Shown here piece by piece: positions 1 through 32,716 of a DNA stretch of 32,716 nucleotides. The position numbers and the translations under genes are program-made. The stretch is from contig DUOB01000057.1 of NCBI GenBank assembly GCA_012839035.1, positions 1 to 32,716 on the forward strand. The letters run 5' to 3'. This DNA comes from Propionibacterium sp. (GTDB lineage: Bacteria > Actinomycetota > Actinomycetes > Propionibacteriales > Propionibacteriaceae). Numbering within the stretch: position 1 is the stretch's first letter; each line of letters opens with the position of its first letter. The notes under the pieces are model-generated. The model did no database searches. It was not told the origin of the DNA and was given only the letters and a program-made list of their open reading frames with translations.

Positions 1-410
1 ATCTGCAGGAGCGCCCAGAGGGGGATGATGATCGCCAGCGTGCGGCCGAAGAGGCCCCAGCGGAACCGCGAGATCACCGAGTGCAGCGAGACCGCCGGGA
101 CCTTGAAGAACCACTTCTGCAGCAGCATGCTCCACGGGATCAGCGCCGCGAGACCGATCATCGCGCCGGCGAGGGTGATCGGCGTGATGCCGGTGCTCAT
201 CTCGCCGCGCACGGCGAAGTCGATCCCCATCGCGGCGATGCCGAAGACGAAGGAGAAGGCGAGCATGCCGAGGAGCAGGAGCACCAGCGCGACAATCCCG
301 CGCCTGGCCTTGGGTCGCTCGATCGTGAGGCGCTGCTGATATTCGTGGGCCGGGATCGCGCCCGGGAGTGCGGCGGTCGGGTGGGTCGGGGACTGCGTCA
401 TCGTGTTCAT
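1..410 (-). CDS. Membrane protein, N-terminal part; possible CPBP-family intramembrane protease
   Basis: The gene enters from the left edge and only its first 136 residues are visible. An ATG at 408-410 follows a GGAAGG ribosome binding site about 8 bases upstream. The product begins MNTMTQSPTHPTAALPG, has a polar N-terminus of about 40 residues, then hydrophobic segments near residues 42-65 and 75-93 and a third starting near residue 125. The layout resembles the N-terminal part of actinobacterial CPBP (Abi) intramembrane proteases, but the catalytic Glu/His motifs would lie outside the window, so the family name is a guess. A second in-frame ATG at 399-401 could also serve as start. It is divergent from the phosphodiesterase gene, with 127 bases between them. 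Confidence 0.55.
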   Translation of the reverse strand, partial: MNTMTQSPTHPTAALPGAIPAHEYQQRLTIERPKARRGIVALVLLLLGMLAFSFVFGIAAMGIDFAVRGEMSTGITPITLAGAMIGLAALIPWSMLLQKWFFKVPAVSLHSVISRFRWGLFGRTLAIIIPLWALLQ

Positions 411-524
411 GGCTCCAGCCTTCCGCCGGATTCGGGGGTACGCCGGTGCCGCGCATCACCGGTTTGTGTGCATCGTTCAGCCTTCGAAGGTGACAGATGT
501 CATGGCCGTGTCATCTGCCTCGGC

Positions 525-530
525 TAGCTT
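525..530 (+). promoter_or_regulatory. -10 box for a leaderless GDPD transcript
   Basis: TAGCTT lies 7 bases before the ATG at 538. This matches the TANNNT -10 hexamer placed so that transcription would begin at or next to the start codon. No ribosome binding site is visible in between. Confidence 0.5.
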
Positions 531-537
531 GCGGCAC

Positions 538-1257
538 ATGACGCAGATCTGGGCCCATCGCGGAGCCTCGGCGTACGCCCCGGAGAACACGCTGCCCGCC
601 TTCGAGCTCGCCGCGGAGATGGGCGCGGACGGGATCGAGCTCGACGTCCAGTTGACCGCCGACGGGGAGGTGGTCGTCATCCACGACGAGACCCTCGACC
701 GGACGACCGATGCGACCGGTCGCGTCGGCGAGCTCACGCTGGCCGAGATCCGTCGCGCGGACGCGAGCAATGGGCTGGCGGGTTTTGGGGGTACGCGGGT
801 CCCGACCCTGGCCGAGGTCCTCGAGGTGGTGCGGCGGGGGCGGATGGTGGTGAACGTCGAGCTGAAGAACCTCACCGAGTTCTATCCCGGGCTCGAGCGG
901 GCCGCGTTGGACGTGATCGCCGCGAGCGGGATGGCCGAGCGGGTGATCGTGTCGTCGTTCAACCACTGGAGCCTGAAGACCGTGCAGCATCTCGCGCCGG
1001 CGATGAAGGTGGGGGTGTTGCTGTCCGACGGGATCTATCTGCCCTGGGAGTACGCCGCCGATTTCGGGGCGGCCGCCATCCATCCGCACTGGGGGTTTCT
1101 GCGCGTGCCGGGGCTGGTCGACTATGCCCATGCCGCCGGGGTGGCCGTGCACGTGTGGACGGTGAACGCCGAGACGGACCTGGCGGCGGCGATCAGCGCC
1201 GGTGTGGACGCCGTGATCACCAACCACCCCGATGTTGGGCTCAACCACACTGCGTAG
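538..1257 (+). CDS. Glycerophosphodiester phosphodiesterase (UgpQ/GDPD family)
   Basis: This 239-residue protein should hydrolyse deacylated phospholipids (glycerophosphodiesters) to glycerol-3-phosphate and an alcohol. The GDPD signature is intact. The catalytic His7-Arg8 sit in WAHRGASAYAPENT, the metal ligands Glu34 and Asp36 in GIELDVQ, and His49 in VIHDETLDRTTD; later GDPD motifs VNVELKN and VHVWTVN are also present. There is no signal peptide, so it is probably cytoplasmic. The ATG at 538 was chosen because the family homology starts there and a -10-like TAGCTT lies 7 bases upstream; the frame stays open back to 403 without family similarity. It is followed after 9 bases by a phospholipase D-like gene, which suggests a shared role in phospholipid turnover. 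Confidence 0.93.
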   Translation: MTQIWAHRGASAYAPENTLPAFELAAEMGADGIELDVQLTADGEVVVIHDETLDRTTDATGRVGELTLAEIRRADASNGLAGFGGTRVPTLAEVLEVVRRGRMVVNVELKNLTEFYPGLERAALDVIAASGMAERVIVSSFNHWSLKTVQHLAPAMKVGVLLSDGIYLPWEYAADFGAAAIHPHWGFLRVPGLVDYAHAAGVAVHVWTVNAETDLAAAISAGVDAVITNHPDVGLNHTA

Positions 1258-1260
1258 CCT
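1255..1260 (+). promoter_or_regulatory. -10 box overlapping the GDPD stop codon
   Basis: TAGCCT begins with the TAG stop codon of the upstream gene and ends 6 bases before the GTG start at 1267. The spacing fits a leaderless transcript for the phospholipase D-like gene. Confidence 0.45.
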
Positions 1261-1266
1261 GGCGCC

Positions 1267-2526
1267 GTGACGATCACTCGACCTGAACGCGAGCCGAGCA
1301 CTCGCCGGATGCTGTTGCGGACCGCGGGTCTGACGGCCGGCGTGACCGCCGGGGTCCAGACGGCCGTCGCTGCAGGCCTGATCGCGTTCGACTGGTGGCG
1401 CAATCGGGATCGCAAAGTACGCCAGGCGCCCCGGCCGGGCACCTTCTCCGCAACGGTCGAGGAGTCGGAGTTCACGATCTATACGTCAGGCGCGACGCTC
1501 TATGAGGCGATGCTCGATGCCATCGACTCGGCCGAGCGCTCGATCCACCTGGAAACGTTCATCTGGAAGGGTGACGAGGTCGGCCAGCGATTCCTCGATG
1601 CGGTGAATGCCGCGGCAGATCGCGGTGTCGATGTCTATGTCCTCTATGACGGGTTCGCCAATCTCGTGGTCCCGAGCTCGTTCTATCAATTCTCCGACCG
1701 CGTGAATGTGCGGAGAATCCCGGCCGTGGCCCGCGCCTATTGGCGAGGTCCCCTGCGCTATTCGGGCTTCAACCACTCGAAGATTCTGGTCGTGGACGAC
1801 CATGTGGGATTTGTGGGCGGATACAACATCGGCTCGACCTATGCGCGGGAATGGCGCGACACCCATATCCGCGAGATCGGGCCAGCAGTGTGGGGACTGC
1901 GCAACGCCATCGCCAACAAGTGGAACGAGGTGCACCCCGCCGACCGGCGGATCTCGTGGATCCCGCCGCAGAATTGGGACCCCGAGGTCAGGGTCGCAGC
2001 CAATCTTCCCCTGCACCTCGTTTATCCGATCCGGCAGCTCTATCTGAACGGGATTGAGCGGGCGAAGGACCATATCTGGATCACCACGCCCTATTTCATC
2101 CCTGATCAGCAGATTCTGGATGCACTGATCGAGGCCTCCGGAAGAGGCGTGGATGTGCGGGTGATGGTCCCGAAGAACTCCAATCACGTCGTTTCCGACT
2201 GGGTGTCCCGCGGCTTCTATGGCCAGATGCTTGATGCAGGCATCACGATCCTGCTCTATTCCGCGGCGATGATTCACGCCAAGACCGCGACCATTGACCG
2301 AGAATGGTCCACGGTGGGAACCGCGAATATCGACCGGTTGTCGCTGTCGTTCAATCACGAGACCAACGTGGAGATCATCGACGCGGGCTTCGCCGAGCAG
2401 ATGGAGCGGGTCTTTCTGGCCGATGCCGAGCACTGTGAGGTGCTGACGTCCCCACAATGGCGGGACCGCCATCCGATGGCGCGCGTGGCGGAGCGGCTGC
2501 TCCGCCCGTGGCGCTCATTCCTGTGA
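1267..2526 (+). CDS. Phospholipase D-like / cardiolipin synthase family protein
   Basis: This 419-residue protein carries two PLD HKD motifs: His170-Lys172-Asp177 in FNHSKILVVDDHVGFVGGYN and His337-Lys339-Asp344 in MIHAKTATIDREWSTVGTAN. The duplicated catalytic half-sites are typical of bacterial cardiolipin synthases (ClsA/ClsB type), which join two phosphatidylglycerols. A basic N-terminus followed by a hydrophobic stretch near residues 19-42 could anchor it in the membrane. The GTG at 1267 is preceded by TAGCCT at leaderless distance. Other PLD-fold activities, such as nuclease or phospholipase, are not excluded. The pairing with a GDPD gene supports lipid metabolism. Confidence 0.85.
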   Translation: MTITRPEREPSTRRMLLRTAGLTAGVTAGVQTAVAAGLIAFDWWRNRDRKVRQAPRPGTFSATVEESEFTIYTSGATLYEAMLDAIDSAERSIHLETFIWKGDEVGQRFLDAVNAAADRGVDVYVLYDGFANLVVPSSFYQFSDRVNVRRIPAVARAYWRGPLRYSGFNHSKILVVDDHVGFVGGYNIGSTYAREWRDTHIREIGPAVWGLRNAIANKWNEVHPADRRISWIPPQNWDPEVRVAANLPLHLVYPIRQLYLNGIERAKDHIWITTPYFIPDQQILDALIEASGRGVDVRVMVPKNSNHVVSDWVSRGFYGQMLDAGITILLYSAAMIHAKTATIDREWSTVGTANIDRLSLSFNHETNVEIIDAGFAEQMERVFLADAEHCEVLTSPQWRDRHPMARVAERLLRPWRSFL

Positions 2527-2539
2527 GTGCCACGGGCGG
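2502..2539. terminator. Long hairpin between convergent genes, likely bidirectional terminator
   Basis: The arms CCGCCCGTGGC (2502-2512) and GCCACGGGCGG (2529-2539) are perfectly complementary. The inner CTCA/TGAG pairs and one G-T wobble extend this to about 16 bp around a 6-base loop (2518-2523). It spans the stop codon of the phospholipase D-like gene and lies just before the stop of the convergent YqeY gene. No T-run follows on either strand, which is common for actinobacterial terminators. Confidence 0.6.
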
Positions 2540-2550
2540 CTGCGGGCGGA

Positions 2551-3009
2551 CTAACTCCGCTGCAGACGGGCCTTCACCGCTGCCGCGATGCGACCGCCCT
2601 CGGCACGGCCTTGGGCTTTCGCGTTGACGGCCTTGATGAGCTGGCCCATCTGCTTCATGGTCACCTCACCGGCGGCGGCGATCTCGGTCTCGACCATCGC
2701 CGCCAGCTCCTCGTCGGTGAGCTGTGCCGGCAGATAGACCTGCAGGATGTCGGCCTCGGCGAGCTCGATGTCGGCCAGATCCTGGCGGCCACCTGCCGCG
2801 TACGCCTCCGCGGAGTCGCGGCGCTGGCGGACCTGCTTGGTGACGATGGCCTGCTCCTGGGCGTCGGTGAGCTCGTGCGCCTCGGTGCCCGAGACCTCCT
2901 CTGTCGTGATCGCGGCGAGCACCGCGCGCAGCACCTTGGTGGTGTCGGCCTGCTTGGCCTTCATGCTCGCGATCATGTCGGCGTGGAGTCGGTCCTTGAG
3001 GGTGGCCAT
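2551..3009 (-). CDS. GatB/YqeY domain-containing protein
   Basis: This 152-residue protein matches the stand-alone YqeY family, related to the tail domain of the GatB amidotransferase subunit that handles charged tRNA. Its own biochemical role is unsettled. Family features include the start MATLKDRLHADMIASMKAKQ, the RQRRDSAEAYAAGGR segment and the C-terminal stretch GEVTMKQMGQLIKAVNAKA that leads into GRADGGRI-type sequence (here GRAEGGRIAAAVKARL). The ATG at 3007-3009 is preceded by AAAGGGG at good spacing; an upstream in-frame ATG would add 14 non-homologous residues. It is divergent from rpsO and convergent with the phospholipase D-like gene. Confidence 0.88.
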   Translation of the reverse strand: MATLKDRLHADMIASMKAKQADTTKVLRAVLAAITTEEVSGTEAHELTDAQEQAIVTKQVRQRRDSAEAYAAGGRQDLADIELAEADILQVYLPAQLTDEELAAMVETEIAAAGEVTMKQMGQLIKAVNAKAQGRAEGGRIAAAVKARLQRS

Positions 3010-3075
3010 GTGGTGAGCCCCTTTCGTCGGTGTGAATGTCTCGTGACCCATCGTCCCACGCGGGGGAAGTGATTT

Positions 3076-3104
3076 TTGGTGAGTGCTGTGTGCGCTGGTA
3101 TGGT
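3076..3104 (+). promoter_or_regulatory. rpsO promoter (-35 TTGGTG, 17-base spacer, -10 TATGGT)
   Basis: TTGGTG at 3076-3081 and TATGGT at 3099-3104 are separated by exactly 17 bases, a sigma-70/SigA-like promoter. Transcription would start near 3110 and leave a leader of about 93 bases. The 12 bases beginning 2 bases after the -10 box (3106-3117) are identical to those at the same offset in the rpmB promoter. Confidence 0.7.
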
Positions 3105-3109
3105 TGCCA

Positions 3110-3203
3110 GGTTGCCGTCACGACGGCCGCGGATGAGAAGAGCTCCTCGCAGGATCAGGACGGGGGAGCGCCGCGCAACGGGAAACCGGAAGGAGAGCGT
3201 TTC
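3110..3203 (+). promoter_or_regulatory. rpsO 5' leader, possible S15 autoregulatory RNA
   Basis: The transcribed leader contains a short hairpin at GCCGT/ACGGC (about 3114-3127) and further GC-rich complementary patches. An AGGAG ribosome binding site at 3191-3195 precedes the ATG. S15 is known to repress its own translation through leader structures in several phyla, including Actinobacteria. Whether this leader forms such a structure has not been tested here. Confidence 0.3.
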
Positions 3204-3467
3204 ATGGACGCCGCAGAGAAGCAGAAGATCATTGAAGAGTACGCGACGAAGCCAGGCGACACGGGCTCTCCGGATGTGCAGATTGCGCTGCTCACCAAGC
3301 GGATCTCGCACCTGACCGAGCACCTCAAGGAGCACCGGGGTGATTATCACTCTCGTCGTGGCCTGATGCTCATGGTCGGCCAGCGCCGCCGCCTGCTCAA
3401 CTATGTCGCCAAGAACGACATCGAGCACTACCGTGAACTGATCAAGCGACTCGGCCTGCGCCGCTGA
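3204..3467 (+). CDS. rpsO: 30S ribosomal protein S15
   Basis: This 87-residue protein is full length for S15, which binds 16S rRNA in the central domain of the small subunit. Diagnostic stretches are [40 protein letters not shown] and the C-terminal [12 protein letters not shown]. The ATG at 3204 has AGGAG 8 bases upstream. It is transcribed from its own promoter and ends at a strong terminator. In most actinobacteria rpsO is directly followed by pnp; here an oppositely oriented lipoprotein gene separates the two. Confidence 0.98.
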
Positions 3468-3481
3468 CGCTTGCAGATGAA

Positions 3482-3509
3482 GGGCCCCGGGATTTCCCGG
3501 GGCCCTTTT
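3482..3509 (+). terminator. Rho-independent terminator of rpsO
   Basis: A perfect 10-bp stem, GGGCCCCGGG (3482-3491) and CCCGGGGCCC (3496-3505), closes a 4-base ATTT loop and is followed by TTTT (3506-3509). It starts 14 bases after the rpsO stop. It may also stop transcription arriving from the convergent lipoprotein gene. Confidence 0.92.
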
Positions 3510-3563
3510 GCTCCTGGCAGCCGTTTGTTCGCCTAGCGTGCGGCGATCCGGATATGCGAGTGA

Positions 3564-5304
3564 TCAGTTGTTGGCGAATGCGATGGTGATCTCCTCGATC
3601 ACGCGGCTGACGTCCTCCTGACTGCTGACCTGCCAAGCCCGGTTCCCGGTTTGGGCGGCGATTCGCTCGAGGGGGGCGTAGTCGTCGGTATCTGTGCTGA
3701 GCACGACGAAGACCAGGTCGATCCGCTTTGTTGGATCGGCGCTTTGCAGGCGTTCGACCAGATCCTGCTCACTCAGCGAGCCGGCCCACGCATCGTTCCG
3801 ACCGTTGGTGAGGATGACGATGCCGTTGCTGAATCCCGGACGATAGTCGCCTTCCATCGTGGAATAGGCGTGCCAGACCGCGTCATAGAGCGGTGCGCCA
3901 CCGCTGGGCCGGACTTCCCCGAATTGCGCGGTATAGGTCTCCAGGTTTGCCAAGAACTCAGGTGTGTCATTGGGCTGGAGAGGAATCTTCTCCGCGAACA
4001 CGGGACGGTTCCTTCTGTCGGTCTGAAAGGCCATCAGCCCGGTCACGCTGCCGGGCGGCCACTTCGACCAGGTTTCCGTGGCTGCGGACGCGATCAGCTC
4101 CATTTTCGTATCCGAGCTATTGCCCAGTGGTGCGTTCATGGCTGCCGATGCGTCCACGACTGTCATCGTTGCGGTGCGGTGGCTGAACGTCGCATAGGCC
4201 TGCGTAGCGGTCGCCCACTGCAGAAGGGTGAGTGGATCGGGTTCGGAGACGCCCTCGGTGGGAAGCCCCAGCGGCTGCAGGAAGTCTGCTGACGGTGCCC
4301 GGTCACCGACCCGTACGCCGGCTGCCAGGAGCGCAGCCTCGCCTTCCTCATCGTCCAGCCATTCAATGAACGAGTCGATGGTCGGCGTGCCGCCACCGAC
4401 TATGGCGAGCCGGACGCCGCGGCGGGCGCCGTCCAAATGCCAGGCCTGCAAGTTGTTGGGCTCGGCGCGGTTCACGGCCACGACTTCACTGGTGACTCCG
4501 ACGCGGGGTCCCACTCCGAGGGTTCGGGGAGCGTCCTCCGAATGTGGGGCCAGATGATCGAGCACTTCATGGGGGGCCAGTTCATCCACGACTCGCCACT
4601 CCACGGACGGCATCCGGCGTTGTTCCGGGGTCGCAGCCACGGCACTTGGCGGGAAACCTTGGCCACCGGCGACCTGTTCGGTGAGCGAGATGAAGCCCAA
4701 TGCCCCCGTCACGGAGTCGTCGGGTGTAGACACCACCAGCTTGATGCGGCCCCACTCCGGACGGCCATGATCGGCGAAGGTGGTGTCACCGGTGACCAGA
4801 TCGATCAAGGTCTGCCCGGTGAGTGGCGCGCCCTTGAGGGCTTCCCCCCAAGGAGGTCGGGGCCACCAGCACGAGCGGTGACCAGCCGAGACTGTAAGCA
4901 GGGGCGGTCGTGAGGCTGGTCACGGTCGAGCGCGCCTGCCATGTCTTTCCCTCGGGCACCCAAGCGTCTGCATCCCCCAGACCTGACTGGGCGACGACCC
5001 GACTCGGTTCGGAGACAATGCTGATCGGCGCGCACTGGCCGCCGAAGGAAAGCCCGTAGTCGGAGGAGACCTTATCCATGACGGGCACCAGCGACGGGTC
5101 AACCAGGATGGTGGCGCTCTCGGGGCAGCGCTCCGCGCCGGGGCCTCCGTCGCTGCGGTTGCTGCTGCCGTTGACGGCACTGTCGGGTGAGCAGCTCGAG
5201 GCGAGCAGCGCCACGGCCATCAGCGTGGCAAGGAACATGACGGAGCGGGGAGCGCATCGGGAACGCACCCGAGCGCGGGCCCGGCGCGAAAAATTGTCCG
5301 ACAC
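3564..5304 (-). pseudogene. Lipoprotein with solute-binding and VWA-like domains, frameshifted
   Basis: The gene reads as one protein of about 579 residues if a single base is removed from a run of six C at 4844-4849 (G on the coding strand). As written, the first frame gives about 172 residues ending in a non-homologous tail, and the rest continues in another frame to 3564. The GTG at 5302-5304 follows AGGAGG. Basic N-terminal residues, a hydrophobic stretch and LLASSC (Cys38) suggest an exported lipoprotein. Residues of roughly 55-340 resemble an extracellular substrate-binding fold. The C-terminal part is VWA-like (VVDASAAMN, GGAPLYDAVWHAYSTM, VILTNGRNDAW), but the metal site reads DASAA rather than DxSxS. 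The role is unknown. Restored frame: SLGEALKGAPLTGQTLIDLV. It could be a sequencing error, so the gene may be functional. Confidence 0.75.
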
Positions 5305-5422
5305 TGTGCCCTCCTGCATCAATGTGCAAACGCACGGTTCACAGCAAACCACGCCGGTGAATGCTTCTACCAGAAAGATTCCATTGGGCGGACCGGACGG
5401 TAAGGGGAGTCGGGCAAGGCTG

Positions 5423-5453
5423 TTGAGGGGCTCTCGAGGATCTGCGGTAAGTT
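5423..5453 (+). promoter_or_regulatory. Possible pnp promoter (TTGAGG, 19-base spacer, TAAGTT)
   Basis: TTGAGG at 5423-5428 and TAAGTT at 5448-5453 form a plausible but loosely spaced promoter. It lies in the 342-base divergent interval between the lipoprotein gene and pnp. Other promoters in this interval are possible. Confidence 0.35.
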
Positions 5454-5646
5454 GGGTCTGCGACAAGTGCATATTTTCACCAGGAGATCGCGCCGCTCGG
5501 CTGATTCGGGAGGTCCTCGGTCCTCGGTAGTGGTCTTCGGGCGGCAGTCATTGACATGCATTTCCCGCGGACCTCGATCGAAGACCGGCCTCCACGCAGA
5601 CGGACCAGTTGTGCGTTCATGCGATCGCATACACGAAAGGAATCCC
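5454..5646 (+). other. Long pnp leader region
   Basis: About 190 bases precede the pnp start. The interval shows a tandem TCCTCGG repeat near 5514-5527 and a 12-base perfect palindrome, ATGCGATCGCAT (5619-5630), 16 bases before the GTG. A reading frame in phase with pnp is open through this stretch, but it shows no family similarity and is treated as untranslated. PNPase leaders are post-transcriptionally autoregulated in E. coli. No clear long hairpin is seen here by eye. Confidence 0.35.
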
Positions 5647-7866
5647 GTGGAGGGATCTGATCTGAAATTCACTGAAGCCATCATCGACAACGGCAAGTTC
5701 GGCAAGCATGTGGTCCGGTTCGAATCCGGGCTGCTCGCCCGCCAGGCCGCTGGATCGGCGGCTGTCTATCTGGACGGCGACACCATGCTGCTGTCCGCCA
5801 CCACCGCGGCGAAGACTCCTCGCGATGCCATCGACTTTTTCCCGCTGACGGTTGACGTCGAGGAGCGGATGTACGCCGCGGGCCGCATCCCCGGCTCGTT
5901 CTTCCGCCGTGAGGGGCGGCCCAGCGAGGGCGCGATCCTCGCCTGCCGGCTCATTGACCGTCCGCTGCGCCCCTCGTTCGTCAAGGGGCTGCGCAACGAA
6001 GTCCAGGTCGTCGTCACCGTGATGGCTCTCAATCCCGACGTTCTCTATGACGTCGTGGCCATCAACGCCGCGTCCATGTCGACCCAGCTCGCTGGTCTCC
6101 CGTTCTCCGGCCCGATCGGTGGCGTCCGGATTGCCCTGATCGACGATCAATGGGTCGCGTTCCCGAGCGTTGCCCAGCTCGAGGACGCCACGTTCGACAT
6201 GGTCGTGGCCGGCCGCGTCGTGGCCAACGGCGACGTTGCGATCATGATGGTCGAGGCCGAGTCGACCGAGGAGACCTGGAACCTGGTTCAGGCCGGCAAG
6301 CCGGCGCCCACCGAGGACGAGGTCGGGCGCGGTCTCGAAGCCGCCAAGCCATTCATCAAGGCGCTCTGCGATGCCCAGGCCGAACTCGCCGCGCAGTTCC
6401 CCAAGGACACCACGGAGTTCCCCGTGTTCGTCGATTATGGCGACGACCTCTATGCCGCTGTCGAGGCGGAGGCGGCCGATCGCATCCGGGAGGCCATGCA
6501 GATCCCCGGCAAGGAGGAGCGCAACGAGGCCACCCACGGGATCCGTCAGGAGATCACCGAGAAGCTGGCTCCGCAGTTCCCCGATCGGGACAAGGAGTTC
6601 GGTGCCGCGCTGAAGGCCCTCACCAAGGACATCGTCCGTCGCCGCACCCTGACCGAGAAGGTACGCATCGACGGGCGTGGTCCGCGGGACATCCGGACCC
6701 TCTCCTCCGAGGTCGGTGTCATTCCCCGCGTGCACGGATCTGCGCTGTTCGAGCGCGGTGAGACCCAGATCCTGGGCATCACGACGCTGAACATGCTGGG
6801 GCTGGAGCAGAAGCTCGACACGCTGGCGCCCGAGAGCTCCAAGCGCTACATGCACCACTACAACTTCCCGCCCTATTCGACCGGCGAGACCGGCCGGGTC
6901 GGGTCACCCAAGCGCCGCGAAATCGGTCATGGGGCGCTGGCGGAGCGGGCGCTGGTCCCGGTGCTGCCGGATCGTGAGGAATTCCCGTACGCCATCCGCC
7001 AGGTCTCCGAGGCACTGGGATCCAATGGCTCCACGTCGATGGGCTCCGTGTGCGCCTCCACCTTGGCGCTGCTCAACGCGGGTGTTCCGCTGAAGGCACC
7101 GGTGGCCGGCATCGCAATGGGTCTCATGAGCGAGGACGTGGACGGCAAGACCGAATATGTCGCGCTCACGGACATCCTCGGTGACGAGGACGCGCTGGGC
7201 GACATGGACTTCAAGGTCGCCGGCACCAAGGACTTCGTCACGGCTCTCCAGCTCGACACCAAGCTCGACGGCATTCCCGCCGACGTGCTGGCTGCTGCAC
7301 TGCTCCAGGCCCGCGAGGCTCGTCTGACGATCCTCGAAGTCATGAACGAAGCCATCGACCGTCCGGACGAGATGAGCCCGTTCGCACCGCGCATCATCAC
7401 CGTCAGGATCCCGGTCGACAAGATCGGCGAGGTCATCGGTCCCAAGGGCAAGATGATCAACCAGATCCAGGACGACACCGGCGCGGAGATCACCATCGAG
7501 GACGACGGCACGATCTATATCGGCGCGGCCGACGGTCCGGCTGCGGAATCCGCCCGCTCGATGATCAATACGATTGCCAACCCGACCATGCCGGAGAAGG
7601 GCGAACGCTATCTCGGCACCGTGGTGAAGCTGACGAGCTTCGGCGCGTTCGTGTCGCTGCTTCCGGGCAAGGACGGGCTTCTGCACATCTCCAAGATGCG
7701 TGCCCTGGCGGGTGGCCAGAGAGTGGAGAGTGTGGAAGATGTCGTGTCCGTCGGGCAGAAGCTCCAGGTGGAGATCTCGGAGATCGACGACCGCGGCAAG
7801 TTGTCGCTCGTGCCGGTGCTCGAGGACGACGCCGACAAGACGGATGAGGCGACCGACGAAGGCTGA
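5647..7866 (+). CDS. pnp: Polyribonucleotide nucleotidyltransferase (PNPase)
   Basis: This 739-residue protein degrades RNA 3' to 5' by phosphorolysis and acts as a trimer in mRNA decay. Domain order is complete. The first RNase PH domain includes [19 protein letters not shown] and [11 protein letters not shown]. The helical linker is followed by the second RNase PH domain, with [40 protein letters not shown] and [20 protein letters not shown]. Then come a KH domain (GPKG at residues 598-601) and an S1 domain from about residue 652 ([20 protein letters not shown]). The GTG at 5647 was chosen from homology and an AAAGGA ribosome binding site. It is followed after 2 bases by an M16 protease gene, a common actinobacterial pair. 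Confidence 0.97.
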
Positions 7867-7868
7867 TC

Positions 7869-10165
<2,297 letters not shown>

Positions 10166-10189
10166 GAGACCGGGCGGGCAACCAGTCAT

Positions 10190-10945
10190 ATGCCTCGGAA
10201 ATCAAGCAGCCAGAAGGGGGTGCGCCAGCGCGAGCGACCCACTCGATCGCCACGGCGGCGGACGGGCGTGTTGCTTCTCCTCCTCGTGCTGCTGGTGGGT
10301 TTGGCAGTGGTCGCGGACAGAGTCGCGCTGAGCCAGACCGAAACCCGCGTGGCGGACCTGCTGCGTACCCATCTTGACCTCACCGACCAACCCACGGTGG
10401 CCGTCACCGGCGTCCCCTTTCTCACCCAACTCGCGGTCGGTGAATTCGGTCACGTGGAGTTGGCGGCCAGAGGCATTCCTGCGGGTACGCCGGAACGTCC
10501 CCTTCTGGTGGACCGGATGGAGCTCGACCTGTGGGACGTGCGGACCTCCGACCGCTTTCGTCGCGCTGACGCCGAACGTCTGACGGGCTCGGCCGGCGTG
10601 ACTTGGGCGGAGATCACCCAGCAGATAGGAGCTGCGGTGACACCCCAGGAGGACGGGCGGGTCCAGGTGGACATCACCGCTGACCTCTATGGCCAACAGG
10701 TCCCGTTCGTGGTCAGCGCCAAGCCGGTGCTGGACCGAACCGCCCAACTCGTGCATCTCAGGGAGCCACGCGTGCTCGTGGCCCGTTATCAAATCCCCGA
10801 TGATGTGGTCGAGCGTATGGCCCAGGAGTCCGTGCCGCCCATCGAGTTGAGTCTGCCGATGGGCCTCAGCGCGGGGGACCTCCGCGTCGGCCGGACACAC
10901 CTGGAGCTGGATCTCGCCGGGGAGGCCGTCCGGCTGATCGGATGA
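10190..10945 (+). CDS. DUF2993 (LmeA-like) membrane-anchored protein
   Basis: This 251-residue protein has a basic N-terminus, one transmembrane helix near residues 26-45 and an extracytoplasmic DUF2993 domain. The family stretch TVAVTGVPFLTQLAVGEFGH matches mycobacterial LmeA, a phospholipid-binding envelope protein linked to mannan elongation. A role in envelope lipid or glycolipid biology is therefore likely, but the ligand is unknown. The ATG at 10190 lacks an obvious strong ribosome binding site. The gene probably shares a transcript with dapB. Confidence 0.83.
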   Translation: MPRKSSSQKGVRQRERPTRSPRRRTGVLLLLLVLLVGLAVVADRVALSQTETRVADLLRTHLDLTDQPTVAVTGVPFLTQLAVGEFGHVELAARGIPAGTPERPLLVDRMELDLWDVRTSDRFRRADAERLTGSAGVTWAEITQQIGAAVTPQEDGRVQVDITADLYGQQVPFVVSAKPVLDRTAQLVHLREPRVLVARYQIPDDVVERMAQESVPPIELSLPMGLSAGDLRVGRTHLELDLAGEAVRLIG

Positions 10946-11246
10946 CCGGGGGTGGGATTCAACGATCCTCCGGCCAATCCGAACGTTTGCCGATTCCGTC
11001 GAGCGCGGGTGCGCACACAGTGCCATTGGCGTACTGAAAGAAGTAGCGCTGGCGTCAGCCACTCAGGTTCTTATCAATCGTAGAGATGCCCGCCTCCTGT
11101 CCCCCGGACAAATCAGGGCGGAGCGCAGGCTTTTCAACGAGGGTTGACCGGTGGCAGCCTTGGACAGGACGGTCGGCAACCGCTGAACTCGACTCGTGGT
11201 CGCCGACCGTCAGCCATTCCCCAGAGCGGCTCGCTACCATTCCGGA
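10946..11246. other. Intergenic interval with a possible decayed coding remnant
   Basis: No intact gene is seen. On the minus strand about 10,975-11,060 encodes a short protein-like stretch, QRYFFQYANGTVCAP, flanked by stop codons and without a start. The codon use here is less GC-biased than in neighbouring genes. This could be a remnant of a secreted-protein gene or chance. The right end holds the -10 box for the acetyltransferase gene. Confidence 0.3.
11235..11240 (+). promoter_or_regulatory. -10 box for a leaderless GNAT transcript
   Basis: TACCAT ends 6 bases before the GTG start at 11247. The GGAG just before the start is too close to act as a normal ribosome binding site, which supports leaderless initiation. 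Confidence 0.5.
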
Positions 11247-11807
11247 GTGACTTCCACAGATTCCCAGGCCACCGATGTTCCGGACTCCGTGCGCTTGGCG
11301 CTTCCGCGGGAGGCCGCCGATATTGCCGCGTTGCAGATGGGGGTCTGGGCAACGGAATTTGCAGACCAACCCGAGTTGCTCGCCGAAGTGACAGAGCAGG
11401 AAGTGGCCGACGTCTGGGAGCGATCGATAACCCGTCCTCCGCTTGCCGCTTGTCGCGTCCTGGTCGCGGTGAGCAGCGGCGCAGTGGTCGGCTTTGCGAC
11501 CACGGTTCCGAGCGACGACCCCGATGCCACAGCCGGGGCCGAGGGACTGATCGGCGAGTTCCTCATCTCGCCCGGGGCCCGCGGCGCCGGGCACGGGTCC
11601 CGGCTGCTCCACGCATGCGTGGATACTTTGCGCGCCGACGGTTTCCGGCTCGCCACGGTCTGGGTGCGGAGCACTGATGACGAGCTGCGCCGATTCCTGA
11701 CCGAGTCGGGCTGGGCGCCCGACGGCAGCCACCGGGAGATCGGGCTGGCCGACGGCTCAGTGCGCATCAAACAGGTCCGGTTGCACACCGACATCACCGA
11801 GACCTGA
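11247..11807 (+). CDS. GNAT-family N-acetyltransferase
   Basis: This 186-residue protein has the GNAT acetyl-CoA binding motif in GEFLISPGARGAGHGSRLL, followed by the helix LLHACVDTLRADG and the strand/turn FRLATVWVRSTDDELRRFL typical of motif B. The N-terminal half (LREAADIAALQMGVWATEF-type sequence, PREAADIAALQMGVWATEFA) is an ordinary GNAT substrate lobe. The acceptor substrate cannot be told. The GTG at 11247 sits at leaderless distance from TACCAT. The frame is open further upstream without homology. It is 11 bases upstream of the PucR-type regulator and may share its transcript. Confidence 0.82.
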   Translation: MTSTDSQATDVPDSVRLALPREAADIAALQMGVWATEFADQPELLAEVTEQEVADVWERSITRPPLAACRVLVAVSSGAVVGFATTVPSDDPDATAGAEGLIGEFLISPGARGAGHGSRLLHACVDTLRADGFRLATVWVRSTDDELRRFLTESGWAPDGSHREIGLADGSVRIKQVRLHTDITET

Positions 11808-11818
11808 GCGGCGGAGCG

Positions 11819-13027
11819 ATGATGTCCCGCAGCGACTCGAGGGTGCCCGGACCGGGGCTTCCGGACCGGGCGGACCAGGAACTCCGTTCGGTGGTGCCGA
11901 TCGTGCACGCCCACCTGGCGAACCTGGTTGATCGGACGGAAGCCCGACTGGTGGGTGAGCTGCCGGGTTACGGCGACCTGCCCCAACACGCCCTGCGATC
12001 GTCCATCCAGGGACAGTTCGAATATTTGCTGGCGTCGATCGCGGGGGGCCGCAGCCCGGCGGGGAGCATCACCCCGAGCGACACAGGGCGGGCCCGGGCG
12101 GAGCAGGGAGTGGCCCTGCACGCCGTGCTCGAGGCCTATCGCATCACAGTCGCCGAGCTGTGGCATGACGTCCAGGCCGCCGCGCTGGGACAGGGAACCG
12201 ACCCGGCGATCGTCGTGGGTCTCGCGGGGGAAATGTTCGGGAGGCTGGAAGAGGTCTCGAGGATCGCGATCCTCGCGTACCAGGAACGCGCCGCCGAACT
12301 CCTCGTCGAACGTGAGGCGGAACGGGCAGCGACGCTCGAGGCGCTGTTCAAGGGGTACCTGAGCGGCCGGGACGAGATCTGGCGTGCCGCGACGCGTCTG
12401 GAGTTGCCGCTGGAAGGCCGGTTCGTCGCCATCGTGGCGGCGTCCTCGGGGGCGGACCCGTTGCCGGACATGTACGCACGCCTCAGACGCCGGGGACTCG
12501 GGTCGGCTTGGCGACTCACCCCGGAGCTGAAGGTCGGCATCGTGTCCCTCCAGGACCAGGACATCAGCGCGCTGCTGGCGTTGCTGCAGCGGATGGACGG
12601 GGGACGGGTCGGGGTGAGCGCGGTGTTCACCAGCCTGGCCGACGCGAGCCACGGTGTCTATCTCGCCCGGTTGATGATGACGGCGATCCCGGCGGGGGAG
12701 ACCGGCGTACGCCAGCTGGACGACAGCCCGCTCGCGGCCCTCATCGCAGCGTCTCCGGACACCGCACGGATGCTGATCCGGGCCGTTCTGGGGAATCTGC
12801 TGGCCATGCCGGACAGGGCACGGGACCCCTTGGTCGAGACTCTCGAGCACTGGCTGGAGGCGAAGGGATCGGTCGCGGAGGCGGCGCACACCCTGTTCTG
12901 CCACCCGAACACGGTCCGCTACCGCATCAACCGGCTCGAGGAAATCCTCGGCGTCGATCTCTCCGATCCGGGTGATCTCGCCGAGGTCGCATCGGCTGTG
13001 CAGGCACTCAAGTTGTTCCCTTCGTGA
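11819..13027 (+). CDS. PucR/CdaR-type transcriptional regulator
   Basis: This 402-residue protein ends in the PucR C-terminal helix-turn-helix (GSVAEAAHTLFCHPNTVRYR then INRLEEILGVDLSDP, about residues 340-385). The N-terminal half is a helical sensor region (LVDRTEARLVGELPGY, GVALHAVLEAYRITVAELWH) like that of actinobacterial regulators of this class, and the middle has a GGDEF-like domain remnant. The regulated genes and the ligand are unknown. Two ATG codons stand in tandem at 11819 and 11822 after GGAG. The next gene, RNase J, starts 20 bases downstream but has its own -10 box. Confidence 0.88.
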   Translation: MMSRSDSRVPGPGLPDRADQELRSVVPIVHAHLANLVDRTEARLVGELPGYGDLPQHALRSSIQGQFEYLLASIAGGRSPAGSITPSDTGRARAEQGVALHAVLEAYRITVAELWHDVQAAALGQGTDPAIVVGLAGEMFGRLEEVSRIAILAYQERAAELLVEREAERAATLEALFKGYLSGRDEIWRAATRLELPLEGRFVAIVAASSGADPLPDMYARLRRRGLGSAWRLTPELKVGIVSLQDQDISALLALLQRMDGGRVGVSAVFTSLADASHGVYLARLMMTAIPAGETGVRQLDDSPLAALIAASPDTARMLIRAVLGNLLAMPDRARDPLVETLEHWLEAKGSVAEAAHTLFCHPNTVRYRINRLEEILGVDLSDPGDLAEVASAVQALKLFPS

Positions 13028-13033
13028 GTCGGA

Positions 13034-13039
13034 TAACCT
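13034..13039 (+). promoter_or_regulatory. -10 box for a leaderless RNase J transcript
   Basis: TAACCT ends 7 bases before the ATG at 13047, and there is no ribosome binding site in between. The box starts 7 bases after the stop codon of the PucR-type gene. Confidence 0.55.
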
Positions 13040-13046
13040 GACGCGC

Positions 13047-14732
13047 ATGTCTTCTTCAGGTTTGCGTACGCCACCGAAGCTCCGGCCGGACACCCTGCGG
13101 ATCATTCCGCTCGGTGGCCTTGGCGATGTGGGGCGGAACATGGCGTCCCTGGAGATCAACGGCAAGATCCTCATCATCGACTGCGGCGTGCTGTTTCCCA
13201 GCGATGACCACCCGGGGGTGGACCTGATCCTGCCCGGCATCGACGTGGTGCGCGATCGGCTGGATGACGTGGTCGGTCTCGTGCTCACGCACGGGCACGA
13301 GGACCACATCGGTGCCGTTCCCTATCTGCTCCAGCTCCGCAACGACATACCCGTCTTCGGCACCCGGCTGACCCTGGCCCTGGTGCGCGAGAAGCTCCGG
13401 GAGCGACGGGTGCGAAACACCGATCTGCGGGAGATCGACGGGGACTCCGTGGTCAATGTCGAGGAGTTCGAGATCGAGTTCATCCCGGTCAACCACTCGA
13501 TCCCCGACGCGGTCGGTCTGTTCCTGCGCACCAAGGCCGGCACGGTGCTGCACACCGGGGACTTCAAGATGGACCAGCTGCCGCTCGACGGCCGGCTCAC
13601 CGACCTCCGACGCTTCGCCAAGCTGGGCGAGGAGGGGGTGGACCTGTTCATGGTCGACTCCACCAACGCCGAGGTGCCTGGCTTCACCACGCCCGAGAAG
13701 GACATCCAACCGGCTCTGCAACGGGTGTTCAGCGCCTCCACCCAACGACTGGTCGTCGCCTGCTTCGCCTCCCACGTCCACCGTGTCCAGCAGGTTCTCG
13801 ACGAAGCGGTGCGCCACGGCCGCAAGGTTGCGTACGTCGGACGCTCCATGCTCAAGAACATGGCCATCGCCCGCGACCTGGGCTATCTGCAGGTGCCCGG
13901 GAACACGCTCATCGAGTTGAAGGACGTGGAGAACTATCGACCGTCCGAGGTCGTGATCGTGTCGACGGGCTCGCAGGGCGAGCCACTGTCGGCACTGTCC
14001 CGCATGGCGAACCGGGAACACCCCCAGATCGAGCTCCAGCCGGGCGACACGGTGCTGCTGGCGAGCTCGCTGATCCCGGGCAACGAGAACTCGGTCTCGC
14101 GCGTCATCAACGGCCTGTCCCGGCTGGGCGCGAAGGTCGTCCACAAGGGCAATGCGCTGGTGCACGTCTCCGGCCACGCGTCCGCGGGGGAGTTGCTCTA
14201 TTGCTACAACATCGTCAAGCCGCGCAACGTGGTGCCGGTGCACGGCGAGATGCGCCATTTGATCGCCAACGCGGACCTCGCCCAGGCCACGGGCGTGCCG
14301 GCCGAGAACACGCTCGTGATCGAGGACGGTGAGGTCGTCGACATGCACGACGGCCGTCTGCGCACGGTCGGTCGGATCGACACCGGCTATGTGTTCGTGG
14401 ACGGCTCCACCGTCGGCGCACTCTCCGACACCGAACTGACCGATCGCCGGATCCTCGGCGATGAGGGCTTCATCACCGTGATCGCGGTCGTCAACCCCCA
14501 CACCGCGCAGCTGATCACCGGCCCGGACATCCACGCCCGGGGCTTCGTCGAGGACGACTCGGTGTTCAATGGGATCCGTGACGAGATCGCCGCGGCCCTG
14601 GTGAAGGCGATGGAGGAGGGCGTGGACGACACCCACCGACTGCAGCAGGTCGTGCGCCGGCAGATCGGTCGCTGGGTCAACAAGTCCTATCGCCGTCGGC
14701 CCATGATCGTGCCGGTGGTCATCCACGGCTGA
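13047..14732 (+). CDS. rnj: Ribonuclease J
   Basis: This 561-residue metallo-beta-lactamase/beta-CASP nuclease processes and degrades RNA as an endonuclease and 5'-3' exonuclease. The zinc motif HGHEDH is at residues 82-87 (LVLTHGHEDHIGAVPYLL). Downstream ligands are in HTGDFKMDQ and in the beta-CASP region (FASHVHRVQQ, STGSQGEPLSALSRMA, HVSGHASAGE, PVHGEMRHLI). The C-terminal domain is present and ends RRRPMIVPVVIHG. Length is normal. The ATG at 13047 follows TAACCT at leaderless distance, and the homology starts about 10 residues in (LRIIPLGGLGDVGRNM). Confidence 0.95.
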   Translation: MSSSGLRTPPKLRPDTLRIIPLGGLGDVGRNMASLEINGKILIIDCGVLFPSDDHPGVDLILPGIDVVRDRLDDVVGLVLTHGHEDHIGAVPYLLQLRNDIPVFGTRLTLALVREKLRERRVRNTDLREIDGDSVVNVEEFEIEFIPVNHSIPDAVGLFLRTKAGTVLHTGDFKMDQLPLDGRLTDLRRFAKLGEEGVDLFMVDSTNAEVPGFTTPEKDIQPALQRVFSASTQRLVVACFASHVHRVQQVLDEAVRHGRKVAYVGRSMLKNMAIARDLGYLQVPGNTLIELKDVENYRPSEVVIVSTGSQGEPLSALSRMANREHPQIELQPGDTVLLASSLIPGNENSVSRVINGLSRLGAKVVHKGNALVHVSGHASAGELLYCYNIVKPRNVVPVHGEMRHLIANADLAQATGVPAENTLVIEDGEVVDMHDGRLRTVGRIDTGYVFVDGSTVGALSDTELTDRRILGDEGFITVIAVVNPHTAQLITGPDIHARGFVEDDSVFNGIRDEIAAALVKAMEEGVDDTHRLQQVVRRQIGRWVNKSYRRRPMIVPVVIHG

Positions 14733-14773
14733 GCGCGGACGACCGACCATCGTGGATGAGTCAACGCGTGGAT

Positions 14774-14802
14774 TTGCGCGGTGCCGGGTGGCTGGTTAGA
14801 AT
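14774..14802 (+). promoter_or_regulatory. rpmB promoter (TTGCGC, 17-base spacer, TAGAAT)
   Basis: TTGCGC at 14774-14779 and TAGAAT at 14797-14802 are 17 bases apart. The predicted start is near 14809, giving a leader of about 65 bases. The 12 bases at 14804-14815 repeat those found at the same offset in the rpsO promoter. Confidence 0.75.
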
Positions 14803-14873
14803 CGCCAGGTTGCCGGTTCGCGGTCGCGGGCCGATGTCGATGCATAGACCTGTTCATTACCGAGGAGACTCCA

Positions 14874-15062
14874 GTGGCTGCCGTATGTGATGTGTGTGCC
14901 AAGGGCCCGGGCTTTGGCAACAACAAGCCCTGGTCGAAGAAGAAGACCAAGCGCCGCTGGAACCCGAACATCCAGCGCATCAAGGCGGTCGTCAATGGCA
15001 GCGCCAAGCGCGTCAATGTCTGCACCTCCTGCTTGAAGGCCGGCAAGGTCGCGGCTCGCTGA
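14874..15062 (+). CDS. rpmB: 50S ribosomal protein L28
   Basis: This 62-residue L28 is the four-cysteine (zinc-ribbon, C+) type, with CDVC at residues 5-8 and CTSC near residues 51-54. Core L28 sequence includes KTKRRWNPNIQRIKAVVNG and the ending CLKAGKVAAR. The GTG at 14874 has GAGGAG about 8 bases upstream. Many actinobacteria carry a second, cysteine-free L28 used under zinc limitation; that paralogue is not in this window. The gene is monocistronic, with its own promoter and a downstream hairpin. Confidence 0.97.
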   Translation: MAAVCDVCAKGPGFGNNKPWSKKKTKRRWNPNIQRIKAVVNGSAKRVNVCTSCLKAGKVAAR

Positions 15063-15079
15063 CCCAGCCGCTCGTTGAA

Positions 15080-15109
15080 GAAGCCCGCCCCCTCGAGGGA
15101 GCGGGCTTC
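15080..15109. terminator. Terminator hairpin between rpmB and the ebo-like operon
   Basis: GAAGCCCGC (15080-15088) pairs with GCGGGCTTC (15101-15109) over a 12-base loop that can itself pair partly (CCCTCGAGGG). The following ATTCAATT is only weakly T-rich. It lies between two convergent units and could stop both. Confidence 0.7.
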
Positions 15110-15147
15110 ATTCAATTCCGGACTTCTTGCGCCCCGGCTGAGCAGCG

Positions 15148-16518
15148 TCAGCGCTTGGCAGCGGCGAGGATCAGGTCGTGCACTGCCGTCGCGGGGACGG
15201 CGGCACCGTCGAACCCCGGGAGGTCGTGGGAGCTGATCAGGACGGGCGAATCGTCCGCACCGGGCAGGCGGCCGTGCGTACCCTTCACCCACGTCGGATC
15301 CAGCGGCACGATGTTCATCGCATAGCGCAGCCCGGCCTTCTTCTTCAGCAGGTTGAGCCCGGCCTTGGGCTTGACGAGCTTGTCGGCCGGATCGAGGAAG
15401 AGCTCGGCGGGGTCGTACCCGGGCTTCTTGTGAATCTCCACCCCGCGCGCGAAGTCGGGGGCGACGGCGTCGTCGAGCCAGTAGTAGTAGGTGAACCACG
15501 CACCCGGCTCGGCGATCGCGACGAGGTCTCCGGAGCGTTCATGGTGCAGCCCATAGCGCTCCTGCGCAGCCCGGTCCAGCACCTCGTCGACCCCGGGCAA
15601 CTCGGCCAGCATGGCCGCGACGCGTGAGCGGTCCGAGGCATCGCGTACATAAACATGCGCGACCTGATGGTCGGCGACCGCGAACGCCCGCGAGGTCCAG
15701 GGGTCGAGGAGCTCATGCCCGCCGGAGTTGTACACCTCCAGCAGCCCCGCCCGCCGCAGCAGCCGGTTGATGTCCACCGGCTGGTCGGCCTCGGCGATGC
15801 CGTACTCCGACACCGCCAGCACCACCATGCCGTGCTCCGCCGCGCAGTCCAGAAGCTCCCCGATCACCACGTCCAGCTCGGCCGCGGCCTTCGCCGCCTG
15901 CGGGGAGTCCGGCCCGAAGCGCTGGAGGTCGTAGTCGAGGTGGGGGAGGTACGCCATCACCAGGTCGTGGGCGTGCTGCTCGATCATCCGCTTGGTGGCC
16001 GCAGCGATCCACTGACTCGACTTGATGGAGGCGCCGGCGCCCCAGTACTGGAACAGCGGGAACGTCCCCAGCTCCCTCGTCAGCTCGTCGTGCAGCATCG
16101 GCGGCCGGGTATAGCAGTCCGGCGACTTCCGGCCGTCCGCGTGATAGACCGGGCGCGGCGTGACCGTGATGTCGACGTCCATGCCCATCGCGTACCACCA
16201 ACAGATGTTCGCCACCGAGAACGAACCCAGTTCGGTGCGCGCGGTGTCCCAGACCTTCGGCCCCTGCACGAGCGCATTGTGCTGGCGCCACAGGAACACC
16301 TCGCCCAGGTCCCGGAAATACCAGCCGTTGCCGACGATCCCGTGCTCCGCCGGCATCCGGCCGGTGAGCATGGTCGACTGCACCGAGCACGTCACCGCCG
16401 GCAGGACCGTGTCGAGACGCATCTGCACCCCGGTCCGCGCCAGCGCCGACAGCCGCGGCATGTGCGCCAGCGCCTTGGTGGTGAGCCCGACGACGTCCAA
16501 CAGCAGCACGCGTGCCAT
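15148..16518 (-). CDS. eboF: Alkaline-phosphatase-superfamily protein, EboF-like (nucleotide pyrophosphatase/phosphodiesterase fold)
   Basis: This is the last gene of the ebo-like operon, 456 residues long. The N-terminal metal ligand Asp8 (RVLLLDVVGL) and the nucleophile Thr43 (LPAVTCSVQSTMLTG) match the nucleotide pyrophosphatase/phosphodiesterase branch. Further ligands are likely in YLPHLDYD (His193, Asp195) and ADHQVAH (Asp283-His284). The usual SDHG motif reads SEYGI (Glu238-Tyr239), a variation I recall from EboF-type proteins. No signal peptide is seen. It probably hydrolyses a phosphodiester or pyrophosphate bond in the pathway product or precursor; the substrate is unknown. The ATG at 16516-16518 lies 3 bases after the eboE stop. 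Confidence 0.85.
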   Translation of the reverse strand: MARVLLLDVVGLTTKALAHMPRLSALARTGVQMRLDTVLPAVTCSVQSTMLTGRMPAEHGIVGNGWYFRDLGEVFLWRQHNALVQGPKVWDTARTELGSFSVANICWWYAMGMDVDITVTPRPVYHADGRKSPDCYTRPPMLHDELTRELGTFPLFQYWGAGASIKSSQWIAAATKRMIEQHAHDLVMAYLPHLDYDLQRFGPDSPQAAKAAAELDVVIGELLDCAAEHGMVVLAVSEYGIAEADQPVDINRLLRRAGLLEVYNSGGHELLDPWTSRAFAVADHQVAHVYVRDASDRSRVAAMLAELPGVDEVLDRAAQERYGLHHERSGDLVAIAEPGAWFTYYYWLDDAVAPDFARGVEIHKKPGYDPAELFLDPADKLVKPKAGLNLLKKKAGLRYAMNIVPLDPTWVKGTHGRLPGADDSPVLISSHDLPGFDGAAVPATAVHDLILAAAKR

Positions 16519-16521
16519 GTC

Positions 16522-17655
16522 CTACTCCTCTTCTCGAGCCGCCGCCATCAGCCAGCGCAGCTCCTCGGTGATGCCGGTGACGAGGTCGACCCCGGCGGTC
16601 TCGGGCGGCAGGACCGCCCAGGTGTACGTCTCCACTTCCAGGTCGTACGCCCCCGCACCCGCCAACTCCCGCAGGCAGTCGACGATCGTCCCGCGCGTCG
16701 ACCGCAGCGGCGGTTGGGGATCGGCATGCACGGGGATGTGGAAGTGGACGCGCCAGGGACCTCCCCCGGGCAGTTCGGTGAGCGCCACGTCCAGGTCGTC
16801 GACACCCAGCACGGTCCCGTCCGCCGCCAGCTCACGGGTCTGGTGCAGATAGCGCGGTTCGACGAACCGGCCGATCAACTCACGCTGCCGGGGATCGCTC
16901 GGGTCCGGCACCTCCGGCGCCGCCGAGGCCTGCACCTTGACCACCGACAACCCTGCGGCATGGACCGCCGCGATCTCGGTCACCGGGTCGGCGAAGGAGA
17001 CCGCGAGATGGCAGGTGTCGAGACAGATCCCTATGTACGCCGGGTCCAGCGATCCGGACTCCACCCGCGGGCGCAGCCAGGCGACGACGTCGGCGACGGT
17101 GTCGAGCACGCAGCCCGGTTCGGGCTCGATCGCGAGACGCACCCGGCGCCCGGACCGGGCGTACAGCTCCTCGAGAAACGCGCCCACGCGTCCGAGCTCA
17201 CGCTCCGCGGCCGCGTCCTCCGCGGGACCCCACCCCTCGCGCCAGCCGAGCGGGACCGTGGAAATGCTGCCGACCCCATCCACCGGGAGCAAATCCGCCA
17301 GCACCTCCGCGCAGTGCAGCGTGAACTCCGTGCGCGCGGGGTCGCCCCACCGGGGGAGATAGACGGCGCGCTTCACGACGTCGGCATGGAAGCCTGCATA
17401 GGGGAACGCGTTGAGCGTGCGCACGGCGAGTCCGTTGGCGGCGAGTCGGTCCTTCAGGAGTGCCCGCGCGTCCGGTCCCGCAGCGAGTTCGGCGGCGACC
17501 GGGGCGGGGAGCCAGAGGCCGACGTCGAGGAGGGGTACGCCGAGTCGCTGCCGGATCGGCCCGGCATGGACGTCCAGTTGGTCGAGCAGACCCGGCAGGT
17601 CCTCGGCCGGATGCACGTTGGTGCAATAGCCGACCGGGGTATGGGAGCGGCTCAA
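16522..17655 (-). CDS. eboE: EboE-like TIM-barrel protein (xylose-isomerase-like fold)
   Basis: This 377-residue protein has the sugar-isomerase/epimerase TIM-barrel pattern: VGYCTNVHPAEDL at the first strand, NAFPYAGFH, RLAIEPEPGCVLDTVADV, IGICLDTCHLAVSF and VHFHIPVH, which would line a metal site. It matches the EboE 'metabolite traffic' family. The start is judged to be TTG at 17653-17655, which overlaps the stop of the upstream TatD gene as TTGA, because the homology begins 8 codons later and no ATG or GTG lies nearby. It is paralogous to the shorter TIM-barrel gene at 19160-20041 but has an additional C-terminal part of about 80 residues. The substrate is unknown. Confidence 0.84.
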   Translation of the reverse strand: MSRSHTPVGYCTNVHPAEDLPGLLDQLDVHAGPIRQRLGVPLLDVGLWLPAPVAAELAAGPDARALLKDRLAANGLAVRTLNAFPYAGFHADVVKRAVYLPRWGDPARTEFTLHCAEVLADLLPVDGVGSISTVPLGWREGWGPAEDAAAERELGRVGAFLEELYARSGRRVRLAIEPEPGCVLDTVADVVAWLRPRVESGSLDPAYIGICLDTCHLAVSFADPVTEIAAVHAAGLSVVKVQASAAPEVPDPSDPRQRELIGRFVEPRYLHQTRELAADGTVLGVDDLDVALTELPGGGPWRVHFHIPVHADPQPPLRSTRGTIVDCLRELAGAGAYDLEVETYTWAVLPPETAGVDLVTGITEELRWLMAAAREEE

Positions 17656-18533
17656 GACTTCGGGCCGCGCAGGACGGAGTTGCCCTCGAACGTGTCCGCT
17701 CCCGGCGCGGGCGCGAGTTCGTCGGTGAAGCCCGGGACCGGGTCGAGGTTGAGTCGCCCGCTCTGGCCATAGAACTCGACGGGGTTCTGCCACAGCACCT
17801 TGTCGACGTCCTCGTCGGTGAACCCGGCGGCGAGCATCGCCCGGCCGGTCTTCACGGTCTTCAAGGGGTCGGAGCGGCCCCAGTCGGCCGCGGAGTTCAC
17901 CATCACGCGGTCGGTGCCGATCTGCTTGAGGATCTCGACCATGCGGTCCTCGTCCATCTTGGTGTTCGGATAGACGGAGAACCCCATCCAGCATCCGGCC
18001 TCCCGGACCGGGGTCAGCGTGACCTCGTTGAGGTGGTCGACGACGACCATGCCGGGCTCGAGCCCGGCCTCGCGGACGACGTCGAGAGTCCGCTGGGTGC
18101 CGGCGTGCTTGTCCCGGTGGGGGGTGCGCACCATGACCGGGAGCCCGAATTCCTTCGCCATCTCGAGCTGTGCGGAGAACACCTCGTCCTCGGCGGGGGT
18201 GATGTTGTCATAGCCGACCTCGCCGATGGCAACCACGCCGTCCTTGTTGAGATAGCGGGGCATGACGTCGAGCACCGGGCGGCAGCGCTCGTCGTTGGCC
18301 TCCTTGGGGTTCAGCGCGATCGTGGCGTGGTGGCGGATGCCGAACTGCAGCGCCCGGAACCGTTCCCAACCGATGATCGAGTCGAAATAGTCGACGAAGG
18401 ATTCGACCGAGGTGCGCGGCTGACCGAGCCAGAAGGCGGGCTCGACGAGGGCGCGGACCCCGGCGGCGTACATCGCCTCGTAGTCGTCCGTCGTCCGTGA
18501 CGTCATGTGGATGTGCGGGTCGAAGATGCGCAT
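17652..18533 (-). CDS. eboB: TatD-like metal-dependent hydrolase, EboB-like
   Basis: This 293-residue TIM-barrel amidohydrolase has the HxH metal motif at His7-His9 (FDPHIHM), a bridging Glu105 (AIGEVGYD), His139 (RTPHRDK), His167 (VVDHLNE) and Asp217 (VNSAADWG). It belongs to the TatD-like group found in ebo clusters rather than to the DNase TatD proper. The ATG at 18531-18533 has AGAGGAG 6 bases upstream, and the gene lies 27 bases after eboA. Its stop overlaps the start of eboE. The substrate is unknown; a hydrolytic step in the ebo pathway is inferred. Confidence 0.87.
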   Translation of the reverse strand: MRIFDPHIHMTSRTTDDYEAMYAAGVRALVEPAFWLGQPRTSVESFVDYFDSIIGWERFRALQFGIRHHATIALNPKEANDERCRPVLDVMPRYLNKDGVVAIGEVGYDNITPAEDEVFSAQLEMAKEFGLPVMVRTPHRDKHAGTQRTLDVVREAGLEPGMVVVDHLNEVTLTPVREAGCWMGFSVYPNTKMDEDRMVEILKQIGTDRVMVNSAADWGRSDPLKTVKTGRAMLAAGFTDEDVDKVLWQNPVEFYGQSGRLNLDPVPGFTDELAPAPGADTFEGNSVLRGPKS

Positions 18534-18560
18534 GACTGCTCCTCTGGGAAGGTGTGCCGT

Positions 18561-19163
18561 TCAGGCGGGGATGGGCTGGTCGTCGATCAGGGCGGTCAGG
18601 TCGGGGGAGAGCGTGCGGCCGGCCGCACGGCGCTCGGTGGCCAGGTTTTCCGCCTGGACCTTCAGATCGGCATCGCGACGCTCCTCGACCGCGGCCACGG
18701 CGGCGAGGGGGATCTCCATGAAGATGCATTTGAGGACGCCGCCGCGCCACTCCACCGCAGGCAGGTGACGCCCGGCGAACTCGCCCATCGCCGCCGCCAC
18801 CAGGCGGGGGTCGTTGGTGCGGAGAGCATCGTTCACGAGGTCGATGCCGGTTGCGACCAGGGGGTCGGGGCCGTCGATGGCGGCCAGCCCGCGCATGACC
18901 CCGCGCCGCTCGGCGTCGTCACCGTGGCGATAGAGGTCCGTCAGGATCCGCGCGGCCTTCTCCGGGCCGGCTGCCTGCACGACCGTCGCGACGAGCCCCG
19001 CGCGAGCGACATCGTCCACCGACCCGCGCAGGGCCTGCGGGTCGATGTCGGGGTGCAGGGGTGCCCGACCAACCTTGCGGCCGACGGCGGGGAAGTGCCG
19101 TTCGATGCGCTGCGGGTCGTCGGTGATGTCGGCAGTGACCTGGTCGAGCCAGTCGTTGCTCAT
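18561..19163 (-). CDS. eboA: EboA domain-containing protein
   Basis: This 200-residue protein has the EboA hallmark C-terminal half: DALRTNDPRLVAAAMGEF, GGVLKCIFMEIPL and LATERRAAGRTLSPDLTALI. It is predicted to be mostly helical, like EboA proteins elsewhere. EboA has no known catalytic activity, so a structural or adaptor role is possible. The ATG at 19161-19163 follows GGAAGGA and overlaps the stop of the upstream TIM-barrel gene as ATGA. Its presence is the main reason to assign the operon to the ebo group. Confidence 0.83.
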   Translation of the reverse strand: MSNDWLDQVTADITDDPQRIERHFPAVGRKVGRAPLHPDIDPQALRGSVDDVARAGLVATVVQAAGPEKAARILTDLYRHGDDAERRGVMRGLAAIDGPDPLVATGIDLVNDALRTNDPRLVAAAMGEFAGRHLPAVEWRGGVLKCIFMEIPLAAVAAVEERRDADLKVQAENLATERRAAGRTLSPDLTALIDDQPIPA

Positions 19164-20041
19164 GGGTTCCTTCCGGTCGAGTCGGTGGTCACGCGACGCC
19201 ACGCCTCGTCGAGCGCGGACATGGAGCTCGCGGCCAGGCGTGGGGCGTCGTGGGAGTGACGGGGGAGTTCGATGGCGGCGAGGCCGCGATAGTCGATCTC
19301 CTGCAGCGTGGCGAGCGCAGCGACGAGGTCGAGCTGACCGCTGCCGAGCTCGAGGTGTTCGTGGATGCCGGGCAGCATGTCGTCCACCTGGACGTTGCGG
19401 AGCAGGGGTCCGGCCTGGCGCAGGGCGCCGACGACGCCGTCGGGCTCGACCGCGACGCAGTGGCCCAGGTCCACCGTGACGCCGAGCTCCTCGGGGTCGC
19501 CCATCAGCGCGCGGAGCGCGAGCGCGTCGGCCACGGTTTCGACGACCATGCCGGGTTCGGGTTCGAAGGAGAGGAGTACGCCGGCCGCTGCCGCCTTGTC
19601 GATGACCCGCTTCATCCGTTCGGTGAGCCGCCGCCAGGCCTCGTCGGACGGGGTGTCGGGTGGCAGCGTGCCGGACCACAGGGAAACGCAGTCCGCGCCG
19701 GTCCGGGCTGCGATGTCGATCGCGCGGTCGAGGAACCGCAGCCGGGGCTCGGCGTGTTCATCGACGAGCGTCGGGCGGTGCTTGACGAACGGATCGAGCA
19801 GGAAGCGGGTGCCGGTTTCGATGACCAGCGGCCAGTCACCGATGAGCTCGCGTACCGCATCCGCCTGCCGCTCCCAGTCCTCCGCAAAGGGGTGGAGATG
19901 CTGGAAACCCAGCGTGAGCGCGAGACCCCCGTACCCTTCCGCACGCAACACCGCCACCACATCGGGCAGGTCGTGATCGGCGAACCCGTTCGTTCCGTAC
20001 CCCACCGTGAAGGGTGCTCCTGAGACCGGGTGTCCCGTCAC
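19160..20041 (-). CDS. Sugar phosphate isomerase/epimerase (TIM barrel), EboE paralogue
   Basis: This 293-residue protein shows AP-endonuclease-2/xylose-isomerase-like barrel motifs: VGYGTNGFADHDL, LSFEPEPGMVVETVADALAL, GVTVDLGHCVAV and VQVDDMLPGIHEHLELG. The conserved Glu, Asp, His and Glu residues could bind a metal as in xylose isomerase. It shares the opening motif and EPEPG motif with the EboE-like protein three genes downstream, so the two are likely ancient paralogues with different substrates. The GTG at 20039-20041 overlaps the stop of the prenyltransferase gene (GTGA), and its own stop overlaps the eboA start. The substrate is unknown. Confidence 0.84.
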   Translation of the reverse strand: MTGHPVSGAPFTVGYGTNGFADHDLPDVVAVLRAEGYGGLALTLGFQHLHPFAEDWERQADAVRELIGDWPLVIETGTRFLLDPFVKHRPTLVDEHAEPRLRFLDRAIDIAARTGADCVSLWSGTLPPDTPSDEAWRRLTERMKRVIDKAAAAGVLLSFEPEPGMVVETVADALALRALMGDPEELGVTVDLGHCVAVEPDGVVGALRQAGPLLRNVQVDDMLPGIHEHLELGSGQLDLVAALATLQEIDYRGLAAIELPRHSHDAPRLAASSMSALDEAWRRVTTDSTGRNP

Positions 20042-20967
20042 GTGGTGTCCCCGCGCATCCTGCGGATCACCTGCTGCTGGGCCGGCTCGAGAGCGGCGAC
20101 CACGGCGGCCGGGATCAGGTTGCCGGTCCGGGCGATCAGCGCAGCCTGCAGCGGGATCAGCGCGCCGAGGTTCGCGCGGACGGCAGCGCGGATACGGGTG
20201 CCGGTGGGCTCGTCGATCGCCCGGTTGAGCGGGGGAATGGCCTTGGCGAGATAACGGTACGCCGACACCGCTGCCCCGGCCCGGCCCAGGACCGTCAGGA
20301 CCGGTTTGTCGTGCGAACGCCCCGTGACCGTCGCGGCGGCCGCGACCGCGCCGACGGCGATGCGTACGCCTGCGGGCAGGGAGGCCTCCGCGCCGTGCAC
20401 CTCGGCCTTCGACAGCTCCGTGACGGCCACGGTGTGGGCACCGATCGTGAGCGCGGGAGCGAGTGCGTGGCAGGACCCCGCACCGAGCAGAACGTTGAGA
20501 CTCCGGCAGGCCGCCATCACCCACGCACCCGCCGGGGTGTCCTTGGCGACGGTGTCATAGGCCGCGACCGTGGCGGCCAGGACCGCCGCCCTGCGGAATC
20601 CCCGGGCGCCGTCGAGCAGACCCGCCACCAGGACGCCGGCTCCGATGAGTCCGGTGCTGACCCGGAAGGCCTCACCGGCACTGAGCTGACCGGACGGGAT
20701 CGGGCGTTCGGGTCGCTCCTCGGCGTCGATCTCGCGGTCCGCCCAGTCGTTGAGCCCCATGCCGCCGGCATAGATCAGGACCGAGGTGAGGGGCAGGAAC
20801 AGTCGGCGGGTTTCGATGGGGCCGCCGGCGTACGCCCCCACCAAGGGGTCACCGATGGCGCTGAACGCCGCGGGCGCCCGCAGCAGCTCGGCGATGACCT
20901 TGGCCTTCTCCCGGGCGCTGGTGGGCTCTGGCCGGTCGGCGGGGGAGTGCTCCTCCCGGCCGGTCAT
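20038..20967 (-). CDS. eboC: UbiA-family prenyltransferase, EboC-like
   Basis: This 309-residue, strongly hydrophobic protein has the first UbiA aspartate motif NDWADREID (residues 73-81) and the family continuation ERPERPIPSGQLSAGEA. A second motif region lies around VAAYDTVAKDTPAGAWVMA (Tyr136). It should transfer an isoprenoid chain to an acceptor inside the membrane. In ebo clusters the prenyltransferase is EboC. Acceptor and donor are unknown. The ATG at 20965-20967 overlaps the stop of the restored inositol-phosphate-synthase-like frame as ATGA, which shows the intended operon structure. Confidence 0.87.
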   Translation of the reverse strand: MTGREEHSPADRPEPTSAREKAKVIAELLRAPAAFSAIGDPLVGAYAGGPIETRRLFLPLTSVLIYAGGMGLNDWADREIDAEERPERPIPSGQLSAGEAFRVSTGLIGAGVLVAGLLDGARGFRRAAVLAATVAAYDTVAKDTPAGAWVMAACRSLNVLLGAGSCHALAPALTIGAHTVAVTELSKAEVHGAEASLPAGVRIAVGAVAAAATVTGRSHDKPVLTVLGRAGAAVSAYRYLAKAIPPLNRAIDEPTGTRIRAAVRANLGALIPLQAALIARTGNLIPAAVVAALEPAQQQVIRRMRGDTT

Positions 20968-22174
20968 CGGGCGACCCCACTGTCGGCGGTGGCGAGCTCC
21001 CTGGCCCAGCCATAGAGCTGTTGGGCCTGGACCGCATAGTCGTGGACATCCGAGCCCCAGGGGTCCTTGAAGAAGAAGCCCAGCTCACCGATCGGGCCAC
21101 GGGCCCGGTGCGATCCGCCAGATCGAGCAGTCGGACGAGGTCGATGACCAGCGGCGCGGCGAGCATCGAGTCATAGGCGGTCCAAGTCGTCTGCAGCGTG
21201 ATCCGCGAGCCGAGGAATCCCTCCGCATGGATGTGGTCCCACGCCGTCTTGATGTCACCGAGATCCGGCACGTTGTCGATGTGCAGCGGCGTGACCACGT
21301 GATCGCCGACGAGGGCGCGGAGGCCGCGGTTCTTGCTGGTCAGCTTGCTGCTGACCGCGTGGGGATCGGCCAGGGTCGCACCGTCACCGCCGCCCAGGAC
21401 GTTGGCGCCGGCCCAGGACAGGACCCGGAAACCGCGTCGGGTGAGCGTCGGCGCCAGCGCGGTGCGCAAGAGGGTCTGGCCGGTCTTGCCGTCCTGACCG
21501 GCGTACGGGATCTGCTCGCGCGCCAAGGCCTGCAACACCGGCAGGCCCAGGGACGCGGACGGGGTGAAGCAGGCGAGGGGGGAGCCCGTCCGGATCGCGG
21601 CGAGCGCATAGAGACTGCTCGGTGGCAGCGGCGCACGCTGGGCATCGGCGAGCGCTTCGGTGAGGAGTTGCGAATCGTGGAACTCCGGACGGTCCTCCGG
21701 CAGGGGCTCGGTGGAGGACAGGTCCACGACCACGACGCGGTCGAGCTGGTGTCGGGTGCGGAAGTCCGCGATGTCTCCGGCCAGGCGATCCACGATGGTG
21801 GCCTGCGGGTGCGAGTCATGTCCGGTCACCCCGGGGCGGATCTCCGCCTCGAACCGATCGAGGTCGGCGCCGGCGGAGGTGACTGCCGCCGTCGGGAGCA
21901 TTCCACTCGCCGCCAGCTGCTCGGCGCGTGCCTGGACGGGGGTCATCGTGATGTCGTGACCGCCCAGGACGAGTCGATCAGGAGCGAGCAGGTCCAGGTC
22001 CGCCAGCTCCAGCGTGGCGGTCACACAGCCGGTGAGGTCGGCCAGACCATGACTGATTGCGGCAATCCCGACTGCTGTGGTCACGCCGATCGAGCCGCGT
22101 GCACCCAAGAGCCACAGGCCGATGCGTCCGGTCGTCTGCCATGGATCCATGTGTGTGTTCGGATCGGCGTTCAC
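20964..22174 (-). pseudogene. Inositol-3-phosphate-synthase-like protein, single-base frameshift near the 3' end
   Basis: If one base is added at a C/G run near 21104-21106, this first gene of the operon encodes about 403 residues and ends in ATGA overlap with the prenyltransferase. Without it, translation leaves the family after LLDLADRTG and would run to 20849. The restored tail reads ARGPIGELGFFFKDPWGSDV and ends ATADSGVAR. The N-terminal Rossmann motif is GARGSIG (Gly24, Gly27, Gly30). The MIPS-type central region includes SWAGANVLGGGDGATLADP, SKLTSKNRGLRALVGDHV and DLGDIKTAWDHIHAEGFLG. The family makes inositol-3-phosphate from glucose-6-phosphate with NAD; the exact product of this ebo-linked branch is uncertain. 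The GTG at 22172-22174 follows AGGAG. It may be a sequencing error. Confidence 0.8.
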
Positions 22175-22236
22175 TGGCACTCGCTCCTCATTTCCATTCG
22201 ATCGTGTTCTGCTTGATCGAGAAGTCGCCACACGCG

Positions 22237-22242
22237 AGGCTA
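22237..22242 (-). promoter_or_regulatory. Possible -10 box of the ebo-like operon
   Basis: On the minus strand this reads TAGCCT, 62 bases before the GTG of the first operon gene. No good -35 element is visible. The divergent interval between this operon and recG is 213 bases. Confidence 0.3.
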
Positions 22243-22374
22243 ACCCGCGGCCGTGCGCGCGGAGGTGAGGTGGGGCCTCCAGCGCTGGGCGTGTCACTGT
22301 GATGGATGACACCACAGGGGCGCTGGCTGACCCGGAGGAGGAGTCCGGTGCCGCCGGTTGTCGGCGATGGCGAT

Positions 22375-22380
22375 TAGATT
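22375..22380 (+). promoter_or_regulatory. -10 box for a leaderless recG transcript
   Basis: TAGATT ends 7 bases before the ATG at 22388, and there is no ribosome binding site in the gap. Confidence 0.55.
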
Positions 22381-22387
22381 GACCGAC

Positions 22388-24664
22388 ATGTGGCAGACCG
22401 AGGCGTTCCGGGGACAGGCGGCGCGTCTGGAGACCGTCGTGGGGGGACGGACCGCCAAACTGTTCGAGGCCCTGCGGGTGCGCACGGTCGGCGAGGCAGC
22501 GCGACTCGTGCCGCGGCGTTATCTGTTGGGCGCGGAGGATTCACAGCTCAGCTCCCTGCGAGTGGGCGAGGAAGCGGCCTTCATCGCCGAGGTCGTCTCG
22601 TTCAAGAAGTTCCACAACCGGCTCAACGCCGTCGTCTCCGACGGCACCGCGCGATTGGACATGACCTTCTTCATCCCGCCCCGCACCCATGGGTGGTATC
22701 CGGGGTTCATGGAAGCCCGGCTGCGTCCCGGGCAGCGCGGACTCTTCGTGGGGAAGGTCGGCGAATTCCGGGGGAACCTGCAGCTCACCCATCCGGACTT
22801 CGTGACACTGGACGACCAGGGCCGGATCACCGCGGGATCGAAGAAGAACGTGGAGATGGCTGAGCTCGCCGGCCGATCCGGGCTGATCGGGATCTATCCG
22901 GCCACCGCCAAGCTGCGCACCTGGACCGTGGCCAGCACCATCCAGCTCGTGCTCGACCACCTCGGCCGTGACCTGCCGGATCCGTTGCCCGAGGACGTCG
23001 TGCAGGGAGTGGACGTCCGTGCGCTCGCCCGGGACGACCTGAGCATCGACTGGGAACCACCGGGCGGGACCGCCCTGCCCGATCTGGCGACGGCGTTCGC
23101 GTGGGTGCACCGGCCGGACACGCGCAAGGAGGCGTGGCTGGGCAAACAGCGGCTGCTGTTCGACGAGGCCTTCGGGATGTTGTCCACGATGGCGTATCGC
23201 CGCCGGCTCGCGAGGGCCCAGTCGGCCACACCGCGTACGCCGGCACCCGACGGCTTGTTGAACGCCTTCGATGCCCGGCTCCCGTTCGAACTCACGGCCG
23301 GACAACGGGAGGTGGGCGCAGAGATCTTCGCCGACCTCGCCCGAGACCACCCGATGCAGCGGCTGCTGCAGGGCGAGGTCGGTTCCGGCAAGACCCTCGT
23401 GGCGCTCCGGGCGATGCTCTCGGTGATCGATTCCGGAGGGCAGGCCGTGCTCCTGGCGCCCACAGAAGTGCTCGCCCAGCAACATCACCGGACGATCGTC
23501 CGGCAGCTTGGGGAGCTGGCCGAGGGGGCTGGCCTGTTCGGGGGCGAGCGGGCAACCTCGGTGGCGCTGTTCACGGGATCGATGTCCGCGGCAGCCAAGC
23601 GCCAGGCGCTGTTGCAGATCGCCTCCGGTGAAGCCGGGATCGTGGTCGGCACGCACGCACTGTTCTCGGAGCAGGTGACGTTCGCCGATCTGGGGCTGCT
23701 GGTGATCGACGAGCAGCACCGCTTCGGGGTTGAGCAGCGGGCGGCCCTGACAGAGAAATCGCCGACGAAGCCCCACGTGCTGGTGATGACAGCCACGCCC
23801 ATCCCCCGCACGGTGGCCATCACTGTCTTCGGTGACCTGGAAGTGTCCACGCTGCGGGAGATCCCCGCCGGACGCAGTGAAGTGATCACCCGGGTGATCG
23901 CCGAGCGGGCGACACCCCGCTGGGTGGACGCTGCCTGGGAACGCGTGGTCACGGAAGCCGCTGCGGGGCGACAGGCGTTCATCGTCTGCCCCCAGATCAC
24001 CGCGACCGACGGGAACGGGGTGGCTGCTCCCGGTGGGGAAGAGGACGCGATCATCGAGCCGCGCAATGTCACGGATCTGCATGCCGAACTGGTTGCCGGG
24101 CCGCTCAAGGGGTTGCGGGTGGCGGCGCTCCACGGGCAACTGCCCCCGGAGGAAAAAGAAGCGATCATGCGGGATTTCGCGGCAGGTGAACTCGATGTGC
24201 TGGTGTCCACGACCGTGATCGAGGTCGGTGTGGACGTGCCGAACGCCACGCTGATGGTCATCAGCGACGCCGACCGATTCGGGATTTCGCAGCTCCATCA
24301 GTTGCGTGGCCGCATCGGGCGGGGCGCGCATCCGGGCCTCTGTCTCCTGCTGACCAAGACCGGTCGGGACAGCCTGGCAGCGAAACGTCTGCTCGCCGTG
24401 GCGCAGACGAGAGACGGGTTCGACCTTGCGGAGGCGGATCTCGCCCAACGTCGCGAGGGGGATGTGCTCGGTGCGGCGCAGGCCGGTGCCCGCTCAGGGC
24501 TCAAGCTGCTGCGTGTGCTCGAACACAGCGAACTGATCAGGCAGACCCGTGACCTTGCCGAGGCGTGGGCCGACAAGGACCCGGGGTTGACCCATCCGGG
24601 GGTCGCCGATGCGGTCCGTCAGTTGGAGGAGCAGGCCGCAGGGGAGTGGCTCGAGCGTGCCTGA
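22388..24664 (+). CDS. recG: ATP-dependent DNA helicase RecG
   Basis: This 758-residue helicase remodels stalled replication forks and branched recombination intermediates. The N-terminal wedge (OB-fold) domain includes FKKFHNRLNAVVSDGTARLD and GLFVGKVGEFRGNLQLTHPD. The motor has Walker A GEVGSGKT (residues 329-336), DEQH (441-444), MTATPIPRT, and the motif VI region QLHQLRGRIGRGAHPG. The C-terminal RecG segment LAQRREGDVLGAAQAGARSG is intact. The ATG at 22388 follows a leaderless -10 box. An upstream in-frame ATG at 22358 lacks homology. The convergent flavoprotein gene ends 11 bases beyond the stop. Confidence 0.96.
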   Translation: MWQTEAFRGQAARLETVVGGRTAKLFEALRVRTVGEAARLVPRRYLLGAEDSQLSSLRVGEEAAFIAEVVSFKKFHNRLNAVVSDGTARLDMTFFIPPRTHGWYPGFMEARLRPGQRGLFVGKVGEFRGNLQLTHPDFVTLDDQGRITAGSKKNVEMAELAGRSGLIGIYPATAKLRTWTVASTIQLVLDHLGRDLPDPLPEDVVQGVDVRALARDDLSIDWEPPGGTALPDLATAFAWVHRPDTRKEAWLGKQRLLFDEAFGMLSTMAYRRRLARAQSATPRTPAPDGLLNAFDARLPFELTAGQREVGAEIFADLARDHPMQRLLQGEVGSGKTLVALRAMLSVIDSGGQAVLLAPTEVLAQQHHRTIVRQLGELAEGAGLFGGERATSVALFTGSMSAAAKRQALLQIASGEAGIVVGTHALFSEQVTFADLGLLVIDEQHRFGVEQRAALTEKSPTKPHVLVMTATPIPRTVAITVFGDLEVSTLREIPAGRSEVITRVIAERATPRWVDAAWERVVTEAAAGRQAFIVCPQITATDGNGVAAPGGEEDAIIEPRNVTDLHAELVAGPLKGLRVAALHGQLPPEEKEAIMRDFAAGELDVLVSTTVIEVGVDVPNATLMVISDADRFGISQLHQLRGRIGRGAHPGLCLLLTKTGRDSLAAKRLLAVAQTRDGFDLAEADLAQRREGDVLGAAQAGARSGLKLLRVLEHSELIRQTRDLAEAWADKDPGLTHPGVADAVRQLEEQAAGEWLERA

Positions 24665-24675
24665 CGCTGACCAGG

Positions 24676-25119
24676 TCACCCGGCCGGTTCGATGCCCGGG
24701 CCGACTTCTTCGAGGTTGAACCGGAAGGAACGTCCCGAGATTTCCTCGACGTGAATGCGAACGAAGACGGTCTTCGGGGTTGGCACCCACGGGTGCAGAG
24801 GGAGCTGTTCCGCCGCCTCGTGCTCTGCGATGCTGTCGATCTGCTCCGCGTTCCCGCGACAGACCACGCTCCAGCCACCCAGCCCCTCGCGCCAGTCATC
24901 CACCTCGAAGGCGACTTGACTATTGATGGCGACGTTCAGCAGCTTGCTGCCCCGCTCGGTTTTGAACACGATCGTTCGATCCTTGAGGACGTAATTGACC
25001 GGATAGATGTCCGGCTGTCCCGCCACGCTGGTGGCCAGCCGCCCAACAGGCCGGCCGGCGAGCAGAGCCCAACTCTCCGCCTCCGACAGGTGCGTGACGG
25101 GGACGATGTGGTTGCTCAT
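24676..25119 (-). CDS. Pyridoxamine 5'-phosphate oxidase-family (flavin/F420-binding-type) protein
   Basis: This 147-residue split-barrel protein starts MSNHIVPVTHLSEAESWALL and contains the typical run GRLATSVAGQPDIYPVNYV, IVFKTERGSKLLNVAINSQV and AFEVDDWREGLGGWSVVCRG. Small proteins of this type bind flavin, heme or F420, or degrade heme. The cofactor cannot be decided by eye. The ATG at 25117-25119 has GGAGGAG about 8 bases upstream; the frame extends further back to 25182 without homology. It is divergent from rsmD with 154 bases between them. Confidence 0.85.
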   Translation of the reverse strand: MSNHIVPVTHLSEAESWALLAGRPVGRLATSVAGQPDIYPVNYVLKDRTIVFKTERGSKLLNVAINSQVAFEVDDWREGLGGWSVVCRGNAEQIDSIAEHEAAEQLPLHPWVPTPKTVFVRIHVEEISGRSFRFNLEEVGPGIEPAG

Positions 25120-25261
25120 GGTGGGCTGCTCCTCCGGGTGCGAAATCTCGCCGAACACCAGCAGTTGCTTGTCCGGACACAAGGGATGTTACGCGGGTCC
25201 TTGCCTCCGTGAGACGGAATGTCGATCCCGGTGTCTGCAGGATGGGATGTGGAAGCAGGGG

Positions 25262-25267
25262 TAGCGT
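25262..25267 (+). promoter_or_regulatory. -10 box for a leaderless rsmD-coaD transcript
   Basis: TAGCGT ends 6 bases before the GTG of rsmD at 25274, which matches the leaderless spacing seen at several other genes in the window. Confidence 0.5.
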
Positions 25268-25273
25268 GGCGGA

Positions 25274-25861
25274 GTGAGTCGCATCATCGCCGGGTCGGCC
25301 AAGGGCCACCGGATCGCCACCCCCGCCCACTCCCTGACCAGACCGACGACCGACCGGGTCCGGGAAGCGTTGTTCTCCGCGCTTGAGTCGTGGTTCTGGT
25401 CCGAGGGTGCCGCGGACCGGGCTCTCGAGGGGCGCTCCTTCCTCGACCTGTACGCCGGCTCCGGTGCCATCGGACTCGAGGCCGCGAGTCGCGGTGCGGG
25501 ACCGGTGTTGCTCGTGGAAGCCGACAAGAAGACGGCCGATCTGATCAGAGCGAACGCGAGAAGCACAGGACTGTCGGTGACGGTGCGCACAGGGCGGGTC
25601 GACCAAGTGTTGGGCGCGGGACCCGACGGTGCGGGTTTCGAGATCGGCTGGCTGGACCCGCCCTACGACATGGCCACCGACGCGCTCGACAGAACGCTGG
25701 CGCTGGTGGACGAACACGACTGGATCGTGCCGGCCGGTCTGCTGGTCCTCGAACGCCCTCGACGCAGTCCCGAGCCCACCTGGCCCCCGTCGGTGGAGCG
25801 GACGTGGTCCCGGCGATACGGTGAGACGATCCTGCACTTCGCCGAGCTCCAGGAAGTCTGA
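25274..25861 (+). CDS. rsmD: 16S rRNA (guanine(966)-N(2))-methyltransferase RsmD
   Basis: This 195-residue enzyme methylates G966 of 16S rRNA with S-adenosylmethionine. It starts with the family sequence SRIIAGSAKGHRIATP, then PTTDRVREALFSALES. The cofactor motif FLDLYAGSGAIGLEAASRGA and the catalytic DPPY motif (GWLDPPYDM) are intact. The GTG at 25274 follows TAGCGT at leaderless distance. Its TGA stop shares one base with the ATG of coaD, so the two are translationally coupled, an arrangement common in bacteria. Confidence 0.95.
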   Translation: MSRIIAGSAKGHRIATPAHSLTRPTTDRVREALFSALESWFWSEGAADRALEGRSFLDLYAGSGAIGLEAASRGAGPVLLVEADKKTADLIRANARSTGLSVTVRTGRVDQVLGAGPDGAGFEIGWLDPPYDMATDALDRTLALVDEHDWIVPAGLLVLERPRRSPEPTWPPSVERTWSRRYGETILHFAELQEV

Positions 25862-26343
25862 TGAAAGCCATCTGCCCCGGATCCTTCGATCCCGTCACCT
25901 TCGGACATCTCGACGTCATCGAGCGTTCCGCTGCCATGTTCGACGAGGTCGTCGTCGCGGTGGGGCGCAACATGGCCAAGAACGGTCTGTTCACACCGAC
26001 GGAACGAGTCGAGATGATCACCGAGTGCACGCAGGACATCCCTGGTGTCACCGCCACCACCTTTTCCGGACTCCTGGTCGATTTCTCCCGGGAGCAGGGC
26101 ATCGGGGTCATCGCGAAGGGTCTGAGGTTCGGTGCGGACTTCGACTACGAGCTGCAGATGGCCCAGATGAACGGACACCTGACCGGGGTCGAGACCATCT
26201 TTCTCCCCACATCGCCCCAGTGGTCCTTCGTGTCCTCCAGCCTGGTCCGCGAGGTCGCGACCCTCTCAGGGGACATCAGTGCGCTCGTGCCGGATGCAGT
26301 AGCCGACCGGGTTCGAGCAAAATTGGCCGAGCGCAGCGGCTGA
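25861..26343 (+). CDS. coaD: Phosphopantetheine adenylyltransferase
   Basis: This 160-residue enzyme joins ATP and 4'-phosphopantetheine to form dephospho-CoA in coenzyme A synthesis. The nucleotidyltransferase motif TxGH is Thr13-Gly15-His16 (GSFDPVTFGHLDVIERSA). Further family sequence includes GVIAKGLRFGADFDYELQMA and the ISSS-like motif (here FVSSSLVREVATL). Length is normal for the hexameric bacterial form. The ATG overlaps the rsmD stop by one base. Confidence 0.97.
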   Translation: MKAICPGSFDPVTFGHLDVIERSAAMFDEVVVAVGRNMAKNGLFTPTERVEMITECTQDIPGVTATTFSGLLVDFSREQGIGVIAKGLRFGADFDYELQMAQMNGHLTGVETIFLPTSPQWSFVSSSLVREVATLSGDISALVPDAVADRVRAKLAERSG

Positions 26344-26381
26344 CCCCGCACAACCGGGGGGCAACCATCCGCCTGCGCGCG

Positions 26382-26387
26382 TACGCT
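26382..26387 (+). promoter_or_regulatory. Possible -10 box for the DivIVA-like gene
   Basis: TACGCT lies 28 bases before the ATG at 26416, and an AGGAGG ribosome binding site is in between. No -35 element is obvious. Confidence 0.35.
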
Positions 26388-26415
26388 CCACACCTGACCT
26401 CAGGAGGCGACCCAG

Positions 26416-26898
26416 ATGCCAGATCAATCGCTCACCGAAGCCGGTCGAGGACTCGACCAACTGCGCGACATCATCAGTCAGGCCAAGGGCGTCCCCATGT
26501 CGGCCTCCTGTGTCGTCAATCGGGCCGAGATGCTCGAGCTGGTGGACCGCATCCGGGCAGTCCTGCCGGAGGAGCTGGGGCGTGCCCAGGGGCTCCTCGC
26601 CAACAGCGACGCGGAAGCGGAGGCCATCGTCTCCGCGGCACGTGCCCAGGCAACACGGATGGCCGAGGACCACGAGATCGCGCGAGAGGCGCGGGGCATC
26701 GCTGACGAACTGCGCCGCGCCACCGAACAGGAGTGTGCGGACCTTCGTCGTGAAACCGACCTCTTCATCGATTCCCGGCTGGCGGCCTTCGAATCCGAAT
26801 TGCATCGCACCAGCAGTCAGGTGGCGACCGCCAGACAGCGGCTCGCAGAGCGCTCGGCTCTCGACGACAATCCCTTGGACTCCGAGCACTCGGACTGA
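26416..26898 (+). CDS. Coiled-coil DivIVA/SepIVA-like protein
   Basis: This 160-residue acidic helical protein has an N-terminal segment ending AKGVPMSASCVVNRAEMLEL, a pattern shared with mycobacterial SepIVA (a DivIVA-like septal protein), followed by a long predicted coiled coil from about residue 35 to 150 rich in Ala, Arg and Glu. In mycobacteria the sepIVA gene also sits directly before the DUF177 gene and rnc, so position and sequence agree. The product is shorter than the mycobacterial protein, which is about 245 residues. A role in cell division or envelope growth is inferred. AGGAGG lies 7-8 bases before the ATG. Confidence 0.72.
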   Translation: MPDQSLTEAGRGLDQLRDIISQAKGVPMSASCVVNRAEMLELVDRIRAVLPEELGRAQGLLANSDAEAEAIVSAARAQATRMAEDHEIAREARGIADELRRATEQECADLRRETDLFIDSRLAAFESELHRTSSQVATARQRLAERSALDDNPLDSEHSD

Positions 26899-26918
26899 CC
26901 CGCCTGTTTGGGCTCGTT

Positions 26919-26947
26919 TTGCCTCGTTCCGACGGGGACTGTAAGGT
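26919..26947 (+). promoter_or_regulatory. Promoter of the DUF177-rpmF-rnc operon (TTGCCT, 17-base spacer, TAAGGT)
   Basis: TTGCCT at 26919-26924 and TAAGGT at 26942-26947 have the ideal 17-base spacing. The start would be near 26954, leaving a leader of about 44 bases with GGAAGG before the ATG. A short hairpin, GCGTCG/CGACGC, is possible at 26951-26969. Confidence 0.72.
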
Positions 26948-26997
26948 GGTGCGTCGGTTATGACGACGCCATGCCGTCACGTGCTGGGAAGGCAGTG

Positions 26998-27552
26998 ATG
27001 ACTCCATCAGTTCGCCCGCTCGACCCGAGGCAGAGTCCTCTGGTCATCGACACCCATGATCTGGGGCGTCAGGCGGGGGCGCTTCGGGAGCTCACCACTT
27101 CCGTCCCAGCTCCTGAAGGAATCGGCAGCGACATAATCGGCGTACCACCGGCGTCGCCCATTGCTCTCGATCTTCGGCTCGAGTCTGTGGTGGACGGCGT
27201 CCTGGTCACCGGCACGGCTGCGGTCAGCGTGGCGGGTGAGTGCGGGCGTTGCCTGGAGCCGATCGAGTTTCCGGTCGAGATCGACATCCAGGAGCTCTAT
27301 CTCTATCCCGGCGCTGAGGCTGACGATGTCGAGGCCAGTCGGATCGTGGGCGAGTTGATCGACCTCGAGCCGCTGGTTCGTGACGAGGTGGTGCTGGAAC
27401 TGCCGTTCATGCCGCTGTGTCGGGAGGATTGCGCGGGTTTGTGCCAGACCTGTGGCGCCAACCTCAATGCAGACCCCGAGCACAGTCATGGCGACCGGAT
27501 CGATCCCCGGTGGGAAGATCTGGCCGCTTGGCGTGACGCGCAGGACAACTGA
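26998..27552 (+). CDS. DUF177 (YceD-like) domain protein
   Basis: This 184-residue protein belongs to the DUF177/YceD family that is almost always encoded before rpmF and is linked to 23S rRNA or large-subunit assembly in plants and bacteria. Family landmarks are CGRC in GECGRCLEPIEFPVEI, the acidic middle section, and the cysteine-rich tail CREDCAGLCQTCGANLN. The ATG at 26998 was chosen because GGAAGG lies 6-7 bases upstream. The gene is separated from rpmF by 73 bases that contain a perfect hairpin. Confidence 0.9.
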   Translation: MTPSVRPLDPRQSPLVIDTHDLGRQAGALRELTTSVPAPEGIGSDIIGVPPASPIALDLRLESVVDGVLVTGTAAVSVAGECGRCLEPIEFPVEIDIQELYLYPGAEADDVEASRIVGELIDLEPLVRDEVVLELPFMPLCREDCAGLCQTCGANLNADPEHSHGDRIDPRWEDLAAWRDAQDN

Positions 27553-27571
27553 ACTCACCACAGCGCACCGA

Positions 27572-27601
27572 CCGTCCGGCACCCAGCCGGTTGCCGGACG
27601 G
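27572..27601 (+). repeat. 10-bp perfect hairpin between the DUF177 gene and rpmF
   Basis: CCGTCCGGCA (27572-27581) pairs exactly with TGCCGGACGG (27592-27601) over a 10-base loop; an outer A-T pair can extend the stem to 11 bp. No T-run follows. It may be an attenuator, a processing site or a stabiliser of the rpmF message. Confidence 0.7.
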
Positions 27602-27625
27602 TGCTCGTTCGACTAGGAGAAAATC

Positions 27626-27817
27626 GTGGCCGTTCCGAAGCGGAAAATGTCGCGCAGCAACACCCGCCATCGTCGTGCCCAGTGGAAGACCTCTGCGCCC
27701 ACGCTGGTGACCTGCGTCAATCCGACGTGTCGTGAGAAGCACCTGCCGCACACCGCCTGCCCTGCGTGCGGTCAATACGGCCCGCGCGCCGCTCGCCGTC
27801 AGGTCCTCGAGTCCTGA
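27626..27817 (+). CDS. rpmF: 50S ribosomal protein L32
   Basis: This 63-residue protein begins [20 protein letters not shown] after the initiator, the standard L32 start. It carries a zinc-ribbon pattern: Cys in VTCVNPTC, then [11 protein letters not shown]. The GTG at 27626 has AGGAG about 7-8 bases upstream. It sits in the usual DUF177-rpmF-rnc order. L32 binds 23S rRNA in the large subunit. Confidence 0.97.
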
Positions 27818-27873
27818 CACACCGGGCTGATCTGCTCCAGCCCTCGCCCGGGGAAGAACCCGAGCAGACCGGT

Positions 27874-28611
27874 GTGGAGCTCTTGTGCGAAGAGTTGGGG
27901 ATCCCTTTGGATCCCCAACTCTTCGAGCTTGCGCGCACGCACCGATCGTTCGCCTATGAAAACGGTGGTTTGCCGACCAACGAGCGTCTGGAATTCCTGG
28001 GTGACTCCGTGTTGGGCGTGGTGGTGACCGAACACCTCTATGTGACCCACCCGGATCTCAGCGAGGGAGAGCTCGCGAAGCTGCGGGCCGCTGTCGTGAA
28101 CGCGCGTGCCCTCGCCGGTGTCGCGCGAGGGCTGGGGGTCGGCTCACTCGTGCGCCTGGGGCGGGGCGAGATCGCCACCGGCGGCCACGACAAATCCTCG
28201 ATTCTTGCCGACTGCATGGAAGCGCTGATCGGTGCCTGCTATCTCACCCATGGGATCGAGGGTGCCCGTGTCTTCGTCCATCACCTTTTTGACCCGTTGA
28301 TGGAAAAGGCCGCCAGCCTTGGTGCGGGCCTCGACTGGAAGACGTCACTCCAGGAGTTGGCGGCTGCGCTGGGATTCGGTGCGCCCCGTTATGACGTCCT
28401 GGAATCCGGGCCCGACCACGACAAGCGGTTCGAGGCCTGGGCGGTGGTCGGTGGAGTGCGGCGCGGGCCGGGGCGCGGGCGCAACAAGAAGACCGCGGAG
28501 CAGGAAGCGGCGGGGATCGCCTTCGCCGAGTTGCAGAAGGAGACGGCAGCCGTGGCCGAGAACACCTCCAGCCGCTCCGGCGCGGAGGACAGCGGTGCCG
28601 GAACTTCCTGA
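27874..28611 (+). CDS. rnc: Ribonuclease III
   Basis: This 245-residue enzyme cleaves double-stranded RNA in rRNA maturation and mRNA control. The RNase III signature ERLEFLGDS is at residues 37-45 with catalytic Glu40 and Asp44; the second catalytic pair lies in [15 protein letters not shown]. The dsRNA-binding domain follows from about residue 155 ([35 protein letters not shown]). The GTG at 27874 gives the usual start [13 protein letters not shown]; its ribosome binding site is weak, and a CTG overlapping the rpmF stop (27814) is a less likely alternative. A perfect 17-bp inverted repeat lies inside codons 5-18. The 3' end overlaps mutM by 17 bases. Confidence 0.95.
27888..27925 (+). promoter_or_regulatory. 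Perfect 17-bp stem-loop inside rnc, candidate RNase III autoregulatory site
   Basis: CGAAGAGTTGGGGATCC (27888-27904) is the exact reverse complement of GGATCCCCAACTCTTCG (27909-27925), with a CTTT loop. In mRNA this is a long uninterrupted duplex starting 14 bases after the rnc start codon. RNase III is known to limit its own expression by cutting its own transcript in E. coli (leader) and Streptomyces (absB operon). The hairpin could also hinder ribosome loading. The structure is seen directly; the function is inferred. Confidence 0.75.
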
Positions 28612-29488
28612 GGTCGAGGTCGTCCGCCGTGGGCTCAGGCCGCATCTCGTCGGTCGCCGGATCGTGGCCGTCGAGATCCTTCACCCGAGGCCGGTGCGAC
28701 GACACCTTGCGGGTCCACAGGATTTCGCTGCCACGCTGATCGGCCGAGAATTCGCCGAACCTCGACGACGCGGAAAGTACCTGTGGCTGCCCTTTGTCGA
28801 TGGCGACGCACTGCTCGTCCATCTCGGCATGAGTGGACAATTCCGCACCGCCGATCCGGGCCTGCCGGATGCCCGCCACACCCGGGTGCGCTTCACCTTC
28901 GGTGACGGCGGACACGAGGTGCGCTTCGTCGATCAGCGGATGTTCGGCGGACTGTCCCTGTCGGTCGGTGGCGCCGAACTCCCGTCAGAGATCGCGCACA
29001 TCGCCCTCGATCCGTTCGATCCGGAATTCGACATCGATGGGATTGCCCGGCGGATCCGTACGAAACGGTCCGGGATCAAGAGACTGCTCCTGGATCAGAC
29101 GGTCGTCTCCGGCATCGGCAACATTTATGCCGACGAGGCTCTCTGGCGGTCGCGTCTCCACTACGGCAAGCCCGGCGACACGCTCACCAGGGCAAGCGCG
29201 GTCGGAGTGTTGTCAGCCGCACGCGAGGTGATGCAGGATGCACTGAGCGAGGGCGGCACATCATTCGACGCTCTCTATGTCAACGTGAACGGCGAGTCGG
29301 GATATTTCGACCGGTCACTGAACGCCTATGGTCAGGAGGGGCTGCCCTGTCCCCGATGCGGCACTCCTATCCGGCGGGAGGCATTCATGAACCGCTCGTC
29401 CTATCGGTGTCCGCGTTGCCAGCGTGCGCCCCGGAGGCACGCGACAGCCGGAATCCGGCCGGTGGGGCATAGATTGGGCCAATCGTGA
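28595..29488 (+). CDS. mutM: Formamidopyrimidine-DNA glycosylase (MutM/Fpg)
   Basis: This 297-residue base-excision repair enzyme removes 8-oxoguanine and formamidopyrimidines. After removal of the initiator, the protein starts [13 protein letters not shown], with the catalytic N-terminal Pro and Glu. Lys in RRRGKYLWL, the helix-two-turn-helix region [15 protein letters not shown], and a C-terminal zinc finger (CPRCGTPI ... YRCPRCQ) are intact. The GTG at 28595 follows GGAGGA and overlaps the rnc end by 17 bases. Its stop overlaps the gtrA-family start (GTGA). Confidence 0.96.
29470..29475 (+). promoter_or_regulatory. Possible -10 box within mutM for the GtrA-family gene
   Basis: TAGATT lies 9 bases before the GTG at 29485 and inside the last codons of mutM. 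The gene is also translationally coupled, so the box may be redundant or coincidental. Confidence 0.3.
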
Positions 29489-30189
29489 AGAAGCTCGGCA
29501 ACTATGTTTTCGTCCGCCATCGCCACAACTGGATCCAGTTGTTCAAATTCGGCATGGTCGGCGGGTCGGGCGTTCTCGTCAACCTCGTGGTGACCGTGAT
29601 CGCGAACAGGCTGTTCCCGCTCTATCACGGCATCGCCGTGGATCTGCCGTTCACCGCATTCAACATCCGCTGGTATCACGTCATCACCACCATCGCCTTC
29701 CTGGTCGCGAACATCTGGAACTTCCAGCTGAATCGGACCTGGACCTTCAAGTCCGGCAAGCACGCGGGCTGGTTCAAGGAATTCTTCCCGTTCCTGACGA
29801 CGGGCCTGGTCGCCTATGCGGTCGGACAGGTCCTGATCACCCTCATGCTGAAGCCCGGGTCCCCCCTCGAGCTTCAGCACTGGTTCGGGTTTCTCGATGA
29901 TTCGACCGGATTCCGCACCGCGCTCTATTGGGCCAACCTGATCCAGATCATCATCACCATGCCCGTCAACTTCATCGTGAACAAGCTCTGGACCTTCCGC
30001 GCAGTCCGGGAGAGCCGTGGGAAACCCGACGCCGAACTGCCCATGGTCGCCTCAGCGGTGGCCCCTGAGGTGGTCGACAGGACCGGGCGTCCCATCCCGG
30101 AGGAGGAAACGATCCGACTCCGGATCCGGGATAGGGAGAAGCGGCCCGAGCACCCCGATGAGCAGACGGCCGAGGATCACGAGGACTGA
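29485..30189 (+). CDS. GtrA-family membrane protein
   Basis: This 234-residue protein has four predicted transmembrane segments (about residues 25-47, 70-90, 105-130 and 148-172) and the GtrA signatures [36 protein letters not shown] and [11 protein letters not shown]. GtrA proteins help translocate lipid-linked sugars (bactoprenol-phosphate-glucose in phage seroconversion; related proteins act in arabinogalactan or teichoic-acid pathways). A charged, Pro- and Glu-rich cytoplasmic tail of about 60 residues is longer than usual. The GTG overlaps the mutM stop. The smc gene follows after 3 bases, an unusual neighbour that suggests co-transcription rather than shared function. Confidence 0.88.
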
Positions 30190-30192
30190 CCG

Positions 30193-32716
30193 GTGCACCT
30201 GAAGTCCCTGACGTTGCGTGGCTTCAAGTCCTTCGCCTCGGCCACGACCCTCAACTTCGAACCGGGCATCACGTGCGTCGTGGGACCGAATGGCTCCGGC
30301 AAATCCAACGTTGTGGATGCTCTTGCGTGGGTGATGGGTGCCCAGGCGGCCAAGTCACTGCGCGGCGGCAAGATGGAGGACGTCATCTTCGCCGGCACAT
30401 CCGGGCGGGCACCGCTGGGCCGGGCCGAAGTCTCCCTGACGATCGACAACACCGACGGTGCCCTGCCGATCGACTACACCGAGGTCACGATCTCCCGGAC
30501 GATGTTCCGCAACGGCGGCTCGGACTATGCCATCAACGGTCGCAGCTGCCGGTTGCTGGACGTGCAGGAGCTGCTCAGCGATTCCGGCATCGGCCGCGAG
30601 ATGCACGTCATCGTGGGGCAGGGCCAACTTGACTCCATCCTGCAGGCGACCCCGGAGGGCCGTCGGGGTTTCATCGAGGAAGCCGCAGGCGTACTCAAAC
30701 ACCGCAAGCGCAAGGAAAAGGCCCTCCGCAAACTGGAGTCGACCGAGGCGAACCTCAACCGACTCAACGACCTCATCGGTGAGATTCGCCGCCAGCTCAA
30801 GCCCCTGGGGCGGCAGGCGGACGTGGCGCGTCGCGCGGCGGTGATCCAGGCGGAGGTACGCGACGCCCGGGCACGTCTCCTGGCCGACGATCTGGTCCAG
30901 GCACAGCTCGCGCTGGCCTCCGACCTGAAGGACGACACGGCGCTGCGGACGCGGCGCGACGACGTGGAGCGGGCACTGGAGGCGGCCCGCGAAACGGAGG
31001 CCGAGGCCGAGGAGTCCGCCCGGATGGCGCAGCCGGCGGTCACGGCGGCGCAGGAAACCTGGTACGCGCTCGCCGGGCTCGCGGAACGTGTGACCACGAC
31101 GATCCAAGTGGCGGGTGAACGGTTGCGCAGCGCATCGGCGGACCCCGGGGACGTGCGTCAGGGGCGGGATCCCGATCAGCTTGAAGCGGATGCCAAGCGC
31201 ATCGAGGCGGAGGAGCGCGAGCTCCGGGCCGAGACCGAGCGTTTGGCCGCCGCCCTCGCGGACGCCGGACAGATCCGTGCGGACTCCGAAGAGGCGCACG
31301 CGAACGAGGAGAAGCGGATCAACGTCCAGCTCCGAGCGATCGCGGACCGGCGGGAAGGGTTGGCGCGGCTGCAGGGGCAGGTCGCGTCCGCGCGCACCAG
31401 GACCGAATCGGTCGTTGCCGAGCTGGGCAGACTCGCCGAGGCCAGGGACGCAGCCCTGCAGCGGGCGGATCGAGCGCGGCGGGAGTTCACTCTCCAGGAG
31501 ACCCGGGTCGCCGGTCTGGACGCCGGTGAGGGGAACCTGGACGCCGACCACGAAGCGGCCGAGACCCAACTCGCCCAAGTGGAGGCGGAGCTCGCCCACC
31601 TGCGCCACCAGGAGCAGACCGCCAACGCCGACCGCGCTGCCGCAGTGGCCCGGCTGGAGGCCCTGCGCCTCGGTCTCGAACGCAAGGACGCCTCGGCGGC
31701 ACTGCTCGCGGCCACCGATCGCATGAGCGGGCTGCTCGGATCCGTGGCCGCGCTGGTGCAGGTCGAAGAGGGATTCGAAACCGCCGTGGCGGCCGCCCTG
31801 GGATCCGCCGCCGACGCGGTCGCCGTGACTGATGTCGATGCGGCGGTCGCCGCGTTCGATCTGCTGCACGCCGAGGACCTCGGGCGTGCCGGGCTGGTGC
31901 TGCGCGGTGCGGAGGGCCAGAACGACGCGTGGCCGGCGTTGCCCGCGGGTGCCCGGTATGCCATGGACGCATTGACCTGTGACGACCAACTGCGTGCGCC
32001 CCTGGCCCGGGTCCTGCACAAGGTCGCAGTCGTGGACGACCTGCCCGCGGCGCGGCAACTGCTTGAGGAGCTGCCGGAGGTCACCGCCGTGACGCGGACC
32101 GGAGATCTGCTGTCGCTCTGGTTCGCCAGCGGGGGTTCTGCGGGCACCCAGTCCCTCCTTGAGGTGCAGGCGGCTGTCGACGCCGCCGAACAGCAATTGG
32201 TCGAGGCCAACCACACGGTCGAGCGGCTGCGCTTCGGCGTGAGCGAGCTGGAGGCCCGCCATGCCGACACGCTCGGCGAGGTGGAGCGAACGCTGGAGCG
32301 CCTGCACGAGTCCGATGCCGTCATGGCCGCCCTCGCCGAGGAGCTGGGGCAACTCCAGACCAGTGCCGCCCAGGCAGCCGGGGAAGCCGACCGACTCACG
32401 GTCGCCATGACTAGAGCCGAGGAAGCACAGACCGCGGCCACATCCCAGCTCGCCGACCTCGAGGAGCGGCTCGCGGCGGCGGCCGCCGAGGAGATCGACG
32501 AAGACGTGGACCTGAGCGAGCGGGACCGCCTGGCGGAGCTCGCACGCGGCGCCCGACAGACCGAACTGGATGCGCGCCTGGCGTTGCGTACGTCCGAGGA
32601 GCGGGTCCGGGCACTGTCCGGACGGGCGGACTCGCTGCGCCGTGCTGCCCAGGGCGAGCGTCAGGCCCGTGCCCGCGCGGAGGAACGCCGGCGCCGCCTC
32701 CTGATCGAGGCGGCCG
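30193..32716 (+). CDS. smc: Chromosome segregation protein SMC, N-terminal part
   Basis: The gene runs off the right edge after 841 codons; about 350 more are expected. SMC forms a ring-shaped ATPase with ScpA/ScpB that compacts and separates chromosomes. The N-terminal ATPase half has Walker A GPNGSGKS (residues 31-38) after HLKSLTLRGFKSFASATTL, the Q-loop MHVIVGQGQLDSIL and the adjacent RRGFIEEAAGVLKHRKRK. A coiled coil spans about residues 165-505, the hinge starts near residue 513 (GLLGSVAALVQVEEGFETAV) and extends to about 630, and the returning coiled coil follows. The signature motif and Walker B lie outside. The GTG at 30193 follows GAGG, 3 bases after the GtrA-family stop. Confidence 0.95.
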   Translation, partial: MHLKSLTLRGFKSFASATTLNFEPGITCVVGPNGSGKSNVVDALAWVMGAQAAKSLRGGKMEDVIFAGTSGRAPLGRAEVSLTIDNTDGALPIDYTEVTISRTMFRNGGSDYAINGRSCRLLDVQELLSDSGIGREMHVIVGQGQLDSILQATPEGRRGFIEEAAGVLKHRKRKEKALRKLESTEANLNRLNDLIGEIRRQLKPLGRQADVARRAAVIQAEVRDARARLLADDLVQAQLALASDLKDDTALRTRRDDVERALEAARETEAEAEESARMAQPAVTAAQETWYALAGLAERVTTTIQVAGERLRSASADPGDVRQGRDPDQLEADAKRIEAEERELRAETERLAAALADAGQIRADSEEAHANEEKRINVQLRAIADRREGLARLQGQVASARTRTESVVAELGRLAEARDAALQRADRARREFTLQETRVAGLDAGEGNLDADHEAAETQLAQVEAELAHLRHQEQTANADRAAAVARLEALRLGLERKDASAALLAATDRMSGLLGSVAALVQVEEGFETAVAAALGSAADAVAVTDVDAAVAAFDLLHAEDLGRAGLVLRGAEGQNDAWPALPAGARYAMDALTCDDQLRAPLARVLHKVAVVDDLPAARQLLEELPEVTAVTRTGDLLSLWFASGGSAGTQSLLEVQAAVDAAEQQLVEANHTVERLRFGVSELEARHADTLGEVERTLERLHESDAVMAALAEELGQLQTSAAQAAGEADRLTVAMTRAEEAQTAATSQLADLEERLAAAAAEEIDEDVDLSERDRLAELARGARQTELDARLALRTSEERVRALSGRADSLRRAAQGERQARARAEERRRRLLIEAA

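Follow-up and report, generated by a model that had tools for sequence, protein, structure and literature searches.

An ebo-type operon with an archaeal-type inositol-phosphate synthase gene and a TIM barrel gene at the place of eboD in Propionibacterium sp.

The operon and its relation to described ebo clusters

The ebo operon was described as six genes found in Bacteroidota, Cyanobacteria and eustigmatophyte plastids (PMC5133447), and its role in export, by which a metabolite leaves the cytoplasm, is known from Nostoc mutants only (PMC6282210). The 2016 report PMC5133447, in which the word inositol appears nowhere, also described, for Actinobacteria, a fusion of EboA with a xylose-isomerase-like region. 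The window, by which we mean the whole 32,716-nucleotide stretch analysed here, contains an operon of five Ebo proteins, an extra TIM barrel (TIM2) and a leading Ino1 (Table 1). It shares EboA, EboB, EboC, EboE and EboF with the six-gene operon, clustered and codirectional, but it is without EboD, carries Ino1 and a second TIM barrel, and has the order Ino1-C-TIM2-A-B-E-F. In the literature searched we found no published report of an Ino1-type ebo variant.

Table 1. Genes of the operon in the window, with profile scores
Gene	Coordinates	Strand	Remarks
Ino1-like, archaeal-type myo-inositol-phosphate synthase	20964..22174	-	GTG start at 22174; PF07994 129.4 bits, PF01658 99.2 bits
EboC, UbiA-family prenyltransferase, SCO3242 family	20038..20967	-	NF045897 278.9 bits (cut-off 260)
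TIM2, xylose-isomerase-like TIM barrel accompanying Ino1	19160..20041	-	PF01261 108.1 bits
EboA	18561..19163	-	NF035938 133.3 bits (cut-off 50)
EboB, TatD-like hydrolase	17652..18533	-	PF01026 53.7 bits
EboE, TIM-barrel protein, TTG start	16522..17655	-	NF035939 400.7 bits (cut-off 250)
EboF, type I phosphodiesterase / nucleotide pyrophosphatase family	15148..16518	-	PF01663 224.1 bits

The first-pass annotation had claimed these seven genes with their order and strand, four-base overlaps (ATGA for Ino1/EboC, GTGA for EboC/TIM2, ATGA for TIM2/EboA and TTGA for EboB/EboE) and gaps of 27 bases between EboA and EboB and 3 bases between EboE and EboF, and all of this was found to be so. The profile searches it had proposed matched the EboA, EboE and Ino1 families, so that its EboA call stood; on the narrower EboA model NF035937 the window protein scored 39.6, below the cut-off of 320. 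EboC was an EboC-type UbiA protein by its match to the sister family SCO3242, its best model, and on the EboC model NF035940 it reached 141.2, short of the cut-off of 250. In trees, EboB and EboF grouped with their counterparts in ebo clusters from other phyla. The aspartate-rich positions N73, D74, D77 and D81 of EboC, invariant in 23 aligned rows, make up the UbiA motif NDxxDxxxD, and the protein resembles DGGGP synthase and chlorophyll synthase. The predicted model of EboA was all-helical (pLDDT 94.5) and had no PDB match at E ≤ 0.001 in a structure search; that of TIM2 (pLDDT 94.9) had ketose 3-epimerases as its best PDB matches. Because the seven genes stood in the same order in 22 of 22 fetched relatives holding all seven, the arrangement is more than chance; distance correlations between Ino1 and the other six genes were 0.80-0.90. 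The operon is an Ino1 variant of the ebo operon, not the six-gene type.

Distribution of Ino1, TIM2 and EboD

In agreement with the first-pass annotation, no EboD was found in the window genome, nor beside related Ino1-type operons. The sole DHQ-synthase-family gene of the window genome, located on another contig, reached 173.7 against the EboD-type model NF004852, whose cut-off is 333. EboE was found in 19 of the 396 Actinomycetota genomes sampled; the EboE loci of this phylum, 20 counting the window, carried Ino1 in 17 cases, EboD in 1 and neither in 2. Among 80 loci from other phyla there were EboD at 77, Ino1 at none and a separate TIM2 at none, a sample that leans to EboD types since it comprised the best 80 of 591 and the lead query was an EboD-type EboE. 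The replacement of EboD by Ino1 across Actinobacteria, for which the first-pass annotation had suggested a neighbourhood comparison, was thus supported by most of the sampled loci. When these 396 genomes were searched with the Ino1 alignment, the 17 top-scoring matches, each of at least 534 bits, were those of the 17 Ino1-bearing EboE loci; the next scored 332, and none of the lower matches listed lay beside EboE. The EboD-type model exceeded its cut-off in only 1 of 29 EboE-bearing genomes, namely the EboD-type genome. These results showed that the sampled clusters have either EboD or the pair of Ino1 and TIM barrel, never both. On the EboE tree one change suffices to explain the Ino1/EboD split among rows with either gene, and with one swap event within Actinomycetota the locus counts are not independent.

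EboE loci without Ino1 included L046, which retained TIM2, L063, with an EboA match only, L176, a lone eboE inside a PKS cluster, and L020, L021 and L023, these last being the 3 of 10 fetched same-order neighbourhoods that retained only EboE or B-E-F. A TIM2-EboA fusion, to be compared with that of the 2016 report, was seen once, at L061. Trees were built on chosen subsets of 80 contig loci (EboE 34, EboF 22, EboB 21 and EboC 19). In the EboB tree, eight rows bore the label EboD without EboA; at one of these, L121, no EboD was found.

TIM2 belongs with Ino1 and is part of the swap; all 33 plasmid records with TIM2 also contained Ino1, including operons without ebo genes. In the EboC tree, 18 Ino1-partnered clusters were separated from 23 EboD-partnered clusters by one branch (support 87/81). 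In Gemmatirosa, EboC, Ino1 and TIM2 were contiguous and adjoined an EboB of the EboD clade (EboB AU p 2e-30). EboB thereby spoke strongly for an independent swap in Gemmatirosa, but AU tests on EboF (p 0.124), EboE (0.369) and EboC (0.278) left its placement unsettled. Plasmid clusters of the haloarchaea Halobaculum, Halocatena and Natronococcus resembled the window in having Ino1, EboC-, EboB- and EboF-like genes and two TIM barrels, and, as in the window, EboD had no match on these plasmids. Unlike the window, they had no EboA match, both TIM barrels were closer to TIM2 than to EboE, and two of the three clusters were split between strands. No Ino1 was annotated within the stretch for one of four haloarchaeal clusters examined, and two Ino1 genes of haloarchaeal Halomarina had no ebo-like neighbours.

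The Ino1 gene: type, active site and reading frame

The span of Ino1 is 1211 bases, which is not divisible by three. Relative to the intact Ino1 of the same-genus locus L018, residues 9-361 shared a single frame, and residues 363-402 followed in a different one; the change sits between 21104 and 21101, ahead of the C-terminal FFFKDP stretch, and the ATGA junction with EboC is part of the second frame. The window copy may therefore be inactive or wrongly assembled, an assembly error being possible in a draft genome of 170 contigs. Both the NAD-binding and the catalytic domain (PF07994 and PF01658) exceeded their cut-offs. The solved structure closest to the same-genus Ino1 was Archaeoglobus fulgidus mIPS (1u1i, 194.6 bits), with M. 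tuberculosis Ino1 at 26.4. At the active site of A. fulgidus mIPS nine residues were compared, and all were kept in the 37 rows other than the window; the window kept eight, its row having ended before the ninth, K367, which falls past the frame break. A catalytic loss, suspected from one lysine by comparison with the yeast enzyme, was rejected on the conservation of all nine sites in the alignment with A. fulgidus mIPS. The lysine network of myo-inositol-1-phosphate synthase is described in PMC11348189. Judging from these residues, Ino1 is expected to catalyse the usual synthase reaction. Operon-linked Ino1 genes formed a clade of their own, to which 8 unlinked actinobacterial Ino1 genes did not belong, and the window genome has a second, distinct Ino1 on contig C27. 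The first-pass annotation was right about the identity of the lead gene, but it had missed the frame break, the archaeal type and the share of the TIM barrel in the swap.

Candidate product, role and comparison with known systems

For ebo clusters in general, EboD points no further than to a cyclase product. With an Ino1 gene in place of the usual ring-making gene, an inositol-based lipid is predicted, and we consider it about evenly balanced that this ebo-type operon, with its archaeal-type Ino1 and TIM barrel at the place of eboD, makes an inositol-derived ring which EboC would prenylate to give a membrane-bound lipid. Ino1 would convert glucose 6-phosphate to inositol phosphate, which TIM2, perhaps together with EboE, could epimerise, isomerise or dehydrate; EboC would place a polyprenyl chain on the resulting ring; EboF, to which the first-pass annotation had assigned the trimming of the product, and EboB might strip phosphate or other groups; and the helical EboA may keep the partners together. 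By analogy with Nostoc, and from the neighbouring genes, the lipid could be a carrier for a step outside the cytoplasm, helping a metabolite to cross or to reach secreted oxidases. The first-pass proposal of a cyclitol prenylated by EboC gained from the kept catalytic residues, from the EboC type following its partner and from prenyl-diphosphate genes at a few clusters (a polyprenyl synthase at 3 of 31 Ino1-type loci; a type 2 IPP isomerase gene overlapping eboF in G436). The product and activities of Ino1-type ebo enzymes are predictions from genes. Weighing against the prenylated-inositol reading are the broken Ino1 frame, the lack of any prenyl-diphosphate or GSDH gene matching our queries in the window, the EboE loci without Ino1, the isolated Halomarina genes, the single-event swap, the EboD-leaning sample, the unsettled Gemmatirosa placement and the haloarchaeal cluster without annotated Ino1.

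The neighbouring genes also suit a reading in which the operon makes, instead of a transport carrier, a redox cofactor or quinone-like lipid for secreted oxidoreductases of the beta-propeller kind (GSDH-type, ScyD/ScyE-like); the export defect in Nostoc would in that case be indirect. A GSDH-type dehydrogenase was near 10 of 23 Ino1-type genome loci versus 0.33 expected, over four family codes (f6, f10, f19, f34); genes for ScyD/ScyE, multicopper oxidase and cytochrome bd accompanied the operon on three Streptomyces plasmids; and a PQQ-dependent sugar dehydrogenase was near one haloarchaeal cluster, as a PQQ-dependent dehydrogenase adjoined that of Salipiger. As 6 of the 10 GSDH loci share one genus code, and GSDH was near only 3 of 84 EboD-type loci and not found at the window, we consider this role unlikely. 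It seems similarly doubtful that Ino1 and TIM2 yield an unprenylated polar inositol derivative, with EboC using an aromatic compound of a neighbouring pathway and the genes merely co-regulated. An EboC relative from marine bacteria does farnesylate an aromatic acid, 8-hydroxyquinoline-2-carboxylic acid, in vitro (PMC9235831), which counts against an inositol acceptor as well; some Streptomyces operons have genes for aromatic polyketides and prenyltransferases next to them, and Ino1 with TIM2 also occurs in operons without EboC. Nevertheless, EboC type tracks the partner gene, the Gemmatirosa trio is contiguous on an EboD-type EboB backbone, and no aromatic pathway gene was among the matched parts of the window operon.

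The normal synthase chemistry expected of Ino1 would also fit plain inositol supply for mycothiol or phosphatidylinositol, with Ino1 beside ebo by chance, but we rejected this as highly improbable given the second Ino1 on C27, the linkage to EboE of all 17 Ino1 genes of the operon clade in 396 genomes, and the separation of that clade from the unlinked genes. Decay of the operon in the window strain, with no product made, is suggested by the frame break and by the reduced loci L020, L021 and L023; with the remaining six frames open, the L018 copy intact and a possible assembly error at the break, we judge it rather improbable.

Returning to the prenylated-inositol reading, we propose more tentatively, as a possibility somewhat short of an even prospect, that an inositol-type ebo class spanning actinobacteria, haloarchaea and Gemmatimonadota would make a polyprenyl-inositol lipid and that this lipid would be a novel kind of membrane carrier, or cofactor, for metabolites whose synthesis is completed outside the cytoplasm, that EboD systems would work in the same manner on a different ring, and that EboC-Ino1-TIM2 may be one cassette mobile between backbones. 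The Ino1 form suggests inositol phosphate as the ring from which synthesis starts and gives EboC a candidate acceptor for the prenyl group; labelling with inositol is therefore a way to look for the lipid, and the ebo product would become testable. If functional, the swap would mean that the ebo machinery either accepts another ring or has been adapted to it, with EboC fitted to the ring in question. It would also extend ebo-like biology to Archaea and tie it to actinobacterial natural-product clusters.

S. coelicolor SCO3238-3243 may, as a guess, be a full ebo operon; nothing was found on this in the literature searched. Two CDA-cluster genes within that range, SCO3242 and SCO3243, are described in PMC3610822 as a putative transferase and a myo-inositol phosphate synthase, the same two annotations as window EboC and Ino1, and window EboC passed the SCO3242-family model; no literature tie of this pair to ebo was found. 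The likeness of operon Ino1 to A. fulgidus mIPS is one of sequence and active-site residues. The BE-40644 pathway (PMC5133447) differs in starting from a sedoheptulose-phosphate cyclase and in not being an ebo cluster, but there too a cyclitol ring is prenylated by a UbiA enzyme, as we propose for the window operon.

The operon and its Ino1 gene

The gene junctions of the operon in the window, printed from the sequence, agreed with those listed in the first-pass annotation. In a profile search EboA, for which the lack of a family match would have counted against that annotation, scored over its curated cut-off, as did EboE and the EboC prenyltransferase (SCO3242 type); EboB and EboF had Pfam matches over cut-off and clustered in trees with ebo copies from other phyla. 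The flanking genes were the same as in two same-genus relatives. The reading frame of Ino1, an archaeal-type inositol-phosphate synthase gene, was broken: a same-genus Ino1 aligned to the window in one frame for residues 9-361 and in another for residues 363-402, with the switch located between 21104 and 21101. As the source assembly is a draft of 170 contigs, the break could be either an assembly error or a mutation.

The solved structure nearest to the Ino1 of L018, a same-genus relative, was Archaeoglobus fulgidus myo-inositol-phosphate synthase (mIPS; 194.6 bits), with M. tuberculosis Ino1 at 26.4 bits. In an alignment with 20 ebo-linked rows, the window included, nine active-site residues, which we take to be the catalytic set of mIPS, were retained in 37 of 37 other rows compared; the window row, compared up to residue 357, had eight of the nine. 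Contig C27 of the source genome carries a further gene of the Ino1 family; it formed a very long branch in one Ino1 tree and gave no match at E 1 with the window protein as query. In another Ino1 tree the 20 ebo-linked actinobacterial rows grouped together (100/99) with haloarchaeal rows adjacent (93/94), apart from eight unlinked actinobacterial and two YcaO-type rows (100/100). Archaeal-like inositol-phosphate synthases of other Actinomycetota (L083-L095) formed a separate clade, none adjoining EboE. An active-site lysine network is described in PMC11348189.

Ino1 and EboD across ebo loci

The absence of EboD, claimed in the first-pass annotation, was borne out: the single DHQ-synthase-family gene of the source genome lies outside the operon region. 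The proposal that Ino1 stands in its place also held, as 17 of 20 Actinomycetota EboE loci (19 fetched from 396 genomes, plus the window) carried Ino1, one EboD (genome G436) and two neither. These last were L046, a second copy in genome G184 that kept TIM2, the xylose-isomerase-like TIM barrel accompanying Ino1, and L063, with EboE in pieces. In the 396 genomes EboE occurred in 19 and EboA in 18, the EboA-less one being G436. An Ino1-alignment search of the same genomes gave 17 matches of at least 534 bits, which were the 17 Ino1-type loci; the next scored 332 bits, and none of the lower matches listed lay beside EboE. An EboD-type model exceeded its cut-off in one of 29 EboE-bearing genomes (again G436) and had zero match in two incomplete genomes, G002 and G373. 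EboE was present in 11 of 57 relatives; among ten neighbourhoods fetched, all seven genes were found in six, and L022 ended at a contig edge. The remaining three, from same-order genomes (L020, L021, L023), retained eboE alone or B-E-F. In L020 the EboB portion and a membrane protein lie in a single reading frame, which we regard as a sign of decay or rearrangement.

A contig scan with an EboE alignment confirmed at least 591 stretches; the best 80 of these, a sample biased toward EboD types because the EboD-type G436 protein led the query, included 77 with EboD, none with Ino1 or a separate TIM2, and three with neither EboD nor Ino1 (L104, L121, L145). In an EboE tree of 68 rows, 34 of them chosen from these 80 loci, a single branch (100/100) divided 25 Ino1-type and six neither rows from 35 EboD-type and two neither rows, and the G436 EboE was nested in the EboD side, neighbouring Chloroflexota and others. 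Since one Ino1/EboD change was enough among rows having either gene, the swap in Actinomycetota is counted as one event, and the locus counts are not independent trials. In the EboC tree one branch (87/81) separated 18 Ino1-partnered from 23 EboD-partnered rows.

A Gemmatirosa kalamazoonensis plasmid carried EboE, EboB, EboF, EboC, Ino1 and TIM2, with no EboD match on that plasmid. Its EboB was placed in the EboA-less EboD clade, and a grouping with the actinobacterial Ino1 type was rejected (AU p 2e-30); the same grouping was not rejected for EboF (p 0.124) or EboE (p 0.369). Its EboC grouped with actinobacterial Ino1-type EboC (95/93), the alternative not being rejected (p 0.278). Plasmids of Halobaculum, Halocatena and Natronococcus carried Ino1, a UbiA gene and two TIM barrels, both closer to TIM2 than to EboE. 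They also had a TatD gene with 42-45% identity to EboB and a gene resembling EboF (35-40% identity). The best NCBIfam model for the Halobaculum UbiA was EboC, at 177.7 bits under a cut-off of 250. Haladaptatus had the set with no annotated Ino1 within the stretch examined, and two Halomarina Ino1 genes had no ebo-like neighbours.

TIM2 and the neighbours of the operon

Among plasmid records, 40 had Ino1 (E 1e-30) and 33 had TIM2 (E 1e-15). Every TIM2 record also belonged to the Ino1 set, with TIM2 at most 7 kb from Ino1; the seven Ino1 records without TIM2 were five haloarchaeal, one Arthrobacter and one Bacteroides record. The Roseomonas and Hymenobacter operons (table) contained no ebo genes, and we regard them as a second pathway employing the pair. 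Because Ino1 and TIM2 co-occur on plasmids, including in such operons, TIM2 may act on the product of Ino1. The TIM2 structure model (pLDDT 94.9) was closest to ketose 3-epimerases, such as UlaE (TM 0.79), with IolI lower in the list.

Genes of the GSDH dehydrogenase family (PF07995) lay near 10 of 23 Ino1-type genome loci, where 102 matches across 146.85 Mb would predict 0.33, a figure that ignores kinship, and six of the ten share one genus code; such genes lay near 3 of 84 EboD-type loci. Together with the ScyD/ScyE, multicopper oxidase and type II PKS neighbours (table), this suggests that the operon may serve metabolites completed outside the cytoplasm. None of these neighbours was seen in the window. 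In L051 and similar loci the hydrolase and GSDH-PKD-CBM6 occur as separate genes or as one frame. Genes for a formyl-CoA transferase, an acyl-CoA ligase-like protein and an MFS transporter of the oxalate/formate type are found repeatedly beyond eboF, in L048, L050, L051, L052 and L054, the families having been assigned in L051 only.

Coordinates of the operon and of genes or regions at fetched loci (L-numbers)
Feature	Position	Context
Ino1-like, EboC, TIM2, EboA, EboB, EboE, EboF	window, 22174 to 15148	minus strand
ScyD/ScyE-family gene	L177:3200-4402; L193:8629-9828; L194:7566-8765	three Streptomyces plasmids; directly before ino1; close to genes for multicopper oxidase and cytochrome bd
ThuA/3-keto-disaccharide hydrolase and GSDH-PKD-CBM6 genes	L051:15235-19115	same strand, directly before ino1; similar in L048, L052-L055
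Region with complete Ino1-type ebo operon	L192:275-17146	Streptomyces sp. AMCC400023 plasmid; adjoins type II PKS set
Region with lone eboE	L176:1-13354	Streptomyces NBC_01244 plasmid; inside similar type II PKS set
Ino1, TIM2-like, YcaO, Gfo/Idh/MocA and hydrolase genes	L189:7977-16564; L191:5785-12411	Roseomonas plasmid; Hymenobacter plasmid
FAD amine-oxidase-like gene	L046:13912-15333	expected ino1 position; G184, second ebo copy
Type 2 IPP isomerase gene	L049:12622-13662	G436, sole EboD-type actinobacterial cluster; 4-base overlap with eboF

Predicted product and relation to known ebo clusters

A polyprenyl synthase gene adjoined 3 of 31 Ino1-type loci, adjacent and codirectional in L045 and L057 and on the opposite strand in L062. 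The predicted product is a prenylated cyclitol, which would fit an Ino1 ring-maker, an EboC that varies with it, and the adjoining polyprenyl synthase and IPP isomerase genes. The EboA model was all-helical (pLDDT 94.5), with weak likeness to helical-repeat proteins, and would fit a scaffold.

The ebo clusters are known, and NCBI models already exist for single proteins of the operon. The Ino1-type variant appears to be new, as we found no description of it in the PMC papers searched. An isoprenoid-cyclitol product for ebo was suggested in 2016 (PMC5133447); relative to that proposal, the sequences show the type of prenyltransferase tracking the ring-maker and suggest that an inositol-phosphate synthase can fill the ring-making role.
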